A stretch of 64,000 bases of DNA from Chthoniobacterales bacterium (GTDB lineage Bacteria > Verrucomicrobiota > Verrucomicrobiia > Chthoniobacterales > UBA10450). The stretch's first letter is position 1, and the number at the start of each line of letters is the position of its first letter. The position numbers and the translations under genes were made by a program. Shown here one piece after another: positions 1 to 64,000 of the stretch. Below the pieces are notes generated by a model that was not told the origin of the DNA, ran no database searches, and worked only from the letters and a program-made list of their open reading frames with translations. The stretch covers positions 1-64,000 of the forward strand of contig JAICUQ010000004.1 in NCBI GenBank assembly GCA_025935755.1, read 5' to 3'.

Positions 1-2
1 CT

Positions 3-431
3 GGATCGCTAAGGCCAAACTGGTGGACGCGAAATTGGAAATGGTTCGTGCCGCTGGGCTGTTTCGGTGTGGCGTTGCTGTTTCTCGCGTTCGCCGGCTC
101 CATAGTTCTTATTGTTTTTAGCGCAATGAAATCGAGCAACGTTTACAAAGAAGCGTTGGCGCGCGCCAATGCTCATCCGGGTGTGATTGAAGCTTTGGGT
201 TCGCCTATCAAAGATGGATTTCTAATTTCGGGGAACACAAACGTGAACGGCGCTTCTGGCGAATCGAACCTGGCCATTCCCATCTCCGGTCCGAAGGGGA
301 AAGGAACAATCTACGTGTCGGCGAACAAAGTACTTGGGCAATGGAACTATTCAGGGCTCGTGGTTGAGGTTGGACAGACACATCAACGCATCGATCTGCT
401 TCACAAGTCGGTCCCAGCCAGGTCCCGCTGA
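3..431 (+). CDS. Coa1/Tim21-like single-pass membrane protein, 5' truncated
   Basis: The frame is open to the left edge and reads WWTRNWKWFVPLGC before the first possible GTG at 48. The true start therefore lies upstream of the window. One membrane segment (GVALLFLAFAGSIVLIVF) is followed by a soluble domain with HPGVIEALGSPI and ISGPKGKGTIYV. This pattern matches the bacterial relatives of cytochrome oxidase assembly factor 1 (Coa1 family). In bacteria the role is not established; the protein is probably anchored with its soluble domain outside the cytoplasm. The N-terminal tryptophan-rich stretch is typical of the family and argues against the GTG as start. Confidence 0.75.
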   Translation, partial: GSLRPNWWTRNWKWFVPLGCFGVALLFLAFAGSIVLIVFSAMKSSNVYKEALARANAHPGVIEALGSPIKDGFLISGNTNVNGASGESNLAIPISGPKGKGTIYVSANKVLGQWNYSGLVVEVGQTHQRIDLLHKSVPARSR

Positions 432-631
432 TTTACGAAGTTGCTATAGACGTGATAATCCGAATGGGTAGACAGGTGGGACGCGTTGTCCTCAACGCGT
501 TGAAAACTGTGGCTCTGCCGGCTGGAATTTCCTGAGCTAAAAGCATTGCAAAGCTGACCCTCGGCACTTCCATCGTCTTCAGGAGAAGCCGATCCACCTA
601 GACCTCTCGCACCGCGCACGTAAATTCATGC

Positions 632-1672
632 ATGTCGATCTCAGAGGAGCAAGTGAGGAATGCGCTGAAGTCCGTCAAATATCCCGGGTTCAGTCGCGAT
701 ATCATTTCATTCGGATTAGTGAAGTCGATCCAGATCGACAATGGCGACGTGAAAGTCCAGCTCGCACTCGCCACTAATGATCCAAATGTCCCGGCCACCA
801 TCAAAAATGATGCCGAACACGCTTTGCGCGCGATCGGAGGCGTTCGCACTGCAAAAGTTTTAATCGACATCCATGCACCTCCTGGCGGCGCAGGCGCGAG
901 TGCAGTCGCCACGCGGATTCCGGGCGTTAGGCACGTTATCGCGGTGGCGAGCGGCAAGGGCGGAGTAGGCAAATCAACAGTCGCCGCAAATCTCGCTGTG
1001 GCACTGGAGCAAGGCGGTGCACGCGTCGGTTTATGCGATTGCGACATTTATGGTCCGAGTATTTCGCTCATGCTCGGCACGCGCGAGCGACCAGCGGCGA
1101 CCGACGAGAATATGATCGTGCCGATCGAGCAATACGGGTTGCGGTTGATGTCGATGGGATTCCTGCTCGACGACACCTCGCCAGCGATTTTGCGGGGACC
1201 GATGGTGACGCGTTATACGCAACAGTTCCTGCGCCAGGTCGAATGGGGTGAACTAGATTACCTGGTGCTCGACCTGCCTCCCGGCACGGGCGATATCCAG
1301 TTGACCATTGTGCAGACTGTCGCGTTATCGGGCGCAATCATCGTTACCACGCCACAGGAAGTGGCCCTAATCGACGCGCGCAAAGCAGCAACAATGTTCG
1401 AAAAGGTGAACGTGCCGATACTCGGTCTCATAGAGAACATGAGTTATTTCCTCTCCCCCTCAGACAACCAACGGTACCACATTTTTGGTTCTGGCGGCGG
1501 CGAACGGGAAGCCAAACGCCTGCGTGTGCGATTGCTCGGGCAAATCCCAATCGACATCGCCACGCGCGAGGGCGGTGATCGCGGGATCCCAATTGTAAGT
1601 GAGGATCCGAAATCCCCCGTGACTGCCGAATTTGAGCGCATTGCTCAACAAATTCGTAAACTCCTGTCGTAG
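632..1672 (+). CDS. mrp: Mrp/ApbC/NBP35-family P-loop ATPase (iron-sulfur cluster carrier)
   Basis: 346 residues. An N-terminal MIP18/DUF59-type domain occupies about residues 1-95. A MinD-like P-loop NTPase follows, with the deviant Walker A motif SGKGGVGKST near residue 108 and the LVLDLPPGTGD Walker B region. The family loads or carries 4Fe-4S clusters in the cytosol. The usual CxxC cluster-binding motif near the C-terminus is not visible: the sequence there reads ENMSYFLSPSDNQRYHIFG, where many homologues have CP.C. Cluster binding may thus differ. An overlapping ATG sits four bases upstream in another frame; 632 gives the conserved N-terminus. Confidence 0.93.
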   Translation: MSISEEQVRNALKSVKYPGFSRDIISFGLVKSIQIDNGDVKVQLALATNDPNVPATIKNDAEHALRAIGGVRTAKVLIDIHAPPGGAGASAVATRIPGVRHVIAVASGKGGVGKSTVAANLAVALEQGGARVGLCDCDIYGPSISLMLGTRERPAATDENMIVPIEQYGLRLMSMGFLLDDTSPAILRGPMVTRYTQQFLRQVEWGELDYLVLDLPPGTGDIQLTIVQTVALSGAIIVTTPQEVALIDARKAATMFEKVNVPILGLIENMSYFLSPSDNQRYHIFGSGGGEREAKRLRVRLLGQIPIDIATREGGDRGIPIVSEDPKSPVTAEFERIAQQIRKLLS

Positions 1673-1791
1673 TCATACATCCAGCGCACCCGCGGCAAAC
1701 GGAATAAATTTCGCGCTCCGCTCGTCCAATTCAGGTGTTTGATTTTTGTTGCGCTGATAAAGCCGTTCAGAGTTGACTAGGTGAAAATCTT

Positions 1792-2034
1792 ATGAAAGAA
1801 GAACCCGACATGCCGTCTTCGGAAGCAGACCAGGCGTTCGTCAAAGACTCGGCGCTCTACAAGGAATTCCTCGCTGAGCGCGCAGAAATTTTAAAACACA
1901 AATGGATCGAGAGCGAAAAAGCCGGGAAAGACATCGGCTTTGAAAGAGCTCTGCTGGATTGGATCCTGAAACATCGGTCCAACTGGCGAGAGCGACGACG
2001 AAAGGAGGCGCGCACCGAACAGGCCGCCTCCTGA
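1792..2034 (+). CDS. small charged hypothetical protein, 80 aa
   Basis: An 80-residue, highly charged, probably helical protein without membrane segments. The central part KHKWIESEKAGKDIGFERA faintly recalls the HRW-SE-AG-D-G motif of DUF4032 C-termini, but that is a weak resemblance. It lies 44 bases upstream of pyrR in the same direction and may share its transcript. If so, it would be the first gene of the pyr operon. Function unknown. Confidence 0.6.
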   Translation: MKEEPDMPSSEADQAFVKDSALYKEFLAERAEILKHKWIESEKAGKDIGFERALLDWILKHRSNWRERRRKEARTEQAAS

Positions 2035-2050
2035 TTTTTGTACCTTTAAA

Positions 2051-2068
2051 GCGATCCTGTGAGGTCGC
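2051..2068 (+). promoter_or_regulatory. PyrR-binding RNA hairpin in the pyrR leader
   Basis: The 18 bases GCGATCCTGTGAGGTCGC fold into a six-base-pair stem with a hexaloop CUGUGA. The known PyrR binding-loop consensus is ARUCCNGNGAGGYU. Here the loop CNGNGA, the conserved U-G pair and the C-G pair are all present. The closing A-U pair is replaced by a compensated G-C pair. The hairpin ends one base before the AAGGA ribosome binding site (2070-2074) of pyrR. PyrR bound with UMP would be expected to block translation of its own gene and those behind it. Confidence 0.8.
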
Positions 2069-2078
2069 CAAGGAAACT

Positions 2079-2636
2079 GTGAAACCAAAACAAAACTCAT
2101 CCACCGCCACTGCGATCCTCGACGCGGAAGCTATGCGTCGCGCGCTACGCCGGATTGCTCACGAGATTGTCGAGGGAAATTCGAATCTCGAAACCGTGGT
2201 GCTCGCGGGAATTCCATCGCGCGGTGTAGAGATCGCGCGCCGAATTTCCGCTTTCATTCGCGAGATCGCGAATGTTGACGTCGATTCCGGCATCATCGAC
2301 GTAGCGATGCACCGGGATGACGTTGGCACGCGTAAGGAATTGCCGGTGGTGCACGCGTCGAAACTTCCGGTTCCGCTCGAAGATCGGACAGTGATCATTG
2401 TCGATGATGTGCTGTATACCGGCCGCACGGTGCGCGCGGCGATGGATGCGATCAATTCATTTGGACGTCCGGCGCGGATTCAGCTGGCTGTGCTGGTTGA
2501 TCGCGGTCATCGCGAACTGCCGATTCGTCCTGATTACGTCGGAAAAAATTTGCCTACGGCCACGCGCGAACAGATTCAGGTGCGACTCCAGGAAACGGAC
2601 AACGAACCAGACGGCGTCTACTTGCAAAAGCAATGA
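2079..2636 (+). CDS. pyrR: bifunctional PyrR: pyr operon RNA-binding regulator / uracil phosphoribosyltransferase
   Basis: 185 residues from a GTG start preceded by AAGGA at a 4-base spacing. A longer reading from 1959 would put the hairpin inside coding sequence and is disfavoured. The PRPP loop VDDVLYTGRTVRAAMDA near residue 107 is diagnostic of type I phosphoribosyltransferases, and the SRGVEIA and DVDSGIIDVAMHRDD segments match PyrR. In other bacteria PyrR senses UMP/PRPP and binds pyr mRNA. The cognate hairpin lies directly upstream and pyrB and pyrC follow. Autoregulation at translation is the likely mode. Confidence 0.95.
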   Translation: MKPKQNSSTATAILDAEAMRRALRRIAHEIVEGNSNLETVVLAGIPSRGVEIARRISAFIREIANVDVDSGIIDVAMHRDDVGTRKELPVVHASKLPVPLEDRTVIIVDDVLYTGRTVRAAMDAINSFGRPARIQLAVLVDRGHRELPIRPDYVGKNLPTATREQIQVRLQETDNEPDGVYLQKQ

Positions 2637-2654
2637 ATAGGCAAACGGCAATTC

Positions 2655-2808
2655 CGGGGAGCGCACGCTTGCAGCGTGCGGGTCGCCGCATTCTGCGGCG
2701 ACGAACTTTGCATTTTGTCTTTCCTACTGCGTTGCAGTTGCAGACTCTCAGGAAAAGTTCGCGAAGACAGAATGTCTTCGTCAGCACGCTGGAAGCGTGC
2801 GCTCCCTG
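2655..2808 (+). repeat. REPIN-like inverted repeat element, copy 1 (pyrR-pyrB gap)
   Basis: About 154 bp whose two ends are imperfect inverted copies of a roughly 50-base unit. Each unit starts with GGGAGCGCACGCTT and carries two small hairpins (GCACGCT/AGCGTGC, then a GC-rich or GAAGACA-type stem) ending in GAACTT or similar. The two-REPs-in-opposite-orientation layout is that of a REPIN. It fills almost the whole pyrR-pyrB gap and ends about 6 bases before the pyrB ATG. Confidence 0.75.
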
Positions 2809-2814
2809 CATGAC

Positions 2815-3744
2815 ATGACTACGCGCTGGACACGCAAAGATCTCCTCGGGCTGCGTGAGCTGACGGCCGACGAAATCAATTTGGTTCTCGAGACCACTAA
2901 CGCGTTTAAGCAGGTCGGCAGGCGCGAGATCAAAAAAGTACCTGCATTGCGCGGCAAAACCCTGATCAACTTTTTCGTCGAACCGAGCACTCGCACGCGC
3001 ACCTCTTTCGAGCTGGCTGCATTTCGCCTGAGCGCCGACGTCATCAATATTGCGGCAACGACTTCGAGCCTGACTAAAGGCGAAACGCTCAAGGACACCG
3101 CGCGGAATCTCGAGGCGCTGCATGCCGACATCATCGTGCTCCGCCACAGCTCCGCAGGCGCACCGCAGTTCCTGGCAAACCGACTGCAAGCGAGCGTAAT
3201 CAACGCCGGTGACGGCGCGCACGAGCACCCGACACAGGCGCTCCTCGATCTTTATACAATCCGAGAGCACAGAGGCAAAATCGCCGGCCTGCACGTCGCG
3301 ATCATTGGCGACATTTTGTTCAGTCGCGTCGCGCGTTCAAACATCTTCGGCCTGCTGAAGCTCGGTGCGCGAGTAACCCTCGTCGGTCCGAGCACGCTGG
3401 TGCCGCGCGAGTTTGAGAAGCTCGGCGTGGAAGTGTCGTATCACATAGACGAGGTACTACCCAAAGTTGATGTCGTGAACCTTTTGCGGATCCAGCATGA
3501 ACGTCAGCGCAGAGAATATTTTCCGGGACTCGGCGAATACATCCGCTTATTCGGCCTAACGAAACAACGCGCGAAATTATTGAAACCTGATTGTCTGGTC
3601 ATGCACCCCGGACCAATCAACCGCGGAGTTGAGATCGACAGCGAAGTCGCTGACGGCCTGCAAAGTGTAATTCTCGATCAGGTGACCAACGGTCTCGCTA
3701 CTCGGATGGCAGTTCTTTATTTGTGCGGAGGGATCGCAGCGTGA
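2815..3744 (+). CDS. pyrB: aspartate carbamoyltransferase catalytic chain
   Basis: 309 residues, the normal length for a catalytic chain. The carbamoyl-phosphate site STRTRTSFE (around residue 50) and [10 protein letters not shown] (around 135) are intact, as is the late MHPGPINRG motif. The enzyme condenses carbamoyl phosphate and aspartate in de novo pyrimidine synthesis. ATG 2815 is preferred; an in-frame GTG at 2797 lies inside the repeat. No clear Shine-Dalgarno is present because the REPIN arm occupies that position, so translation may rely on coupling or on the hairpin. It follows pyrR and precedes pyrC. Confidence 0.95.
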
Positions 3745-3766
3745 GGACGGCGGCAGTGGCATCTCT

Positions 3767-3923
3767 GGGGAGCGCACCCGTCTCGCGTGCTGGCGACTCC
3801 GAAAGCTTTCGCGAGTCACGAACTTCTCCAGGAGGGCAACAATCAGAGGTCGCGGCAATCACGGACGAAAGTTCGTCGCCGCAGAATGCGGCGACCAGCA
3901 CGCTGGAAGCGTGCGCTCCCCGG
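3767..3923 (+). repeat. REPIN-like inverted repeat element, copy 2 (pyrB-pyrC gap)
   Basis: About 157 bp with the same plan as the element in the previous gap. The left end begins GGGGAGCGCACCC. The right end, read in reverse, begins GGGGAGCGCACGCTTCCA and contains GTCGCCGCA-TTC-TGCGGCGAC. It ends 2 bases before the pyrC ATG. The right arm is nearly identical to the left arm of copy 1, which shows recent common origin. Confidence 0.75.
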
Positions 3924-3925
3924 AC

Positions 3926-5212
3926 ATGAGCGCCACCACCATTCGCAACGGCCGCGTGATCGATCCCGCGAATAAACGGGATGAAATTGCTGATGTTTAT
4001 ATCGCCGGCGGGAAAATCGTTTCCTCAGAATCCGAAATCGGAAAATCGAAATCCGAGATTGAAGAGATTGACGCGCGCGGGTTGATCGTCGCGCCGGGAT
4101 TGGTCGACTTGCACGTCCATTTGCGCGAGCCGGGATTCAGTCACAAGGAAACGATCGAATCGGGTGCTCGAGCCGCCGCGGCTGGCGGATTCACGACCAT
4201 TGTGTGCATGCCAAATACCGCACCTGTCCCGGACAATCCCGGCACAATCGCGTGGATCAAACAGCGGGCATCCACCATCTCGCGCGTGAACGTTTTGCCG
4301 ACAGGCGCGATTTCAAAAAATCTCGCGGGTGAAGAACTCGCCCCGATTGGTTCGCTCGCGCAGGCGGGCGTTGTGGCAATCACCGACGACGGTCATTGCA
4401 TTCAAAATCACGAAGTCATGCGCCGGGCGGTTGAATACGCGCGCATGGTTGGCCTGCCTGTACTCGATCACTGTCAGGATTACGATTTGGTCGGCAACGG
4501 AGTCGTGCATGAGGGTTATTGGAGCACGCTGCTTGGCCTACCTGGCTGGCCTGCAGCCGGCGAAGAAGTCATCGTGATGCGCAACATTTTGCTCGCCGAA
4601 CTTTGCGATCATCACATTCATTGCCAGCACATCTCGACTGCAGGCAGCGTACGGTTGATTCGCGAAGCCCGGGCACGCGGAGTGAAAATCAGCGGTGAAG
4701 TTTGCCCACACCACATCGCCCTAACCGATGACGCGATTCAAAACTTCGACACTAATTACAAGATGAATCCGCCTTTGCGCTCGCAAAACCACGTTGACGC
4801 ATTGCTGGAGGGAATCGCCGACGGAACGCTGTCCATCCTTTGTTCCGATCATGCGCCTCATGCGGGTTTCGAAAAGGAGGTAGAATTTGATGCAGCACCA
4901 TTTGGGATCATCGGGTTGGAGACAGAGCTGGGAATCTTTCTCGATCTGCTCGTGCACAAACATCGCATCATCGACCTCGCGCGATTGATTGAGATGTACA
5001 CCGTCGAGCCGTCTCGTTTATTGAAGATCGACGCCGGCACGCTCTCGGCCGGTGCACGGGCTGATGTAACCCTGATTGACCCGGAGATGGAGTGGACGGT
5101 TGACGTTAATCAATTTCACTCAGCGTCACGCAATTCACCATTCGACGGCTGGCAACTAAAGGGCCGCGCAGTGAGGACGATCGTTAGGGGAAAGACAGTT
5201 TGGGTAAAATAA
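3926..5212 (+). CDS. pyrC: dihydroorotase, class I
   Basis: 428 residues of the amidohydrolase fold. Metal ligands are visible in DLHVHLREPG (near residue 55) and in SDHAPH (near residue 305). The middle carries ITDDGHCIQN, where some dihydroorotases have the carboxylated lysine. The acidic DDG version is typical of the class I type found in Bacillus and Aquifex, so activity may involve PyrB association (inference). It converts carbamoyl aspartate to dihydroorotate, the step after PyrB. ATG 3926 is chosen; the in-frame GTG 3911 lies within the repeat. Confidence 0.94.
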   Translation: MSATTIRNGRVIDPANKRDEIADVYIAGGKIVSSESEIGKSKSEIEEIDARGLIVAPGLVDLHVHLREPGFSHKETIESGARAAAAGGFTTIVCMPNTAPVPDNPGTIAWIKQRASTISRVNVLPTGAISKNLAGEELAPIGSLAQAGVVAITDDGHCIQNHEVMRRAVEYARMVGLPVLDHCQDYDLVGNGVVHEGYWSTLLGLPGWPAAGEEVIVMRNILLAELCDHHIHCQHISTAGSVRLIREARARGVKISGEVCPHHIALTDDAIQNFDTNYKMNPPLRSQNHVDALLEGIADGTLSILCSDHAPHAGFEKEVEFDAAPFGIIGLETELGIFLDLLVHKHRIIDLARLIEMYTVEPSRLLKIDAGTLSAGARADVTLIDPEMEWTVDVNQFHSASRNSPFDGWQLKGRAVRTIVRGKTVWVK

Positions 5213-5217
5213 CTTCC

Positions 5218-5374
5218 GTCATCCCGAGCGAATCCTGCATATGCGGGAGAAGTCGAGGTTCCCTCGGAATAACATCAAAGCAACGCAAAGGGCAGAGTCC
5301 GCGAGCCAGTCTTTCAATCCCGTTGCAGTACCGTGACTTTTTCCGCGGGATCCCTCGACTTCGCTCGGGATGAC
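5218..5374. repeat. GTCATCC-type inverted repeat, copy 1
   Basis: The ends GTCATCCCGAGCGAA and, inverted, TTCGCTCGGGATGAC form long imperfect complementary arms flanking about 100 bp. Related arms recur at 29854-29972 and 42248-42317. Here it lies between the convergent pyrC and CBS genes and could also act as a transcription barrier. No ORF inside. Confidence 0.7.
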
Positions 5375-5380
5375 GGAGAA

Positions 5381-5833
5381 CTACCCCGCGGCGAAACCGC
5401 CGTGGATGTAATTTTCCAGATGGGCGATCGCTGCTTGCTGGCAGGAAATTACATGTTTTACGAGGTCGCCGATCGAGATTACACCGACCACCTTGTCACC
5501 GTCGACGACCGGTAAATGCCGGATGTGTTGGTCTGTCATCAGGCGCAAACATGTTTCAACTCCCTCGCGCCGTTGCGTTGTAAACACATTCGTTGACATG
5601 ATTTCGTTGACTTTGGTTTCGCGGGAACGTTTGCCGCGCAGCATGATTTTGCGGGTGTAATCACGTTCGGAAATGATTCCCACCAGGCGCTCCTCTTCCA
5701 TTACCAGCAACGCGCCTACGTTTTTCGTGTCCATCAATTGAACCGCCTCGAACACCGTCGCGTTTGGCGAAACGGAGTAAATCTCTCTGCTCTTCTGATT
5801 CAGAACCGCGCCGATGGTACCGCTAACATCCAT
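5381..5833 (-). CDS. tandem CBS-domain protein
   Basis: 150 residues, essentially two CBS motifs. CBS1 is about residues 8-65 (TVFEAVQLMDTKNVGALLV ... GIISERDYTRKI). CBS2 is about 72-130 (HIRHLPVVDGDKVVGVISI). Stand-alone CBS pairs bind adenine nucleotides such as AMP, ATP or S-adenosylmethionine and usually act as energy sensors. The partner is unknown, and no obvious target enzyme is adjacent. It is convergent with pyrC across the inverted repeat. Confidence 0.88.
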   Translation of the reverse strand: MDVSGTIGAVLNQKSREIYSVSPNATVFEAVQLMDTKNVGALLVMEEERLVGIISERDYTRKIMLRGKRSRETKVNEIMSTNVFTTQRREGVETCLRLMTDQHIRHLPVVDGDKVVGVISIGDLVKHVISCQQAAIAHLENYIHGGFAAG

Positions 5834-5913
5834 ATCACAGAATCACTAAGACTTGAGGAACATAGGACAATTCAGGCAAGAGAGGCAAAACAATTCTCGT
5901 GATCCGATCGATT

Positions 5914-5987
5914 AGCGCCAACGGCGCGTTATTCACCTCCAGCCTGGGGCAACCCCGAAAGCTTTCGGCGCTGAAAGCGCGATTCAC
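5914..5987 (+). repeat. RAYT-flanking REP-like element, left
   Basis: Starts AGCGCCAACGGCGCGTT, contains AGCCTGGGGCA, and ends GCGCTGAAAGCGCGATTCAC. The same three landmarks occur in inverted orientation right of the transposase (6491-6578), and again between hflK and hflC (39486-39575). Confidence 0.75.
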
Positions 5988-6018
5988 TTCTGCATTAGTT
6001 CGATCATGATTTGGCGCC

Positions 6019-6474
6019 ATGCCCCAGTCACTCAGCAAAGTCAACATTCTTCACATCATTTTTAGCACAAAAAATCGCGAGCCTTGGCTCGATTCAGCTG
6101 TGCGGCCACGTATGCACGCATATCTGGCGACGATCTGCCGCGACCAAGGTGTCGAACTTGTCCATGTCGGCGGCGTGGCAGATCACGTTCACTTTTTGAC
6201 CACGCTGCCACGAACTCTGTCTCAGGCACAAATGGTTGAGCAGATAAAGAAGAAATCTTCGAAATGGATTAAAGCGCTTGACGCACGCTATCGAGGTTTC
6301 TTCTGGCAACGCGGGTATGCTGCGTTTTCAGTGAGCCCGAGTCAGTTCGAGGTGGTGCTGCGATACATCGACACGCAGCCAGAGCACCACCGCACTCGTA
6401 CATTTCAAGAGGAATATCGGAAATTATTGCGCCGGCACGGCGTTAATATCGATGAGCATCACGTTTGGGACTAA
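6019..6474 (+). CDS. REP-associated tyrosine transposase (RAYT, IS200/Y1-like)
   Basis: 151 residues, the usual length of Y1 HUH transposases. The metal-binding HUH motif is seen as DHVHFL (near residue 56). The candidate nucleophile tyrosine lies in RYIDTQPEHHRTRTFQEE near residue 117, followed by the family's typical C-terminal RRHGV...HVWD. RAYTs act on REP palindromes as single-stranded DNA. The gene sits between two oppositely oriented copies of one REP-like element, which is the standard arrangement. It looks intact and possibly active. Confidence 0.92.
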   Translation: MPQSLSKVNILHIIFSTKNREPWLDSAVRPRMHAYLATICRDQGVELVHVGGVADHVHFLTTLPRTLSQAQMVEQIKKKSSKWIKALDARYRGFFWQRGYAAFSVSPSQFEVVLRYIDTQPEHHRTRTFQEEYRKLLRRHGVNIDEHHVWD

Positions 6475-6490
6475 CAACGCTCCAGTCCGC

Positions 6491-6578
6491 TGATTCGCGC
6501 TTTCGGCGCTTGGTTAACGGCGGAATCGAATTCCTGGGGCGATGCCCCAGGCTTGCGTGAGAACGCGCCGTTGGCGCT
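6491..6578 (-). repeat. RAYT-flanking REP-like element, right (inverted copy)
   Basis: Read on the minus strand it starts AGCGCCAACGGCGCGTT, has AGCCTGGGGCATCG, and ends AGCGCCGAAAGCGCGAATCA. It is thus the inverted counterpart of the element left of the transposase gene. It also contains an internal hairpin CCTGGGGCGATGCCCCAGG. Confidence 0.75.
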
Positions 6579-6591
6579 GAACACATGAAAC

Positions 6592-7257
6592 TCACGTATC
6601 TGACAATGGATTCTTTAAAGAAGTAGCCGCGTATCTTCGCGGCGCGAGTTTCGGCGGTCGTTTTCCATTCACGACAGCGCCTGCCAACGGAATATACGAA
6701 AGTTCGCGACGATCCGCCGCGCAACGCAACATCAATCCGCCTCGACTCATGTCCCCGCGGCCGACAAAGTCCGCGGGAAATCGGAGTCGCTCGCCAAAGT
6801 TGGCCAGCAACGCGTTGACATATTTACCCGTGGCGATGCTGCCGAGAAGAATCACTTCGCTTTGGGACGGCAGTTTCGTTGCCAGATGCCGCGCGTCGCG
6901 TTCGATTGGCGTTCGGAAGCGCGGGTCGTCCTCATGAATGTCGACCTCCGCAAATTCGCGCAGGTCATCAATATGAATCCGCGTTCGCGCATCGATCAAT
7001 CCGCGTGTCGGCGTGATTACCAGCACACCTGAGGTTCCCCGCGCCGGCCGCGCAAACACATTTGCGTAGGCGATTTTTCCACGAAAATAAAGACCGCTCA
7101 GAAATGTAAATACGTCAGCGATTGGCGCGCCACGTTTCCCGCGCAGCTTTCGGGCAAGCGGAAATTGCGCCTGATCGCGCAAAATCATTCGCGCTCGTTC
7201 ACCACCGGCGTACGCGGGCGAGAGCAGGAAAATCCGATCGTGGATGATGATCTTCAT
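6592..7257 (-). CDS. conserved hypothetical protein, 221 aa
   Basis: A soluble, mixed alpha/beta-type protein with no signal peptide or membrane segment. It opens with MKIIIHDRIFLLSPAYAGGER and contains LLGSIATGKYV, which resembles a nucleotide or phosphate loop only superficially. The C-terminal DFVGRGDMSRGGLMLR is rich in glycine and arginine. I do not recognise the family. ATG 7257 is preferred to the TTG 9 bases earlier. No obvious operon partner. Confidence 0.7.
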   Translation of the reverse strand: MKIIIHDRIFLLSPAYAGGERARMILRDQAQFPLARKLRGKRGAPIADVFTFLSGLYFRGKIAYANVFARPARGTSGVLVITPTRGLIDARTRIHIDDLREFAEVDIHEDDPRFRTPIERDARHLATKLPSQSEVILLGSIATGKYVNALLANFGERLRFPADFVGRGDMSRGGLMLRCAADRRELSYIPLAGAVVNGKRPPKLAPRRYAATSLKNPLSDT

Positions 7258-7339
7258 GTTCAGCAATCTTTTAACATAGTTCGCGCAATGCTGTGAGCGA
7301 CACTACGTCACTTCTCTAAAGGAAAGTTGAGAGGAGGTA

Positions 7340-7525
7340 ATGGTCAATTCCCATGATAGTCGCGGTTTCGAATTCAAAATAGATCGACGGGCAGGCATCG
7401 GCGGCAGCCGCAGTGAGTTCAATAAGGCCAAGTATTGCAAGCCCCCCGAACTTGGTGTTTCTGGTCTAGTGGCTCGGTTGGCCTCGATTGGTTGCTATCT
7501 AGCATACCTCATCCATCTTGCGTGA
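7340..7525 (+). CDS. possible small ORF upstream of and overlapping the membrane protein gene
   Basis: A 61-residue ORF beginning directly after a strong purine tract (GAGAGGAGGTAATG, close spacing). It ends in TGA overlapping a GTG (GTGA at 7522-7525) that opens the next long frame. Its C-terminus is hydrophobic (LVARLASIGCYLAYLIHLA). No family is recognised. It may be a leader ORF giving translational coupling, or a chance ORF. The evidence is only signal placement. Confidence 0.35.
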   Translation: MVNSHDSRGFEFKIDRRAGIGGSRSEFNKAKYCKPPELGVSGLVARLASIGCYLAYLIHLA

Positions 7526-9231
7526 GGACTTCAAACACGGTTACCCATCCAGTGACCACGGTCGTATTCCAGCATTGTTGGCAAGCAGTCGCCAAGACGT
7601 GGTCAAGTCTTCGGGCCTTCGTTCAAGCGAATCAAACGATTTTGGTGAAGATCGGTTACTTCGGCATCGCGGCATCGCTGTTTGTCTTAGCAGCCCAGGC
7701 GCGTTTTTCGCTGCCACAAGATCCGTTGGAAGATGGCGATCCCGGATATTTCTGGCCAGCTCTCATGAAGTTGGAGGGCGCGCCCTTTACCCACATTCAA
7801 GGCTTAAATTTCCTCTATCCGGGGATGATTTATCTGATCTTGCGGGTCTTCTCAGATTTCCGGGCAATCTCGGTCATTCAACATCTGCTCGGTCTCATCG
7901 CCGGTGCTTTATTTCTCGCGAGTTGGAGCAGACTGGGTGATTTCTTTCCGAAACCTCGTCTGAATCGCGTCGCGCACGAGGCGATTGGCCTGTTTGGCGG
8001 TGGCGTCTACTTGCTTTCGAGCGCGCCGGTGTTGTTAGAAATGCGAATTCGGTCCGATGCCGTGTGCATGTTTTTTCAAATCTTAGTTTTTTGGTTAATG
8101 ATTCAGTTCTTCAATTATCAGCTAATCTCGCCGAACGCACGGAAAGCGGCCATTTATGGAACTACCGGTGTGGTAAGCGCTTTTTTACTCGCTTCGTTGA
8201 AGCCGAGCTTCACACTCATGGCTCTCTTTATGGTTGCGCCAGTTATCTGGTTGATGCTGACTGCAAAGAGAAATTTCATCGATAAGCTTACGTTTTTTCT
8301 TTTAGCCGTGCCGATTATCCTGGCACTGACGCTAACCGAGCATCACCTCAGGAAGAACGATGAAAGTGTTAAAACGTTTCTCCCAGAAACTCTCTTTGCG
8401 ATCCACGCGAACATCATTCAGGCACAGATGGCTGCTGACCTAAAAAGCGGTGAAACACATAGTTACTCGCGTGACTGGCTACAAGGAGCCTGTAATGATC
8501 TCGAGAGAGAAATTCAACGCGCGCATGATCTAAATCCCAAAGGGGTTTCAGCCAATTATTTGATGGTTGGCACTGATTCGCTTCTCAATCGCTGGCGTCG
8601 TCAGCTCGGCGATGAACAATTCTTGAAATTCGTGAAATATTGGTACTGGCACAGCCTAGCGAATCGCCCGCTGGTGTTTGCCAAAAAGGTCGTAAAGGAG
8701 CTTTCTTTTTTCTACTCACGGAACTGTCCGGCATTCAACACCTACAAAAACTTACCCTTAGGTTCGTGGGCATATGCCGCAAGCTTTTCAAAACTTAGTG
8801 ATCCGCAATCAGAGCGTCTACTTGCCGCTCTACAAACGGGATCAGATTTCCTGGACCGAACACAAAAACTTCGTTTGACTGGTATCCTCATTCAGCAAAA
8901 CAAAGTGGTCCAAGCATCTAATATCTGGTTTGCGCGAAGTTATCTGCTAATTTTGTTGGTCAGCGTTCCACTTGCCGGTTGGTGCATTCTCAAGGGAACC
9001 AACTCAGACAACTCGAGGTGGCCAGCTTTCCTCGTTATTTTTTTATATTCTGCAAATTTCGGAAACGTTTTCGGTATCTCCGTCGTTCATTCGATGCTGG
9101 TTGATCGTTATTCCGGTGTTCTTTTTATCACGGCTCTTTTCGCACAGCTCTGGGCGGTCCGATGGTTGATCGAGATCACACTTACAAAGCTCGGACCGAG
9201 TCGCGATCGAAATGACTCGCTACAGCGTTGA
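7522..9231 (+). CDS. multi-pass membrane protein, GT-C glycosyltransferase-like
   Basis: About 569 residues with roughly ten hydrophobic segments, an N-terminal cytosolic stretch, and a large soluble loop near residues 290-420. The segment after the first helix reads PLEDGDPGYFWPAL; acidic residues at this place are typical of GT-C (dolichyl-phosphate mannosyltransferase-like) enzymes. The general plan resembles the protein at 47917-49461. Substrate unknown; cell-envelope glycosylation is a guess. GTG 7522 is chosen because it overlaps the stop of the small ORF. TTG 7435 (with AAGG at 7424) and GTG 7552 are alternatives. Confidence 0.6.
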   Translation: MRTSNTVTHPVTTVVFQHCWQAVAKTWSSLRAFVQANQTILVKIGYFGIAASLFVLAAQARFSLPQDPLEDGDPGYFWPALMKLEGAPFTHIQGLNFLYPGMIYLILRVFSDFRAISVIQHLLGLIAGALFLASWSRLGDFFPKPRLNRVAHEAIGLFGGGVYLLSSAPVLLEMRIRSDAVCMFFQILVFWLMIQFFNYQLISPNARKAAIYGTTGVVSAFLLASLKPSFTLMALFMVAPVIWLMLTAKRNFIDKLTFFLLAVPIILALTLTEHHLRKNDESVKTFLPETLFAIHANIIQAQMAADLKSGETHSYSRDWLQGACNDLEREIQRAHDLNPKGVSANYLMVGTDSLLNRWRRQLGDEQFLKFVKYWYWHSLANRPLVFAKKVVKELSFFYSRNCPAFNTYKNLPLGSWAYAASFSKLSDPQSERLLAALQTGSDFLDRTQKLRLTGILIQQNKVVQASNIWFARSYLLILLVSVPLAGWCILKGTNSDNSRWPAFLVIFLYSANFGNVFGISVVHSMLVDRYSGVLFITALFAQLWAVRWLIEITLTKLGPSRDRNDSLQR

Positions 9232-9264
9232 TGCCGATCACCCCCGTGACTAAGCAGCAAATCT

Positions 9265-10654
9265 CTATTGGACCTGAATATGATTTAATGATGATCCAAG
9301 CAGGTTCGCTCCAAGGCTAGGAGTCCAAGTAACTCCGTCTAGCTGGACAGAAAATTTTGGGTTTGTTTGAAGGCTGGCTGCATAGTCTGGCAACCACAAA
9401 TACACGTTCGCGGTGCCGGTCGGAAAAGAAGCTGGGAGCGTAAAGTTAGTGGTATAGGTCTTGGTGCCAGCAGCCAGCGTTAGACCCTCAAGATCACTAC
9501 TGCCAGAGGAGTCGACGAACGTTGTTGAGCTAAAAGCCCAAGAGCTGCCTATGTTAAACGCAGCCCACATCCCCCTTTGATTCAGCATTTTGGAAAATCC
9601 ATTATTCTTAAGGTTCACTGATATCGTGTAAACCTGCCCGCGAATCGCTGTGTTTGGGGTCGTTGCCTGAGTTACCTGGAATCTGTACCCGAGTCCGCGT
9701 TGCATGGAAGCATACTGATTTGGATATTGCGTCTGCCAACTGGAGATCAGGCCGGGGTATGCTGCCATGAGGCTATAGTGATATTGCTGCATCCGATTGA
9801 GCGCTGTTATCCCGTCGATTGGGCCAGCGCCGGTCGCGGCATCTGCTCCATTTACAGTGAAAGACACGTCGTTATCATAGAACGTCCGTAGATCGCCCGA
9901 ACTCAAGATACCCTGTGGATCGTTAAATAACTCTGAGTCTGAGTCATCAACGAATTTTTCGTTGTAATGTCCAAGCTGTGGAAGCGCACCCGGTGTTAGT
10001 CCGTAGCCTTTCCCTATGAGGTAATTTCCCTTGTAAGCGGGACGTCTTAACAGAATGTGTCTGTTAGTAGGAAAATGGTTTAGCTCAGCTGTTATTATTT
10101 GATTGTGCGCGCTTAAAGTATCATTTCCGTGAGTGGAATCATGCCATTCCCCGAATTGGCCAATGAATCCCGCATTAATTGCATAAATCACATCAGCGTA
10201 TTGATTGAGAGTCGGGCCCAATTGAGTGATATGGCTCAAAATTGTATTAAGCGAAGCGTCCTGCCCATCATTTGTGACGGTGTGCCCGCCACAATCTGTG
10301 AATTGGTTACTTCCTGATCCCCAGTTATACTTGAAATAGATTTGTAGTTTAACCCCCGCTGTCCGTGCTGCCGCAAAAGAATTTTCCAAGCTAGGTATAA
10401 AGCAAGGATCTTGTTGCAAATTTGCGCCGTTCTTAAAGCGATCTAATCGGATATCGGCCGTAGCCTACTGGATGGAGCGATGCTGACGGGTTGAACGACT
10501 CACCATTGCCGATTAGATCGTGAAACCCCCTCTCGGGGTTCTCAAAAATATTCGTCGTTGCAGAATAATTGGCAGTGCCGGCGAATCCTCTAACGATCAC
10601 GAAGAGCGATGCTAAAAGCAGTGTAGCTGGTTTATTCATTATAATTGTTCTCAT
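9265..10654 (-). pseudogene. secreted DUF4874-DUF4832 protein gene broken by a frameshift
   Basis: Two minus-strand frames make one protein. The first (10654-10433) has a signal peptide (MNKPATLLLASLFVIVRGFAG) and the DUF4874 opening ENPERGFHD, then stops at YPIRSL. In the next frame the sequence continues LDRFKNGANLQQD with the DUF4874 remainder (AAARTAGVKLQIYFKYNW). DUF4832 and a beta-sandwich C-terminus (to 9265) follow. The switch point lies near 10450-10480. The family is a glycosidase-like secreted protein of unknown substrate. Either a true pseudogene or a sequencing error; only one indel is needed. Confidence 0.75.
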
Positions 10655-10841
10655 ATGCTTTATGACTTAGGTAAAATTCTTAAGGACAACGAGATATTCT
10701 GTCTGGCTGGTAAGTGTCGATGATTTTTTACCTGAAAATCGACCCCTGGCAGAAGAGCCAGGTCGTGATCTAGCTTCGGTGTAGGGCGGAACCCGACATT
10801 CCTGGCTTGCTTTTTAAGTCGAGAATGGAAAATAATCCGTC

Positions 10842-11846
10842 GTGCGTTGGAGCTTGCCCTTCAAATCCCGCAACAGTAGCCCCCGCAACGGCTGCAATGG
10901 CAACGGCAATTACCGTCACAGCCATAATGGTAACGGAGATCACCGTAACGGTGGCACTGGTGCTTCGCGTCCTGATTTCTTGTGTGTCGGAGCGCAAAAA
11001 GCCGGAACCTCGTGGCTCTACCGGCAACTGGAGCCGCATCCTGATTTCTGGATGCCTCCAGTAAAGGAACTGCATTACCTGAATCAGTTGACCAAAGCGA
11101 GGCGCATTCACGGTCCGCGCTGTGCGGATGAACGCGATGCTTCGTTCATGGACAGCATGCAAAGCCTGCGTGGCCGATTTTATCTTGATCTGGACAATTA
11201 CGGGCGGCTTTTTCAACACAAAGGCGAGCGTCTCTCTGGCGACATCTCACCGGCTTATTCAACGTTAAATGATGAAATCATAGAGCGCGTTGTTGATCAT
11301 TTTCCCGACCTAAAGGTCGTATTTCTTGCACGCGACCCTGTTGAGAGAGCGTGGTCGCAACTGTCGATGGGTGTGCGGCTTGGAACGATCAATAAATTTG
11401 ACGCAGCAGATCCGGACGAAGTCGTCTGCAATTTGCTCAACCCGGGCGTGTTGATCCGATCGCATCCCACCAAAATCGTCGCGCGCTGGAAGCGTTATGT
11501 TCGTCCGGAAAACTTTCGTATCTATTTCTTTGACGATCTCGAGGAAAATCCTGCTGAACTCAGGCGATCAATTCTGCGTTTTCTGGGCGGCGATCCGGAC
11601 AAGCCAAGTGGCGGGCTGAAACCACACGAGAATAGCGATGCAGGCCGCGACAAGCTCCGGCTCACCGCCAGAGTGCGCGACCGCATGGCTCGATTTTTCG
11701 AACATGAACTCAAAGCGTGTGCCTTGAAACTTGGTGGCCGCGCGAAAAGCTGGCCAACGCGGTACGGCTTTTCAATGCTCCTATTTTTCTGGGACTTGCT
11801 CGACGACAGCATCGATCTCCTCTTCTGGTGCGACTGGGTTTGTTGA
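10842..11846 (+). CDS. sulfotransferase family protein, copy 1
   Basis: 334 residues. After an Asn/Gly/His-rich low-complexity N-terminus (about 45 residues) comes the PAPS 5'-phosphosulfate loop (CVGAQKAGTSWLYRQL). The 3'-phosphate motif VVFLARDPVERAWSQLSM follows near residue 160. This is the classic cytosolic sulfotransferase fold, which transfers sulfate from PAPS. The C-terminus is hydrophobic (LLFFWDLLDDSIDLLFW) and may associate with a membrane. The GTG start gives MRWSLPF, matching MRWIWPL of the next gene. Together they form a tandem duplication. The acceptor is unknown. Confidence 0.88.
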   Translation: MRWSLPFKSRNSSPRNGCNGNGNYRHSHNGNGDHRNGGTGASRPDFLCVGAQKAGTSWLYRQLEPHPDFWMPPVKELHYLNQLTKARRIHGPRCADERDASFMDSMQSLRGRFYLDLDNYGRLFQHKGERLSGDISPAYSTLNDEIIERVVDHFPDLKVVFLARDPVERAWSQLSMGVRLGTINKFDAADPDEVVCNLLNPGVLIRSHPTKIVARWKRYVRPENFRIYFFDDLEENPAELRRSILRFLGGDPDKPSGGLKPHENSDAGRDKLRLTARVRDRMARFFEHELKACALKLGGRAKSWPTRYGFSMLLFFWDLLDDSIDLLFWCDWVC

Positions 11847-11887
11847 GGTTCCCCACTTTCTCGAAACCAAACGAAAAATAATCAGAC

Positions 11888-12838
11888 ATGAGATGGATCT
11901 GGCCATTAAATGGCCGCGCCACCAACGGCCAACCCAAAAACGGAAACGGCTCCGGTGCCAACGGTGCTCAACCCGATTTCTTGTGTATCGGAGTCCATAA
12001 AGGCGGAACGACCTGGCTCTACCAACAACTCGACGCCCATCCCGATTTCTGGATGCCTCCTTTGAAGGAGCTGCATTACCTTGATCAGTTGGGCAGAGTC
12101 CAACGCTCATCTTCTCCACGTTGTAGAGATGAGCGCGACCGTCGTTTCCTCGAGGGTATAAACCGCCTCAGTGCCAAACCGTGCCTGGACTTGGAGCACT
12201 ATGCCCAACTGTTTGAACCGAAGGGACCGTTACTTTCCGGTGATATTTCGCCAAACTATTCGACCCTGAGTAATGAGGTCATTCGGCATGTCACCAGATA
12301 TTTTCCCGGGTTAAAGGTGATTTTTTTGGCACGCGATCCTGTCGATCGAGTGTGGTCGCACCTCTCCATGGAAGTGCATTATCACCAGATCGAGGCCTTC
12401 GACGTAACCGACATCGAGGAAGTCGATCGGAAGTTGCTGCGGCGAGGGCTGCTCCTGCGTTCGTACCCGAGTACGATCGTTGCGCGATGGAAACGTTATG
12501 TTCATCCAGATCAGTTCCGCATTTATTTCTTCGACGATCTGCAAAGCAACCCGGGTGAACTGCGACGTTCTATTCTCCATTTTCTGGGGGCGAGTCCCGA
12601 CAAAGCGGCGGGCCAGCTGCCGGCCGAACACAATAGCTGGGCCAGGATGGGAAAGCTGCCGCTGACTGATAAAGTGCGGTTACACCTGGCTCAGTTCTTT
12701 AAAAAGGAGCTGAAGACCTGTGCAACCCGCCTCGGCGGAGCAGCGAGAGATTGGCCCGCCCGATATGGTTTTTCACTACTCCTTTTTGTGTGGGACCTGC
12801 TGGATGACAGCATCGATCTCTTCTTCTGGTGGAACTAG
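11888..12838 (+). CDS. sulfotransferase family protein, copy 2
   Basis: 316 residues, clearly paralogous to the preceding gene along its whole length. The PAPS loop reads CIGVHKGGTTWLYQQL and the 3'-phosphate site VIFLARDPVDRVWSHLSM. An Asn/Gly-rich spacer (NGQPKNGNGSGANG) again separates the MRW start from the catalytic domain. The C-terminus LLLFVWDLLDDSIDLFFWWN is the most conserved shared tail. It starts 41 bases after copy 1 and probably shares its transcript. The two may sulfate related substrates, since the middle parts differ more than the cofactor sites. Confidence 0.88.
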   Translation: MRWIWPLNGRATNGQPKNGNGSGANGAQPDFLCIGVHKGGTTWLYQQLDAHPDFWMPPLKELHYLDQLGRVQRSSSPRCRDERDRRFLEGINRLSAKPCLDLEHYAQLFEPKGPLLSGDISPNYSTLSNEVIRHVTRYFPGLKVIFLARDPVDRVWSHLSMEVHYHQIEAFDVTDIEEVDRKLLRRGLLLRSYPSTIVARWKRYVHPDQFRIYFFDDLQSNPGELRRSILHFLGASPDKAAGQLPAEHNSWARMGKLPLTDKVRLHLAQFFKKELKTCATRLGGAARDWPARYGFSLLLFVWDLLDDSIDLFFWWN

Positions 12839-12957
12839 ATTTCGTAGTGCACCTGTAGCGTCCGCTGTCCGCAGCGGATCGCGCTGTTGCGAAGCTAAAC
12901 GATACTGCGCTGAGGAGAGCGCACTCCACAACGTAACCGCGGTCCTTTTGAAATTGT

Positions 12958-14541
12958 TCACTCTCCGGTCATCCGTGCTTCCGCCAGATCAAGGTCACGC
13001 TGAATCCGGCGCAGCGCGTCATCATTGATTACTCGTTCGTTTCGCAGGCGGATGATGGTTTTCCGTTCGATGCGCAACGCCTGATGTTGCAAACGCTGAT
13101 ATTGCGGCGTGGCGATCTCCCCCCGGCAATCGTCGGGATTTTCCGCGCAAAGTCGCAATTGCTCGATCCGCTCATCGTATTCGGCGTGCAGCCGTTTTGC
13201 CGCGTCCGGTGAAAACTTTCCATCTGCGCCTGCATCCTCGATCCACTTTAGCGCCGCCTTGTTCGCTTCCAAGCGCGCCAGCCGCTCCTCTTCGTCCGTC
13301 TCTGCATCGGGTGGCACATGAAGCTTCCGAATCACCACTGGCAAAGTCAGGCCCTGCAACACCAACGTTACGAAGATCACTGAAAATGCTACAAACAGGA
13401 TGTAATCGCGTCCGGGAAAAGGCTGGCCGTTTGGCAATGCCAACGGCAATGCGCCTGCAGCCGCGAGTGATACCACGCCGCGCATCCCAGCCCAACTGAC
13501 AATTGCAATGTACTGCCACGAGGTGGCCGGATGGCGCACTGTTCGTTCACTCCTGAACAGACGAGACAGATAGGCCCCGGGTATCACCCAGGCAAAACGA
13601 ACGAGAATTACTGTCCCGCAGATGGCGATTGCACTCATGAATACGCCCGGCAGCGATCCGCGATTCCACGCGTGCAGGATTCTGGGAAGTTGAAGACCAA
13701 TCACGATAAAAACAAACCCGTTGAGAAGAAACGTGATTGTTTCCCAAAACGCATAAGCCTGGAGGCGGGTTCGCGCGGTGATCATCAGCGGCGAGTGCCA
13801 GCCGAGAAAGATACCGACTGCAACTGTCGCCAAAACCCCGGAGGCATGAATGTGCTCGGCGGACAGATAAGCGATAAAGGGAGTGAGCAGCGAAAATGTG
13901 ATTTGGATTGGTGGGTTATCCAAATGGCTCTGCACCCAGCGCATCCCCACCCCGACAAGCAATCCGATCCCTATGCCGCCCGCTGCCACCCACACAAAAC
14001 GCTCCGCTGCATATGCGGGAGAGAAAGTTCCTGTAACGAGAGCGGCAACTGCAAACTGTAAAGCGACCAGCGCAGTCGCATCGTTCACCAGACTCTCGCC
14101 CTCGAGGATTACCTCGATACGATGGGGGACGCTCAGCCGGCGAATGATCGCTGTCGCTGCAACCGCATCTGGCGGCGAGACAATCGCTCCGAGGGCAAAA
14201 GCGGCGGCCCACGGAAGCGCCGGCACAATCGAATGCGCGATCCACGCAACCGCGAACATGGTCGCCAGAACCAGCCCAATCGCCAGCAGCAGTATCGGCC
14301 GAAGATTTCGTCGAAAATCGCGCCATGATGTAAACAACGCAGCTGGATAAAGCAGCGCGGGAAGGATGAAGTAAAAAAATACATCGGGATTCAGGTTCAC
14401 CGCCGGCGAACGCGGCACAAAACCTAGAGCGAGACCGCCCACAACAAGTACGATCGGATACGGCAGCGCAATCTTGCACGCCACCACGGCCAGAATCCCC
14501 ATGACCGTTAGCAGGAGCACGATTATTTCCGCTTGGTGCAT
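12958..14541 (-). CDS. Na+/H+ antiporter, CPA1 family (NhaP/YjcE-like)
   Basis: 527 residues with about 12 membrane segments. The CPA1 core motif GAIVSPPDAVAATAI and the downstream EGESLVNDATALVALQ are intact, including the ND pair expected for electroneutral exchange. A soluble C-terminal tail of about 120 residues is charged and probably helical. The protein would export Na+ (or K+) for protons across the inner membrane. ATG 14541 (MHQAEIIVLLL) starts just before the first helix and is preferred to the TTG 33 bases upstream. Convergent with the sulfotransferase genes. Confidence 0.92.
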   Translation of the reverse strand: MHQAEIIVLLLTVMGILAVVACKIALPYPIVLVVGGLALGFVPRSPAVNLNPDVFFYFILPALLYPAALFTSWRDFRRNLRPILLLAIGLVLATMFAVAWIAHSIVPALPWAAAFALGAIVSPPDAVAATAIIRRLSVPHRIEVILEGESLVNDATALVALQFAVAALVTGTFSPAYAAERFVWVAAGGIGIGLLVGVGMRWVQSHLDNPPIQITFSLLTPFIAYLSAEHIHASGVLATVAVGIFLGWHSPLMITARTRLQAYAFWETITFLLNGFVFIVIGLQLPRILHAWNRGSLPGVFMSAIAICGTVILVRFAWVIPGAYLSRLFRSERTVRHPATSWQYIAIVSWAGMRGVVSLAAAGALPLALPNGQPFPGRDYILFVAFSVIFVTLVLQGLTLPVVIRKLHVPPDAETDEEERLARLEANKAALKWIEDAGADGKFSPDAAKRLHAEYDERIEQLRLCAENPDDCRGEIATPQYQRLQHQALRIERKTIIRLRNERVINDDALRRIQRDLDLAEARMTGE

Positions 14542-14600
14542 TGTCAGAAATTGAAGTGATGACGTGGGGAGCAACGGAGTTACGGCAAGCCACTACTCCA

Positions 14601-14978
14601 TCACCCCGTCAGGATTTGCTTGGCCCGGACACGGTTCGACTGAAGTTCTGCAAGATGTTTCTCCGACCAACGACAGAGTCCCTGCAATGGCTCGATCAAC
14701 GTGCGTCCCAATTTGGTGAGAGAATATTCTACTTTTGGCGGCACAACGGGATGCACTCTGCGTTGCACCAGCCCGTCGCGCTCAAGACTGCGCAACGTCT
14801 GGGTCAGCATTTTTTGAGAAATGCCGCCGATCTCGCGTTGAAGCGCGGCGTAACGCATGGTGCCGCCTGCGAGGATCTGAATGATAAGCGCTGTCCACTT
14901 GTCAGCAATGCGGTCAAGCACCAGCCGGGATGGGCAGCGGGGATCGAGCACGGAAGGAGCTGAAGAGGCTTTTGGCAT
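14601..14978 (-). CDS. HxlR-family winged-helix transcriptional regulator
   Basis: 125 residues from ATG 14978, the usual size of the family. It has the HxlR pattern: CPSRLVLDRIADKWTALIIQ, then MRYAALQREIGGISQKMLTQTLRSLE as the recognition region, and a wing VPPKVEYSLTKLG. Members respond to redox or small ligands and often control a divergent gene. The divergent neighbour here is the HtrA-like protease, across a gap of about 118 bp. A longer start at 15080 is possible but exceeds family length. Confidence 0.88.
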   Translation of the reverse strand: MPKASSAPSVLDPRCPSRLVLDRIADKWTALIIQILAGGTMRYAALQREIGGISQKMLTQTLRSLERDGLVQRRVHPVVPPKVEYSLTKLGRTLIEPLQGLCRWSEKHLAELQSNRVRAKQILTG

Positions 14979-15096
14979 GAGAGGTGTGTAGAACAATTCC
15001 ACAATACGTGCAAGTCGGACCGTAACATTCCGAAGTGTGTGTATGGCTTCATATCGTGCGTAGTTGACTGTTGGTTTCAACGATTGAAATTAAGCA

Positions 15097-16158
15097 ATGC
15101 GCATTACAGCTGCTCCGAAGAGCAATGCCGACCGGATCGACTTTCTATTCAACGAGAGCGGCACGGGCGTTTCGCAACCCATCCAGGGCGAGGCAACGCG
15201 GGACGATTCAGAGCTGCTCGATGCGTACTCGCGCACGGTCGTCAGCGCGGTCGGACGAGTCGCGCCGGCTGTCGTCAATATCAACGTAAAGCAACGTGTT
15301 CCCGCACGACCAGGAGAGCGCGAAGTCAGCGGAAACGGTTCAGGGTTTGTTATCGCACCGGATGGATTCATCCTGACGAACAGTCACGTTGTTCATCGCG
15401 CTAGCACGATCACCGTCAACGTGCCCGACGGCCGCGAATATCCCGCCCAATTGATCGGCGATGATCCGGATACCGATCTCGCAGTGGTTCGTGTCGACGC
15501 GCCACAGATGCAACACGTGCGCCTGGCAGATTCCGAGAAATTACGGGTCGGACAGCTCGTGATCGCGATCGGAAACCCGCTCGGTTTCGAAGCCAGCGTG
15601 ACGGCGGGCGTGGTCAGCGCGCTGGGTCGCTCCATGCACACGCAGTCCGGCCGATTGATTGATAACATCATTCAAACAGACGCGGCACTGAATCCTGGTA
15701 ACTCTGGCGGGCCACTGGTTAATTCAGCCGGCGAAGTAGTAGGCGTAAACACGGCAATGATCCGCCCGGCGCAGGGTATCTGTTTCGCCATTGCCAGCAA
15801 CACCGCAAAATTTGTAGCGGGGTGGCTAATCAAAGACGGAAAGATCCGGCGCAGTTACATCGGTGTCGCGGGCCAGAACGTGCCGATTCACCGGCGGATC
15901 GTGCGCTTCTATGGACTGCCGCTCGAGACGGGTGTTCTGGTTGCATCAATCGAAAAGAACAGCCCCGCCGAACGCGCCGGCCTGAGTCAACACGATTTGA
16001 TCGTCGCGTTTAACGGACAGCCTATTGGCACCGTGCATCATCTGCACAAGGTTTTGGCGGGCGAACAAATTGATGTAAGCGCGACGGTCACGATCATCCG
16101 ACACACGGAGAAGTTGGAGATATCAATCCTCCCTGCGGAATCCCGAGCACAACAGTAG
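15097..16158 (+). CDS. S1C (HtrA/DegP-like) trypsin-type serine protease with PDZ domain
   Basis: 353 residues. The catalytic triad is visible: His in LTNSHVVHRA, Asp in DPDTDLAVVRV, and Ser in ALNPGNSGGPLVNSAG. One PDZ domain fills about residues 250-345 (ETGVLVASIEKNSPAERAGL). No signal peptide or membrane anchor is present in the N-terminal 60 residues. A cytosolic location is thus predicted, unusual for HtrA proteins, unless the true start lies elsewhere. It is divergent from the HxlR regulator. Confidence 0.9.
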   Translation: MRITAAPKSNADRIDFLFNESGTGVSQPIQGEATRDDSELLDAYSRTVVSAVGRVAPAVVNINVKQRVPARPGEREVSGNGSGFVIAPDGFILTNSHVVHRASTITVNVPDGREYPAQLIGDDPDTDLAVVRVDAPQMQHVRLADSEKLRVGQLVIAIGNPLGFEASVTAGVVSALGRSMHTQSGRLIDNIIQTDAALNPGNSGGPLVNSAGEVVGVNTAMIRPAQGICFAIASNTAKFVAGWLIKDGKIRRSYIGVAGQNVPIHRRIVRFYGLPLETGVLVASIEKNSPAERAGLSQHDLIVAFNGQPIGTVHHLHKVLAGEQIDVSATVTIIRHTEKLEISILPAESRAQQ

Positions 16159-16288
16159 CGCGAGCCTCTGGCTTGCGTTTTCTTTAGCACCACAAAAACG
16201 ACGCGAGCCTCTGGTTCGCCACAGGACGAACCCGCGGTGACGGACTTGCGTTTTCCCTCGCAACCGGGACGGTTGCTTCAGTTTTTCG

Positions 16289-17578
16289 ATGAACATTCTC
16301 GTGATAGGCAGCGGGGGCCGCGAACACGCGCTTGCATGGAAGCTGCGGCAATCGCCGCATGTGGATCGGATTTTTTGCGCGCCTGGAAATGCCGGAACAA
16401 GCGAAATTACTGAGAATGTCGCGATTCCCGCCACAGATTTACCAACGCTGGCCAAATTCGCCAGGCAGAACCGTATAGATCTCACCGTAGTCGGCCCGGA
16501 TGATCCCCTCGCGGCTGGAATCGTCGATCTGTTTACAAGCGAGAAATTGCGCGCATTCGGTCCAGACAAATCAGCGGCGCGGATTGAATCCTCGAAAATC
16601 TTCGCGAAAGAATTGATGCGCACACAGAAAATCCCCACCGCCGAGGCACGCACATTTTGCAACAGCGCGGAGGCGCTCCATCACTGCGAACGCTTGAGGT
16701 TTCCGATCGTGATCAAAGCCGATGGGCTTGCGTTGGGGAAAGGCGTTGTCATTGCTGCCGATGCTGACACAGCAAGATCGACGATTGACCAGATGATGAA
16801 CCAGGCGCGGCTCGGTGATTCTGGTCGACGGATCGTCGTCGAGGAATTTCTGCAGGGGACAGAGTGCTCCCTGCATGCCCTGGTCGACGGAAAAGATTAT
16901 GTTCTGCTCGAATCGTCGCGCGACCACAAGCGCGCTTTCGACGGCGATCAAGGGCCGAACACAGGCGGCATGGGCGCGTTCAGCCCGGCCAATAATTGGA
17001 ATAAGGAATCGCAATCGCGGTTCGATAGCGAAATCATGAGGCCCCTGCTGCGTGGTCTTCGGGAAAAGGGCGTCACTTTTCGAGGACTTCTTTATCCGGG
17101 CTTGATGATTACTGCTGACGGGCCGCGCGTGCTGGAGTTTAACTGCCGCTTCGGCGACCCGGAAACCCAGGCGCTTTTGCCCAGAATGAGATCAGACCTG
17201 TTGCCACTATTAGAGGCAACAATCGACGGAACAATCGAGCAATGTGCTATTGAATGGGATACTCGCGCTGCTGTGACAGTTGTCCTTGCCTCCGGGGGCT
17301 ATCCCGGCAAATACGAAACCGGAAAACCAATCTCAGGTCTCGACGACGCAGCCACTCTCGAAGACGTGCAGATTTTTCATGCTGGAACGAAACGCGACGG
17401 CAAAGAGACAAAGACTGCCGGGGGACGAGTAATCGCAGTGACCGCACTCGGGTCGGATCTTGAAGCTGCCCGGGCGCGCGCTTACGAGGCCATGTCGCGT
17501 ATTTCTTTCGAGAACTGTCACTACCGTCGCGACATTGCTCTAACTCCTGTTGCGGCTAACGTCACCGGATCATTGTGA
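16289..17578 (+). CDS. purD: phosphoribosylamine-glycine ligase (GAR synthetase)
   Basis: 429 residues, the normal family length. The N-terminal domain starts MNILVIGSGGREHALAWKL. The ATP-grasp core has IKADGLALGKGV and GPNTGGMGAFSP, and the late metal-site segment is LEFNCRFGDPETQALLPR. It catalyses the second step of de novo purine synthesis. The 130 bp before it hold two copies of a GCGAGCCTCTGG-type repeat. Its stop overlaps the next start by one base (TGATG), indicating coupled translation. Confidence 0.96.
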   Translation: MNILVIGSGGREHALAWKLRQSPHVDRIFCAPGNAGTSEITENVAIPATDLPTLAKFARQNRIDLTVVGPDDPLAAGIVDLFTSEKLRAFGPDKSAARIESSKIFAKELMRTQKIPTAEARTFCNSAEALHHCERLRFPIVIKADGLALGKGVVIAADADTARSTIDQMMNQARLGDSGRRIVVEEFLQGTECSLHALVDGKDYVLLESSRDHKRAFDGDQGPNTGGMGAFSPANNWNKESQSRFDSEIMRPLLRGLREKGVTFRGLLYPGLMITADGPRVLEFNCRFGDPETQALLPRMRSDLLPLLEATIDGTIEQCAIEWDTRAAVTVVLASGGYPGKYETGKPISGLDDAATLEDVQIFHAGTKRDGKETKTAGGRVIAVTALGSDLEAARARAYEAMSRISFENCHYRRDIALTPVAANVTGSL

Positions 17579-18699
17579 TGTCACGACGATTTGTACTGGC
17601 GCTAATTGTTGTCGCTCTCTTGGATACGAACCTGCCGGCCCAATCGCCGGCACCCGCGTCCGCGCCACCGAGTGCATCAAAGTCGCCTGCACAGGCGACA
17701 TCTTCACCGTCGGCTGCTCCCACGCTGCAGGATCTCGTTAACTCGTTAGGCCCGGCCGATCTGCAAGCCTTTACCACGTTACTAAAGGCCAATTTTACCG
17801 ACCAGAACGCAATCACGGACACCGAGTTAAACAGGGCGACTGTCCAGGGTTTATTAATGCGATTGCCACGTGGCATAACACTGTTGGCCAGCAAAGAAAA
17901 CGTTCCAGCCTCCGCGCCGAGTGCGTTCTACAGCGAAGTGATCAACGGACGAACCGGTTATGTGCGCCTGGGCACATTGAACAATGCTAACCTCCAATCA
18001 CTTGATAAGGCTCTAACCGGCTTCGCCACAAAAAAAGTGAACGATCTCATTGTGGATCTTCGCGCCACCGGTGCGACCAGTGATTTTCCGTTGGCCGCAG
18101 AATTCGCGAAGCGGTTCTCTCCGAAGAGCAAACCGATTTTCACGGTGCGCAAACCTGTCGGCCGCCAGGACCGCGTGTTTAGTTCCGATCGTGACCCGTC
18201 ATTCCACGGGCTGGTGATGGTACTCGCGGACAGTGATACCAGTGGCGTTGCCGAAGCGATCGCTGCTGCATTGCGGTTTTACAACAAGGCACTCATCATC
18301 GGGCAACCCACTGCGGGCCGCGCCGCGGAATATTCGGACTTGCCGCTACCTAATGGTAAAGGTCTGCGACTCGCGGTGGCTGAAATGGTTTCGCCCGACG
18401 GCCGGTCGTTATTTCCCGAAGGGGTGAAACCCGATTTGCCCGTGGAAATGTCATTGGCCGAGAAGCGACAGATTTTCCAGTCGAGCAGCGAAAAAGGAAT
18501 GGAGCCGTTTATTTACGAAAGCGGCCGCCCGCACATGAGTGAAGCTGCGTTGTTAGCCGGTACAAATCCCGAGTTGGAAGCCGTCGAAGCGGCACAACAA
18601 CGCCGCGGCCGTGCGCCGGAAAAACCTCCACCGCACGATCCGGTCTTGCAGCGTGCCCTGGATGTAGTGACCTCGCTGGAAGTTTACCAAAGACACTAA
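17578..18699 (+). CDS. secreted S41-peptidase-like protein, probably catalytically degenerate
   Basis: 373 residues with a signal peptide (RRFVLALIVVALLDTNLPAQS), a proline/alanine/serine-rich linker, then the S41 tail-specific protease fold. Active S41 enzymes carry a GSASASE-like serine motif and a catalytic lysine in a GKG motif about 25 residues later. Here the places read LADSDTSGVAEAIAAAL and GQPTAGRA. The serine is shifted and the lysine is arginine, so proteolysis is doubtful. The C-terminus RRGRAPEKPPPHDPVLQRAL is typical of verrucomicrobial relatives. Start ATG 17578 overlaps the purD stop; GTG 17575 is an alternative. Confidence 0.7.
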   Translation: MSRRFVLALIVVALLDTNLPAQSPAPASAPPSASKSPAQATSSPSAAPTLQDLVNSLGPADLQAFTTLLKANFTDQNAITDTELNRATVQGLLMRLPRGITLLASKENVPASAPSAFYSEVINGRTGYVRLGTLNNANLQSLDKALTGFATKKVNDLIVDLRATGATSDFPLAAEFAKRFSPKSKPIFTVRKPVGRQDRVFSSDRDPSFHGLVMVLADSDTSGVAEAIAAALRFYNKALIIGQPTAGRAAEYSDLPLPNGKGLRLAVAEMVSPDGRSLFPEGVKPDLPVEMSLAEKRQIFQSSSEKGMEPFIYESGRPHMSEAALLAGTNPELEAVEAAQQRRGRAPEKPPPHDPVLQRALDVVTSLEVYQRH

Positions 18700-18881
18700 C
18701 CACGCTCATCGGTTTGGATTTGTTTCCCGGGGGTTTATGTCAGACCCCGCGTTTACGCCAATTTTCGGGCACAACCCGGGCAAGGAATGGCTTCCCAGCC
18801 GTCAGGTTCCCTCGACGGTTTACAGGCCGTCATTTATTGCTGCCCGCACCTTCAAGTTGCCTTCCACTCTGCTTCGAGTAG

Positions 18882-20378
18882 ATGAACGTGATGAGCGCTC
18901 CGCCCGTCGAGTCTGCCGATCTTCTTGATCTGAAATTTTTGCCTGCGTGGGTGAAAGAACCCGGCCCAACGAATCATTACGATCATTACACGGGAGAGGA
19001 AACCCACGGCGAAAAGCGCGGCAGAGATGCAAGGCGCAGGCCCAAAGATCGAATCCCGCCTCGGAGGCGGGACTCCCGCGAACGGCGCGAACAGACGCAA
19101 CACCCAACATCGAAGCCCGATGGGCGGCACCGCGGCAGAATGCCGAAAAAAACGGATGCCAGACGTCGCGACTCGGATCGAGCTGATCACCGCCGTCCAG
19201 CGCATCGGGTTGTGCAGCCTCCGCCAAAACCTTTCGAGGGGACGATTCGTTTTCTACCGCGGCAGAGTGTATTCGAGAATGTCGTTGCCCAGATCAAATC
19301 CGGCTCCGTTGCGTATTCGTTGTTTGTTTTAGCCCGATTGTTCCTGGAAAAACCCGGTCGATATGAAGTCCGTCTCACGGCAACGCCAGAAGCGCCGCTC
19401 TTTCAGCTTGGCGAGGAAGGCGGAATTTCCGTGGGCCGGGAATTCCTGGAGCGAAACGCATTTCGGTTCGCACAGCGAGATTTTTACCGGGTTGATGTGG
19501 CAGAAAGCGATCCGATAAAGGGAAATTTTTCGAACGTCGCGCGGTGTCGTTTGAGCGGTGCGCTTTTGGGGCCGACCAATCATCACGCTTATCAGCCGCA
19601 ACTTCGAAGTTTGTACGAACAACGTTTCAGCCGGCGGATGAGCTTTGCCGATTACCAGCGGCAAATCGAAATCGTGAGCGATCCTGCGGTGGTCGAGCAC
19701 TGGAAAGAAGAGGCCAGGAAGGTCACGACTTACGTAACGTTGCGCGAAGAAACGCCTGTGACTTTTTCGTCTGCTGCGGAAGCGGAACGGCATTTTCGTT
19801 CGCAGTATCTCCCGGAACTCATCCGAAATGTAGACAATGTCACTATTGGCGGCACATCGAGCCGGAGTTTGCCCGACCGGGTACTCAATCAAGCGATCGA
19901 ACGAGCGTGGGTGCGCGAAACTCGCTCGCCTTCAAACATCATGCAGGAATTAGCGGGTCGATTCCGGCAAAACGGTCTGCACATTTTCCGTCACCGGCGC
20001 GGCATGCTGTTCGTATCGCCCATTCGGGTCCGCGCGTTTGTTCATGAACACGCCGGGGTTTCTCCGTTGGTCAACGCGATACTCGAAGCAGTCTCGGCTG
20101 CGGCGGGAATTAATCGAAAACAGCTTTTCGAAACATTGACGGGCAATGGAACGAGCGACGACGCCGAACCCCGCCGGCTCGCGCTCGCGTCCGATCTGCG
20201 TTGGTTGATAAATGAAGGTTACCTGATCGAGTTCAACGACGGTTCGCTCGATAGGCCACGGACGAAATCAAAGCCGCCGAACGTTGCCGCGGCAGGAAGA
20301 ACGACGATTGAGATAACTGCGACAACAACAGTCTGGCAATTACAGCTAACCTGGCCGGAACGTAAACTATTGCTGTAA
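18882..20378 (+). CDS. conserved hypothetical protein with Arg-rich disordered N-terminus, 498 aa
   Basis: The first 30 residues (ESADLLDLKFLPAWVKEP) are ordered. A very basic stretch (about 45-105) with many RRR/RDR runs follows. A 370-residue globular part begins FEGTIRFLPRQSVFENVVAQ. The basic stretch is encoded by DNA containing a palindrome CCCGCCTCGGAGGCGGG (19056-19072) and looks like a repeat read in frame. I do not recognise a named domain. No membrane segments. It is convergent with rpmB. Confidence 0.7.
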   Translation: MNVMSAPPVESADLLDLKFLPAWVKEPGPTNHYDHYTGEETHGEKRGRDARRRPKDRIPPRRRDSRERREQTQHPTSKPDGRHRGRMPKKTDARRRDSDRADHRRPAHRVVQPPPKPFEGTIRFLPRQSVFENVVAQIKSGSVAYSLFVLARLFLEKPGRYEVRLTATPEAPLFQLGEEGGISVGREFLERNAFRFAQRDFYRVDVAESDPIKGNFSNVARCRLSGALLGPTNHHAYQPQLRSLYEQRFSRRMSFADYQRQIEIVSDPAVVEHWKEEARKVTTYVTLREETPVTFSSAAEAERHFRSQYLPELIRNVDNVTIGGTSSRSLPDRVLNQAIERAWVRETRSPSNIMQELAGRFRQNGLHIFRHRRGMLFVSPIRVRAFVHEHAGVSPLVNAILEAVSAAAGINRKQLFETLTGNGTSDDAEPRRLALASDLRWLINEGYLIEFNDGSLDRPRTKSKPPNVAAAGRTTIEITATTTVWQLQLTWPERKLLL

Positions 20379-20379
20379 C

Positions 20380-20431
20380 GGGCAGGGCCGTTTCTTAACG
20401 GCCCGGCGTCTGACACAGAGGCCCTGCAGGG
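20380..20431. terminator. nested palindrome between convergent genes
   Basis: An inner perfect 8-bp stem GGGCCGTT-TCTT-AACGGCCC lies at 20386-20405. A GCAGGGCC/GGCCCTGC pair encloses a larger interval (20383-20427 approximately). It fills the whole gap between the convergent 498-residue protein gene and rpmB. No T-run is present, so intrinsic termination is uncertain. The right part (GGCGTCTGACACAGA) resembles the stem sequence of the hairpin at 44401. Confidence 0.5.
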
Positions 20432-20692
20432 TTAGATCGCGCCGGCTTTCTTGAGCGCCTTGTAAGCACCACGCTTGTTGATCGTCTTGAGCCCTCGCGC
20501 CGTAACACGAACACGCACAAATTTCTTCAGCTCCGGGACCCAGATCCGCTGGCGTTGCAAGTTTGGCACGAAAGTGCGCGGCACCATCTTCGTGATGTGC
20601 CGCCCGACTCCACCTTTCTTTTTGGCCAAACCACGCCGATGAATCACGCTACCGCGTGCTGCCCTTGATCCTGTAATATCACAAATTTTCAT
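20432..20692 (-). CDS. rpmB: 50S ribosomal protein bL28
   Basis: 86 residues, very basic, with the bL28 pattern CDITGSRAARGSVIHRRG, then RTFVPNLQRQRIWVPEL and the C-terminal TARGLKTINKRGAY. It is a structural protein of the large ribosomal subunit. ATG 20692 (MKICDITG) matches the family N-terminus; 15 extra upstream residues in frame are not conserved. An AGGCGG Shine-Dalgarno-like tract lies upstream on the minus strand. No ribosomal protein neighbour is visible. Confidence 0.95.
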   Translation of the reverse strand: MKICDITGSRAARGSVIHRRGLAKKKGGVGRHITKMVPRTFVPNLQRQRIWVPELKKFVRVRVTARGLKTINKRGAYKALKKAGAI

Positions 20693-20884
20693 GTCGAAAA
20701 AGCCGCCTAACCTGCCGCCTTTGGGCTTGCAGGTCAAGCGGATCGTTGCGGAGGGAAGCTACTTAAGGAATGGCAGCTGCGGAAAACGGCGATACCCTGA
20801 AGTTGAACGCGCAGTTGCTCGCCGGGGTCAAAGGAAACTTGACCGTAACGATCGCTTTGTCAGTAGCCTTCACGGTCAAAGCTA

Positions 20885-21922
20885 ATGCACAAAAATAATC
20901 ACAAATTGCGAATCGGAATCGTCGGAGCTGGCAACATTGTGCGTACTCGCCACCTGCCGGCGCTCAAGAAAAACCCCGACGTCGAGATTGTTGCGGTTTC
21001 AAATTCCACATATGAAAGCACGGAACGCTTCTGCCGCGAAAATTCGCTGGCGGCATTACCGGTACGCGATTGGGCCGAGTTGGTTGCCACTCCAGACATC
21101 GACATTATCTGGATAGGCACGACGCCGTATATGCATTCGGCAGTCACGATTTCTGCATTGGAGGCGGGCAAACATGTGTTTTGCCAGGCGCGAATGTCGA
21201 TGGATCTGGCGGAGGCGGAAGAAATGTTGGCCGCATCCAAACGATATCCAGAACTAGTGACGATGCTCTGTCCGCCGCCTTTCGGATTGCGCGGCGATTT
21301 GATGGTCAAAAAACTTCTCGCCGAAAATTACATCGGCCAGCCGCATCACGTACGGCTGCAAAGTTTCCACGGAAATTACCTTGATCCGGATGCGCCGGCT
21401 CACTGGCGCCAGAAGATCGAGATCAGCGGACTGAACACGCTCACATTGGGGATTTATGTTGAGGTTTTGCAGCGCTGGCTCGGTGACATCACAGGTGTAT
21501 TCGCGCGCGGGAAGATCATCCAACCGTTTCGGGAAGGATATAACGTTATCGTTCCGGATTTGCTTACAGTGCTCTGCAGTTTCGAAAATGGCGCAGAAGG
21601 GGTGCTGGAGTTCAGCGCAATTAATGCGCTGGCTGAAGGTGATCGGCTCGAGATTTATGGCAGCGGCGGCACCCTGACCTACGATTTCACCGCCGACGTC
21701 ATGCGAGTCGGAAAAATTGGCGACCGCGCAATGCAGGTCGTCGATGTTCCAACGGAATTGGAAGGCGAATGGCGCGTCGAAGAAGATTTCCTGGCCGCAG
21801 TGAAATCAAAAGGCCGGGTGCTTCCCCATCCAAACTTTGAAGACGGGCTGCGCTACATGCGAGTCGTGCAAGCTGTCTCCGATTCTCGGGCGCGGAACGA
21901 GTGGGTGGCAATCAAACAATAG
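20885..21922 (+). CDS. Gfo/Idh/MocA-family oxidoreductase
   Basis: 345 residues. An N-terminal Rossmann fold (RIGIVGAGNIVRTRHLPAL) is followed by a beta-sheet substrate domain. In most members the catalytic lysine sits in an EKP motif after the GKHV strand. Here that place reads GKHVFCQARMSMDLAEA, so the lysine is absent. This variant recurs in verrucomicrobial relatives and implies altered chemistry or a different proton donor. NAD(P)-dependent sugar or cyclitol oxidation is the generic role; the substrate is unknown. Divergent from rpmB. Confidence 0.87.
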   Translation: MHKNNHKLRIGIVGAGNIVRTRHLPALKKNPDVEIVAVSNSTYESTERFCRENSLAALPVRDWAELVATPDIDIIWIGTTPYMHSAVTISALEAGKHVFCQARMSMDLAEAEEMLAASKRYPELVTMLCPPPFGLRGDLMVKKLLAENYIGQPHHVRLQSFHGNYLDPDAPAHWRQKIEISGLNTLTLGIYVEVLQRWLGDITGVFARGKIIQPFREGYNVIVPDLLTVLCSFENGAEGVLEFSAINALAEGDRLEIYGSGGTLTYDFTADVMRVGKIGDRAMQVVDVPTELEGEWRVEEDFLAAVKSKGRVLPHPNFEDGLRYMRVVQAVSDSRARNEWVAIKQ

Positions 21923-22122
21923 CAACGCCAGCGCGTTGTCTGGGTAGGACGATTACCGCGTGAGCGCCGTACCCCCTGGAAGCTATGCCTTTGAAGTCTT
22001 GCCGTTGTGCCCGCGAGGGGAGAACGGGCTCGAAATGAACTGTCGTTTTCCAGGCCAAGACGAAATGGCGCCTGACATTCTGTGCGCTTGCTTTTGGCCC
22101 GACTTTTTAATTCGATCGCAGC

Positions 22123-22893
22123 GTGCTCCCCGCCGACAACGAGTTAACCGAAGCAGCCAGTGTCGGCGTATCCAGGGGCCACGGTGGTGTTGGTTTTGCC
22201 ACGACGCACTGGAGTCTCGTGCTGGAGGCACAAGGAGAATCTCCACAGGCGGACAAAGCGCTCGAGAAACTTTGCCGCACCTACTGGTGGCCCGTTTACA
22301 GCTTCATCATCCGGCAAGGCGCCGGCCCAGAAGAGGCAAAAGATCTTACCCAAAGTTTCTTTGCGCTTCTGTTCGAAAGAAGAGATCTGGAATCTGTTCG
22401 CCGTGAAAAAGGGCGGCTGCGATCATTCTTCTTTGCTTCAATCAAACACTTCCTGGCTAAGGAACGGAGGTACGCGGCGGCGGCCAAACGCGGAGATGGC
22501 CGGCCGCTCATACCATTGGATGAATTGCTCGAGCGTAAACATTACGATCCTGAGGCGGCGGCCGCATTGAGCCCCGATCAAATCTTCGAGCGTCGCTGGG
22601 CGCTGACGGTTCTCGAGCAAGCTCTCACGCGATTGGAAGCTGAGTATCGCGCTTTGGACAAAGCGCGATTGTTTGAGCAATTGAAAAAACAGCTCACAGA
22701 CGAAGCCGACCGACCTTCCCAAGGCGATATCGCGCGTGAATTGGGCATGAGCGAGAACGCAGTGAACCAAGCTTTTTATCGGTTGCGCCAGCGCTACCGG
22801 GAATTGTTGCATGAGGAGATCGCCCACACCGTCGTCGCTCCCGACGACACCGAAGATGAGCTGCGCCATTTAATTGCCGCGTTGCGTGGGTAA
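22123..22893 (+). CDS. ECF-type sigma-70 family RNA polymerase sigma factor
   Basis: 256 residues, longer than classical ECF factors and of the type found in Planctomycetes and Verrucomicrobia beside protein kinases. Region 2 reads YWWPVYSFIIRQGAGPEEAKDLTQSFFALLFE. The linker is long. Region 4 ends SQGDIARELGMSENAVNQAFYRLRQRYRELLHEEI, a clear helix-turn-helix for -35 recognition. The start is GTG. The kinase gene follows after 75 bp. No anti-sigma gene is seen, so kinase-linked control is plausible. Candidate target promoters lie 3-6 kb downstream (25654, 27214, 28346). Confidence 0.92.
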   Translation: MLPADNELTEAASVGVSRGHGGVGFATTHWSLVLEAQGESPQADKALEKLCRTYWWPVYSFIIRQGAGPEEAKDLTQSFFALLFERRDLESVRREKGRLRSFFFASIKHFLAKERRYAAAAKRGDGRPLIPLDELLERKHYDPEAAAALSPDQIFERRWALTVLEQALTRLEAEYRALDKARLFEQLKKQLTDEADRPSQGDIARELGMSENAVNQAFYRLRQRYRELLHEEIAHTVVAPDDTEDELRHLIAALRG

Positions 22894-22968
22894 AACGTGC
22901 GACAGGAACTACACAAACTGCCATGCATTCATGAAATGCGGTTAGCATCGCTTCTTTAGGGTAAATTC

Positions 22969-25497
22969 GTGAAATTGGTGTCCAAGCCCTGTCCTAGATG
23001 CGGCGCGGAATTGTATGTCGACGCGCCACAGGAATTTTGCAGTGCGTGTTTGTTAGAAACTGGTTTGTTCGCGGCTGGACCTGTAGCTGCGGACACCGAT
23101 GGTGCCGAAGCGCCAACCGCTAACAGCGGGGGACATCCTCGCAAAACCGACTTTGGCGACTACGAACTCCTGGAAAAATTAGGGAGCGGCGGACAAGGCC
23201 TTGTTTATCGAGCGCGGCAGAAGAGCCTCGATCGCACGGTCGCACTGAAGATCGTCGCGCTCGGTCAGTTCGCTACCAAACGGCATTTGCAACGCTTTCA
23301 TCTGGAAGCGCAAGCGGCGGCCAGGCTCGATCACCCCGGCATCGTTCCTATTTATGAAATCGGTGAGCGCGATGGTTCCTGCTATTTCAGCATGAAGCTG
23401 ATCGAGGGCGGTCCTCTCGACGAAATAGCTAAGCACCAGCCGATATCGCCTCGGCGCGCAGCCGAACTCATTGCGAAAGTGGCGCGCATTGTCCAGTTCG
23501 CGAACGAACACGGGATTCTGCACCGCGACATTAAGCCCGGGAACATCCTCGTTGATGGCAAAGGCGAACCGCATCTCACCGATTTCGGATTGGCCCGCCT
23601 GCTGGAAGCTGAAAGCACTGTCACGCGCACCATGGAGGTAATGGGCACACCCAGTTACATGGCGCCGGAACAGGCTGGAGGAAACAACGCCACCATCACG
23701 TGCGCCACCGATGTGTACGGGCTCGGCGCGGTCTTTTACCAATTGCTTACTGGCCATCCGCCGTTCGCTGGCGAAACCACCTATGAAACGGTTCGCCTGG
23801 TCTTGGAAGAAGAACCTCGGCAACCGAGATTGTGGAATCCGAAGATCGACCGGGATCTGGCAACCATCTGTCTTAAGTGTCTGGAAAAAGATCCGGGGCG
23901 TCGTTACGACTCCGCTCTCGCGTTGGCGGAGGATCTTGAACGCTGGCTGAAGCACGAACCTATTCGCGCGCGCTCTGCCGGAATTTTTGGGCGCAGCCAA
24001 AAATGGGTACGACGAAATCCAATGGCTGCGCTGCTCTTCGCATTGTCATTCGCATTTGTTGCAACGCTGAGTGTCACGATTTGGAAGAACGAATCAGCCC
24101 GGCCGCCAACAGGAGCGGGAGTGGCGGTACTGCCCTTTGTGAACATGAGCGCCGACAAAGAGAACGAGTATCTGAGCGACGGAATCACGGAGGATTTATG
24201 CGCCGCGCTGTCGCAGGTCAAAGGGCTGCGCGTCCCTGCTCGCACTTCCTCGTTCGCATTCAAAGGCAAGACCGAAAATATACGGAAGGTCGGCAAAGAA
24301 CTAAACGTGCCGACAGTGCTCGAAGGCAGCGTGAGCAGAGCGGGCAATAAACTTCGCGTCACCACGCAACTCATCAACGTAGCCGACGGTTTTCATCTCT
24401 GGGCGGCAACTTATGACCGTGAGATGACGGACATACTCGCTGTTCGCAGCGACATTTCTCAGCGCGTCGTTGACGCGCTAAAGCTTCAGCTGGGCGTCGA
24501 AGAGAAACAGCGCCTGGCCAGGAATCCGACGGAAAACCATCAGGCTTATGAGCTGTATCTGCTGGGTCGCTTTGAGCTAAGCAAGCTTACAGAGCAAAGC
24601 GCCCACAATAGCATCCAGTTTTTCCAGCAGGCGATTGTACTCGACCCCGAGTTTGCGCTGGCGCACGCCGGTCTGGCTGAGGCGTATCATTTAATTGGTT
24701 ACTGGAGCTACGTTCCGCCCAAAGAGGCTTTTCCCGAAGCGAAGGAAGCCGCTCAGAAAGCATTGGCGCTCGATGCCGAGCTGGCCGAAGCGCATGCCAC
24801 CCTCGGCTACGTTGAATTTCAATACGAATGGAAATTTAAGGAAGCTGAGGCCGAATTCAGAAGGGCCGTTGCGCTCAACCCGAATTCTGTAACTGCGCGG
24901 CTCAATCTCTGGGAGTATCTGCTTGACTTGGGCCGGACCCAGGAAGCGCATGAGGAACTGGAACGAGCCAGAGAAGTGGATCCGCTCTCCTACCGGGTCA
25001 ACTTCGGTTTCATCTGGCAGTACATAACAGAGGGCGATCTGGATCGTGCATCACAGCAGGCTGAGAAGACCATCGCCATCGATCCGAAAAATCCATTGGG
25101 CTATGACCTCCTCACCGCAATTCCGTACATCAAAAAGATGCCCGCTGAATATTTTGCCGCTGCGGAAAAGAGGGACATGCTGGAAGGATCATTCAGCGCG
25201 GAAGAACTGGGCGAGCTGCGAAAAGCGTACGACACTGGCGGGATACCAGCGTATTCGCGAAAGAGAAACGAGTTCTGCCAAAAGCGCATCGCCCAGGGAA
25301 AATATGAATCGCCATTGCGCATTGCGATCGACTATGCCGTGGGCGGCTTCGACTCGGAAGCGCTCGATTGGCTTGAAAAAGCAGTTGAAGAGCGCACTCC
25401 GTGGCTGCCGGAACTGAAAATAGATCTCGCCTGGGACAGGCTCCGATCGCAGCCTCGCTTCATTGCAATCTTGAAAAAAATAGGCTTGGAAAAATAA
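22969..25497 (+). CDS. membrane Ser/Thr protein kinase with zinc ribbon, TolB-like domain and TPRs
   Basis: 842 residues. The order is as follows. A zinc ribbon CPRCG...CSACL (C8, C11, C24, C27). A Hanks kinase (about 65-335) with LGSGGQGLVYRA, VALKIV, LHRDIKPGNILV at 184, DFGLAR at 205 and MAPEQA at 231, all intact. One membrane helix (about 351-372). A periplasmic FlgO/TolB-like nucleotide-cyclase-associated domain (VAVLPFVNMSADKENEYLSDGI, about 385-505). Tetratricopeptide repeats to the end. It follows the sigma factor in one transcriptional unit. An envelope signal sensed by the TPR part may alter sigma activity; this link is inferred from context. Confidence 0.93.
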   Translation: MKLVSKPCPRCGAELYVDAPQEFCSACLLETGLFAAGPVAADTDGAEAPTANSGGHPRKTDFGDYELLEKLGSGGQGLVYRARQKSLDRTVALKIVALGQFATKRHLQRFHLEAQAAARLDHPGIVPIYEIGERDGSCYFSMKLIEGGPLDEIAKHQPISPRRAAELIAKVARIVQFANEHGILHRDIKPGNILVDGKGEPHLTDFGLARLLEAESTVTRTMEVMGTPSYMAPEQAGGNNATITCATDVYGLGAVFYQLLTGHPPFAGETTYETVRLVLEEEPRQPRLWNPKIDRDLATICLKCLEKDPGRRYDSALALAEDLERWLKHEPIRARSAGIFGRSQKWVRRNPMAALLFALSFAFVATLSVTIWKNESARPPTGAGVAVLPFVNMSADKENEYLSDGITEDLCAALSQVKGLRVPARTSSFAFKGKTENIRKVGKELNVPTVLEGSVSRAGNKLRVTTQLINVADGFHLWAATYDREMTDILAVRSDISQRVVDALKLQLGVEEKQRLARNPTENHQAYELYLLGRFELSKLTEQSAHNSIQFFQQAIVLDPEFALAHAGLAEAYHLIGYWSYVPPKEAFPEAKEAAQKALALDAELAEAHATLGYVEFQYEWKFKEAEAEFRRAVALNPNSVTARLNLWEYLLDLGRTQEAHEELERAREVDPLSYRVNFGFIWQYITEGDLDRASQQAEKTIAIDPKNPLGYDLLTAIPYIKKMPAEYFAAAEKRDMLEGSFSAEELGELRKAYDTGGIPAYSRKRNEFCQKRIAQGKYESPLRIAIDYAVGGFDSEALDWLEKAVEERTPWLPELKIDLAWDRLRSQPRFIAILKKIGLEK

Positions 25498-25498
25498 C

Positions 25499-25573
25499 AA
25501 GTACGAATCAACACGAATAGACACTAATCCGAGCTGGATTGATTCGTGCTTATTCGTGTCGATTAGTGGTTAG
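25499..25573. repeat. imperfect inverted repeat after the kinase gene
   Basis: Directly after the stop, repeated words such as ACACGAATAGACACTAATC and ATTCGTGTCGATTAGTGG occur in opposite orientations. They can fold into a long imperfect stem. It may serve as a transcription end for the sigma-kinase unit, but there is no T-run. Confidence 0.45.
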
Positions 25574-25653
25574 CTCTTCCCTTTCTCGCCGGCGGATATC
25601 GGTAAAATTCGCGTAATCCGTGGTCACTCCGCTTTAACACGGCCAAGCCAACT

Positions 25654-25708
25654 TTCCCTGTAAGATTCGGCTGCATTCCGGTCTTGTACACAGGTGAAGG
25701 CGAGAAGT
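25654..25708 (+). promoter_or_regulatory. conserved ECF-like promoter element, copy 1 (before peptide 1)
   Basis: GTAAG (25660-25664), then a 16-base spacer, then GTC (25681-25683) within TCCGGTCTTGTACA, followed by GTGAAGGCGAGAAG. The geometry matches ECF promoters (five-base -35, N16, GTC at -10). The element recurs twice downstream with near identity. It lies 59 bp before the peptide 1 start codon. Confidence 0.65.
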
Positions 25709-25742
25709 AACCAACCACAAACAGCTACCAAAGGCATAATCT

Positions 25743-25892
25743 ATGAGAGACAAAACAAAGAAAACCAAGACACAGATGAAGTTCCGCGACCTCAAGCCAG
25801 CAAAGGACGCTAAAGGCGGAATCCCGCCGGATCCTTGCCGCCGAGGCCGCTCCGGCTTTTATGCGGGCAATCACAACGAAACGCTTCTCTAG
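25743..25892 (+). CDS. short basic peptide 1 with DLK-x2-KD-x-KGG core, 49 aa
   Basis: Translation: a Lys/Thr-rich start (MRDKTKKTKTQ), the core FRDLKPAKDAKGG, then a distinct tail PPDPCRRGRSGFYAG ending NHNETLL. Two other peptides nearby (25997, 28466) share the core but not the start or tail. The pattern of a conserved leader-like part with a GG motif and a variable tail recalls ribosomally made, processed peptides. No maturation enzyme or C39 transporter is present in the window, so that is only a hypothesis. A promoter-like element lies upstream. Confidence 0.7.
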   Translation: MRDKTKKTKTQMKFRDLKPAKDAKGGIPPDPCRRGRSGFYAGNHNETLL

Positions 25893-25996
25893 GATGCTAA
25901 CTAGTCCGCTAACGAGGGTTCCAAGCAGAAATGGATCAGAAGAAACAGTGATATGACGAGGAGTACTCAATCAAAATTGAACCAACAGAAACAACT

Positions 25997-26179
25997 ATGA
26001 AAAAAATCAATCAAAACAATGGAACTAAGAAACTCACAAGCCCCGCTAACAACGGCAAGCCGACGATGCCGTTGCACGACTTGAAGACGCGCAAAGATCC
26101 GCGCGGCGGCGTGGGATTGAAACGGCGAGAGCAGGACGGCTTGATCTGCACCAACCACAACGAGCTCTTCGTTGAGTGA
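25997..26179 (+). CDS. short basic peptide 2 with DLK-x2-KD-x-RGG core, 60 aa
   Basis: The N-terminus is Asn/Lys-rich (MKKINQNNGTKK), the core is LHDLKTRKDPRGG, and the tail LKRREQDGLICTNHNELFVE shares NHNE with peptide 1. It has no promoter-like element of its own and probably lies on the peptide 1 transcript. Its stop codon overlaps the GTG of the TPR gene (GTGA, 26176-26179), so the two are translationally coupled. This favours a true gene and a functional link with the TPR protein. Confidence 0.72.
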   Translation: MKKINQNNGTKKLTSPANNGKPTMPLHDLKTRKDPRGGVGLKRREQDGLICTNHNELFVE

Positions 26180-27144
26180 CGGCGGGTGGCGCTAAACGCG
26201 CGCGGCAAACGTATTTGCGAGCGCAAGGCGTAGAGGCGGCGGGAAACTATTCTGAGGCGGGGCGCATTTACAAGGCGTTGATTTGCGGGCTGCGCCTTAC
26301 TCCGCCCCAGGAGCTGCATGTCGATGTTTATCGCAGTCTCGCCGACTTGTACCGAATTCTAGGCCGTTACCGCGAATCGGACGCTGCTTTTGCCGCCGCA
26401 TTCATGATCGCGGACAAAGTTTACACCAAGGATGCGATCGAACACTGGCGGTTGCTCAACGGACGCGCCATTCTCTACAAATATTCCGGCCACTTCGCTG
26501 GTGGCGCGCGTCTGTATCGGACCGCGCTCAAAATCCTGACCAGCGCAAACGGCTCGCACTACTCCGAGATCGCTACGATTTATCATAACCTTGGCGGACT
26601 CGAGCACGCTCGCGGCCGATATGCGATCGGTGAACAGTTTGCACGCAAGGGAATCACGATCCGCCGGCGCGCCCTCGGCGCGGATCATCCCGCCGTGGTC
26701 GCCGATGGAGCAGCGCTTGCTGCGTTGCTGCTCGCGCAGAAAAAGTTTGGCGAGGCGGAACTACTTCTTCGGCGTGCGCTGCGAATCTTTCGCCGGGCGT
26801 CCCAGCCGGAGAACTACGATGTGGCAATCGCACTGAGCAATCTCGGTTCGCTGGAACAGGCGCGCGGAAATTTTACCGCAGCGCTTCGTTACCATAAAGA
26901 AGCGCTCCGGATTAAGGAAAAACTCTTCGGGCCGCATCATGTCGATATCGCGGTGACACTGAACAACATCGCGGTGGTCTACCGGGAACAGCAACGCTTG
27001 GCAGAAGCGCTGCCGCTGTTTTCCCGCGCGTTGTCGATCTTGCAAGCCAGCGTCTCTTCGCGACATCCCAATCTGATCAAGTGTCAAAAAAACTACGTGG
27101 CGCTTTTACAAGTGCCTTCTCGCTTACAGCAGGCGAAGGCTTGA
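26176..27144 (+). CDS. tetratricopeptide-repeat protein (kinesin-light-chain-like TPRs), 322 aa
   Basis: Almost the whole protein is TPRs of the 42-residue kinesin-light-chain type. Examples are ALSNLGSLEQARGNFTAAL and ALRIKEKLFGPHHVDIAVTL, with the recurring HP/HH hinge. No signal peptide, membrane segment or catalytic domain. TPR scaffolds bind peptides or partner proteins, and the coupled upstream peptide is an obvious candidate ligand (inference). The start is the GTG overlapping the peptide 2 stop. It sits downstream of the kinase, which also carries TPRs. Confidence 0.85.
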   Translation: MTAGGAKRARQTYLRAQGVEAAGNYSEAGRIYKALICGLRLTPPQELHVDVYRSLADLYRILGRYRESDAAFAAAFMIADKVYTKDAIEHWRLLNGRAILYKYSGHFAGGARLYRTALKILTSANGSHYSEIATIYHNLGGLEHARGRYAIGEQFARKGITIRRRALGADHPAVVADGAALAALLLAQKKFGEAELLLRRALRIFRRASQPENYDVAIALSNLGSLEQARGNFTAALRYHKEALRIKEKLFGPHHVDIAVTLNNIAVVYREQQRLAEALPLFSRALSILQASVSSRHPNLIKCQKNYVALLQVPSRLQQAKA

Positions 27145-27213
27145 GACTCTTCGGAATTGATCGCGACGCGACCTCAGCAAAGTAGGCAACGCTGCAACGC
27201 AGCAAAGTCACTT

Positions 27214-27263
27214 TCCTCGTAAGATTCGCCCGCATTCCGGTCTTGTACATGAGTGAAGGCCAC
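27214..27263 (+). promoter_or_regulatory. conserved ECF-like promoter element, copy 2 (before secreted protein)
   Basis: GTAAG (27220-27224), 16-base spacer, GTC (27241-27243) in TTCCGGTCTTGTACATGAG, then GTGAAGGCCA. ACTTTCC also precedes the GTAAG as in copy 1. It is 92 bp upstream of the 27335 start codon. Confidence 0.65.
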
Positions 27264-27334
27264 CCGACTTCGCGAGGCTACGACGGCCTAGGAAAGGACG
27301 GAAGGCCAACAAAAAGAAAAGGAGATTAAGAAAT

Positions 27335-28213
27335 ATGAACAAAACAAAGATTAACTTCAGTGGCCGTTCCGCGATTTTCTCGGGCACCGCGGGTGTTGGT
27401 CTGTTGATTCTCGCTCTCGGTTCAATCACCACATCCAGCATTCACGCGCTGCCAGCCGTCCAAGACGTCGCCGGCGACTGGTTCGGCTTCTTCAATGCGC
27501 CAGGCCTCCCGCCCGGTCCATGCCGACTGACCATCCAATTCCAGCAGAACCGCAGCTTTAGCGGTCCCCTTGATATAGAACTTCCGCCGGATCCGTGCAA
27601 CGTCATGATCAGCGGCGCAGTCTCGGCCAGCAACAACGTCAGCTTCACCGGCCATAACGACACCACCGGTTGCAGGGCCAACGCGCACGTCATGTTTAGC
27701 GATTTTGGGGACGGCGGCGCGCTCTTTGATGGCGACCTCAAGCTCACCCTCGGGGACGGCACCCAACCGAAAGGCAGCGTGGTCCAACTGCGCGCTTTCA
27801 TGCCAGACCCGAACATGCCGCCCCCGGACATGATCGGCGATTATCAAGGCAACGGCACCAGCGACGTTAACGGGCAACAAATCCCGATCATCATTCACAT
27901 TGCGCGGATTGTCTGCGATTGCATTGATCGGCCGCCGGCCACCGTCTTTGCCGCGAATCTCGGCATCAGCACAGCCATGTTCTCCGCCGGTTACGCGACG
28001 GTCAGTCCGCACGGCGAACAGACCACCCATGACAGCGAACCCGTCGTTGCGTATGAACTGCTCGTTATCGGGCAGGGCAATGACGCGAACGCGCGGATCA
28101 TGGGCGCGTTCCACGTCCACGCCGGCGTCAGTCCGTGCATTCGCGGGCAATTCCAAATTCGCAATCTCGACGGCACAGAAGACCACGGCCAGTTCGAGGC
28201 ATTCCAGCAGTAA
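27335..28213 (+). CDS. secreted beta-rich protein of unknown function, 292 aa
   Basis: The N-terminus (about 1-38) is a long signal peptide ending SSIHALPA. The mature part is Gly/Asp/Pro-rich with beta-strand spacing and cysteines in PGPCRLTIQF, PPDPCNVMI, TTGCRA, IVCDCIDRP and SPCIRGQF. Two similar halves may be present, each beginning GDWFGFF or GDYQGNG and ending in a GxF strand. I do not recognise the family. AGGAG lies 8 bases before the ATG. It has its own copy of the promoter-like element shared with the short peptides, so common control is likely. Confidence 0.8.
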   Translation: MNKTKINFSGRSAIFSGTAGVGLLILALGSITTSSIHALPAVQDVAGDWFGFFNAPGLPPGPCRLTIQFQQNRSFSGPLDIELPPDPCNVMISGAVSASNNVSFTGHNDTTGCRANAHVMFSDFGDGGALFDGDLKLTLGDGTQPKGSVVQLRAFMPDPNMPPPDMIGDYQGNGTSDVNGQQIPIIIHIARIVCDCIDRPPATVFAANLGISTAMFSAGYATVSPHGEQTTHDSEPVVAYELLVIGQGNDANARIMGAFHVHAGVSPCIRGQFQIRNLDGTEDHGQFEAFQQ

Positions 28214-28345
28214 TCACCTGCGTTATAACCATCACTGACCTCGACGAAGGGAAACGAAACATTTCTTCGACATTCATGCCGTCGTCCCCAAGAACATCGT
28301 CGGCAGCTTCGCCGAAATAGCCAACGATTCAAAGGGGGAGGCCAA

Positions 28346-28400
28346 TTGCCTGTAAGATTTCGCCGAATTCCGGTCTTGTACACCAGTGAAGGCCAGAAGT
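28346..28400 (+). promoter_or_regulatory. conserved ECF-like promoter element, copy 3 (before peptide 3)
   Basis: GTAAG (28352-28356), 16-base spacer, GTC (28373-28375) in TTCCGGTCTTGTACACCAG, then GTGAAGGCCAGAAG. It matches copy 1 in the downstream GAAG as well. It lies 91 bp before the peptide 3 start. Confidence 0.65.
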
Positions 28401-28465
28401 GATTGTGAGAGATCAAAGACGGCCAAAGTACAAAACAGATAAGCGATCAACAAGGAAGACAAACG

Positions 28466-28594
28466 ATGCAAAATAAACAGGACAATCGAAAGAGGACCAC
28501 GAAGAGGAGCAAAGTCCAACTCCGTGACCTGAAAACAAGAAAAGATCCGAAGGGTGGAATTATCATAATCAACAGCGGCCCCGGCCGTCCGTAG
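28466..28594 (+). CDS. short basic peptide 3 with DLK-x2-KD-x-KGG core, 42 aa
   Basis: Translation: MQNKQDNRKRTTKRSK, then VQLRDLKTRKDPKGG, then a short hydrophobic tail IIIINSGPGRP. The core LRDLKTRKDPKGG is nearly identical to that of peptide 2, yet the tail is unrelated. This supports a leader-plus-variable-tail family. A full copy of the promoter-like element lies upstream. An AAGGAAGAC tract precedes the ATG by about 9 bases. Confidence 0.7.
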   Translation: MQNKQDNRKRTTKRSKVQLRDLKTRKDPKGGIIIINSGPGRP

Positions 28595-28703
28595 CCCGAT
28601 CCCTCGGGTCATTGTTCAAAGGAAAAGCCGCTGTGTGGTTTCATCCCACGCTGCGGCTTTCGAATGGGAAGATTTGGGGACGCCACACCTGTTACCACGC
28701 TTC

Positions 28704-29213
28704 ATGAAGACGCACCGTACGACTTCTGGTAACCTCAGGAAAAAAGCGAACTGTATTCTTTGCTTGTTCGTGAGCGTATTGCTGGCCGCATCGGGAAACG
28801 CTGCAGAAGTTCGGTCGGATGAAGAACAGATCCTCAAGCTTGAAGATGACTGGGTGCGTGCGCTTCAGAACCATGATCGCGAAAGTTTGGATAAGATCGT
28901 GGCGCCGGAATTCACGTTCATCGAACCAAACGGAACCAGCAGGAACCGGCAACAGTATCTTGCCGATAGAACCAGCCATGAAGCCGACATCAAAACATTC
29001 CAGAATGATGAGCTCAAAGTGCGCGTGTTTGGAAATTCTGCCTTAGCGTCCGGCCTTGCAAAAATTACTGAACACCGGCGGGGCAGGTGTTACCGGCTCA
29101 TCCTCCGATGGAAGGAATTGTGGCTTAAAAATTCGGGGACATGGCAGGTTTTTGCTTCGCAAGCGACTCCGGTAAACGCCAAGTGGGATGCCCAATTCAT
29201 CGTGACGGAATAG
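28704..29213 (+). CDS. secreted NTF2-like (SnoaL/DUF4440) protein
   Basis: 169 residues. A signal peptide (KKANCILCLFVSVLLAASGNAA) precedes an NTF2-like cone. The family opening EEQILKLEDDWVRALQNHD and LDKIVAPEFTFIEPNG, and the closing SGTWQVFASQATPV, fit DUF4440. These proteins bind small ligands or act as isomerase-like enzymes in the periplasm; no substrate can be named. ATG 28704 is chosen over the in-frame codon at 28635 because the signal peptide starts here. Confidence 0.82.
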   Translation: MKTHRTTSGNLRKKANCILCLFVSVLLAASGNAAEVRSDEEQILKLEDDWVRALQNHDRESLDKIVAPEFTFIEPNGTSRNRQQYLADRTSHEADIKTFQNDELKVRVFGNSALASGLAKITEHRRGRCYRLILRWKELWLKNSGTWQVFASQATPVNAKWDAQFIVTE

Positions 29214-29243
29214 CACGGCATCACTAACCTCGACGCTACGGCG

Positions 29244-29834
29244 TCACGCGTGTCCCACGAGATATCTTCTTACCAGAAGCGACCAAATTAGGAGCGTGAA
29301 CAATAGATACCACGCGAAGAAACGATCGTAGCCCCGTCGATGCGCACAGAGACCGATGGCGGCCAGTACGGCGTAGTGACCGACAAAGGGCACGTACCAA
29401 ATCGGATGAAATAGATCGCCGTGGATTGCGGTCTGCGCGATGTCGAGCAAGCACATCGCAATAAAGGCGGAATAGTAGCCCACACGGTTTCGTTGAAAGC
29501 GCCGCTGGTGTTCTTCCGCTTCAGATAGGTCTGGCGGGTAAAGAAAAACCGTGAGCATATAAAGTGTGATCGTCCAAACGATCAGCACCAAAAACATGTC
29601 AAAGCTCCAGGTGACTTCCGTGTTCCATTTAAACGTCACCCACCATTGCAATACCAGCAGCAGCAGCGTCGCGATTGTTAGGACGAGATGGACTTCATCA
29701 AGCGGGTTTTCTTTGCGGCGATAAAACGCGCGGCCGGCGCCCGCGAGCAAATTCGTCACACCAAGGCCGATGATGATGGACATGAGCGCAGCGATGAACT
29801 CGAAACTGCTCATCAGGTTTTGGGCGTTCTGCAT
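29244..29834 (-). CDS. hypothetical six-to-seven-helix membrane protein
   Basis: 196 residues, mostly hydrophobic (AALMSIIIGLGVTNLLAGA, LVLTIATLLLLVLQWWV, FLVLIVWTITLYMLTVFL and others). Similar small proteins occur widely without a known function. ATG 29834 has GAGAGGA at 8-base spacing on the minus strand, so it is preferred to the frame's earlier codon at 29849. No recognisable partner. Confidence 0.75.
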   Translation of the reverse strand: MQNAQNLMSSFEFIAALMSIIIGLGVTNLLAGAGRAFYRRKENPLDEVHLVLTIATLLLLVLQWWVTFKWNTEVTWSFDMFLVLIVWTITLYMLTVFLYPPDLSEAEEHQRRFQRNRVGYYSAFIAMCLLDIAQTAIHGDLFHPIWYVPFVGHYAVLAAIGLCAHRRGYDRFFAWYLLFTLLIWSLLVRRYLVGHA

Positions 29835-29853
29835 TGCGAGTCCTCTCATAATC

Positions 29854-29972
29854 GTCAGTCAGAGCGAAGTCGAGACTGCAAGCAGAGATGAGGTCCGCCA
29901 GCCCAGGCTTTTTCAATCCCGCGGTGCGACCCATGGTAATTTGCGGGATCCTTCGACTCCGCTCAGGATGAC
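29854..29972. repeat. GTCATCC-type inverted repeat, copy 2
   Basis: The left arm has AGAGCGAAGTCGAGA and the right arm TCCTTCGACTCCGCTCAGG, ending ATGAC. The core CTTTTTCAATCCCG is shared with copy 1 near 5309 (CTTTCAATCCCG). It fills the gap between two minus-strand genes. Confidence 0.65.
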
Positions 29973-29980
29973 ACGCGGAT

Positions 29981-30898
29981 TTAGTGCTGGCGGTCCAGCA
30001 CCCAATCGAGCGAATCATTTAGATCTAACAGCCCTGTGCCTTCGATCGGATCATTGTGATGGGCGCCCCGCAATTCAATCACACGTTTTTCTCCAGCGTA
30101 TGCTTCAACCACGAGTCGCTGAAAACGGGGCGGCACGATTTGGTCTTTTTCTGCGAGCAAAAAGATTGCCGGCGTACGAGTCGCCTTTGCGTTTGTGATG
30201 CAGTCGAGATCGCGTGGAATTTGCATCGCTACTGGACCCGCCAGGAGCCACAGATTCCACCAGCCAAATCGACGGAGAATTAATTCCCGCAGCGGCGGTG
30301 GATTATGCAAAATCAACCCGGCGATCGGACGTTGTGCCGCGACGTGAAGCGCAGCTGTTGCGCCAATGCTCGTGCCGAATAACACGATCGGCGCTGTAGT
30401 GTGCACTGTCCTCAGCGCAGGGTTCGACGACGATCCGCTGGGGACAGCGGACTCTACAGCAGCACTCTTGCTCGTTGCCTCCCGTTGCAATTCATCGAAT
30501 GCCGCAATCGCCGGCGGCCCAATCCGCGCCAAGCGCGCCGGTCCCGTGCTGCCGCCGAACCCTGGATAATTCATTCCCCAGATTTCTACTGCGCGATCCT
30601 TCCACATCTCGGTTTCCACGGCAGGCCAGCGATCCGCGCGATCCGCGTTGCCGTAAAAACGCAGAATGAAAAAATCCGCGCGGCCCCGTTGCTTTGCGTG
30701 TCGCGATTGCGCTATCCAGATTTCCAACTCGCCATTCGCAAAAGGAATTGTTCTGGGGACGGCGCCAGCCGCATCAACGGACGCCCTTGTCGGAAAAAGA
30801 ATCAGATGGTCCGGTAAATTTCCGAAGAACATGAGAGCAAAGTATGCAATGCAAAGGACCAGCAATCTCCAACCGGTTGGAGAAATTCTTAGTCTCAC
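29981..30898 (-). CDS. membrane-anchored alpha/beta hydrolase
   Basis: 305 residues. One N-terminal helix (LLVLCIAYFALMFFG) anchors an alpha/beta-hydrolase domain. The oxyanion segment is NYPGFGGSTG. The nucleophile elbow is FGTSIGATAA, the acid lies in LAEKDQIVPP, and the histidine in RGAHHNDP. All three catalytic positions are present. Serine peptidase S9-like or esterase activity is possible; the substrate is unknown. Confidence 0.83.
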   Translation of the reverse strand: MRLRISPTGWRLLVLCIAYFALMFFGNLPDHLILFPTRASVDAAGAVPRTIPFANGELEIWIAQSRHAKQRGRADFFILRFYGNADRADRWPAVETEMWKDRAVEIWGMNYPGFGGSTGPARLARIGPPAIAAFDELQREATSKSAAVESAVPSGSSSNPALRTVHTTAPIVLFGTSIGATAALHVAAQRPIAGLILHNPPPLRELILRRFGWWNLWLLAGPVAMQIPRDLDCITNAKATRTPAIFLLAEKDQIVPPRFQRLVVEAYAGEKRVIELRGAHHNDPIEGTGLLDLNDSLDWVLDRQH

Positions 30899-30950
30899 GT
30901 TTCAGTTATCCGCGAGACACATGAACCAGGCAGAACAATTACGGCGCTGA

Positions 30951-32954
30951 TCATTGTTGCTGCTGTTTCGGCAGGAAGCGCGACATGATCGCGAGCAGCA
31001 CGATCACAACTAACGCGAGCGCGCCCCAAAAAATGTAGCGAGTGGATCCGGTTAATGTTTGGCCGGTAAGCGAGGGTTTCGGTGAAAGATTTTCTTCCGC
31101 ACCCGGGGTCACGGTGTTGCGTTTCGCTTTCAGAAGCTCGCTGGCAACGAGAGTGAGATCGTAATGCGCGGCCGCTGCATCGGCATTGTCGTAGTAAACC
31201 CAAACCGGCTGTGCTGGATCTGACGTCGCCTTGAATACAACACGCGTCACCGGATAAAAGCCGCGAAAATCGCGCAACTCGATCGGCGGGTTATCGCCAT
31301 TATCTGTTTCCAGAAACAACGTATCGGTTTTGGGACGTGCGTTGAGTTCGATAACGAGATTGCGCTTGGCAGAGTTCGGCGTTTGGTCCCACGTGGCGCG
31401 GCCGAGTTCGGCTGCAAATTTGTCGCCACGTTCGTCAGTGATTTCTTCCCACAATCGCATTTGCCGATGGAAAAGAGGTGAGGACGACGTGCAGGCCAGC
31501 CGCGTGATCGGCACGCCGGGCTGCGGGAGTATTAGAGACCAACGCGAAAGCGCAGGCTTCTTCGGATCGTTCGCCGCCGCAGCGTTCAAACTGATCGGAC
31601 GCGATACTGATGTGCGCTGAAAAATGAATGGCAGCTGATACTCGCCCCGCACGATGCGAATATCGCGTTGGTCTGGTTGCGAGCGAGCCAGCAATTCCGC
31701 GTCGAGCTCGACTTGTTGCACGCCATTTTGTGTGAGCGGTAGAAGTTTTCGGAATTTCCATTTGGCCGCGTCGATCTTCGCTCCGCTCAATGTGACCGCG
31801 GCGAGCGCTTCAGGCGGTTTGTAATTTGGATGCGGCGCGAGCGCTGAGGGAACAACGTCCATTGCTGCAACGTTCTTGAGTTTTCCACTCAGCGCCGAAA
31901 GATCATAGCGCGGCGCGCCAGCCTGGGCGTTGCCGCTGAGAAGTGAAAACTGCCCGGGTTGGTTTGCAAAAAAGATCAGGCGCACCAGCCGCCTGTCGGC
32001 GCGCACAGCGTCGATCGAAATTGGTGGACTGTCTTCATTTTGAATCAGCACCACCAACTCGCGCGTCTGGATTTGCGATTCGAGCGGAATCTCCAGGTGC
32101 GCTTCGTTCTTGCCGTTCACATTTACGCGATAAATCACACTGCCAGTGATATCGCGCTCGCGAATGCCCTCATCGCTGACCTCCGGTACAGCGAGGGTAA
32201 CAGCGCGCGTGAATACCGGTTCGTTGCTTTCGATCCGCACAGATCCCAGCGTCAGATTCGCTGCCCCAAGGTCGAGGGCGAGCCTCGTTGTGCCGGGAAT
32301 TTCGTCTCGCGATTTGATTGTGATCGCGACCGGTTCGGCCGGTGCATTGGTACGCGCCTTGTGCAGTTTCGCCCCGGTGAAAGGCACCGGCGCCGAGCCC
32401 AGTTCGTCAAAGGTGATCCGCAGCAATTGCCACGCGCCTTCCGGCAATGAAACACGTGGCTTCGTTGCGCCGTTCGGCAGATGAAAAAGTGAATCGCCCC
32501 CGGCGAGTTTGGTCCAGGTTCTCCCGTCATTGGAGCCTTCGACGTCCACAGCTTTCATAAATTGCGTAGCTGGCGTCTCGAGGGTTAGGCCAATAATCGG
32601 CGCGCTTGTTCCTGTCTTGAGATTTAACTGGGTGGCACCGTTCTCGATGGTGCTCCGAAATTCCGTCGGCCGTGATGTTGTTTCCGGGTCTGGCAGCACT
32701 CGTTCGATGAGATAAGGGACCTGGTTTCCGGTCGGATCCACGACGCGGAGGTCTTCCAGCCCGGGCTGCGCTGCATTCAATGTTGTCACCGGGACAGTTA
32801 CGCGCACGAGTCCCCTGGCTGGAACCTCCAGCGCCTGGGTGTCACGCCATTCGTTAGGATCGAATGGCGGATTCGTCTGCCCATCCACGACGATCGTAAG
32901 CGCGACAAAAACACAGAAGCTATGGAGCAGGTGATATCGCAGTATTCGTTTCAT
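30951..32954 (-). CDS. DUF3999 family secreted/membrane protein
   Basis: 667 residues with an N-terminal signal sequence (LLHSFCVFVALTIVVDG), a long beta-rich extracytoplasmic part and a C-terminal membrane helix (IFWGALALVVIVLLAIMSRFL). The layout and WRDTQALEVPARGLVRVTVP opening fit DUF3999. Its start overlaps the end of the DUF2339 gene by 35 bases, and these two families are commonly paired. A joint envelope function is implied, but none is known. Confidence 0.82.
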   Translation of the reverse strand: MKRILRYHLLHSFCVFVALTIVVDGQTNPPFDPNEWRDTQALEVPARGLVRVTVPVTTLNAAQPGLEDLRVVDPTGNQVPYLIERVLPDPETTSRPTEFRSTIENGATQLNLKTGTSAPIIGLTLETPATQFMKAVDVEGSNDGRTWTKLAGGDSLFHLPNGATKPRVSLPEGAWQLLRITFDELGSAPVPFTGAKLHKARTNAPAEPVAITIKSRDEIPGTTRLALDLGAANLTLGSVRIESNEPVFTRAVTLAVPEVSDEGIRERDITGSVIYRVNVNGKNEAHLEIPLESQIQTRELVVLIQNEDSPPISIDAVRADRRLVRLIFFANQPGQFSLLSGNAQAGAPRYDLSALSGKLKNVAAMDVVPSALAPHPNYKPPEALAAVTLSGAKIDAAKWKFRKLLPLTQNGVQQVELDAELLARSQPDQRDIRIVRGEYQLPFIFQRTSVSRPISLNAAAANDPKKPALSRWSLILPQPGVPITRLACTSSSPLFHRQMRLWEEITDERGDKFAAELGRATWDQTPNSAKRNLVIELNARPKTDTLFLETDNGDNPPIELRDFRGFYPVTRVVFKATSDPAQPVWVYYDNADAAAAHYDLTLVASELLKAKRNTVTPGAEENLSPKPSLTGQTLTGSTRYIFWGALALVVIVLLAIMSRFLPKQQQQ

Positions 32955-35874
32955 TGCTTTTCGAGGCTGTCGCGAGGAACCGTTGATACAAAAATGACGC
33001 TACCATGGCGATGATGGCGACAGCGATGAACGCGCCGATTCGATAGAGTTGATCAAGCTGCGAAAGATCGTGAAAGAAAAGTTTCACAATGGTGAAGCCT
33101 AACATCGCCAGGCCCGCATAACGCGTCGCCGCGGTTCGTTTCCGGATTCCGACAATGAGCAGCAGAAGCGCGAACAACGCCCACGCGATGCTGTAGCTCA
33201 TGTCGCGTGCGAAGTTGCCCGAGAACTGAAACGTCAACGCCGCGACCCCTGGCGTGCTGAAATAATCAGCGATCTCGATATTTACGGTAAAAAAGGCGAG
33301 CACGGTACCCAGTGTGTAAAGCAACGGCCGAACATTGTGCCCGAGCATGCGATGGCGCGGCGGGGCAAGTAATCGCGCGGCAGCGAACAGGCAAGCTGTG
33401 GCGATGCCGTATGTGTAAAGGTACCAATTAAAAATCGGGAACGCGGCGCGCGGATGATAACTGAGCACCGCCGGATTGAGTGCCAGCCTAACAAATACAA
33501 CAACGAGCAAGCCGACGCCGGCGAGACGCAGCCCGGGGTGAGGTACCCGGCGAAACAGCCAGCATAGTGCTGCGCCTTCGAGCGCCCAACCGACTGTGAT
33601 CCATTGGCGATCGAACTGAATTGGGAAAATTAGAGTGATGAAAAACAGCGACGCGCCGCCGAAGAGCGCCAGTTGGGCAATGCGTGCGGCAGTCGTAAGC
33701 GGCGTGCGTTTTACCAGCACGAACAATCCAAGTAACGCAGGCAGCGCAAATGCGACGGGCACCAGGCCGGGAACCCCGCTCGGATACGCGGCGCGGATGA
33801 GCTGGTAAATAAGATAAAAATGCAATGGACCGGCAAGTGCCGCTGTGGCCCAGGGCACGGTCTTGCCGGCAAACCGCTGATGGAAAACGAAGGGAAAGAT
33901 CGTGAACAGGGCGTAAAACCCCACATACCACATCAATGGCAGCGTGGCGTTCGCCGGATCGAAGTGTTGGAAATGCCACGCATGCTCGAGCCCGAGCACT
34001 GAGATAAGTGCGACGCCTGGGAGTAGATCGAGCGAAAAGATTTCGCTCATCCCGAGAAGCAAAATCACCAGCAACAACCCCACACCGAATACGGGCGACG
34101 GATTTGGCAGCGGTAACTGCAGCGTCACCATGATCAGAAGCAGAAATGGCAACGTCGCCGAGAGCGCCGGAAGTTGCACCGAGAGATTTGCCGGGTCGGT
34201 GATGTTGCCGAACAAATTTGGCGTGCGGGTTCCCGGCCCCACCAGGCGCCGACACGCCCAGGCGACGGCAACGAAAAAGAAAATGGCAAAACAGGCCAGT
34301 AGAACCAGCGCCGTGGGCAAACCGGTGAGTTCGGTTGGGATTCGCACCAGCAAGGCGCCGATCGCAATGAGCGTGAGCACGAGCACAACGATCACCGGGA
34401 GCAGAGTCGCAGTTGCCAATGCCAAGCCGATTGCAAGAACGTCGATGATGAAAACGAACGGCCAGACCAGCAACGAAAGTTCGGTGACCTGGAATATCGG
34501 TATGAGCACAAGCACCAGGGCGAGCGCCGGAAAAATGTGAGTCCAGCGCGGAATCTCGATCTTGTGCAGGCGTTGCAACGCGATTGGCACCGCTGCATGG
34601 AACAGGGCGAAAACGAAATAAAACGCCAGCACGGTATAAATGTGACCGGCCGCCAGGTATTTGCTCGTCCATGCGCCGAGAAAAATGAATGCTCCGATTC
34701 CCGCCAGGACGTGTACGATTGCGAGCTTTCTTTCGATCAACGTCAGCGCCAGCAAACCGAGGTCGATGACGAACAGATACGTGAACAAAAGCGCCGGCTG
34801 ATGCGCGACTGTCCGGAAATCCAGGAGGTAAAACGCCGACAGCATCGCCACTGCCCCGAAACCGATCGCGCACGCGAATAGTGTGCGGCTCGCTTTTCCG
34901 GAACGTTTTGCCCATGCAGCCGCGGCCAGGAACAGGACCTGAAAACCAACAAACACGGCCATAAAAATCAGAACCCGGCTGCCGGCGAAATATTTCTCGG
35001 AAACAAAGAACGCCCCGACCCAGGCGAATTGCATCAATACCGTTCCAGCCGCGCCGAGGATCGGCAGGGCATTCCAGCGTTGCCGTAGCGCCAGAGCGAG
35101 CAAAGCGATGTCGAGTAGCGCGACGTAACCGAAAAGCCCAAGCGGATTATCCTGGTTGGTTGAGAGTAAAATCGGCGTAAGAAATCCGCCTGCGATCCCG
35201 AGCACCGCGACGACAATCGCGTTCAACCGCACAGAGAGCAGAAACGCGACTGCTGTGATCAGCGTCATTAACAAGAAAGTCGGGATCAGCCCGAAGAACG
35301 CGAAGTGATAGTAAGCTCGAGATGCAAACGTGACGGCGTAGAGCACAAGGATACCAGTCGCGCAGAGCGTTTGGGCAGTGACAGCGTTTTCTTTTCGTTT
35401 CAAAAGCAGGCCGCCGACAACAAGACCGGCGCCGGCGACAAACCCGATCGCAATCCGCAGCTCTGGCGGAATTAAGTTGTGTTCGAACGAGTATTTCACG
35501 AAGAACGCGATGCCCAGGAAAAGCGCGAACCCGCCGATCCACGCGAACAATTTCGCGCCCATGAATTGCTCCCAGTTGATCGGCGGTCTGGTTGGTTTGG
35601 CGAGCTGCGGCGCTTTGGGAGCGAGAAGTTCCTGTGGGATTGGCGGCGGGTTTGACGTTGCATTGGACACTGCAGGAGCAGGTATCATCGCCTCCGGTTG
35701 CATGGGCGAAACCGTTTGCGGTCGCAGGTTGCGTAACTCGTGTTCGAGTGATGTCACTCGCCTAACGAGATCGGCAACGGCGCGTTTTGCGCGGTTTGCT
35801 TTCGCCAGCGCGACAACGGGCATAACGAGAATCGCGATGGCAACACCGATTATAACAAGACCTAGAAATTCCAT
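32920..35874 (-). CDS. DUF2339 family giant multi-pass membrane protein
   Basis: 984 residues. An N-terminal helix and coiled-coil (RAVADLVRRVTSLEHELRNL) precede a proline-rich linker. About 25 or more membrane segments follow, starting with the family signature INWEQFMGAKLFAWIGGFALF. Function unknown. It forms a unit with the DUF3999 gene, which begins inside its 3' end. The coiled-coil linker may mediate assembly. Confidence 0.88.
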   Translation of the reverse strand: MEFLGLVIIGVAIAILVMPVVALAKANRAKRAVADLVRRVTSLEHELRNLRPQTVSPMQPEAMIPAPAVSNATSNPPPIPQELLAPKAPQLAKPTRPPINWEQFMGAKLFAWIGGFALFLGIAFFVKYSFEHNLIPPELRIAIGFVAGAGLVVGGLLLKRKENAVTAQTLCATGILVLYAVTFASRAYYHFAFFGLIPTFLLMTLITAVAFLLSVRLNAIVVAVLGIAGGFLTPILLSTNQDNPLGLFGYVALLDIALLALALRQRWNALPILGAAGTVLMQFAWVGAFFVSEKYFAGSRVLIFMAVFVGFQVLFLAAAAWAKRSGKASRTLFACAIGFGAVAMLSAFYLLDFRTVAHQPALLFTYLFVIDLGLLALTLIERKLAIVHVLAGIGAFIFLGAWTSKYLAAGHIYTVLAFYFVFALFHAAVPIALQRLHKIEIPRWTHIFPALALVLVLIPIFQVTELSLLVWPFVFIIDVLAIGLALATATLLPVIVVLVLTLIAIGALLVRIPTELTGLPTALVLLACFAIFFFVAVAWACRRLVGPGTRTPNLFGNITDPANLSVQLPALSATLPFLLLIMVTLQLPLPNPSPVFGVGLLLVILLLGMSEIFSLDLLPGVALISVLGLEHAWHFQHFDPANATLPLMWYVGFYALFTIFPFVFHQRFAGKTVPWATAALAGPLHFYLIYQLIRAAYPSGVPGLVPVAFALPALLGLFVLVKRTPLTTAARIAQLALFGGASLFFITLIFPIQFDRQWITVGWALEGAALCWLFRRVPHPGLRLAGVGLLVVVFVRLALNPAVLSYHPRAAFPIFNWYLYTYGIATACLFAAARLLAPPRHRMLGHNVRPLLYTLGTVLAFFTVNIEIADYFSTPGVAALTFQFSGNFARDMSYSIAWALFALLLLIVGIRKRTAATRYAGLAMLGFTIVKLFFHDLSQLDQLYRIGAFIAVAIIAMVASFLYQRFLATASKSNETNTAISPAP

Positions 35875-36116
35875 TGATTGTTCGGTTTGGCTGGATCACT
35901 CCAGTTTTGCGAAAGAGGATAGCTGCTTTGCGCGGCGACTGTGAATTGATAAAAATGACGGATTTCATCGACTCTTTCGATTAGAACTCTCCGTGCGCGT
36001 TGCGCTGTCATGTTGAGCGGAGCGAGGCAACGAAATGCAAAGCATGAGCCCAGGCTTTCAAACATGCAGCTACTTCAACCGTGCGGGATCAGAATGGCGT
36101 TATTAGATTCGGTTCT

Positions 36117-37013
36117 ATGAACATTCATCACCTGGAATTGTTCTATTTCGTTGCTAAACACGGCGGCATCGCAGCAGCGGTCCGCAATATTCCGTACGGC
36201 ATTCAGCAACCCGCGGTGAGCGGGCAAATCGCCAAGCTCGAGGAGTCACTCGGCACGAAGCTTTTTCAGCGGCGGCCATTCGCACTCTCGTCCGCGGGCG
36301 CGGAGCTCTACGAATTCGTCCGGCCGTTCTTCGAGAATATTGATGTTGTCGCCGAAAGGCTGCGCCAGAACAGTTCGCCGCAATTACGCATCGCGGCTCC
36401 GGCGATTGTGCTTCACGATTATTTGCCGCAGATTCTCCAGCGGGTTCGTGCCAAGTTCCCGGCGTTCCGGCTTTATCTGCATGAGGCGAACCGCACTGAC
36501 GCTGAACGATTGCTTTTGGCTCGCGAGGTCGATCTTGCAATCCTGTTGATCGACAAAAAATCGCGTGCTGGAATTCAAGTAAAACCCCTGCTGGAGCTGC
36601 CGTTGATTTTGTTGGTACACAAAAAATCCAAGCTGACGCGTGCTGAAGAGTTGTGGAAACGCGACAAGATCGAGGAAACACTGGTGTGCTTCTCGCGGGG
36701 TGATCCGGTTCTTGCCTATTTTCAACGCGGGCTCGAACAGCTCGGTGTGGAATGGTTTTGCGGGATCGAAGTAACATCCGAGCGATTGATCCAGCAGTAC
36801 GTGGCCAACGGCTACGGTATCGGTTTGACCGTCGCGGTGCCCGGGTTCAAACCACCGCCACAATTACGCGCATTGCCGTTGTCGAACTTCCCGCCCGTGG
36901 TTGTCGGGGTTGCCTGGTCCGAGAAACTTTCAGAAATCGCCCGCCAACTACTGGCAGAACTCGACGTCGAAGCGGAGAACCAACGAGCGCGGATTGGAAA
37001 AAGCGGTCACTAA
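36117..37013 (+). CDS. LysR-family transcriptional regulator
   Basis: 298 residues. The winged helix-turn-helix reads MNIHHLELFYFVAKHGGIAAAVRNI, with QPAVSGQIAKLEESLGTKLFQRR as recognition helix and wing. An effector-binding periplasmic-binding-like domain follows (LRIAAPAIVLHDYLPQIL). ATG 36117 is the family start. It is divergent from DUF2339 across about 240 bp, where a self-controlled operator would be expected. The effector is unknown. Confidence 0.9.
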   Translation: MNIHHLELFYFVAKHGGIAAAVRNIPYGIQQPAVSGQIAKLEESLGTKLFQRRPFALSSAGAELYEFVRPFFENIDVVAERLRQNSSPQLRIAAPAIVLHDYLPQILQRVRAKFPAFRLYLHEANRTDAERLLLAREVDLAILLIDKKSRAGIQVKPLLELPLILLVHKKSKLTRAEELWKRDKIEETLVCFSRGDPVLAYFQRGLEQLGVEWFCGIEVTSERLIQQYVANGYGIGLTVAVPGFKPPPQLRALPLSNFPPVVVGVAWSEKLSEIARQLLAELDVEAENQRARIGKSGH

Positions 37014-37033
37014 TCCGTGGCAAAATTGCTTAT

Positions 37034-37546
37034 TCAGCGCGGTTTTTCACCATCCGATCGATCTACTTGGAGAACTCCGGCTGTTTGAGGTTGCGATGCG
37101 GTGTCCGGTGCTGAAGAGAGAGTTGAGGGTCGGATCGCTGAGAACTTGTAACCTTCGTACGCGGCAAGCGCGTAAAACAAAATGCTGATGGACGTAAAAT
37201 CTTCCCACATCGCGCTGATTACCTTGGCGTGATCGGCATTATTCATCATTGAGAAGAACCCAACGCCTTGCTCGGCGGACGCAAATGCAATCAATGAAAA
37301 ATAATTTCCAAGCACGCAGCCGAAGAGTGCGAGAAACGCTCCGAGAATCCCAAAAGTTTTTCCACCGTTTCCGATTCTTAAAGCAAACCCGACAAGCACA
37401 CCTACTCCCAGCGCCATGAACCCGATTTGGGTTTGGGTCGTGACGGTAAAAAAAGCCCAGAGAATCGCGCCGACGATAGCGGCTGCCAGACCGGCGAAAC
37501 TGCCTAAAAGAAGTCTTTTTTCGGGGAATGGATCTGCTTCGAACAT
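37034..37546 (-). CDS. hypothetical four-helix membrane protein, 170 aa
   Basis: Hydrophobic segments at about residues 12-34, 40-58, 64-85 and 115-135, with a soluble C-terminal tail rich in Ser/Pro/Gln. No named domain is recognised. It is convergent with the LysR gene (gap 20 bp). Confidence 0.7.
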   Translation of the reverse strand: MFEADPFPEKRLLLGSFAGLAAAIVGAILWAFFTVTTQTQIGFMALGVGVLVGFALRIGNGGKTFGILGAFLALFGCVLGNYFSLIAFASAEQGVGFFSMMNNADHAKVISAMWEDFTSISILFYALAAYEGYKFSAIRPSTLSSAPDTASQPQTAGVLQVDRSDGEKPR

Positions 37547-37676
37547 CGGCTCGTGGACGTGAGCCGGTTTTTATCGAGGACAGACAGTGGTGTCAAGCTC
37601 GCCACTGACTCCGTTCCCTGCTGGACCGCTGCACTCGAGCCGAGGAATGTCGAACGAAATCCGCGGCTAATCGTGG

Positions 37677-38216
37677 TTAACTCTTCTTTAACTCCGTGAG
37701 ATCTTTGAGCACCTGTTCGCTGTGCTCTGCGGGTTTGACTCCGGTATACACCTTTGCGATTTCGCCCTCGGGATTGATGATGAAGGTATTACGTGCCGCG
37801 AGTTTTTGGCCTTTGTAATCCATCACGGAACCGTACTCGGTAGAAACCTTTCCGTCAGGATCGGCGAGCAATTTAAAGTTGAGCCCTTCCTTCGCGCAAA
37901 AATCCTTGTGCGATTGCGCGGTATCGACGCTCACTCCGAGAATGACTGCACCGGCGTCGGTGTATTTCGAGAGGTCGCGCTGAAAATTCTGCGCCTCCAA
38001 GGTACAACCGCTGGTGAAATCCTTTGGATAGAAATAAAGAACCACCCATTTCCCGTGATAATCTTTGAGGCTCACCTGCGAGCCATCGCCAGTAGTGAGA
38101 CTGAAATCGGGCGCGGGCTTTCCAACTTCGGGCTGCGTTTGGGATTCTGTTGCCGCCATGCATGTGAAGGTCGCAAGACAGGCGACCGCTGACAAGATCG
38201 TGTTTCTGATTTTCAT
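37677..38216 (-). CDS. secreted peroxiredoxin, PrxQ/BCP type
   Basis: 179 residues with a signal peptide (ILSAVACLATFTCMAATE) and a thioredoxin-fold peroxidase. The peroxidatic cysteine is in YPKDFTSGCTLEAQNFQRD. The resolving cysteine found five residues later in Escherichia coli BCP is absent. A cysteine in HKDFCAKEGL might serve instead, or the enzyme is 1-Cys. It would reduce peroxides outside the cytoplasm. ATG 38216 is the start; the frame extends upstream through a repeat element without coding character. Confidence 0.9.
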   Translation of the reverse strand: MKIRNTILSAVACLATFTCMAATESQTQPEVGKPAPDFSLTTGDGSQVSLKDYHGKWVVLYFYPKDFTSGCTLEAQNFQRDLSKYTDAGAVILGVSVDTAQSHKDFCAKEGLNFKLLADPDGKVSTEYGSVMDYKGQKLAARNTFIINPEGEIAKVYTGVKPAEHSEQVLKDLTELKKS

Positions 38217-38255
38217 GATCCAGTTTGAAGCGCAGACGCACTGAGTCAAGGACCC

Positions 38256-38402
38256 CCCGGGACCGTGCGCGCCTCGCGTGTTAGCGATGGCGCCCTCGCC
38301 ATCGTGGATTTTGAGAAAGGTCTGATTTCCAGCGCTGCCTCGACAAGCGCTGTTCCGAGGGGGGCGCCGAAACGTACAGGCGAGGCGCGTGCGCTCCCCG
38401 GA
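38256..38402. repeat. REPIN-like inverted repeat element, copy 3
   Basis: The left end CCGGGACCGTGCGCGCCTCG is mirrored on the right by CCGGGGAGCGCACGCGCCTC (reverse). A perfect hairpin GCGATGGCGCCCTCGCCATCG-like stem lies at 38282-38301. It is a relative of the elements at 2655 and 3767, placed in the divergent gap between the peroxiredoxin and hflK genes. Confidence 0.6.
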
Positions 38403-38451
38403 ATGAAAGCTTGCGATTGTGTGACACCTTTGAGTCAATACCAGCGCGTTT

Positions 38452-39435
38452 ATGGCGAGACCCGATGTTGCCGAGCATCTTCCAATCCAGCCGTTGCGAC
38501 TGATCCTTGGAGTCATCGCGTGCATCGGGATTGCGTCCACGCTTTTCACGCTGCTGTTTGGGTTTATGACCATTCCCGCAAACTCTGTGGGAGTGAGGAC
38601 ACGGTTTGGCGCGTATCACGACATCGTGAACCCGGGTTTGACTTATGCGATTCCGTACGTCGACGAGGTTCACATCGTACCCACACAACGTTTGCAGAAG
38701 CTGGAGTTTGGTTTCGCCACGCCTAGTGCATTGAACGTGTACCAGGGCGATCCGGAGTCGCAGGAGACTGAGACCATGATCACGGGGGACTTGAACACCG
38801 CGCTTGTGCCTTGGGTGGTGCAATATCGGATTACGGATCCGAAGGTTTATCTGTTCGGAGCGCGAGAGCCGGAGAAAACGTTGCGCGATCTTTCTGAAAG
38901 CGTGATGCGCGAAGTCATCGGAGATCGCACGGTTGACGAAGTGCTCACCATCGGGCGTCACGATATCGAGACATCAACATTGAAACGTCTGGCTGAGCTT
39001 TGTTCGGAGTACGATTTGGGAATTCAGATCCAACAGGTACAGCTTACCAGTGTGCGTCCGCCGCCAGTCGTGCAGGCGGCCTTCAACGACGTCAATCAAG
39101 CACAACAGGAAAAACAAACCGCGATCAATCAGGCCTGGGCGGTTTACAACGATGCCGTTCCGAATGCGCGCGGCCAGGCCAAAGAGCGCGAGAAACAAGC
39201 CGAAGCGTACGCGTTTCGCCGGGTGAACGAAGCCAAAGGGGAAGCGCAAAAGTTTTCGTTGTTACTGGCCGAGTATCGTAAGGCGCCAGAGGTCACGCGA
39301 CGCCGTCTGTATCTCGAAGCGATGCAAGCCATCCTGCCAAGCCTGCAAAAAAAGATCATCGTGGATGACAGCCTGAAAAATATTCTCCAGACGCTGCCAC
39401 TTCAGCCCGCCGGAGAATCGAGGAGCTCGCCATGA
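38452..39435 (+). CDS. hflK: SPFH/Band-7 protein HflK-like (protease modulator)
   Basis: 327 residues. One N-terminal membrane helix (LILGVIACIGIASTLFTLLF) is followed by the SPFH domain (IPANSVGVRTRFGAY). A helical tail carries the HflK signature REPEKTLRDLSESVMREVIG and a coiled-coil NQAQQEKQTAINQAW. HflK and HflC form a large periplasmic cage around FtsH and limit its proteolysis. The stop TGA overlaps an ATG (ATGA at 39432), but the frame after it is repeat-derived. Confidence 0.9.
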   Translation: MARPDVAEHLPIQPLRLILGVIACIGIASTLFTLLFGFMTIPANSVGVRTRFGAYHDIVNPGLTYAIPYVDEVHIVPTQRLQKLEFGFATPSALNVYQGDPESQETETMITGDLNTALVPWVVQYRITDPKVYLFGAREPEKTLRDLSESVMREVIGDRTVDEVLTIGRHDIETSTLKRLAELCSEYDLGIQIQQVQLTSVRPPPVVQAAFNDVNQAQQEKQTAINQAWAVYNDAVPNARGQAKEREKQAEAYAFRRVNEAKGEAQKFSLLLAEYRKAPEVTRRRLYLEAMQAILPSLQKKIIVDDSLKNILQTLPLQPAGESRSSP

Positions 39436-39485
39436 CCACGATCAATTTTGCTTCCGCGTCCGGCTTATTGGAAGAGCATCTCGTG

Positions 39486-39575
39486 AGCGCCGAAGGCGCG
39501 GTGTTCAATTTAAGCCTGGGGCAAAGCTCCAGGATTTCCGACTACCAAAACGCCAGCGCTGAAGGCGCGACTCAC
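39486..39575 (+). repeat. RAYT-family REP-like element inserted between hflK and hflC
   Basis: Starts AGCGCCGAAGGCGCGGTGTT, contains AAGCCTGGGGCAAAG, and ends GCGCTGAAGGCGCGACTCAC. All three landmarks and their spacing match the two elements flanking the transposase at 6019-6474. It separates two genes that are usually adjacent. Confidence 0.7.
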
Positions 39576-39689
39576 AGCCAGGGAAGCATCAAATCTAATG
39601 AGATGCGACGCCGGGCTGGGAATGAGATGCGCCTTTGCTGCAAGCAGATCAAACCTTTCGCGGTTGGAGAGAAAGGCTAACGCTTGCCG

Positions 39690-40727
39690 ATGAACGTGAT
39701 CGACGTGACTCCGCGACCCGCTGCCGTGACGGTTGCGATCCGTTTTTTGCAAAGTCCGGTGATGTCGATTCTGGGAATTCTTTTCATTCTGACGGCATTG
39801 AAATGGGGAACGTTGCTCTTTGTCGTGCCGCAATATGAGACGGTGATCATCACTCGGTTTGGCAAAATTGTTCGTACAATTAACACCCCCGGATTGAAGA
39901 TGAAGCTGCCGATTATCGATAAGGTGCAGCGATTCGATAAACGCATTCTGGCCTGGGACGGCCCGCCCACTGAATGTCCGACGAAAGACAAGTTGTACAT
40001 CATCGTCGATTGTTTCGCCCGATGGCGAATCAGTGATCCGACGCTTTACTACAATCGACTGAATGACGAACGTAGCGCACTTTCCCGTCTCGACGACATC
40101 CTTGGCAGCGAAACGCGCAGCGCCGTAGCCACACACGATTTGGTTGAAATCATCCGCGTAACCAAGGGACGAAAACCGTTGCGCGACGAGGAACTGGAGA
40201 AAACTGGCACGGTTTTGCCGACGACGATCCCCGATATTGAATTCGGCCGCGGCGAAATTGAGAAACAAATCACTGAGCGTACCCGCCAGAAGATCGCCGA
40301 TTTTGGCATCGAGTTGCTCGATGAGCGTTTCAAACGCAGCAAATACAACCCGGCGGTAGCAGAGAAGATCATCGAGCGAATGTCCAGCGAGCGACATCAA
40401 ATCGCAGCGCGCTTTCGTTCGGAAGGCCGCGGCGAAGCGGCAAACATCAGCGGCCAAAAAGAAAGCGATGTCGCTTCAATCAGCTCCAACGCCACAAAAA
40501 ATGCGCTCGAGATCGAAGGCAAAGCAGACGCCGAAGCTGCTTCAATCTATACCGCCGCGTTTGGAGCACCCGACGCGCAGGAATTCTATTCCTTTCTGCG
40601 CAGCCTTGATGTGATGCGCGTCGCTTTCGAGAAGGATACGACTGCGGTTATCTCAACCAATAGTGATCTTGGTCGAATGCTGAAATCGATGGCGCCAGCC
40701 GTGGCGCCGGCAAATCCATCACGTTGA
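39690..40727 (+). CDS. hflC: SPFH/Band-7 protein HflC-like
   Basis: 345 residues. A membrane helix (MSILGILFILTALKWGTLLFVV) is followed by an SPFH domain (YETVIITRFGKIVRTINTPG) and a long helical tail (RTRQKIADFGIELLDERFKR). The tail and length fit HflC, partner of HflK in the FtsH-associated complex. ATG 39690 is chosen; a TTG 6 bases upstream is possible. The 254-bp gap from hflK includes a repeat, whereas these genes normally abut. Confidence 0.9.
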   Translation: MNVIDVTPRPAAVTVAIRFLQSPVMSILGILFILTALKWGTLLFVVPQYETVIITRFGKIVRTINTPGLKMKLPIIDKVQRFDKRILAWDGPPTECPTKDKLYIIVDCFARWRISDPTLYYNRLNDERSALSRLDDILGSETRSAVATHDLVEIIRVTKGRKPLRDEELEKTGTVLPTTIPDIEFGRGEIEKQITERTRQKIADFGIELLDERFKRSKYNPAVAEKIIERMSSERHQIAARFRSEGRGEAANISGQKESDVASISSNATKNALEIEGKADAEAASIYTAAFGAPDAQEFYSFLRSLDVMRVAFEKDTTAVISTNSDLGRMLKSMAPAVAPANPSR

Positions 40728-40849
40728 ACCGGCGCGGCGCGTGATCTCTCCAGGGTGCATCGGCGCCCACGGAGTGGCCGCGCTACCTTCGGAAATGCTG
40801 CGGTCGCTTGCCCGTCCGCAAATCATCGGCAGATTGAAATTTCACATTA

Positions 40850-42223
40850 ATGAAGACAACGCTTGCTCATCAACTTGCTGATTACACGTGTGCGGTGCGG
40901 TTCGAGGATCTTTCGAAGGACGTCGTGCACGAAGTGAAACGACGCGTGATCGATTCGCTGGGCTGCGCGCTAGGCGCGTGGAACGAAGAACCGTTTGTGA
41001 TCGCCCGAAAAGTGGCCGCAGATTTCTCGGCCGCGGCCGGCTCCACGATCTTTGGCACGGACCACAAGGCGCCGCCGGACTGGGCGGCATTCGCCAACGG
41101 CTGCGGCATTCGCTATTTCGATTTCAACGACACGTATCTCTCGAAAGAACCTGCCCATCCCAGCGACAACATTTCGGCTGCACTTGCGGTCGCAGAAAGT
41201 GTGGGCGCTGACGGACGGGATTTGATCGCGGCCATCGCCATCGCATACGAAGTGCAATGCCGGTTATGCGACGCTGCGAGTATTCGTGCTCGCGGCTGGG
41301 ATCATGTGACTTACGGAACGTTCTCGACCGCATTGGCCTCCGCAAAGTTGATGAAACTCGATTCGACAAACACCCGGCACGCCGTCAACATCGCGGGCGT
41401 CGCCGGAGCGGCCATGCGCCAGGCGCGCGCAGGCGAACTCTCGCATTGGAAAGGCGTGGCTTTTGCCACCGCCGCGCGGCACGGCGTTTTCTCAGCGTTG
41501 CTTGCCCGGCAAGGGATGACAGGGCCGGCGCCGATTTTCGAAGGGGAAATGGGATTCGAAAAACAACTCGGCGTATCACTCGGAAACGTGGGTGAGAAAT
41601 TTCAAGGATCGCCCACCATGATTTTGAAAACGAGCATCAAATATTGGCCGGCCGAATATCATAGCCAGAGCGCAATCGAAGCGGCGCTTTTTTTACGGGA
41701 TCAAATCGGAGACATTTCGAAAATCAAAGGCGTGCTGATCGAGAGCCACGACGCGTCAGTGGACATCATCGGGAGCGAACCGGAAAAATGGAAACCAAAG
41801 ACGCGCGAAACGGCGGACCACAGTCTGCCTTACATCACGGCCATCGCGCTCATCGACGGAGAAATCACCGATCGGCAATTTGAGCCGGAACGGTTTAAAG
41901 ATCCCGGCGTTTGGAAGTTTCTGGAAAACGTCAAAGTCGAGCGAAATGCGGAATTGAGCGCGATGTATCCGGATGCGGTCGGCAATATCGTGCATGTTGA
42001 TCTCGCCGATGGCCGGCGATTAACCCGGCGCGTCGATTATCCGTTGGGCAATGCGAAAAATCGGCTCAAGGATTCAGCAGTCGAAGGAAAATTCCGCGCG
42101 CTTGTCGAGCACATCATCGGGGAAAGCCGGGCAAAAAACATTGTCGAGCTTGTTTGGAAACTGGACGAAGCAAAAAACGTGGATGAGCTGATGCAGGCAC
42201 TTCAGGTGCCGAAGAAGAAATGA
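40850..42223 (+). CDS. prpD: MmgE/PrpD family: 2-methylcitrate dehydratase
   Basis: 457 residues with the family N-terminus HQLADYTCAVRFEDLSKDVVHEVKRRVIDSLGCALGA. NGCGIRYFDFNDTYL lies at the active site, and KYWPAEYHSQSAIEAAL further on. It dehydrates 2-methylcitrate to 2-methyl-cis-aconitate in propionate breakdown. prpB and prpC follow in the same direction, which supports PrpD over other MmgE-type enzymes. No acnD or prpF is present, so an aconitase elsewhere must rehydrate the product. Confidence 0.92.
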   Translation: MKTTLAHQLADYTCAVRFEDLSKDVVHEVKRRVIDSLGCALGAWNEEPFVIARKVAADFSAAAGSTIFGTDHKAPPDWAAFANGCGIRYFDFNDTYLSKEPAHPSDNISAALAVAESVGADGRDLIAAIAIAYEVQCRLCDAASIRARGWDHVTYGTFSTALASAKLMKLDSTNTRHAVNIAGVAGAAMRQARAGELSHWKGVAFATAARHGVFSALLARQGMTGPAPIFEGEMGFEKQLGVSLGNVGEKFQGSPTMILKTSIKYWPAEYHSQSAIEAALFLRDQIGDISKIKGVLIESHDASVDIIGSEPEKWKPKTRETADHSLPYITAIALIDGEITDRQFEPERFKDPGVWKFLENVKVERNAELSAMYPDAVGNIVHVDLADGRRLTRRVDYPLGNAKNRLKDSAVEGKFRALVEHIIGESRAKNIVELVWKLDEAKNVDELMQALQVPKKK

Positions 42224-42247
42224 GGAATGGCGAAGCACGGCTTCATC

Positions 42248-42317
42248 GTCATCCTGAGCGAAGTCGAAGGATCCCGTTGAGCTACCTGCGGGGTTCCTCG
42301 ACTCCGCTCGGAATGAC
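42248..42317. repeat. GTCATCC-type inverted repeat, copy 3
   Basis: GTCATCCTGAGCGAAGTCGA, a 20-base centre, then TTCCTCGACTCCGCTCGGAATGAC form the two arms. The shortest of the three copies. It lies in the prpD-prpB gap, ending 26 bases before the prpB start. Confidence 0.75.
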
Positions 42318-42343
42318 CGTGAGTGCATTCATTATCGTCGAGC

Positions 42344-43210
42344 ATGAGCAGGAGTAAAAGCAAAAGACTTCGCGAACTCCTCGCGAACGGCGCGATAATG
42401 TTGCCTGGCGTACCCAACGCATCGATCGCGCGACAGGTGGAGCAGCTTGGGTTTGATGCGGTCTACATAAGCGGAGCGGGAATGGCGAATGCGACGGCTG
42501 GCGTTCCCGACATCGGTCTGTTGACGCTAACCGAAGTGGCGCAACTGGCGGGTTATATCGCCAGGGCGGTGAAAATTCCTGCAATCGTGGATGCCGATAC
42601 CGGGTTTGGTGGTTCGGAAAATGTTACGCGCACGATCCGCGAGCTTGAAGCAGCAGGTCTCGCTGGTTGTCACATTGAAGACCAGGAATTTCCCAAGCGC
42701 TGCGGACATCTCGCAGGAAAATCGCTCGTCCCTGTTGAGGAAATGACTGGAAAAATCAAAGCGGCGGTAGCGGCACGACGCGATCCTGATTTTATGATTA
42801 TCGCCCGCACAGATGCGCGCGCGGTAGAAGATTTTGATCGAACAGTTGAGCGCGCTCGGCGGTACGTGGAAGCGGGCGCCGATGGAATCTTTCCGGAAGC
42901 ACTGCAAAGCCCCGACGAGTTTCGTGATTTTGCAAGGAAGATGAGTGTGCCGCTGCTCGCAAACATGACGGAGTTTGGGAAAAGCCCGCTGCTTTCGTTT
43001 AACGAGTTAGCCGGATTGGGGTATCGCATGGTGATTTTCCCCCAAAGCGCGTTCCGCGCGTCAATGAAGGCGAGTCATAAGCTTCTGCAGAGTCTCAAGG
43101 AAGCGGGAACGCAAAAGGATTGGCTCGATGAAATGCAGACGCGCGAGGAACTTTACAAACTACTCGACTACGATCCGGCGGCAGAGAAGTGGCCGGGGTT
43201 GACCGACTGA
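42344..43210 (+). CDS. prpB: methylisocitrate lyase
   Basis: 288 residues of the isocitrate-lyase/PEP-mutase superfamily. Key motifs: ADTGFGG for the Mg2+ site (near residue 87), HIEDQEFPKRCGHLAGK with the active-site cysteine (near 121), and ARTDARAVE. The KRCGHLAGK loop is characteristic of PrpB. It splits 2-methylisocitrate into pyruvate and succinate. ATG 42344 is preferred to the GTG at 42323, which overlaps the repeat region. Confidence 0.95.
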   Translation: MSRSKSKRLRELLANGAIMLPGVPNASIARQVEQLGFDAVYISGAGMANATAGVPDIGLLTLTEVAQLAGYIARAVKIPAIVDADTGFGGSENVTRTIRELEAAGLAGCHIEDQEFPKRCGHLAGKSLVPVEEMTGKIKAAVAARRDPDFMIIARTDARAVEDFDRTVERARRYVEAGADGIFPEALQSPDEFRDFARKMSVPLLANMTEFGKSPLLSFNELAGLGYRMVIFPQSAFRASMKASHKLLQSLKEAGTQKDWLDEMQTREELYKLLDYDPAAEKWPGLTD

Positions 43211-43252
43211 CCATTTGTCGTCGCGCATATCGTAGTTACACTCAGCGAACAC

Positions 43253-44383
43253 ATGGGTACTGAAACAAAACCACAATACAGCCCGGGATTGGCCGGGGTA
43301 ATCGCCGGTGAGACGGCGATCTGCTGGGTCGATCCCGCCGCCGGGTTGATGTATCGCGGCTACGACATTCATGGCATGGCCGAAAAGGCTTCTTTCGAGG
43401 AGGTTGCTTACCTTCTGCTTAACGGGGCGTTGCCGAACGCAAAGCAACTGAAGGACTTCACACAGCAAATCGCCAGCGAACGGGCGTTGCCTGGGCCCGT
43501 AACGGAAATGCTGCGACTTTTACCGGGCGCCACCCATCCGATGGACATGCTCCGCACCGGCGTTTCGATGTTGAGCGCATTCGATAAAGATCTCGGTGAT
43601 AATTCTCACGATGCTAACATTCGGAAATCGATTCGACTCATTGCGCGCGTCTCCACTTTGATCACCGATGGCTGGCGCATCTCGCAAGGCGAGAAACCCT
43701 TCCCGGAAAAGCCCGAGCTCTCGCAAGCCGCGAATTTCTTCTACAAGTTCAATGGCAAAATTCCCGAGCAATGGCAAACCCGGATGCTCGACACAATTTT
43801 CAACCTGTACGCCGACCATGAATTCAATGCATCCACTTTCGCGGCGCGCGTCACCGCCTCCACCCTGGCAGGAATTTACGCCGCGGTTACATCCGCAGTT
43901 GCGACTCTGAAAGGTCCGCTGCACGGCGGCGCGAATGAGGAATCGATGAAGATGCTCGAGGAAATCGGGACTCCCGATGGCGCCGAGGCATGGTTAATGA
44001 AAAAACTCGCGTCTAGAGGAAAGATCATGGGATTCGGTCATCGCGTTTACAAAAAAGGCGATTCGCGTGTACCGGCGATGCGAGAGATCGCGCGCGACCT
44101 TGGGAAACGAACCGGGAAGGAAAATTGGGTACCGATTTGCGAAAAGCTCGAACAAGTAATGGATCGCGAGAAACAGCTTTGCGCCAATGTGGATCTGTAC
44201 GCGGCACCGGTATTTTGGATGCTCGGCTTTCCGCCCGAGTTGAACACGCCATTGTTCGCAGCATCGCGCGTCGCGGGCTGGTGCGCCCACGTCATTGAGC
44301 AACACGATAACAATCGGCTCATTCGGCCGCGGTCATTGTACGTCGGACCGGAGCTGCGTCCCTATCCCGGCTCGCCTAAATAA
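43253..44383 (+). CDS. prpC: 2-methylcitrate synthase / citrate synthase
   Basis: 376 residues of the short citrate-synthase type. Motifs include YRGYDIHGMAEKASFEEVAY, the substrate loop LHGGANEESMKMLEEIG and the catalytic GFGHRVYKKGDSRVPAM. It condenses propionyl-CoA and oxaloacetate. Its place after prpD and prpB supports 2-methylcitrate synthase, although citrate synthase activity cannot be excluded. A terminator-like hairpin follows 17 bases after the stop. Confidence 0.93.
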   Translation: MGTETKPQYSPGLAGVIAGETAICWVDPAAGLMYRGYDIHGMAEKASFEEVAYLLLNGALPNAKQLKDFTQQIASERALPGPVTEMLRLLPGATHPMDMLRTGVSMLSAFDKDLGDNSHDANIRKSIRLIARVSTLITDGWRISQGEKPFPEKPELSQAANFFYKFNGKIPEQWQTRMLDTIFNLYADHEFNASTFAARVTASTLAGIYAAVTSAVATLKGPLHGGANEESMKMLEEIGTPDGAEAWLMKKLASRGKIMGFGHRVYKKGDSRVPAMREIARDLGKRTGKENWVPICEKLEQVMDREKQLCANVDLYAAPVFWMLGFPPELNTPLFAASRVAGWCAHVIEQHDNNRLIRPRSLYVGPELRPYPGSPK

Positions 44384-44400
44384 CGAGCCGATAAGGGTAG

Positions 44401-44423
44401 GGCGTCTGTGTCAGACGCCTTTT
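44401..44423 (+). terminator. intrinsic terminator after the prp cluster
   Basis: A perfect 8-bp GC-rich stem GGCGTCTG-TG(T)-CAGACGCC directly followed by TTTT. It closes the prpD-prpB-prpC unit and lies upstream of the thioesterase gene. Confidence 0.75.
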
Positions 44424-44502
44424 GCATGATGAAACATTCGAATGGCGTTGCAAAACCCGGCCGTTGCTCCTCATCCGTTACGGCACGGAAACGCCCTGCA
44501 AG

Positions 44503-44976
44503 GTGAAAGAAGAACAATCGCTTCAGGAAAAATATGCACCGCGAAACATGTGTTTCGGTTGCGGCGTGGCAAATCCGGAAGGTTTGCACATCCGCAGTTT
44601 CCTGAAGGACTCTGATGGCGAAATTGTCGCCGAGTGGAAGCCTCAAAAAAAATATGAAGCGTTCACGGGAGTTTTGAACGGTGGGATCATTGGCACGCTA
44701 CTCGATTGTCATTGCAACTGGACGGCAGCGTACTATTTGATGAAACGCGCAGGCGAGAGTCATCCGCCGTGCACGGTTACCGCGGAATACGCCATCAAAC
44801 TGCTGCGACCGACACCGACGAACGATCGCGTGTTTCTCTCTGCCAGGGTTGTTGAGATCACTGATGACCGTGCAACCGTCGAGGGAACATTGAGCGCCGC
44901 TGGAAAAGTCTGTGCGACGTGTCGGGGAATATTTGTGGCGGTGAAGGAAGGCCATCCCGCTTACCACCGATGGTAA
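44503..44976 (+). CDS. PaaI-type hotdog-fold thioesterase
   Basis: 157 residues from GTG 44503. Family features are CFGCGVANPEGLHI, then HGG-like VLNGGIIGTLLDCHCNW in the central helix, and TAEYAIKLLRPTP. The usual HGG histidine is replaced by asparagine (LNGG), and the acid equivalent may be the aspartate of LLDCH. The protein likely hydrolyses an acyl-CoA. The exact start is uncertain, since the frame continues upstream from a TTG at 44422. Confidence 0.8.
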   Translation: MKEEQSLQEKYAPRNMCFGCGVANPEGLHIRSFLKDSDGEIVAEWKPQKKYEAFTGVLNGGIIGTLLDCHCNWTAAYYLMKRAGESHPPCTVTAEYAIKLLRPTPTNDRVFLSARVVEITDDRATVEGTLSAAGKVCATCRGIFVAVKEGHPAYHRW

Positions 44977-45017
44977 ATTGGACATGCGTCCGAACTGCTT
45001 CTGGAACGGAGTCTGAG

Positions 45018-45980
45018 GTGACGCGATCGAGATTCCTTGGAGTTGCAAGCGCGACGCTCGCACTGGCTTCCGCGTTATTTTTATCGCTCACGGCAGCCAG
45101 TGGAGGGGCGAGCTCCGCGAGCCCAAGTGCGCAGGGTGACGTTACGGCGTCGCAGAGCTCCGCCCTCCAACAGGGCAATACCGCCGAAATTCATTTCCAA
45201 GATAAAATCGCCGCCATCGAGAAGCGAACCGGCGCTCGGATCGGCGTGGCTGCTCTGGATACCGGTAGCGGTAAAAGTTTCGATCATCGATCGGAAGACC
45301 GTTTTCCAATGTGCAGCACATTCAAATTTCTCGCCGCAGCGGCGCTGTTAAAGCGCGTCGATGAAAAGCAAGAGAAACTGGATCGGTTTGTATCGTATGG
45401 CGAAAAAGACATCCTGGAATATGCGCCCGTTACGAAAGCCCACCTGAACGATGGCGGCATGACGCTCGACGCCTTGTGCGCGGCGGCAATCGAGCAGAGC
45501 GACAACACGGCCGGCAACCTTTTACTGGATACCATTGGCGGGCCGGGTGGATTGACAAAGTTCACCCGCAGCATCGGCGATGAGAAGACGCGACTGGATC
45601 GGAAAGAACCGGATTTGAATGACGTCGGCCCTGGCGATGAACGAGATACCACAACTCCCGCCGCGATGTGCGCAAACATGCAACGGCTGGTGCTGGGCAA
45701 TGTGTTATCCGACTCTTCACGGCGTCAGCTCGAAGATTGGTTGCAGCACAACGAGACTGGCACGCTTATGATCCGCGCCGGGGTACCAAAGACATGGACC
45801 GTCGGAGACAAAACTGGACAATGCGGAAACGGAGCGACAAACGATGTCGCCATTGTTCGTGCAACCGGGCGGGCACCGATAGTGATGGCTATTTATACAA
45901 CGGGGTCGACTTCCTCGACGGATGATCGTGCTGCAACTCTTGCCGACACAGCGCGCGTCGTTGTGGAGTGTTTAAGGTAG
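45018..45980 (+). CDS. class A serine beta-lactamase
   Basis: 320 residues. A signal peptide (FLGVASATLALASALFLSLTAASGG) and Ala/Ser-rich linker precede the enzyme. All class A landmarks are intact: nucleophile SxxK as CSTFKF (about residue 98), SDN as EQSDNTAGN, the omega-loop general base in RKEPDLND, and KTG as GDKTGQCGNG. It should hydrolyse beta-lactams in the periplasm. No resistance-linked mobile element is seen, so it is probably a native chromosomal gene. GTG 45018 is preferred; ATG 44970 would overlap the thioesterase gene. Confidence 0.92.
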   Translation: MTRSRFLGVASATLALASALFLSLTAASGGASSASPSAQGDVTASQSSALQQGNTAEIHFQDKIAAIEKRTGARIGVAALDTGSGKSFDHRSEDRFPMCSTFKFLAAAALLKRVDEKQEKLDRFVSYGEKDILEYAPVTKAHLNDGGMTLDALCAAAIEQSDNTAGNLLLDTIGGPGGLTKFTRSIGDEKTRLDRKEPDLNDVGPGDERDTTTPAAMCANMQRLVLGNVLSDSSRRQLEDWLQHNETGTLMIRAGVPKTWTVGDKTGQCGNGATNDVAIVRATGRAPIVMAIYTTGSTSSTDDRAATLADTARVVVECLR

Positions 45981-46092
45981 GTAATTGCCTCCGGCCTGCC
46001 GCGGCGGGCGGGACGCTCGCGCTATTGTTCTGGAATTACCTGCCTGAATTTCGCCGGTGCGCGATGTGCGTTCGTCGATCTAAGCTCCGGTC

Positions 46093-46560
46093 ATGAAAAC
46101 GCCGAGCTTCCACGTTGTTCCTCTTCCCACCGAAATCGCGGACGCGGCACGACGCGTAGCAAGGACCGGTGCAGCGGACCACATCATCATTACGGTAGAT
46201 TCGCCCGAAAGCAGTCCGTGCCGCCACTGCCTGCGATGGGCGGAGCCTGGCGAGCGCGTGGTTTTGTTTCCGTACACAGCGATTCCATCCGGTCAGCCGT
46301 ATTCCGAGACGGGGCCCATCTTCGTTCACGTCGATGAATGCCAGCGCTATGGCTCGCCTAACGAATATCCCGCCGATTTTCGTAATGGCCGTGTGTTTCG
46401 GGCTTACGATTCAAATTACAACATCATTGACGCACAAGTTGTGGATGGAGCCGAACCAGAAGCAGTAATTGAAAGTCTGTTCCAAAACCCCGATACCGCG
46501 TTTGTTGATGCACGTAGCGTTACCCGCGGCTGTTTTACATTCCGGGTTCAGCGCGCATGA
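46093..46560 (+). CDS. DUF1203 family protein
   Basis: 155 residues. The pattern CRHCLRWAEPGERVVLFPY, then GPIFVHVDECQRY and RVFRAYDSNYNIIDAQ, matches DUF1203. The family is of unknown function and may bind metal through the CxxC and the histidine. No signal peptide. The stop overlaps an ATG of a frame leading to ada, but the real ada start is about 160 bp further on. Confidence 0.85.
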   Translation: MKTPSFHVVPLPTEIADAARRVARTGAADHIIITVDSPESSPCRHCLRWAEPGERVVLFPYTAIPSGQPYSETGPIFVHVDECQRYGSPNEYPADFRNGRVFRAYDSNYNIIDAQVVDGAEPEAVIESLFQNPDTAFVDARSVTRGCFTFRVQRA

Positions 46561-46592
46561 TGACACCGCAAAGCATCGCTGATCGATGTAGC

Positions 46593-46612
46593 CACGGCGC
46601 TCTGTCGCCGTG
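46593..46612. repeat. short palindrome between the DUF1203 and ada genes
   Basis: CACGGCG-CTCTGT-CGCCGTG, a 7-bp perfect stem. It lies in the frame extension upstream of the ada start and shows that this stretch is probably non-coding. Confidence 0.6.
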
Positions 46613-46718
46613 CCAAATGTCGCTTTCGAAAACCCCTCGGCACAGCGAGTCGACTACTTTGAATTCGCTGCTCGAATTTCGTCGATGCATCGGCGATTCT
46701 GAATGCTTAGCTTTCCGT

Positions 46719-47798
46719 ATGAAAACCCTCGAACTTCTGCCGCCTGCTGAGATGATGTATCGCGCGCTGGTGAACCGCGATCCGAGCTTCGAAGGAATCT
46801 TTTACATCGGTGTGCGCACGACGGGGATTTTTTGCCGGCCCACATGTTCGGCGAAAAAACCGGCGCGCGAAAACGTCGATTTCTTCGCGACATCGAGTGA
46901 CGCGTTGGAAAACGGTTATCGCCCCTGCCTGCGTTGTCACCCGCTCGATCCAAATGCGCGTCCGCCGAAACTAATCGAGCGTTTGCGTGCGGAAGTGGAG
47001 CGGGCGCCCGGCGGTCGCCTGACGGATAAGGAACTCGCCGCGCTGTCGATTGATCCTTCAACCGCGCGGCGACAGTTCAAACGCCATTATGGAATGACAT
47101 TCCAAGCCTATCACCGTGCGCGTCGCATGGGGCTTGCTTTGAGCAAGGTTCGGCAAGGCGATCGCGTTGGAGATGCAAGAAATGGAAGCGGCTTTGAATC
47201 CGAGAGCGGTTTTCGCGATGCGTTCACGAAGATTTTTGGCGGATCACCAGTAAACGCCAGGAGTCACGCGCCGTTGTTTGCGGAGCGAATCGATTCTCCG
47301 CTCGGACCGATGATTGCGGTCGTTGACGACGAGGGTCTGCGCTTGTTGGAATTCATCGACCGGCGCGCGACCGAAAGTGAGTTGTCGATCTTGCGGAAAC
47401 GATTGCGCACAAACGTTGTCCCCGGCAAACATCGGCATCTCGAGACCGTGCGTTCTCAACTGACGGATTATTTTTCCGGCAACAAGCTGGAGTTTGATGT
47501 TCCGCTGGCTCCGGTCGGATCATCCTTTCAACTGCGTGCCTGGAAAATCCTGCAGTCTATTCCGGTTGGCGAAACACGTTCGTACTCGTGGATGGCAAAA
47601 CGCCTGGGCGATGAGAATGCCCGCCGCGCAGTGGGCCGCGCGAATGGCACGAACATGATTTGCATCATTATTCCGTGCCATCGAGTCATTCGTGCCGACG
47701 GAACACTCTGCGGATACGGCGGCGGATTATGGCGCAAGAAGTGGCTGCTCGATCACGAGCAACGCTTCGCGGGTGTCACGCGAGTCGCGGTCACCTAA
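46719..47798 (+). CDS. ada: bifunctional Ada: methylation-responsive regulator and O6-methylguanine-DNA methyltransferase
   Basis: 359 residues, close to Escherichia coli Ada. The N-terminal zinc domain has four cysteines (FCRPTC and CLRC), one of which accepts methyl groups from phosphotriesters. An AraC-type helix-turn-helix follows (RRQFKRHYGMTFQAYHRARR). The C-terminal methyltransferase has the active site IIPCHRVIRADG. All catalytic residues are intact. ATG 46719 is chosen; upstream codons read through a palindrome. Confidence 0.94.
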   Translation: MKTLELLPPAEMMYRALVNRDPSFEGIFYIGVRTTGIFCRPTCSAKKPARENVDFFATSSDALENGYRPCLRCHPLDPNARPPKLIERLRAEVERAPGGRLTDKELAALSIDPSTARRQFKRHYGMTFQAYHRARRMGLALSKVRQGDRVGDARNGSGFESESGFRDAFTKIFGGSPVNARSHAPLFAERIDSPLGPMIAVVDDEGLRLLEFIDRRATESELSILRKRLRTNVVPGKHRHLETVRSQLTDYFSGNKLEFDVPLAPVGSSFQLRAWKILQSIPVGETRSYSWMAKRLGDENARRAVGRANGTNMICIIIPCHRVIRADGTLCGYGGGLWRKKWLLDHEQRFAGVTRVAVT

Positions 47799-47916
47799 CG
47801 AGTCGCGCCCCAAAGGCTGTTTAGAATTCGGACCTAACAAGTCGCCGCGAAGCCCGGATTGAACGGGCGCCAACATACTTTGACATGGACGACCGCTGTG
47901 CGAGTCGTGATGCGCC

Positions 47917-49461
47917 ATGGCGAGCACTCGCGACACAGCAGCAGGAATCGAATCGCAGGGGCCCGAAGGCGCGTTGCCTCTCGGTATTTTGGGAATCCCT
48001 AAAGCTTGGTGGTTGTTCTGTGTGTTCGTTTTCGCCGTCAAGTTGTTACTCCTTTGGCTGGACCCAACGCCAAAACTCTTTATGGGCGACTCCGGCGCAT
48101 ACATTCAAACGGCGCTGAAAGGTTGGATTCCTGAGGACCGATCGTATTTCTACGGATACCTGGTACGTTGGCTCGCAGTTTGGCCGCACAGTTTTACTCC
48201 GCTCTTGATGAGCCAGGCGCTCGCTAGCGGTGTGACAACGATTGTGTTTACGCTGATTTGCAGGCGGTTTTTCGAATTGTCGCTCACTCTTGCGTTTCTC
48301 TTCGGATTCATCTGCGCTCTCGATCCGTTGCAGCTTGTTTGGGAGCGATACGTGATGACCGAAACATTTAGTCTTCTCGTTTACGCGCTGGTTCTATATT
48401 GGTCTCTGGCTTATCTCCGTGACAGAAGGCTGTGGCAACTTGCGGTCGTCCAGGGGTTCTCGGTGCTGCTGATTGGGTTCAGGATGAGTTACCTCCTGCT
48501 CGTACAGGCCTGTACGATTCTCTTGCCAGTTATTGCGGTTGCTCGTTGCTTTTTCCCGGTGTTACGCAAACGGCTGGAGCCGCGCATACTGCAAGCGAAC
48601 CTGTTCGCGATCGGAGTAACACACCTGATTGTCAGCCTTGCGTTGATGTTCGTAATGCATGGCGCTTACAAATATGCGAATGGCCGGTTGAGCCACCGGG
48701 AGCCGGATTATTTGTACAGCACGGGTGATCATCTCGCCGCCGTCTGGGCCCCCGCGCTTGAACCGTGGGACGCCACCGATCCGCGTTTTGCTGAAATCGT
48801 CCGCAACGGAGATCAGTTCAACATGAGGAGTTTGCACGCCAGAAACGCTCAACAGTACGCCCAGGGCTCTCTCATCAAGCGCTGGCGCGAAATTGAAACG
48901 GACCGCCGAAAGAACGAGCGCGTTACGCGAGAGACCGCAATGAATGCGTTGCGACGCCGCCCTCTGGTAATCGTCGGGCTGGCTGTGCAAACTTACATGG
49001 AATATTGGAATCTTAGGCTCATTTGGAAGTACGCTCGAAGTGATCTCGGGTACGGCACATTGAAAGACGAGCAAATTACAATGCTCGCTGAGAAGTTCGG
49101 ATTCCGACCCGCAAAAAATCTTCGGATGCAGCCATTATCACTGCTGCAACGGTACTTTCTTGCTGTCTGGCCCTATTACTTTGTTGTAGTTGTGTCGCCT
49201 TTGATTTGCGCAATCGCTACGTGGCTGAGTCGCGATCGGGCATTTGGCCTTCTCTTGTTTTTCCACGCCTCGATCCTGCTGGTGGTGGTAACCGCACTCT
49301 CACCGCAGGCAGGCATCCGTTACATCCAGCCGATCTCTCTTCTGACGCTGCTCGGCCTTGCTGCTTGCGCCGACTGGGTTGCAAGACGAGCACAAAATTG
49401 GCGACGCACTCGGCTCCCTGATCCTCTCGTGGCCAGGAACGCAGGGGCGCGCCCGGGGTGA
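47917..49461 (+). CDS. multi-pass membrane protein, GT-C glycosyltransferase-like
   Basis: 514 residues with roughly ten hydrophobic segments. After the first helix comes FMGDSGAYIQTAL, whose acidic residue fits the catalytic loop of GT-C enzymes. The plan resembles the protein at 7522-9231. It could transfer sugars to lipid or protein acceptors at the envelope, but the substrate is unknown. The last 14 bases overlap the opposite-strand tRNA-Arg gene, so the C-terminus may have been altered by events at that locus. Confidence 0.65.
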   Translation: MASTRDTAAGIESQGPEGALPLGILGIPKAWWLFCVFVFAVKLLLLWLDPTPKLFMGDSGAYIQTALKGWIPEDRSYFYGYLVRWLAVWPHSFTPLLMSQALASGVTTIVFTLICRRFFELSLTLAFLFGFICALDPLQLVWERYVMTETFSLLVYALVLYWSLAYLRDRRLWQLAVVQGFSVLLIGFRMSYLLLVQACTILLPVIAVARCFFPVLRKRLEPRILQANLFAIGVTHLIVSLALMFVMHGAYKYANGRLSHREPDYLYSTGDHLAAVWAPALEPWDATDPRFAEIVRNGDQFNMRSLHARNAQQYAQGSLIKRWREIETDRRKNERVTRETAMNALRRRPLVIVGLAVQTYMEYWNLRLIWKYARSDLGYGTLKDEQITMLAEKFGFRPAKNLRMQPLSLLQRYFLAVWPYYFVVVVSPLICAIATWLSRDRAFGLLLFFHASILLVVVTALSPQAGIRYIQPISLLTLLGLAACADWVARRAQNWRRTRLPDPLVARNAGARPG

Positions 49462-49521
49462 CTCGAACACCCGACCCACGGATTAGAAATCCGTTGCTCT
49501 ATCCGGCTGAGCTACGGGCGC
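49448..49521 (-). tRNA. tRNA-Arg (anticodon TCT)
   Basis: On the minus strand the acceptor GCGCCCG pairs with CGGGCGC. The D-arm is GCTC-AGCCGGATA-GAGC. The anticodon stem ACGGA/TCCGT encloses TTTCTAA, giving anticodon TCT. The T-arm is GGGTG-TTCGAGT-CACCC. The discriminator base is G and CCA is not encoded. A 39-bp exact copy of its 5' half lies at 54681-54719. Confidence 0.93.
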
Positions 49522-49522
49522 A
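49484..49522 (-). repeat. 39-bp direct repeat (tRNA-Arg 5' half), left attachment-like site
   Basis: Runs from the anticodon loop to one base past the 5' end of the tRNA gene. It is identical, in the same orientation, to 54681-54719. The arrangement matches attachment sites of tRNA-targeting integrative elements. Confidence 0.8.
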
Positions 49523-49576
49523 AATACTATGGAAATTGGCACTAGACATTGCCGCTTTGTCGACATCTTCACGGTC

Positions 49577-49808
49577 ATGTTCTACGGTCAACCTGTGAAA
49601 GACGTAAAAACAAACAAAACATGGCAAAAAACCCCTGTGCAATATCTCGTTCGCCATAAATCTCGGCGCTATTATGCCAGACTCTTTGCTGGCGGCAAAG
49701 AGGTTTGGAAATCGCTTGGCACATCACAATTTCAGTGTCGCCAAAGCTAAGCTCGCCCAGTTTCGTCGTTTACGCCGCCGAGCGCATCAGCACGAGTATC
49801 TCTGTTAA
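49577..49808 (+). pseudogene. tyrosine integrase remnant (N-terminal arm-binding domain only)
   Basis: It begins MFYGQPVKDVKTNKTWQK, then VQYLVRHKSRRYYARLFAGG and KEVWKSLGTS. A one-base shift follows, after which the other frame reads FSVAKAKLAQFRR before a stop. This pattern is the arm-type DNA-binding domain of phage/island integrases. The catalytic domain (R-H-R-Y) is absent. Its place just beside the 5' end of tRNA-Arg is typical for the integrase of an element inserted there. Confidence 0.75.
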
Positions 49809-49964
49809 TTACAGTAAGCCTTACCAGCCCTACTCTCCTGTCGGCACGAATGAAACGTCGCAAGAAATTGTGCTCCGTCATCCACGTTATCCACGTATGT
49901 GTTCTTACTTGGGTTCAACGGATAGCCTCTGTTGAAGGTGAATTATATAGGTAAATCGCAAGAA

Positions 49965-49994
49965 TGGCGGAAGGGGTGGGATTCGAACCCACGG
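49965..49994 (-). repeat. 3' fragment of a tRNA (serine-type), including encoded CCA
   Basis: On the minus strand it reads GTGGGTTCGAATCCCAC (a complete T-arm), then CCCTTCCGCCA. The matching 5' acceptor strand (GGAAGGG) and the D and anticodon arms are absent. Such fragments are left when elements recombine with tRNA genes. The assignment to tRNA-Ser rests on the acceptor sequence and the flanking long-variable-arm-like GC tract. Confidence 0.65.
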
Positions 49995-50088
49995 ATATTC
50001 CGAGGGCGGCGCAGGCAACAATTCCGTTACCCGTAACTTACTCCCCACCAATGGCGTGCACCACTGTGTTCCCACTTTATAAAGTCAT

Positions 50089-53000
50089 CTAGTTTAATCC
50101 TAGGGTAGCGGTGCCAACAACCTGACCATTGATAATGATGTCCACGCGGTACGTACCAGCTCCCATTGCTCTCGGACTCAGGTTGTATACGTACTGACAG
50201 CTATCAATTCTGAAGTTTGATCCTGTGTCCGCGGGACCGTTGTAATTCGACTCATCCACCGGTCCGATTGTGCCCCCGGCCGTCCGGGTCACAGCAATAA
50301 TCGCCGGAGGCAATGAGCAGGTGGCAACACCGCCTATAGTCAGACTAAATCTGACGGGAACAACGCCGCGTTTGACGTTGAAAACACTGGTCCCATCTGC
50401 GTTGATCGGTTGCTGAATCTGGGCAGCGTAAACTGGCGTTGCGGTTGGCGTAGGCGTTGCCGTCGCCGTAGGTATCGCAGTAGCGGTGGCAGTGGCTGTA
50501 GCTGTCGCAGTGGCCGTAGCTGTTGGAGTTGGCGTGTCGGTAGCTGTGGCAGTCGCGGTAGCTGTTGGAGTTGGTGTGTCAGTGGCAGTGGCAGTCGCGG
50601 TGGCTGTCGGAGTCGGCGTGTCAGTAGCAGTGGCTGTCGCGGTAGCTGTCGGAGTCGGCGTGTCAGTGGCAGTGGCAGTCGCGGTGGCTGTCGGAGTCGG
50701 CGTGTCAGTAGCTGTGGCAGTTGAGGTAGCTGTTGGAGTTGGCGTGTCGGTAGCTGTCGCTGTCGCAGTAGCCGTAGGAGTAAACGTTGCTGTAGGTGTG
50801 AGTGTGGCAGTCGGCGTCGGGCTTGGGCAAGTATCGGTCGCAATGGTTAGCTCCCATCCACCACCGATGTTGCCCGTCTGCCCAGTTTGGTCATCCACGA
50901 CGTAGAGCGACCAGGTTCCGTTAGGATTTGTCCCATTAAAGGCCGAAAGCGCCGAACTTTGAGAAGGCGTAGTTATGGGACATGGCGATGGAAAGGTATC
51001 AGGAACAGTCGGGGTCGGGTTCGGATTGTTAGTCGGCTGGTAGACCCCAGTCGTAACCAGCGGCGCTGGACTCGCGCCTGGCAATGGATTAGCCGCAAGG
51101 TCATCCAGTGTGAGCGTCACATTACTGATACCAGGCGTAGGAGTGGGCGTGCCAGGGCTAGGGGAGGGAGCGGAACCGCCCGAATCGGACATGATGATGG
51201 CGGTGGTATGCCCATCGGGTCCGATTAGTAACATATCGATATCGGCTGGTCTGCCGTGGGTGATGTTATTCAGCTTCACGGTCACTTTAGTGATTGAGCC
51301 CGGCATACCGCCTACAAAGATATTAGACGGATAGGGGGAAGCGGCTCCGGAAGTACTTGCTGGGATCGTGATAGGCGTCGGGTTCGTGAAGGTAAGCCCA
51401 CCGCACGCTGTAGCATACAGCTCCGCGGTCATCGAGGCAAAGAGGCTATCGCCTCCTCCCGCCACCATCACAGTGTCCGAACGCAGCAACGTCGCCGTGT
51501 GTTCACCGCGGCTTACATTAAGGAAGTCGGTCGGCCCCCACGTCCCGTTCGCCGGATCATATAGTTCACAGTAGCCAGCAGTTCCGCCTGCCACCAACAC
51601 CTTGCCCGAGGGCAGCAGCGTGGCCGTGTACTTTGTCCGTCCAAGGCCGAGGCTGCCGGTTGCGGTCCATACACCGGTCGTCGGGTCATACAGTTCGGCA
51701 CTGCGCAAGGTCGCTATCGTGCCTCCCGCCACCAAGACTTTGCCGGTGTGCAGCAGCGTCGCCGTGAAGAAGTCCCGTGCGACGGTCATGCTGCCGGTCG
51801 CCGTCCATATTCCAGTCGCCGGATCATACAGTTCCGCGCTGCTCAGGTCATTGCCATTGGTGTTAAATCCTCCGGCCGCCAGTACCTGACCCGAGGGCAA
51901 CAATGTCGCCGTGTGCTCGCGGCGTCCCTCTCCCCCGTTTAGGCTGCCGGTCAGCGTCCACGTTCCATTCGTCGGATTATACAGCTCCGCGCTGCTCCCG
52001 CCGACCTGGTTGTTACTTACTCCTCCCGCCACCAGTACCTGCCCATTGGGCAGCAGCGTCGCCGTGTGGTCAAAGTGTGGGTAGTTAAGGCTGCCGGTCA
52101 GTGTCCACGTTCCATTCGTCGGATTATACAGCTCCGCGCTATTCAAAGCGAAAACAAACACACCGTGGCCCCCCGCTACCAGCACCTGACCATTGGGCAG
52201 CAACGTCGCTGTGTGCTCCGCGCGTGCTTCGTTGAGGCTACCGGTCACTGTCCACGTTCCACTCGCCGGATTATACAGCTCCGCGCTATTCAAGGCGCCG
52301 CTACCGCCGGAGCCCCCTGCCACAAGCACCTGACCTGAGGGCAGCAACGTCGCCGTGTGATCAGCGCGTCCGACGTTGAGGAAGCCTGTCAGGATCCACG
52401 TTCCGTTCCCTACGGGATCATACAGCTCCGCGCTGTCAAAGGAATGAAAAGCATCGTCTCGTCCACCGGCCACCAGGACCTTGCCATTGACCAGCAGCGT
52501 TGCCGTGTGGTGGTAGCGTTCGGTACCCATGCTGCCGGTCGCCGTCCATGTTTGAGTGATGGGATCATACAGTTCTGCGCGACTCATGTTTAATAAAGGG
52601 CCATTATGTCCTCCCGCCACCAGCACCTTGCCACTGGGCAGCAGCGTCGCGGTGTGATTATCACGGCCCGTGCCCAAGCTGCCAGTCGCCGTCCAGGTCC
52701 CCGTCGCCGGATCATACAGCTCGGCGCTACTCAGGACGTTGAATTCATCGATATTGGTTCCCCCAGCCACCAGGACCTTGCCTGAGAGCAACAGCGTCGC
52801 GGTGTGAGAGTGACGGGGAGTGCCCATGTTGCCAGTGATTGCCCACGTCCCGCTAACAGGATCATACAGCACCGCGCTGTTACCGCCAAAGGTTCCTCCC
52901 GCAACCAGGACCTTGCCATTGGCGAGCAGCGTCGCCGTGTGAGAAACGAAAGCGATGAACATGTTGCCGGTCGCCGTCCATGTTGCAGTGCTGGGATCAT

Positions 53001-54273
53001 ACAATTCCGCGCTGGACAAGGAGAGCGAACCGGAATTAGATCCTCCCGCCACCAGTACCTTGCCGTTGACCAGCGTCGCCGTGTGTTTTGAGCGTGCTGT
53101 CATAAGATTGGCTGTCGCCGTCCACGTCCCCATAGCAGGATCATACAGCTCGGCGGTGTTACCGACACTGTCCCCTCCAGCTACCAGCACCTTGCCATTG
53201 GGCAGCAGCGTCGCGGTGTGTCCTGAGCGTGCGGTGACAAGATTGCCCGTCGCCGTCCACGTCTCTGTGGCAGGATCATACACCTCGGCGGTGTTACCGA
53301 CACTGTCCCCTGCCACCACCAGCACCCTGCCATCGGCCAGCAGCGTCGCCGTGTGGTCGTAGCGTGCGTTGAAAAGGCTGCCGGTCATCGTCCAACTCGG
53401 GTCAATCATTGCCGGATAGCGCAACCCGTTGGCTACCACCAGGCGCAATCGCAGCGGGCCCGATCCTTTCTGCGCCGCGTCCAACTCCCAATGCACGACA
53501 TCAGTCCGGCGCACGCCGTTGGCTTCAACCAGCCACGGTGCTTCGATCTTGACCCCGTGCCCGGCCTTGTTCGTAAAGCGCACTTCGCCCTTCACCAATT
53601 CCACCTGCGTCCCCGCACTCATTTCACCGATCTCATACGCAAACTCCCGCGGCGCACATTCACTTCGCAGATAGAGAAATTCTTCGCTGCGCCCGGCGCC
53701 AACCACATGCACACTATTCGTTTCGGGATAAGCCTCACGATAGATCACCTGGCCGTTGTCGACTTGCGCGCCCACGTCGCTGCCGCCAAGGGGTCGCACT
53801 GCTACGCGAACACCTGCGTTTTCTACTACAAACGGCTCGCCATAGTGTGCCGGATAAAAGCTGGCCAATTCATTCGCGCTGTCCCTCCGAGCCATCGCCA
53901 ACCAGGCTTCCTGCTCCACCGGCTTGAGTCCGCCAGGTGGGGTCAGGTTTTCCTTCTCCTGTGCCGCTTGTGATTGTCGTGCACTGAACCCGGCAATTTC
54001 ACGTCCATGAACGCGTTCGCGACTCGCGGAAATTTTTACGTGTTCAGATTTGCGCGAAGTTTTCGGTCTTGAAGTAGCCAGGGACTTTGATTTAGTTGCA
54101 CCGTGCGGCGAACTCCGGTGAGTAATACCGGCATGAGTCGGCTTTTGCGCGATTTGATTTTCCGCAGGCACCGCAGCGAACGTTAGCAACGCCGCGAAGG
54201 ATGAGATCAGTATAATGCGCAATGTGATTTGAAGCACCGAAGCGTAGAGAGAGCTATTCTGTTTGTTTTGCAT
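50089..54273 (-). CDS. giant secreted Kelch-repeat protein with P-domain and Thr/Pro-rich linker
   Basis: 1394 residues. Signal peptide at about 8-32 ([20 protein letters not shown]). A basic low-complexity segment follows. A globular N-terminal domain covers about 130-300. Then 14 Kelch-like repeats, each about 42-45 residues, of the form [16 protein letters not shown] ... [18 protein letters not shown]. Next is a proprotein-convertase-type P-domain ([22 protein letters not shown]), about six [14 protein letters not shown] units, and a final beta-sandwich ([20 protein letters not shown]). It is probably an exported adhesive or surface protein. No Shine-Dalgarno is evident before the ATG. The gene lies inside the tRNA-bounded island. 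Confidence 0.85.
50470..50790 (-). repeat. 42-bp tandem repeat encoding the Thr/Pro/Ala linker
   Basis: About six imperfect 42-bp units within the Kelch gene, each encoding [14 protein letters not shown] with small changes. Units are near identical and likely to vary in number by slippage or recombination. The opposite strand gives a spurious alternating Val/Ala ORF. Confidence 0.85.
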
Positions 54274-54680
54274 GGAGGAGTGTGGGGGGTGTGGAGTTAG
54301 GGTTTTGGGTGACGAAGACGTATCCTCAAGAACCCCATACCCTTTGGGAGAAAGCGACTCCGTAATTCGGGTACGCTTTTAGGTCTCGTACCGAAACGTG
54401 TCAACTCTATTAATAACCGGACGTCCTACGATACAGACCTCCTCGGACTAGTGGAGCGGGGGTCGTGGAAACCGACACGGATTTTCGTGGCAAAGACGGC
54501 GATGATTATCACGCTGATCGCGTACAAGAATTTCTACGGTTTGTTCTACGGTCGAGTAAAATTCTGCTGCAAAACGGTGCAATCCTACGCAACACACTGC
54601 GAATACTGAGTCGCCAAATACCTAGCGTAGGCAACGCTGTGCAAAACACTGAAACGATGTGCAACTCGTTAGGCGTGAAG
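54274..54680. other. non-coding stretch before the right attachment-like repeat
   Basis: No convincing gene. A TTGTTCTACGGTC word (54541-54553) resembles ATGTTCTACGGTC in the integrase remnant (49577-49589). Small ORFs here have no family resemblance. The promoter of the Kelch gene should lie in the first 150 bases. Confidence 0.5.
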
Positions 54681-54719
54681 TAGAAATCCGTTGCTCTATC
54701 CGGCTGAGCTACGGGCGCA
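54681..54719 (-). repeat. 39-bp direct repeat (tRNA-Arg 5' half), right attachment-like site
   Basis: Identical to 49484-49522 and in the same orientation. It lacks the tRNA 3' half, so it cannot give a functional tRNA. Together the two copies enclose 5.2 kb with the integrase remnant, tRNA fragment and Kelch gene. Confidence 0.8.
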
Positions 54720-54865
54720 GGTTGAGCACAGACATATACCGCGTTTTGCGACGAATCAAAGGCACTGAACATCCGATCCACAGCGAATCGTATGTCTCGG
54801 TGAAAGTATCGGAGTGCTCTGCCTGAGCAAGACGATAGCTTTGACGCCGTGTATTCTAATGATGT

Positions 54866-55054
54866 TTGTGTCACGTGGAGCACCGCGTGCAAGTGCTTGC
54901 GGATGTTTTTCGCGTCCTCGAGTCCGGTGGTCGATTTCTATTTAGTGACGCGCGTGTGATTGGAGGCCTATTTTCGCATGAGGAGATTGCGACGAGAAGT
55001 TATTCTAACATCGGAACGTCGGCTGCTGCGGTTCTCATATCTAATGCAAAGTAG
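54866..55054 (+). pseudogene. fragment of a class I SAM-dependent methyltransferase
   Basis: A 62-residue frame reads VLADVFRVLESGGRFLFSDA and IGGLFSHEEIATRSYSNIG. These match the post-motif III part of small-molecule methyltransferases (VLKPGGRFLFSD..., EEIATRS). The N-terminal SAM-binding half and the C-terminus are missing. A decayed gene just outside the right attachment-like repeat. Confidence 0.6.
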
Positions 55055-55386
55055 AAGCTGAGACGCGCGCCAACCGACGGATGTAGCGCTGTGATCGAAG
55101 AGAAGAAGTGGTGGCCACTAACCGCTCAACGGACAGTTAACTCCACGCGGGCAGTTCCAAGTCAGGGCCCCGGCTGTGTTGGGCTCCCAGCATGTTGCGG
55201 GATTTCGCGAGCAATTGTCGCTTAGATGAATGCCTTTACGCACACGGTCTGGAGGTCCGCCGGTCGCATCCTGGTGTGCTCGTAGCACACAAACTGGTCA
55301 CATGAAAATACGCCAAGTGGGCATTGTGCCTTTGCTGCATCGGCAGTTAAGCAATGGGCAATTCAACTAAAGGAGCAACAAGCAGC
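55055..55386. other. intergenic stretch without a recognisable gene
   Basis: 332 bases between the methyltransferase fragment and the HAF-repeat gene. I see no ORF with family features, no clear terminator and no repeat. AAAGGAG at 55370-55376 is the ribosome binding site of the next gene. Confidence 0.6.
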
Positions 55387-56409
55387 ATGAAAACAAAACA
55401 GATAGTTATCAGTATACTGACAGTTCTATTCGTGTTCCCATTATTGGGAGCATTCGCTCAGCAAGCGACAAGCTCGGGATCGATTGAAGTAATCACCACT
55501 TTTGATTATCCCGGGCCCGGCAATTCGACGTTGCCGCAGAAGATTAACAACCGAGGCGACGTTGTTGGCGAATACATCGATTCGAGCGGAGTGGCGCGAG
55601 CATTCGTCCGCTTCAGCGATGGTAGCTATAGCGACCCGATCGTCGACCCGAACGATACCGTAGGTTTTACCGAAGGCCGCGGCATCAACAACGCACGCAC
55701 AGTCAACGGTGATTACGCCATCAGCGATGGCACGCTTCATTCGTTTTTCCTGTCGGGCACGACTTTCACAGAATATGACGTTCCCAACACGGTTCAGACC
55801 AATCTGCTTAGTGTTAACGACGTCGGGAACTTTACCGGCGGATTGGATCCTGACGGAAGCGGCATTTTTCAGGCGTTCCTGAGCATCGGCGGAGCCTTAA
55901 CATCCTGGACCATCCCGGGAGCTATTGGGACCTTTGCTTACGAGCTCAGCAATTCGAACCAGTTGGTAGTCGGGTACTTTATAGACGCTTCAGGAGTTCT
56001 TCACGGATACTATAGGGACGCGAGTGGGGCGTTACATTTCCCGATCGATCCTTCGGGTTCCGTTGGCACAGTCCTGTTTGGACTTAACGAGAGGAACTGG
56101 GTGGTAGGCAGGTATGCGGATAGCTCAGGCGCAACTCATGGGCTGTTCTTTATAGCGCCGGACAGCTTTTTCACCTTCGATTATCCGGGATCAACCTTCA
56201 CATCGCTCAACGGGATCAATTCCCAGGGAGTTATCTGTGGCCGTTACGTCGATGCTTCGGGCATAGCCCACGGATTCCTGGCTCGCGTCAAAGGCACTCC
56301 GCCGACGCAACCAGCGGGACCGGCAATGAAGGCGAATGATTCCCGATCGCTGGTGGCTCCGCTTAATCCCTCACCCGCGGCGTGGGGTGGTGCGCTACCG
56401 GCGCGTTGA
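55387..56409 (+). CDS. secreted HAF-repeat beta-propeller-like protein
   Basis: 340 residues. Signal peptide IVISILTVLFVFPLLGAFAQ. The mature part consists of about six or seven repeats of the form INNRGDVVGEYIDSSGVARAF (for example LNERNWVVGRYADSSGATHG). This is the HAF/extracellular repeat pattern, which likely forms a propeller. No catalytic motif is visible. ATG 55387 has AAAGGAG at 10-base spacing; the frame extends 11 codons upstream without a signal. Confidence 0.82.
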   Translation: MKTKQIVISILTVLFVFPLLGAFAQQATSSGSIEVITTFDYPGPGNSTLPQKINNRGDVVGEYIDSSGVARAFVRFSDGSYSDPIVDPNDTVGFTEGRGINNARTVNGDYAISDGTLHSFFLSGTTFTEYDVPNTVQTNLLSVNDVGNFTGGLDPDGSGIFQAFLSIGGALTSWTIPGAIGTFAYELSNSNQLVVGYFIDASGVLHGYYRDASGALHFPIDPSGSVGTVLFGLNERNWVVGRYADSSGATHGLFFIAPDSFFTFDYPGSTFTSLNGINSQGVICGRYVDASGIAHGFLARVKGTPPTQPAGPAMKANDSRSLVAPLNPSPAAWGGALPAR

Positions 56410-56433
56410 AGCTGAGCAGCTAAGCATCTTACA

Positions 56434-56462
56434 GACCTCCCGGCTCACATCGCCGGGAGGTC
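56434..56462 (+). terminator. strong hairpin after the HAF-repeat gene
   Basis: A perfect 11-bp stem GACCTCCCGGC / GCCGGGAGGTC with loop TCACATC, 24 bases after the stop. No T-run follows, so termination may be factor-aided. From here to 56854 (about 390 bases) I see no other gene or site. Confidence 0.65.
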
Positions 56463-56854
56463 ATCGGCAAAACGAACATGACAGTGGTGGATATGATGGA
56501 AACCCATGTAGGCATCGGCTTGTTGAAACCTCCCTTGTCTGCAATTACGAGTCAGATGACTGCTCATAGGCTGATGGCTTCGGCAAAGCTTTACGCTGCT
56601 GACTATGCGCAGCGACCTGGCAGAAGAGAGAACAACGCGACGTTGGCGTCGCCGCCACGCGGAAAAGCCTTTGTTTTGAAGTCGAGTTACTCAAACCTTC
56701 ATTGTTGAGTCAGATAGTAGATAGCAGCGATTAAGATTAACTTTTCCTAGTCTGGTATAGCCTTGCCATCCTATCGGCCGTTCGTAGACACTTGCCACAA
56801 CAGAAACAGGAATGAGTTATTACAGCCTGTGTGTGCTTGCCCGTCAGGAGATTC

Positions 56855-57247
56855 ATGAAATGTGTTCCTCATTTATCTGACCAATCGATTCTCGTTAGAT
56901 CTGTGGCGATCGTTGGTGCATCTCTGATTCTGCTTGCAGCGATGCCCACGCCGGCTCCCGTTCGGGTTGCGCTGAACGAGCTTGTTGGCAAATGGGCCAC
57001 CACTAGCGGCGATTGTAGCCAGGGTCAGCATCTTCTTGGCGAAAACGGTAAGTACAAAGTGTGGTGCTTCGATAGCGTTTCCGATGGGGAATGGTCTCTG
57101 CGCGAGGGTAACAAGATCGTCGTTAAACTCGATACGAAGACGACCGATGAAGAGATCATCACAATCGTACGCATCGAGCGGTACTCTGATCACACAGTCC
57201 TGGACGTGCGTTACCAGAATGGCAGTCGCGAGAAATGGACGAAGTAA
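56855..57247 (+). CDS. small secreted/anchored hypothetical protein, 130 aa
   Basis: One hydrophobic segment (VRSVAIVGASLILLAAMPTP) is followed by a compact beta-type domain: ELVGKWATTSGDCSQGQHLL, then GEWSLREGNKIVVKLDT and VRYQNGSREKWTK. The domain resembles small lipocalin-like or inhibitor-like sandwiches but cannot be assigned. ATG 56855 has AGGAG at 6-base spacing. Convergent with the serine hydrolase gene (gap 3 bp). Confidence 0.72.
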   Translation: MKCVPHLSDQSILVRSVAIVGASLILLAAMPTPAPVRVALNELVGKWATTSGDCSQGQHLLGENGKYKVWCFDSVSDGEWSLREGNKIVVKLDTKTTDEEIITIVRIERYSDHTVLDVRYQNGSREKWTK

Positions 57248-57250
57248 GAA

Positions 57251-58489
57251 TCACTTGCCGGGCGATGGCGACGGCGACAGCGGTGACACTTTGTAAATAC
57301 CATCGAGCATCTTCACCCACAGAGTATTGGCAGTCTGTTGTCCATCGAGTGATATAGTCAGGTTGGTCCAGATGATTAGCGTCATGTCGTTGGCCGGGTC
57401 GTAGCTGATCTTCGAGTTGTAGCCAGGAGTCTCACCGCCGTGAAAATAAATTGTGTTCGGTCCCCAGCTCAGTTGAGCGATGCCGTATCCGTACTTTTGC
57501 CCATCGGGCTTGGCAGGATCTTCGGGCTTGAGACTGTCGAGCCACCGGCGTTGGCATTTGGAATCGAGGACCTTCCCGCCAACTAATGCCCTGGTCCAAA
57601 TGGCAAGATCGGTAGCAGTGGAAATAACACCGCCCGCGGCTGCGGCGAAGGAATGGTTTATTCCGGTATAGTCCGTCGGAAGCAGAGTGCCGGCGCGTGC
57701 CGCATTCTGCACCTCGGCCGAGTAAGGCGGTTCGCCAACTAACGCTACCGACGAACTGCCGTATAGGTAACCGTGGGAGAATGGTTCCGGGATGGTGTTG
57801 ACCGTGCTGGCGGGAAGCAGCGTGTCCTTGAGGTTCAGCGGTCCGAACAAACGGTCGTGCATGACCTGCGCCAGCGGCTTACCATCAATTTTTTCAACAA
57901 GCAGGCCGAGAAGTGCATAGTTGGTGTTGTTGTACTCGTACTTTTCATCCGGCCTGAAATTGGGCGGATGCGCGAATGCGATTGCCAGTACGTCGGCGGG
58001 CGTCCAGACCTTGGCGGGATCTGTGTCCATGGTCGAAGACATTAACGGGTCGTCTGTGTAATTGTAGAGACCGCTGCGCATCTCCAGGAGTTCGGCAATC
58101 GTGATGTTGTCGCCGTTCGGCACTCCCGCGATGTATTTCGAGATGGGATCATCAACGCTTAGCTTGTTCTCCTGGACCAGTTGCATGATCACTGCAGCCG
58201 TCATGGTCTTGGTGTTGGAGGCGATCCTGAAGTGGGTGTTCGCGCGTGGCGGGCCCGTTCTGCCTAGTAACGTAGTGCCATAACTAAGCGTGACCTCCCC
58301 TTGCGGGGTGCGCAGAAGAACGAGTGCGCCGGGAACCAGGAGCTCTTTGGCGGTGGTATCCACCGTGGTCTGCAATGAAGCCTGGTCGATTCGCTTGAGC
58401 CCTGGCGAGCCGGCTGGGTCACCAGGTCGTGAGCACGCCGCAATGAAAAGCACGAGCGTTAACCAGCATAATGTAATTTCGGCGTTCAT
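57251..58489 (-). CDS. lipoprotein serine hydrolase, class C beta-lactamase/DD-peptidase family
   Basis: 412 residues. The lipobox FIAAC at residue 19 marks a lipoprotein. Catalytic motifs are SxxK as IASNTKTM, the YxN-type motif in EYNNTNYALLG, and HGGETPGYNSK near the C-terminus (the KTG equivalent is HxG). Such enzymes are esterases, D-aminopeptidases or penicillin-binding-like proteins. A beta-lactamase role is less likely than cell-wall or ester hydrolysis. ATG 58489 has AGGAAA upstream on the minus strand; the longer frame is discarded. Confidence 0.87.
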   Translation of the reverse strand: MNAEITLCWLTLVLFIAACSRPGDPAGSPGLKRIDQASLQTTVDTTAKELLVPGALVLLRTPQGEVTLSYGTTLLGRTGPPRANTHFRIASNTKTMTAAVIMQLVQENKLSVDDPISKYIAGVPNGDNITIAELLEMRSGLYNYTDDPLMSSTMDTDPAKVWTPADVLAIAFAHPPNFRPDEKYEYNNTNYALLGLLVEKIDGKPLAQVMHDRLFGPLNLKDTLLPASTVNTIPEPFSHGYLYGSSSVALVGEPPYSAEVQNAARAGTLLPTDYTGINHSFAAAAGGVISTATDLAIWTRALVGGKVLDSKCQRRWLDSLKPEDPAKPDGQKYGYGIAQLSWGPNTIYFHGGETPGYNSKISYDPANDMTLIIWTNLTISLDGQQTANTLWVKMLDGIYKVSPLSPSPSPGK

Positions 58490-58706
58490 ATTTGTTTCCT
58501 TTTTTTTCGATGCCACGCAGTACACGACTGACTGCACTGCTGTGGTTCCAGATCCGGCGCCTACCATATGCAATTGGAAAGATGGGGACTGTTGGACTTT
58601 GGTGCTACCCAATGAACACAGAAGACGGCTTGAGGATTCTATTACCAGGTATTGACGCGGAGACATAGGTTTGGTAGACGCTGGTGCGCAGGCAGTCGCG
58701 CGCACC

Positions 58707-61484
58707 ATGGCGAAGGAAGGTTCAGCGGTTAATCCCTCTCTTCCATTGCATGAGGTACTGGAAGCCGAGTTTTGCGCTTTGCATGGGAAACTGCCAGCTG
58801 ATTATCCCAGCTCGAACGATGCCAATGTTCGGCTTCGCGCGATCTGGGCCGCGGTGCATGGTCTGCCGGATAGACGTGCTGCACTTTGCATTTCCGGCGG
58901 CGGCATTCGCAGCGCGACGTTTGGATTGGGAATTTTGCAGGGCCTGGCACGGTGCGGGTTACTGGAAAAATTCCACTATCTTTCCACCGTTTCTGGCGGC
59001 GGATATATCGGCAGTTGGCTAAGCGCCTGGATTAACCGTGCTGGCCTAACAAGTGTTACTGCTCAACTTGCCGGTCAGAACGAGCACACCAGGCCGAATC
59101 CGGAGCCGATCGAGATCCAGAACCTGCGCAGCTACAGCAACTATTTGAGCCCGCGGCTCGGGATGTTCTCGGCGGATAGTTGGACCCTTGTAGGCAGTTA
59201 TCTGCGCAATCTTCTTTTGAACTGGGGCGTGATCATTCCACTGCTCGCGGCCTTTCTCGCGCTGCCGTGGATGTTCAGCTCAATTGTGATGATGGATCCG
59301 CCGGTGCGCAGCGACGCGCCACTCTGGATCGGAGCGGCGCTGATTGTGATTGGCGTCGCTTACATGGGACTTAACCTGCCCTGCGGCCGTAATCTGCGAT
59401 GGGATCAACCGCGCTTCCTGCGATTCTGTCTTCTGCCGCTTTTCCTCGCCTCGATCTTGATGACCATCTATTGGGCGTGGTTCAATTATTACGGACGTCC
59501 CCTGATTGCGTGGCCATTGTTCGGCTTTGGACAACCGCGGACCTGGGTGCCGTTTCTCTATCTTGGAATCGCACTCCATATCGTTTCGTGGCTGACCTCG
59601 CTTCTTCCCGCGCATGGATTTCGAACCCTGGAATTTTTTGCGGTGGTGATCTCCGGGGCGATTGGGGGAGTGCTCCTGTGGTTCGGGGCGCAAAAGTTGT
59701 TCCCGCATCCGGTGATGCAAATGGAATTGTACATCTGCCTGGCTGTTCCAGGGTTCATGGCGCTGTTTTTCCTGGCGATCATGGTCTTCGCAGGAATTTC
59801 GAGCCGCTGGACCAACGATTCCGATCGCGAGTGGTGGGGGCGCGCCACCGGTTGGCTGCTGGCAGTTGCATTTGGATGGCTGCTCATGAGTGGGCTGGTC
59901 GTGTTCGGACCGCTTTCGCTAAGGTGGACATGGTCTTTCGTCACCACCGGAGGTCTGGCAGCACTTTTCACCGTCCTGGGCGGCCGCAGCCCGCTGGTTG
60001 CGGCCACTCAAAAGGAACGGGCAACCGCCAGTCCGCTTGGCGTGATTATGTCCAAGGCGTCCACCATAGCCGCTATGATTTTCGCGGCGGTGCTGTTGAT
60101 TCTCATCACCGAGGCGATCACCTCGGTGATGAAGAAGGTTATTCAGACTTATCACGTTCAACTGAGTTATCACGCGATGTTGGACTCCAAATCGGGGTTG
60201 CTCGGTCGCGCGGAGGAATATCTCAATGTGATTTTCTACACGCCGTGGTGGCTGGTGTTTCCGTTTGCCGCGGCGCTTTTTCTTGCCGGAGTCGCGATGG
60301 CGCGTTTGATCAACGCCAACAAGTTTTCGCTGCACGGCGTGTATCGCGAACGGTTGATTCGCGCTTATCTCGGCGCTTCGAATTCAAACCGGAAACAAAA
60401 TCCGTTCACCGGGTTCGACGACGATGACAACATCAAAATGCGGGATCTTTGGCGGCAGGACAAATTCAACGGTAAACTAATGCCCGTTGTAAACATTGCG
60501 CTCAACCTGGTATCTGGTGAAAAGCTTGGCTGGCAGGAGCGCAAGGCGCAGAGCTTCACCGTCAGTCCGTTACACTGCGGATCATCAGCGATGTGCCCGG
60601 GCTATCGTTCCACGACTGGCGGGGATGGAACCGTGTACGGTGGGCACCAGGGAATCTCGCTTGGATCAGCGATCACCATATCCGGCGCCGCCGCCAGTCC
60701 TAACATGGGCTATCACTCGTCGCCTTTCGTCACATTCATCCTGACATTGCTCAACGTTCGCCTCGGTGCATGGCTTGGAAATCCGGGCCAGGCAGGCGAT
60801 CACACGTTTCAACTTGGATATCCCGAAAGCAGTGTGCAGCCGATCATTGATGAAGCCCTCGGCCTAACGAACGACAAAAGCCCATATGTGTATCTTTCCG
60901 ATGGCGGCCATTTCGAAAACCTTGGTCTCTACGAGATGGTGCTGCGTCGCTGCCATTTCATTGTCGTCAGCGACGCCGGCGAAGACCCTGAATGTTCATT
61001 CGCTGACCTTGGTGAAGCGGTGCGAAAAATTCGGGTGGATTTCGGGATTCCGATTGATTTCGATCAGATCAATATCTATCCCCGCAGCCAAATTGAGGCA
61101 GCGAAACAGCATGGCCATAACTGCGCGATTGGCCGGATCCGATATTCAGCAGTCGACGGTTCCACTGCTCCTGACGGCATTATTGTTTACATCAAACCGG
61201 TGTGTTACGGCGATGAGCCGCGCGACATCTACGAATACTTCAAGAGGAGTGAAGCGTTTCCAAACGAGAGCACGGCTGATCAATTTTTTTCCGAATCGCA
61301 ATTCGAAAGCTATCGGATGCTTGGCGCTTACACCATGGAGAAACTCTGCGGGGATTGCACCGAAGATTTTCGGAGCTTCACCGCTGAAATTCTGAGAACA
61401 CACCTCAAGGTTGAAGCTCCCGATTGGCTGGCAACCCTGATCCAAAGTCCGCCTGCCGAGCGAGGCAACGCAGTTCCTGCCTGA
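58707..61484 (+). CDS. patatin-like phospholipase with inserted multi-pass membrane domain
   Basis: About 925 residues. The patatin fold is split. The N-terminal part has the oxyanion loop CISGGGIRSATFGLG (near 60-75) and nucleophile S96 in LSTVSGGGYIGSW. The catalytic aspartate D732 is in YLSDGGHFENLGLYE near the C-terminus. Between them are about ten membrane helices (about 170-520) and a soluble stretch. Both catalytic residues are intact, so lipid acyl hydrolysis at the membrane is plausible. ATG 58707 is chosen; TTG 58671 is possible. Confidence 0.82.
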   Translation: MAKEGSAVNPSLPLHEVLEAEFCALHGKLPADYPSSNDANVRLRAIWAAVHGLPDRRAALCISGGGIRSATFGLGILQGLARCGLLEKFHYLSTVSGGGYIGSWLSAWINRAGLTSVTAQLAGQNEHTRPNPEPIEIQNLRSYSNYLSPRLGMFSADSWTLVGSYLRNLLLNWGVIIPLLAAFLALPWMFSSIVMMDPPVRSDAPLWIGAALIVIGVAYMGLNLPCGRNLRWDQPRFLRFCLLPLFLASILMTIYWAWFNYYGRPLIAWPLFGFGQPRTWVPFLYLGIALHIVSWLTSLLPAHGFRTLEFFAVVISGAIGGVLLWFGAQKLFPHPVMQMELYICLAVPGFMALFFLAIMVFAGISSRWTNDSDREWWGRATGWLLAVAFGWLLMSGLVVFGPLSLRWTWSFVTTGGLAALFTVLGGRSPLVAATQKERATASPLGVIMSKASTIAAMIFAAVLLILITEAITSVMKKVIQTYHVQLSYHAMLDSKSGLLGRAEEYLNVIFYTPWWLVFPFAAALFLAGVAMARLINANKFSLHGVYRERLIRAYLGASNSNRKQNPFTGFDDDDNIKMRDLWRQDKFNGKLMPVVNIALNLVSGEKLGWQERKAQSFTVSPLHCGSSAMCPGYRSTTGGDGTVYGGHQGISLGSAITISGAAASPNMGYHSSPFVTFILTLLNVRLGAWLGNPGQAGDHTFQLGYPESSVQPIIDEALGLTNDKSPYVYLSDGGHFENLGLYEMVLRRCHFIVVSDAGEDPECSFADLGEAVRKIRVDFGIPIDFDQINIYPRSQIEAAKQHGHNCAIGRIRYSAVDGSTAPDGIIVYIKPVCYGDEPRDIYEYFKRSEAFPNESTADQFFSESQFESYRMLGAYTMEKLCGDCTEDFRSFTAEILRTHLKVEAPDWLATLIQSPPAERGNAVPA

Positions 61485-61517
61485 CCAGGAGTTCCAAACC
61501 GCGACACGTCGTGGTTA

Positions 61518-62198
61518 TCACCATGCTTCGGTCTGTGCTCGTTGCTCGATCTGCTCCAGACTCGGATCGGTGTTGCTGATCCAATTTCGCGCCTGATTGA
61601 TCTCCGTTGCGTTGACTGGAATCGCGCGCGGAATCTCTTCGCCTCTCGCTACGAGGCCGCCTTCATATTTCACTGCTTTGCCGCGTTTGATGGGGAACTT
61701 CCAATGGTGCCCAAATTTGTAGAGCGCGTAGTACATGGTCTTGGCTTCGGTGCCTCCCACTCCGCTGCAACGCATGGCATAATAAAACATCCGGTCGCAA
61801 TCCTGCCACGGTCGTCTGTGCTCGCCGTATGCGACATCGTGCAGCACGGAAGCATTGCGATATTTGCCTTCAAACGGTCCACCCATGAAAGACCACAGAT
61901 AGCGCGGAATGGACGCGCCATCGACGACCGAACCAATCGGTGCAACCCACACTTCCCCTTTCGGATCGGTATAGCGCAGCTCAGTTAAAAGCGTCATCGT
62001 TCGACCGTCCGGATTCCACTTCGTTACCGGCTCGCCGTCGTAATGTCCCCATCTGGTCGCCCCGGGAATCGTTTGATCGATGCCGGGCTGGGTATCCGCG
62101 CTATGACTCGAGGCGCACCCGGCCAATCCTGTTGCCAACAACGCAATCAACGCGAAGAATGGACTTCCCTTGCTCCTCAACATGACCGCAACGTTCAT
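61518..62198 (-). CDS. DUF1353 family lipoprotein
   Basis: 226 residues. The lipobox LAGC gives a lipoprotein. The DUF1353 core has VWVAPIGSVVDGASIPRYLW, then ASVLHDVAYGEHRRPWQDCDR and TMYYALYKFG. Phage relatives are baseplate or tail proteins; chromosomal copies have no known role. ATG 62198 or 62183 are both possible. Divergent from the hydrolase gene, with 32 bp between starts. Confidence 0.85.
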   Translation of the reverse strand: MNVAVMLRSKGSPFFALIALLATGLAGCASSHSADTQPGIDQTIPGATRWGHYDGEPVTKWNPDGRTMTLLTELRYTDPKGEVWVAPIGSVVDGASIPRYLWSFMGGPFEGKYRNASVLHDVAYGEHRRPWQDCDRMFYYAMRCSGVGGTEAKTMYYALYKFGHHWKFPIKRGKAVKYEGGLVARGEEIPRAIPVNATEINQARNWISNTDPSLEQIEQRAQTEAW

Positions 62199-62230
62199 CG
62201 CGCAACACGCAAGATTCAACTCCCGGGACC

Positions 62231-63052
62231 ATGTCTGACAGTGCGGCATTATTTGCGACAGTTGCCGTGGACGGAGGCGAAATCGTGTGTCGCACGATCG
62301 GGAAAGGTCGCCCGCTTGTAGTCTTAAATGGGTTCGCTGCAACCAGTGCAGATTGGGATCCGTCCTTTATCGATCGACTCGCGTCATCTAACCAACTCAT
62401 ACTGGTGAATAACCGCGGCATCGGCGGTTCGACGGACGACGGACAGTCATTTGATATAGCGAAGCTTGCGGATGATGCCGCGCGCGTAATCGAAACCCTC
62501 GGCATCCAACGCGCGAGTGTGATGGGCTGGTCAATGGGTGGATTTATCGCGCAGGCATTGGCAGTGAAGTACCCGGATCGCGTCGACAAGCTCGTCCTGT
62601 TGTCAACGGACACGGGCGGAAGCGAAGCAGACCTCGCCCCGTCGGGCGTCTGGTCGGCACTTCTGGACACGTCAGGCGCCCCTAACGAGCAAGCACGGCG
62701 CTTGTTGTTCCTGCTTTTTCCAAACAACGCCGCCGAATCTTTCTACCGACAATTCGGCGGCATCGTTGCAGCGGCCCGGACGCAATTATCAGTTGAGCTC
62801 TTGAACCGTCAGGCTGCGGCGATGGACGCATGGCATCGCAATGGCGTCTCTAGCCGACTGCGAGAGATCCGCGTGCCGGTGTTAATTGCCACCGGAACGG
62901 AGGACATCGTGATTCCTGCTTCAAATGCCCTGAAACTCGCGAACGCAATTCCCGGCGCCTGGCTCGCTCAGTTCCCTCACGGCGGCCACGCCTTTATCGC
63001 CCAGTTTCCCCAGACGCTCGCCAATCTGATCAACGTCTTCCTGGCGACTTGA
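62231..63052 (+). CDS. alpha/beta hydrolase
   Basis: 273 residues. The nucleophile elbow is VMGWSMGGFIAQALA, the acid lies in IATGTEDIVIP, and the histidine in FPHGGHAFIAQFP. The oxyanion region is LNGFAATSADWDPSF. No signal peptide, so cytosolic. Generic esterase, lyase or peroxidase-like roles are possible. Divergent from the DUF1353 lipoprotein gene. Confidence 0.88.
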   Translation: MSDSAALFATVAVDGGEIVCRTIGKGRPLVVLNGFAATSADWDPSFIDRLASSNQLILVNNRGIGGSTDDGQSFDIAKLADDAARVIETLGIQRASVMGWSMGGFIAQALAVKYPDRVDKLVLLSTDTGGSEADLAPSGVWSALLDTSGAPNEQARRLLFLLFPNNAAESFYRQFGGIVAAARTQLSVELLNRQAAAMDAWHRNGVSSRLREIRVPVLIATGTEDIVIPASNALKLANAIPGAWLAQFPHGGHAFIAQFPQTLANLINVFLAT

Positions 63053-63108
63053 TGAAGTCGACTCGAACGCGTGAAGACACTCCTTCATCGAAAACCCGAT
63101 CGCAATGG

Positions 63109-63783
63109 TCAGGTGACTCCGTCTTTCGCTTTGCGCGCCGCCGCTACGAACGCCGACACTTTTTCCAGATCTTTCGTATGCGTGCCGTCGTCTCTGTCGG
63201 TTTTGGTCTTGGAATCGACGCCGGCAGGGCGCGCCGCACGGATGGCGTCCTGAACGTTCTCAGGTCCTAATCCGCCGGCGATGATCACCGGAATGCGCAC
63301 ACTTCCAATGATACGCCTGTCCAACTCCCAGCTGTGAGTCACACCCAGGGCGCCGACTTGCCGATCACCAGATTCGTAACTGTCGAGAAGTAGCCAATTC
63401 GCAATCCCCTCGTAAGAACGAGCAAGCGCAATGCTGGTTTCGTCAACGACTGGAATGCTCCTCATCAGCGAGATTTGCGGAAACTCGGACTTCAGTGTTC
63501 GCAACTGCGCGGGGGAGAGTTGCTCGGGCGCCGCGCCGAGATGCAGTATTGCCGGCCTTAGCTCATGGGTGATCCGCGCAATGAGATCCACGTCGTCAGA
63601 AAGCGATAAGAGCAAGGCCTTTGAGTGTGAGCGGACCGCCGCGAAGATCTCCCGCGCCTGTTCGATTGTCTGCTCGCGAGGAAACGAGCCATCGCCGACC
63701 AGGACCCCAATATGATCGACGCCCATTGCGCCGAGCGCGCGGGCCTCTGCGCCTGTCGTAACTTCGTAGATTTGGACGATCAT
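63109..63783 (-). CDS. TrpF-like (phosphoribosylanthranilate isomerase superfamily) protein lacking the catalytic Cys
   Basis: 224 residues of the beta/alpha-barrel type. True TrpF begins KICG, whose cysteine is the general base. Here the strand reads VQIYEV. The region of the general acid, LLLDSYESG, is kept, and IAGGLGPENVQDAIRAARPAGVD gives the phosphate site. However, the VDxSSG segment is replaced by DSKTKTD. A different isomerase or non-catalytic role is likely. ATG 63783 is chosen; ATG 63810 is possible. No other trp gene is in the window. Confidence 0.7.
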   Translation of the reverse strand: MIVQIYEVTTGAEARALGAMGVDHIGVLVGDGSFPREQTIEQAREIFAAVRSHSKALLLSLSDDVDLIARITHELRPAILHLGAAPEQLSPAQLRTLKSEFPQISLMRSIPVVDETSIALARSYEGIANWLLLDSYESGDRQVGALGVTHSWELDRRIIGSVRIPVIIAGGLGPENVQDAIRAARPAGVDSKTKTDRDDGTHTKDLEKVSAFVAAARKAKDGVT

Positions 63784-64000
63784 GCCGCAATTGGAATCGC
63801 TGGCAAACATCCAGCAAACACGGCATGAGCACGATACTTCTCGTGCTCACACCAGCTTGTCAGCTCGAAACTTCGCTCGGCGTTTCAGTTCGCGGCTTAA
63901 AGATTCCGCGCGCGCTCAGCGCGTCCAGGCTCTCCAGCGTTTACGGATTGGTTTTGCATACCGCTCTACGTCCACCTTTTTCCATCGCTTAACGCCGTTA
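63784..64000. other. right edge, no confident gene
   Basis: A minus-strand frame open to the edge (63916-64000) encodes the basic stretch NGVKRWKKVDVERYAKPI and more, ending at TGA 63916. It could be the C-terminus of a gene beyond the window, but it is too short to judge. Confidence 0.3.

What the first reader, a model, noticed from the sequence alone, without database searches (positions are those of the whole stretch)
25743..28594. Unannotated family of tiny peptides with DLK-x2-KD-x-(K/R)-GG core and variable tails
Three ORFs of 49, 60 and 42 residues share a 13-residue core ending in GG. They have different basic N-termini and different tails (peptides 1 and 2 share NHNE). This looks like a leader and core precursor family, with GG as a possible cleavage site. 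No maturation or C39 export gene lies in the window, so the processing route, if any, is unknown. The peptides are too short for normal gene callers.
Basis: partly seen in the sequence, partly recalled or inferred. Interest (0 to 1): 0.82.

Follow-up and report, generated by a model that had tools for sequence, protein, structure and literature searches.

The report
Small export-leader peptides in soil Verrucomicrobiota
Three tiny genes in this soil bacterium belong to a previously unnamed family of small peptides that carry a shared "shipping tag" ending in Gly-Gly; the same genome encodes one matching cut-and-export machine, so they are probably secreted signals or specialised peptides of one of the commonest soil bacterial groups.

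Summary
The three ORFs share DLKxxKDx(K/R)GG, and a leader HMM built only from other genomes ranks them 1-3 of 1,531 frames in the window. The motif occurs 70 times in 41 of 83 family genomes, against 0 for the reversed pattern; invariant residues vary only at synonymous codon positions.

The missing exporter is elsewhere in the same genome (contig C228). There, and in about 20 relatives including another family, an operon encodes a PpiC/SurA-like protein, a cNMP+C39-peptidase+ABC exporter, HlyD, a sigma-54 activator, a constant GG peptide ("pepA") and one or more variable GG peptides ("pepB"). It is the genome's only convincing C39 exporter. Leader and exporter co-occur (39/41; both exceptions are truncated contigs).

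The window peptides are unlinked precursors under separate control: copies of a 55-nt ECF-type promoter precede peptide 1, a secreted-type ORF and peptide 3, beside an ECF sigma/Ser-Thr kinase pair. A relative has the same promoter next to the orthologous pair.

A third subtype (SDLTPKKDxxGG) lies beside a lanthipeptide-type lyase-kinase lacking its cyclase.

The leader departs from the canonical C39 consensus at -7 and -12, so cleavage is inferred. I file this as a new leader family on a known HetC/cyanobacterial-type export system.

The parts
25743..25892 (+). peptide 1 (49 aa), leader MRDKTKKTKTQMKFRDLKPAKDAKGG, tail IPPDPCRRGRSGFYAGNHNETLL
   Evidence: E=3.4e-8 with HMM from other genomes
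25997..26179 (+). peptide 2 (60 aa), core DLKTRKDPRGG; stop overlaps the GTG start of the TPR ORF (GTGA)
   Evidence: E=0.007
28466..28594 (+). peptide 3 (42 aa), core DLKTRKDPKGG
   Evidence: E=1.6e-5
25654..25708 (+). ECF-type promoter element copy 1 (TGTAAGATT...CCGGTCTTGTACA), upstream of peptide 1
27213..27267 (+). promoter element copy 2, upstream of secreted-type ORF 27335
28346..28400 (+). promoter element copy 3, upstream of peptide 3
22123..22893 (+). ECF-type sigma factor
   Evidence: TIGR02937 1.1e-13, above cutoff; Sigma70_r4_2; sequence; 80% identical partner in L204
22969..25497 (+). Ser/Thr protein kinase with TPR C-terminus, paired with the ECF sigma factor
   Evidence: PF00069 6.3e-50; 51% identical partner in L204
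26176..27144 (+). TPR protein, coupled to peptide 2 by start/stop overlap
   Evidence: TPR_12 1.6e-42
27335..28213 (+). 292-aa ORF with signal-peptide-like N-terminus (judged by eye), no Pfam/NCBIfam match, behind promoter copy 2
   Evidence: no homologue in the other 34 genomes of the genus

Best explanation
The three ORFs encode precursors of a lineage-specific family of exported small peptides. A basic N-terminus plus the motif [IVLF]-x-[VLF]-x-DLx(P/T)xKD(A/V/P)(K/R)GG acts as a leader. The leader is recognised, and probably cut after GG, by the cNMP-binding/C39-peptidase/ABC exporter encoded on contig C228 of the same genome, with its HlyD adaptor; the variable tail is released outside the cytoplasm. 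The window copies are not linked to the exporter. They are transcribed from ECF-type promoters read by the adjacent ECF sigma factor, which its partner Ser/Thr kinase probably controls, together with a secreted-type protein. Thus one exporter serves many scattered, separately regulated precursors. SHOWN: family, leader conservation, coding constraint, operon with the exporter, co-occurrence, intact C39 catalytic residues, promoter repeats beside the sigma/kinase pair in two species. INFERRED: recognition and cleavage at GG, export of the window peptides by the C228 exporter, promoter-sigma pairing, kinase control, activity of the tails.
For: Pattern: 70 hits in 41/83 family genomes, 0 reversed controls; 7 exact plus 7 near hits in the own genome. 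About 80 homologous peptides with a conserved leader and a variable tail. Operon PpiC-like, C39-ABC, HlyD, sigma-54 activator, pepA, pepB(n) in own contig C228 and relatives, including a second family (L208). C39 domain 1.5e-38 with two cNMP domains; aligns to PCAT1 and LahT with Cys/His/Asp kept. Only one convincing C39 protein in the genome. Co-occurrence 39/41, Fisher p = 7e-12 uncorrected for phylogeny, with both exceptions cut off by contig ends. pepA and pepB leaders share the D(-11) L(-10) P(-8) GG frame although their tails differ. Promoter element: three window copies, plus one in L204 beside the orthologous ECF/kinase pair. RpoN present.
Against: The canonical C39 leader requirement (hydrophobic -4, -7, -12; PMC6363468) is met only partly, at -4 (A/V/P); -7 is often Lys/Arg and -12 is usually Arg. 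The window peptides are not next to the exporter, and peptides 2 and 3 carry Thr instead of the near-invariant Pro at -8. No close orthologues of the window peptides' tails were found. The relative with the same promoter has a different small ORF there. Tails are Gly/Thr/Ser/His-rich and often repetitive, unlike typical bacteriocins.
Confidence: 0.72

Rival explanations
1. The peptides are RiPP precursors whose tails are enzymatically modified (Ser/Thr phosphorylation and elimination by a RamC/LanKC-type lyase-kinase) before export; the window peptides use such an enzyme in trans.
For: Subtype SDLTPKKDxxGG lies beside an orthologous lyase-kinase in 4 of 4 loci that hold that enzyme group, including own contig C161 (RamC_N 1.5e-41 plus kinase). 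Kinase catalytic residues are present. The operon protein resembles TIGR04500, found in characterised RiPP clusters (PMC13097080).
Against: No modification gene beside pepA/pepB operons or in the window. RamC_N occurs in only 19 of 83 family genomes, pepB in 41. The enzyme lacks a LanC cyclase, and pepB tails lack Cys.
Confidence: 0.15
2. The DLKxxKDxxGG region is a docking or RNA/DNA-binding motif of small basic intracellular proteins; GG is not cut and the peptides are not exported (for example regulators or chaperone partners of the exporter operon).
For: The leader is about 37% Lys+Arg. It lacks canonical -7 and -12 hydrophobics. Some members are far from any exporter.
Against: Tails are hypervariable and often repetitive while the leader is conserved, as expected of a removable leader. 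Consistent placement behind a C39 exporter, and near-absence from genomes without it.
Confidence: 0.1
3. Chance ORFs or a repeated DNA element.
For: Short ORFs are common; some DNA repetition exists nearby.
Against: Shuffle, reversed-pattern and HMM tests, plus synonymous substitution in invariant residues.
Confidence: 0.01

Closest known systems
Cyanobacterial double-glycine precursor clusters, groups I, II and VI (Wang et al. 2011, PMC3140520)
   Same: SurA/PpiC-type protein, HlyD and 'long type' C39-ABC exporter with an N-terminal CAP_ED domain; several small GG precursors per cluster.
   Different: Leader family is neither NHLP nor N11P and does not fit the quoted consensus M(R/K)ELX3E(I/L)X2(I/V)XG(G/A); a sigma-54 activator and a constant pepA are added; found in Verrucomicrobiota; many precursors unlinked.
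HetC of Nostoc PCC 7120 (PMC10986499)
   Same: cNMP domain + C39 peptidase + ABC exporter architecture.
   Different: The HetC substrate is unknown and no HlyD gene is nearby; here candidate substrates and HlyD sit in the operon, and two cNMP domain stretches are present.
PCAT1 / LahT150 (PDB 4RY2, 6MPZ; PMC6363468)
   Same: C39 domain aligned, catalytic Cys/His/Asp conserved; GG cleavage of short leaders with diverse tails by one protease.
   Different: Leader of this family lacks the hydrophobic -7 and -12 positions.
Class III/IV lanthionine synthetases (LanKC/LanL)
   Same: RamC_N lyase + kinase domains next to the SDLTPKKDxxGG subtype.
   Different: No LanC cyclase domain; not present by the window peptides.
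Phospho-regulated ECF sigma factors (ECF43 and relatives; PMC8999054, PMC13147305)
   Same: ECF sigma gene adjacent to a Ser/Thr kinase gene; DAED motif altered (EAKD by eye).
   Different: Group assignment and phosphorylation not tested; targets here include GG peptides.

Membership tests
Double-glycine (C39/PCAT) precursor peptides | Short precursor with a conserved leader ending GG/GA/GS and a variable tail | tested here: met
   variants ending GA and GS in the own genome
Double-glycine (C39/PCAT) precursor peptides | Genetic linkage to a C39-ABC exporter with intact catalytic residues | tested here: met
   met for family members on own contig C228 and in relatives; not for the window copies themselves
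Double-glycine (C39/PCAT) precursor peptides | Hydrophobic residues at -4, -7 and -12 | tested here: not met
   -4 A/V mostly; -7 often K/R; -12 mostly R; requirement from PMC6363468
Double-glycine (C39/PCAT) precursor peptides | Cleavage after GG during export | not testable with these tools
   needs biochemistry
NHLP / N11P and other named precursor families | Match to a curated precursor family model | tested here: not met
   no NCBIfam match and no meaningful Pfam match to the peptides (only one sub-threshold chance-level hit)
Cyanobacterial group I/II/VI export clusters | SurA/PpiC-type protein + cNMP-C39-ABC + HlyD | tested here: met
   domain content; TIGR04500 match to the PpiC-like protein is below its cutoff (49.8 vs 180 bits)
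Lanthipeptides class III/IV (SDLTPKKD subtype only) | Lyase-kinase-cyclase synthetase next to the precursor | tested here: not met
   RamC_N and kinase present but no cyclase domain in the ~480-aa protein
Kinase-controlled ECF sigma modules | ECF sigma adjacent to a Ser/Thr kinase, sharing a promoter signature at nearby targets | tested here: met
Kinase-controlled ECF sigma modules | Sigma factor phosphorylated and activated by the kinase | not testable with these tools
   known from EcfP/PknT (PMC8999054); here inference only

The most novel reading that the evidence does not exclude
Chthoniobacterales/Udaeobacter use one HetC-type exporter as a shared outlet for a modular peptide repertoire: a constant peptide (pepA, probably the signal of the system), hypervariable repetitive peptides (pepB), lyase-kinase-modified peptides (SDLT type) and ECF/kinase-induced peptides such as those in the window, all carrying one new non-canonical leader. 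This would be a peptide communication or surface-interaction system unlike known bacteriocin clusters.
Probability: 0.4. Interest if true: 0.78.

Novelty: new variant of a known kind. Interest (0 to 1): 0.62.

Why it matters
Udaeobacter-type Verrucomicrobiota are among the most abundant soil bacteria (PMC7343977), yet no secreted peptide system of this kind turned up in the literature searched here. This finding gives a leader signature that finds dozens of unnoticed precursors, names the exporter, and offers candidate substrates for the HetC-type exporter architecture, whose substrate in Nostoc is explicitly unknown (PMC10986499). It also shows precursors scattered around a genome under ECF/kinase and probably sigma-54 control while sharing one exporter, which can be tested directly with synthetic peptides.

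Tried and rejected
Rfam scan of the repeated upstream element: no family, so it is read as a promoter, not a known RNA. Sigma-54 sites directly upstream of pepB: no better than shuffles; the conserved site TGGCAYGNATNNTGNTAA lies upstream of pepA instead and departs from the -12 GC consensus. The ECF promoter elsewhere in the own genome: only the three window sites. Homologues of ORF 27335 in the genus: none. Enrichment of kinases near peptides: own genome has 23 kinases; true Ser/Thr kinases lie within 4 kb of 2 of about 10 peptide loci, not clearly more than chance, so dropped as an argument. Other RamC_N enzymes in the family (about 40% identical) do not sit with this leader. Literature search for the leader strings: nothing.

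Full report
OBSERVATION. The three ORFs are present with the stated sequences. They share DLKxxKDx(K/R)GG, which is 11 residues; peptides 1 and 2 share NHNE. The back-translated core occurs three times in the window and never by chance at that level (0.05 expected with 2 mismatches allowed). Codons at the shared residues differ only synonymously between the three copies (CTC/TTG/CTG for Leu, AAG/AAA for Lys, GAC/GAT for Asp, GGN for Gly). Over 56 distinct cores from many genomes the third codon position is free and the second is fixed at every invariant residue. A leader HMM built without any sequence from this genome ranks the three ORFs first, second and third of 1,531 window frames. Peptides have no NCBIfam match and no meaningful Pfam match.

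FAMILY. The pattern has 70 matches in 41 of 83 genomes of the family and none with the reversed control. It is confined to the order: 4 of 388 genomes sampled across the phylum, and 55 stretches among about 85,000 species, almost all Verrucomicrobia labelled Chthoniobacterales, Spartobacteria or Udaeobacter. One hit labelled Acidobacteria (L173) is nearly identical to a Udaeobacter-type peptide and may be mis-binned. The own genome holds 7 exact and 7 near matches. Alignment of 56 leaders gives a Lys-rich start, then I/V(-15), V(-13), R(-12), D(-11), L(-10), K(-9), P(-8), x(-7), K(-6), D(-5), A/V(-4), K(-3), G, G. D, L, K, K, D, G and G were required by the search pattern; P(-8), A(-4), K(-3), V(-13) and I/V(-15) were not. 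Tails have a median of 23 residues, are Gly/Thr/Ser/His/Gln-rich, contain no Cys in 69 cases outside the own genome, and 25 of 69 contain short tandem repeats. The tails of the window peptides are different in character (peptide 1 IPPDPCRRGRSGFYAGNHNETLL).

EXPORTER. In own contig C228 and in about 20 other loci the peptides lie directly downstream of a fixed gene order: a PpiC/SurA-like protein (weakly TIGR04500), an exporter of about 1,040 aa with cNMP-binding, C39 peptidase, ABC membrane and ATPase domains, HlyD, and a sigma-54 activator. A first, constant small ORF follows (pepA: KLIRLDDLIPKxDVxGG-xQLLFGATDT), then one to five variable pepB ORFs. The order also holds in a genome of another family, L208. 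The C39 domain aligns with PCAT1 and LahT with the catalytic Cys, His and Asp in place, and the Cys and His motifs recur in 24 of 25 homologues each (several 'None' entries reflect a strict search string). It is the only convincing C39 domain in the genome; a second hit is a 23-bit match in a 226-aa frame. PpiC-like protein and peptides co-occur: 39 of 41 peptide-bearing genomes against 10 of 42 others (uncorrected for phylogeny). Both exceptions (G014, G059) have the peptides on contigs cut off inside the sigma-54 activator gene (L209, L210).

REGULATION. Upstream of pepA a site TGGCAYGNATNNTGNTAA sits at nearly constant distance in about 33 of 38 loci. With the sigma-54 activator in the operon and RpoN in the genome it is a likely sigma-54 promoter, although the -12 element is not canonical. 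The window peptides have a different signal: a 55-nt element containing TGTAAGATT and CCGGTCTTGTACA upstream of peptide 1, ORF 27335 and peptide 3. It occurs at no other place in this genome. In the rest of the genus it occurs once, in L204, directly downstream of the orthologous ECF sigma (80% identical over 153 residues) and kinase (51%). The simplest reading is a local regulon of the ECF sigma at 22123-22893, with the kinase at 22969-25497 as its probable controller, as in ECF43-type systems (PMC8999054). Peptide 2 has no element of its own and overlaps the start of the TPR gene, so peptide 1, peptide 2 and the TPR protein are probably one transcript.

MODIFICATION. A subtype with KLSDLTPKKDxxGG (own contig C161, L192, L193, L265) lies beside an orthologous enzyme of about 480 aa with a RamC_N lyase domain and a kinase domain but no LanC cyclase. 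This makes it likely that some tails with this leader are dehydrated at Ser/Thr. Nothing of the kind is linked to the window peptides.

MECHANISM AND LIMITS. I take the leader as the shared recognition element of the C228 exporter and GG as its cut site. The main tension is that LahT150 requires hydrophobic -4, -7 and -12 (PMC6363468), while here -7 is often charged and -12 is Arg. The alternative hydrophobic register -15, -13, -10, -4 is conserved in both pepA and pepB, which suggests a changed docking mode, but this is inference. What the tails do is unknown; the conserved pepA tail suggests a signal, the variable pepB tails suggest interaction with changing partners.

COMPARISON. The export operon corresponds to the cyanobacterial clusters of groups I, II and VI (PMC3140520) and the exporter to HetC, whose substrate is unknown (PMC10986499). 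The leader family, the sigma-54/pepA/pepB arrangement, the ECF-controlled unlinked members and the lyase-kinase subtype were not found described in the papers searched. I rate it a new variant of a known kind.

Noticed in passing
G000 contig C161 (L080:6955-8452, -); L192, L193, L265: Two-domain RamC_N lyase + kinase without LanC cyclase beside SDLTPKKDxxGG peptides; a cyclase-less lanthipeptide-type enzyme in Verrucomicrobiota.
   Followed up: partly
L261:3982-4580 and L264:3400-4200: A second group of RamC_N lyase-kinases (about 40% identical) lies near other small conserved ORFs of about 90-107 aa (for example ...GLGIPSSDWAVMRKCTDSGSLLAPTAGE), possibly a different precursor family.
   Followed up: no
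L068, L069, L092, L093, L173 and others: A very conserved orphan member MKTQIPNINVVRSAWRRVKKDIKDAIIRDLKPVKDVKGG... with a conserved upstream region, not linked to the exporter, present in many Udaeobacter-type genomes.
   Followed up: no
L173 (QHZR01000089.1): MAG labelled Acidobacteria gp1 carries a peptide nearly identical to Udaeobacter-type ones; probably mis-binned contig or recent transfer.
   Followed up: no
L076:9822-10897 (own contig C160): Another leader peptide (tail LPPGPCGPGRQ...) directly downstream of a surface-protein-like gene and near a second ECF/kinase pair; its tail, that of window peptide 1 and ORF 27335 share PPxPC.
   Followed up: partly
L156:5772: Leader KSAAKDLKPKKDAKGG followed by LLLPAVQKIREAAAR in a pond Verrucomicrobiales genome, resembling planctomycete prepilin-like segments.
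   Followed up: no
window 25503-25567: 27-nt inverted repeat (81% complementary) just after the kinase gene and before the first promoter copy, possibly a terminator.
   Followed up: no
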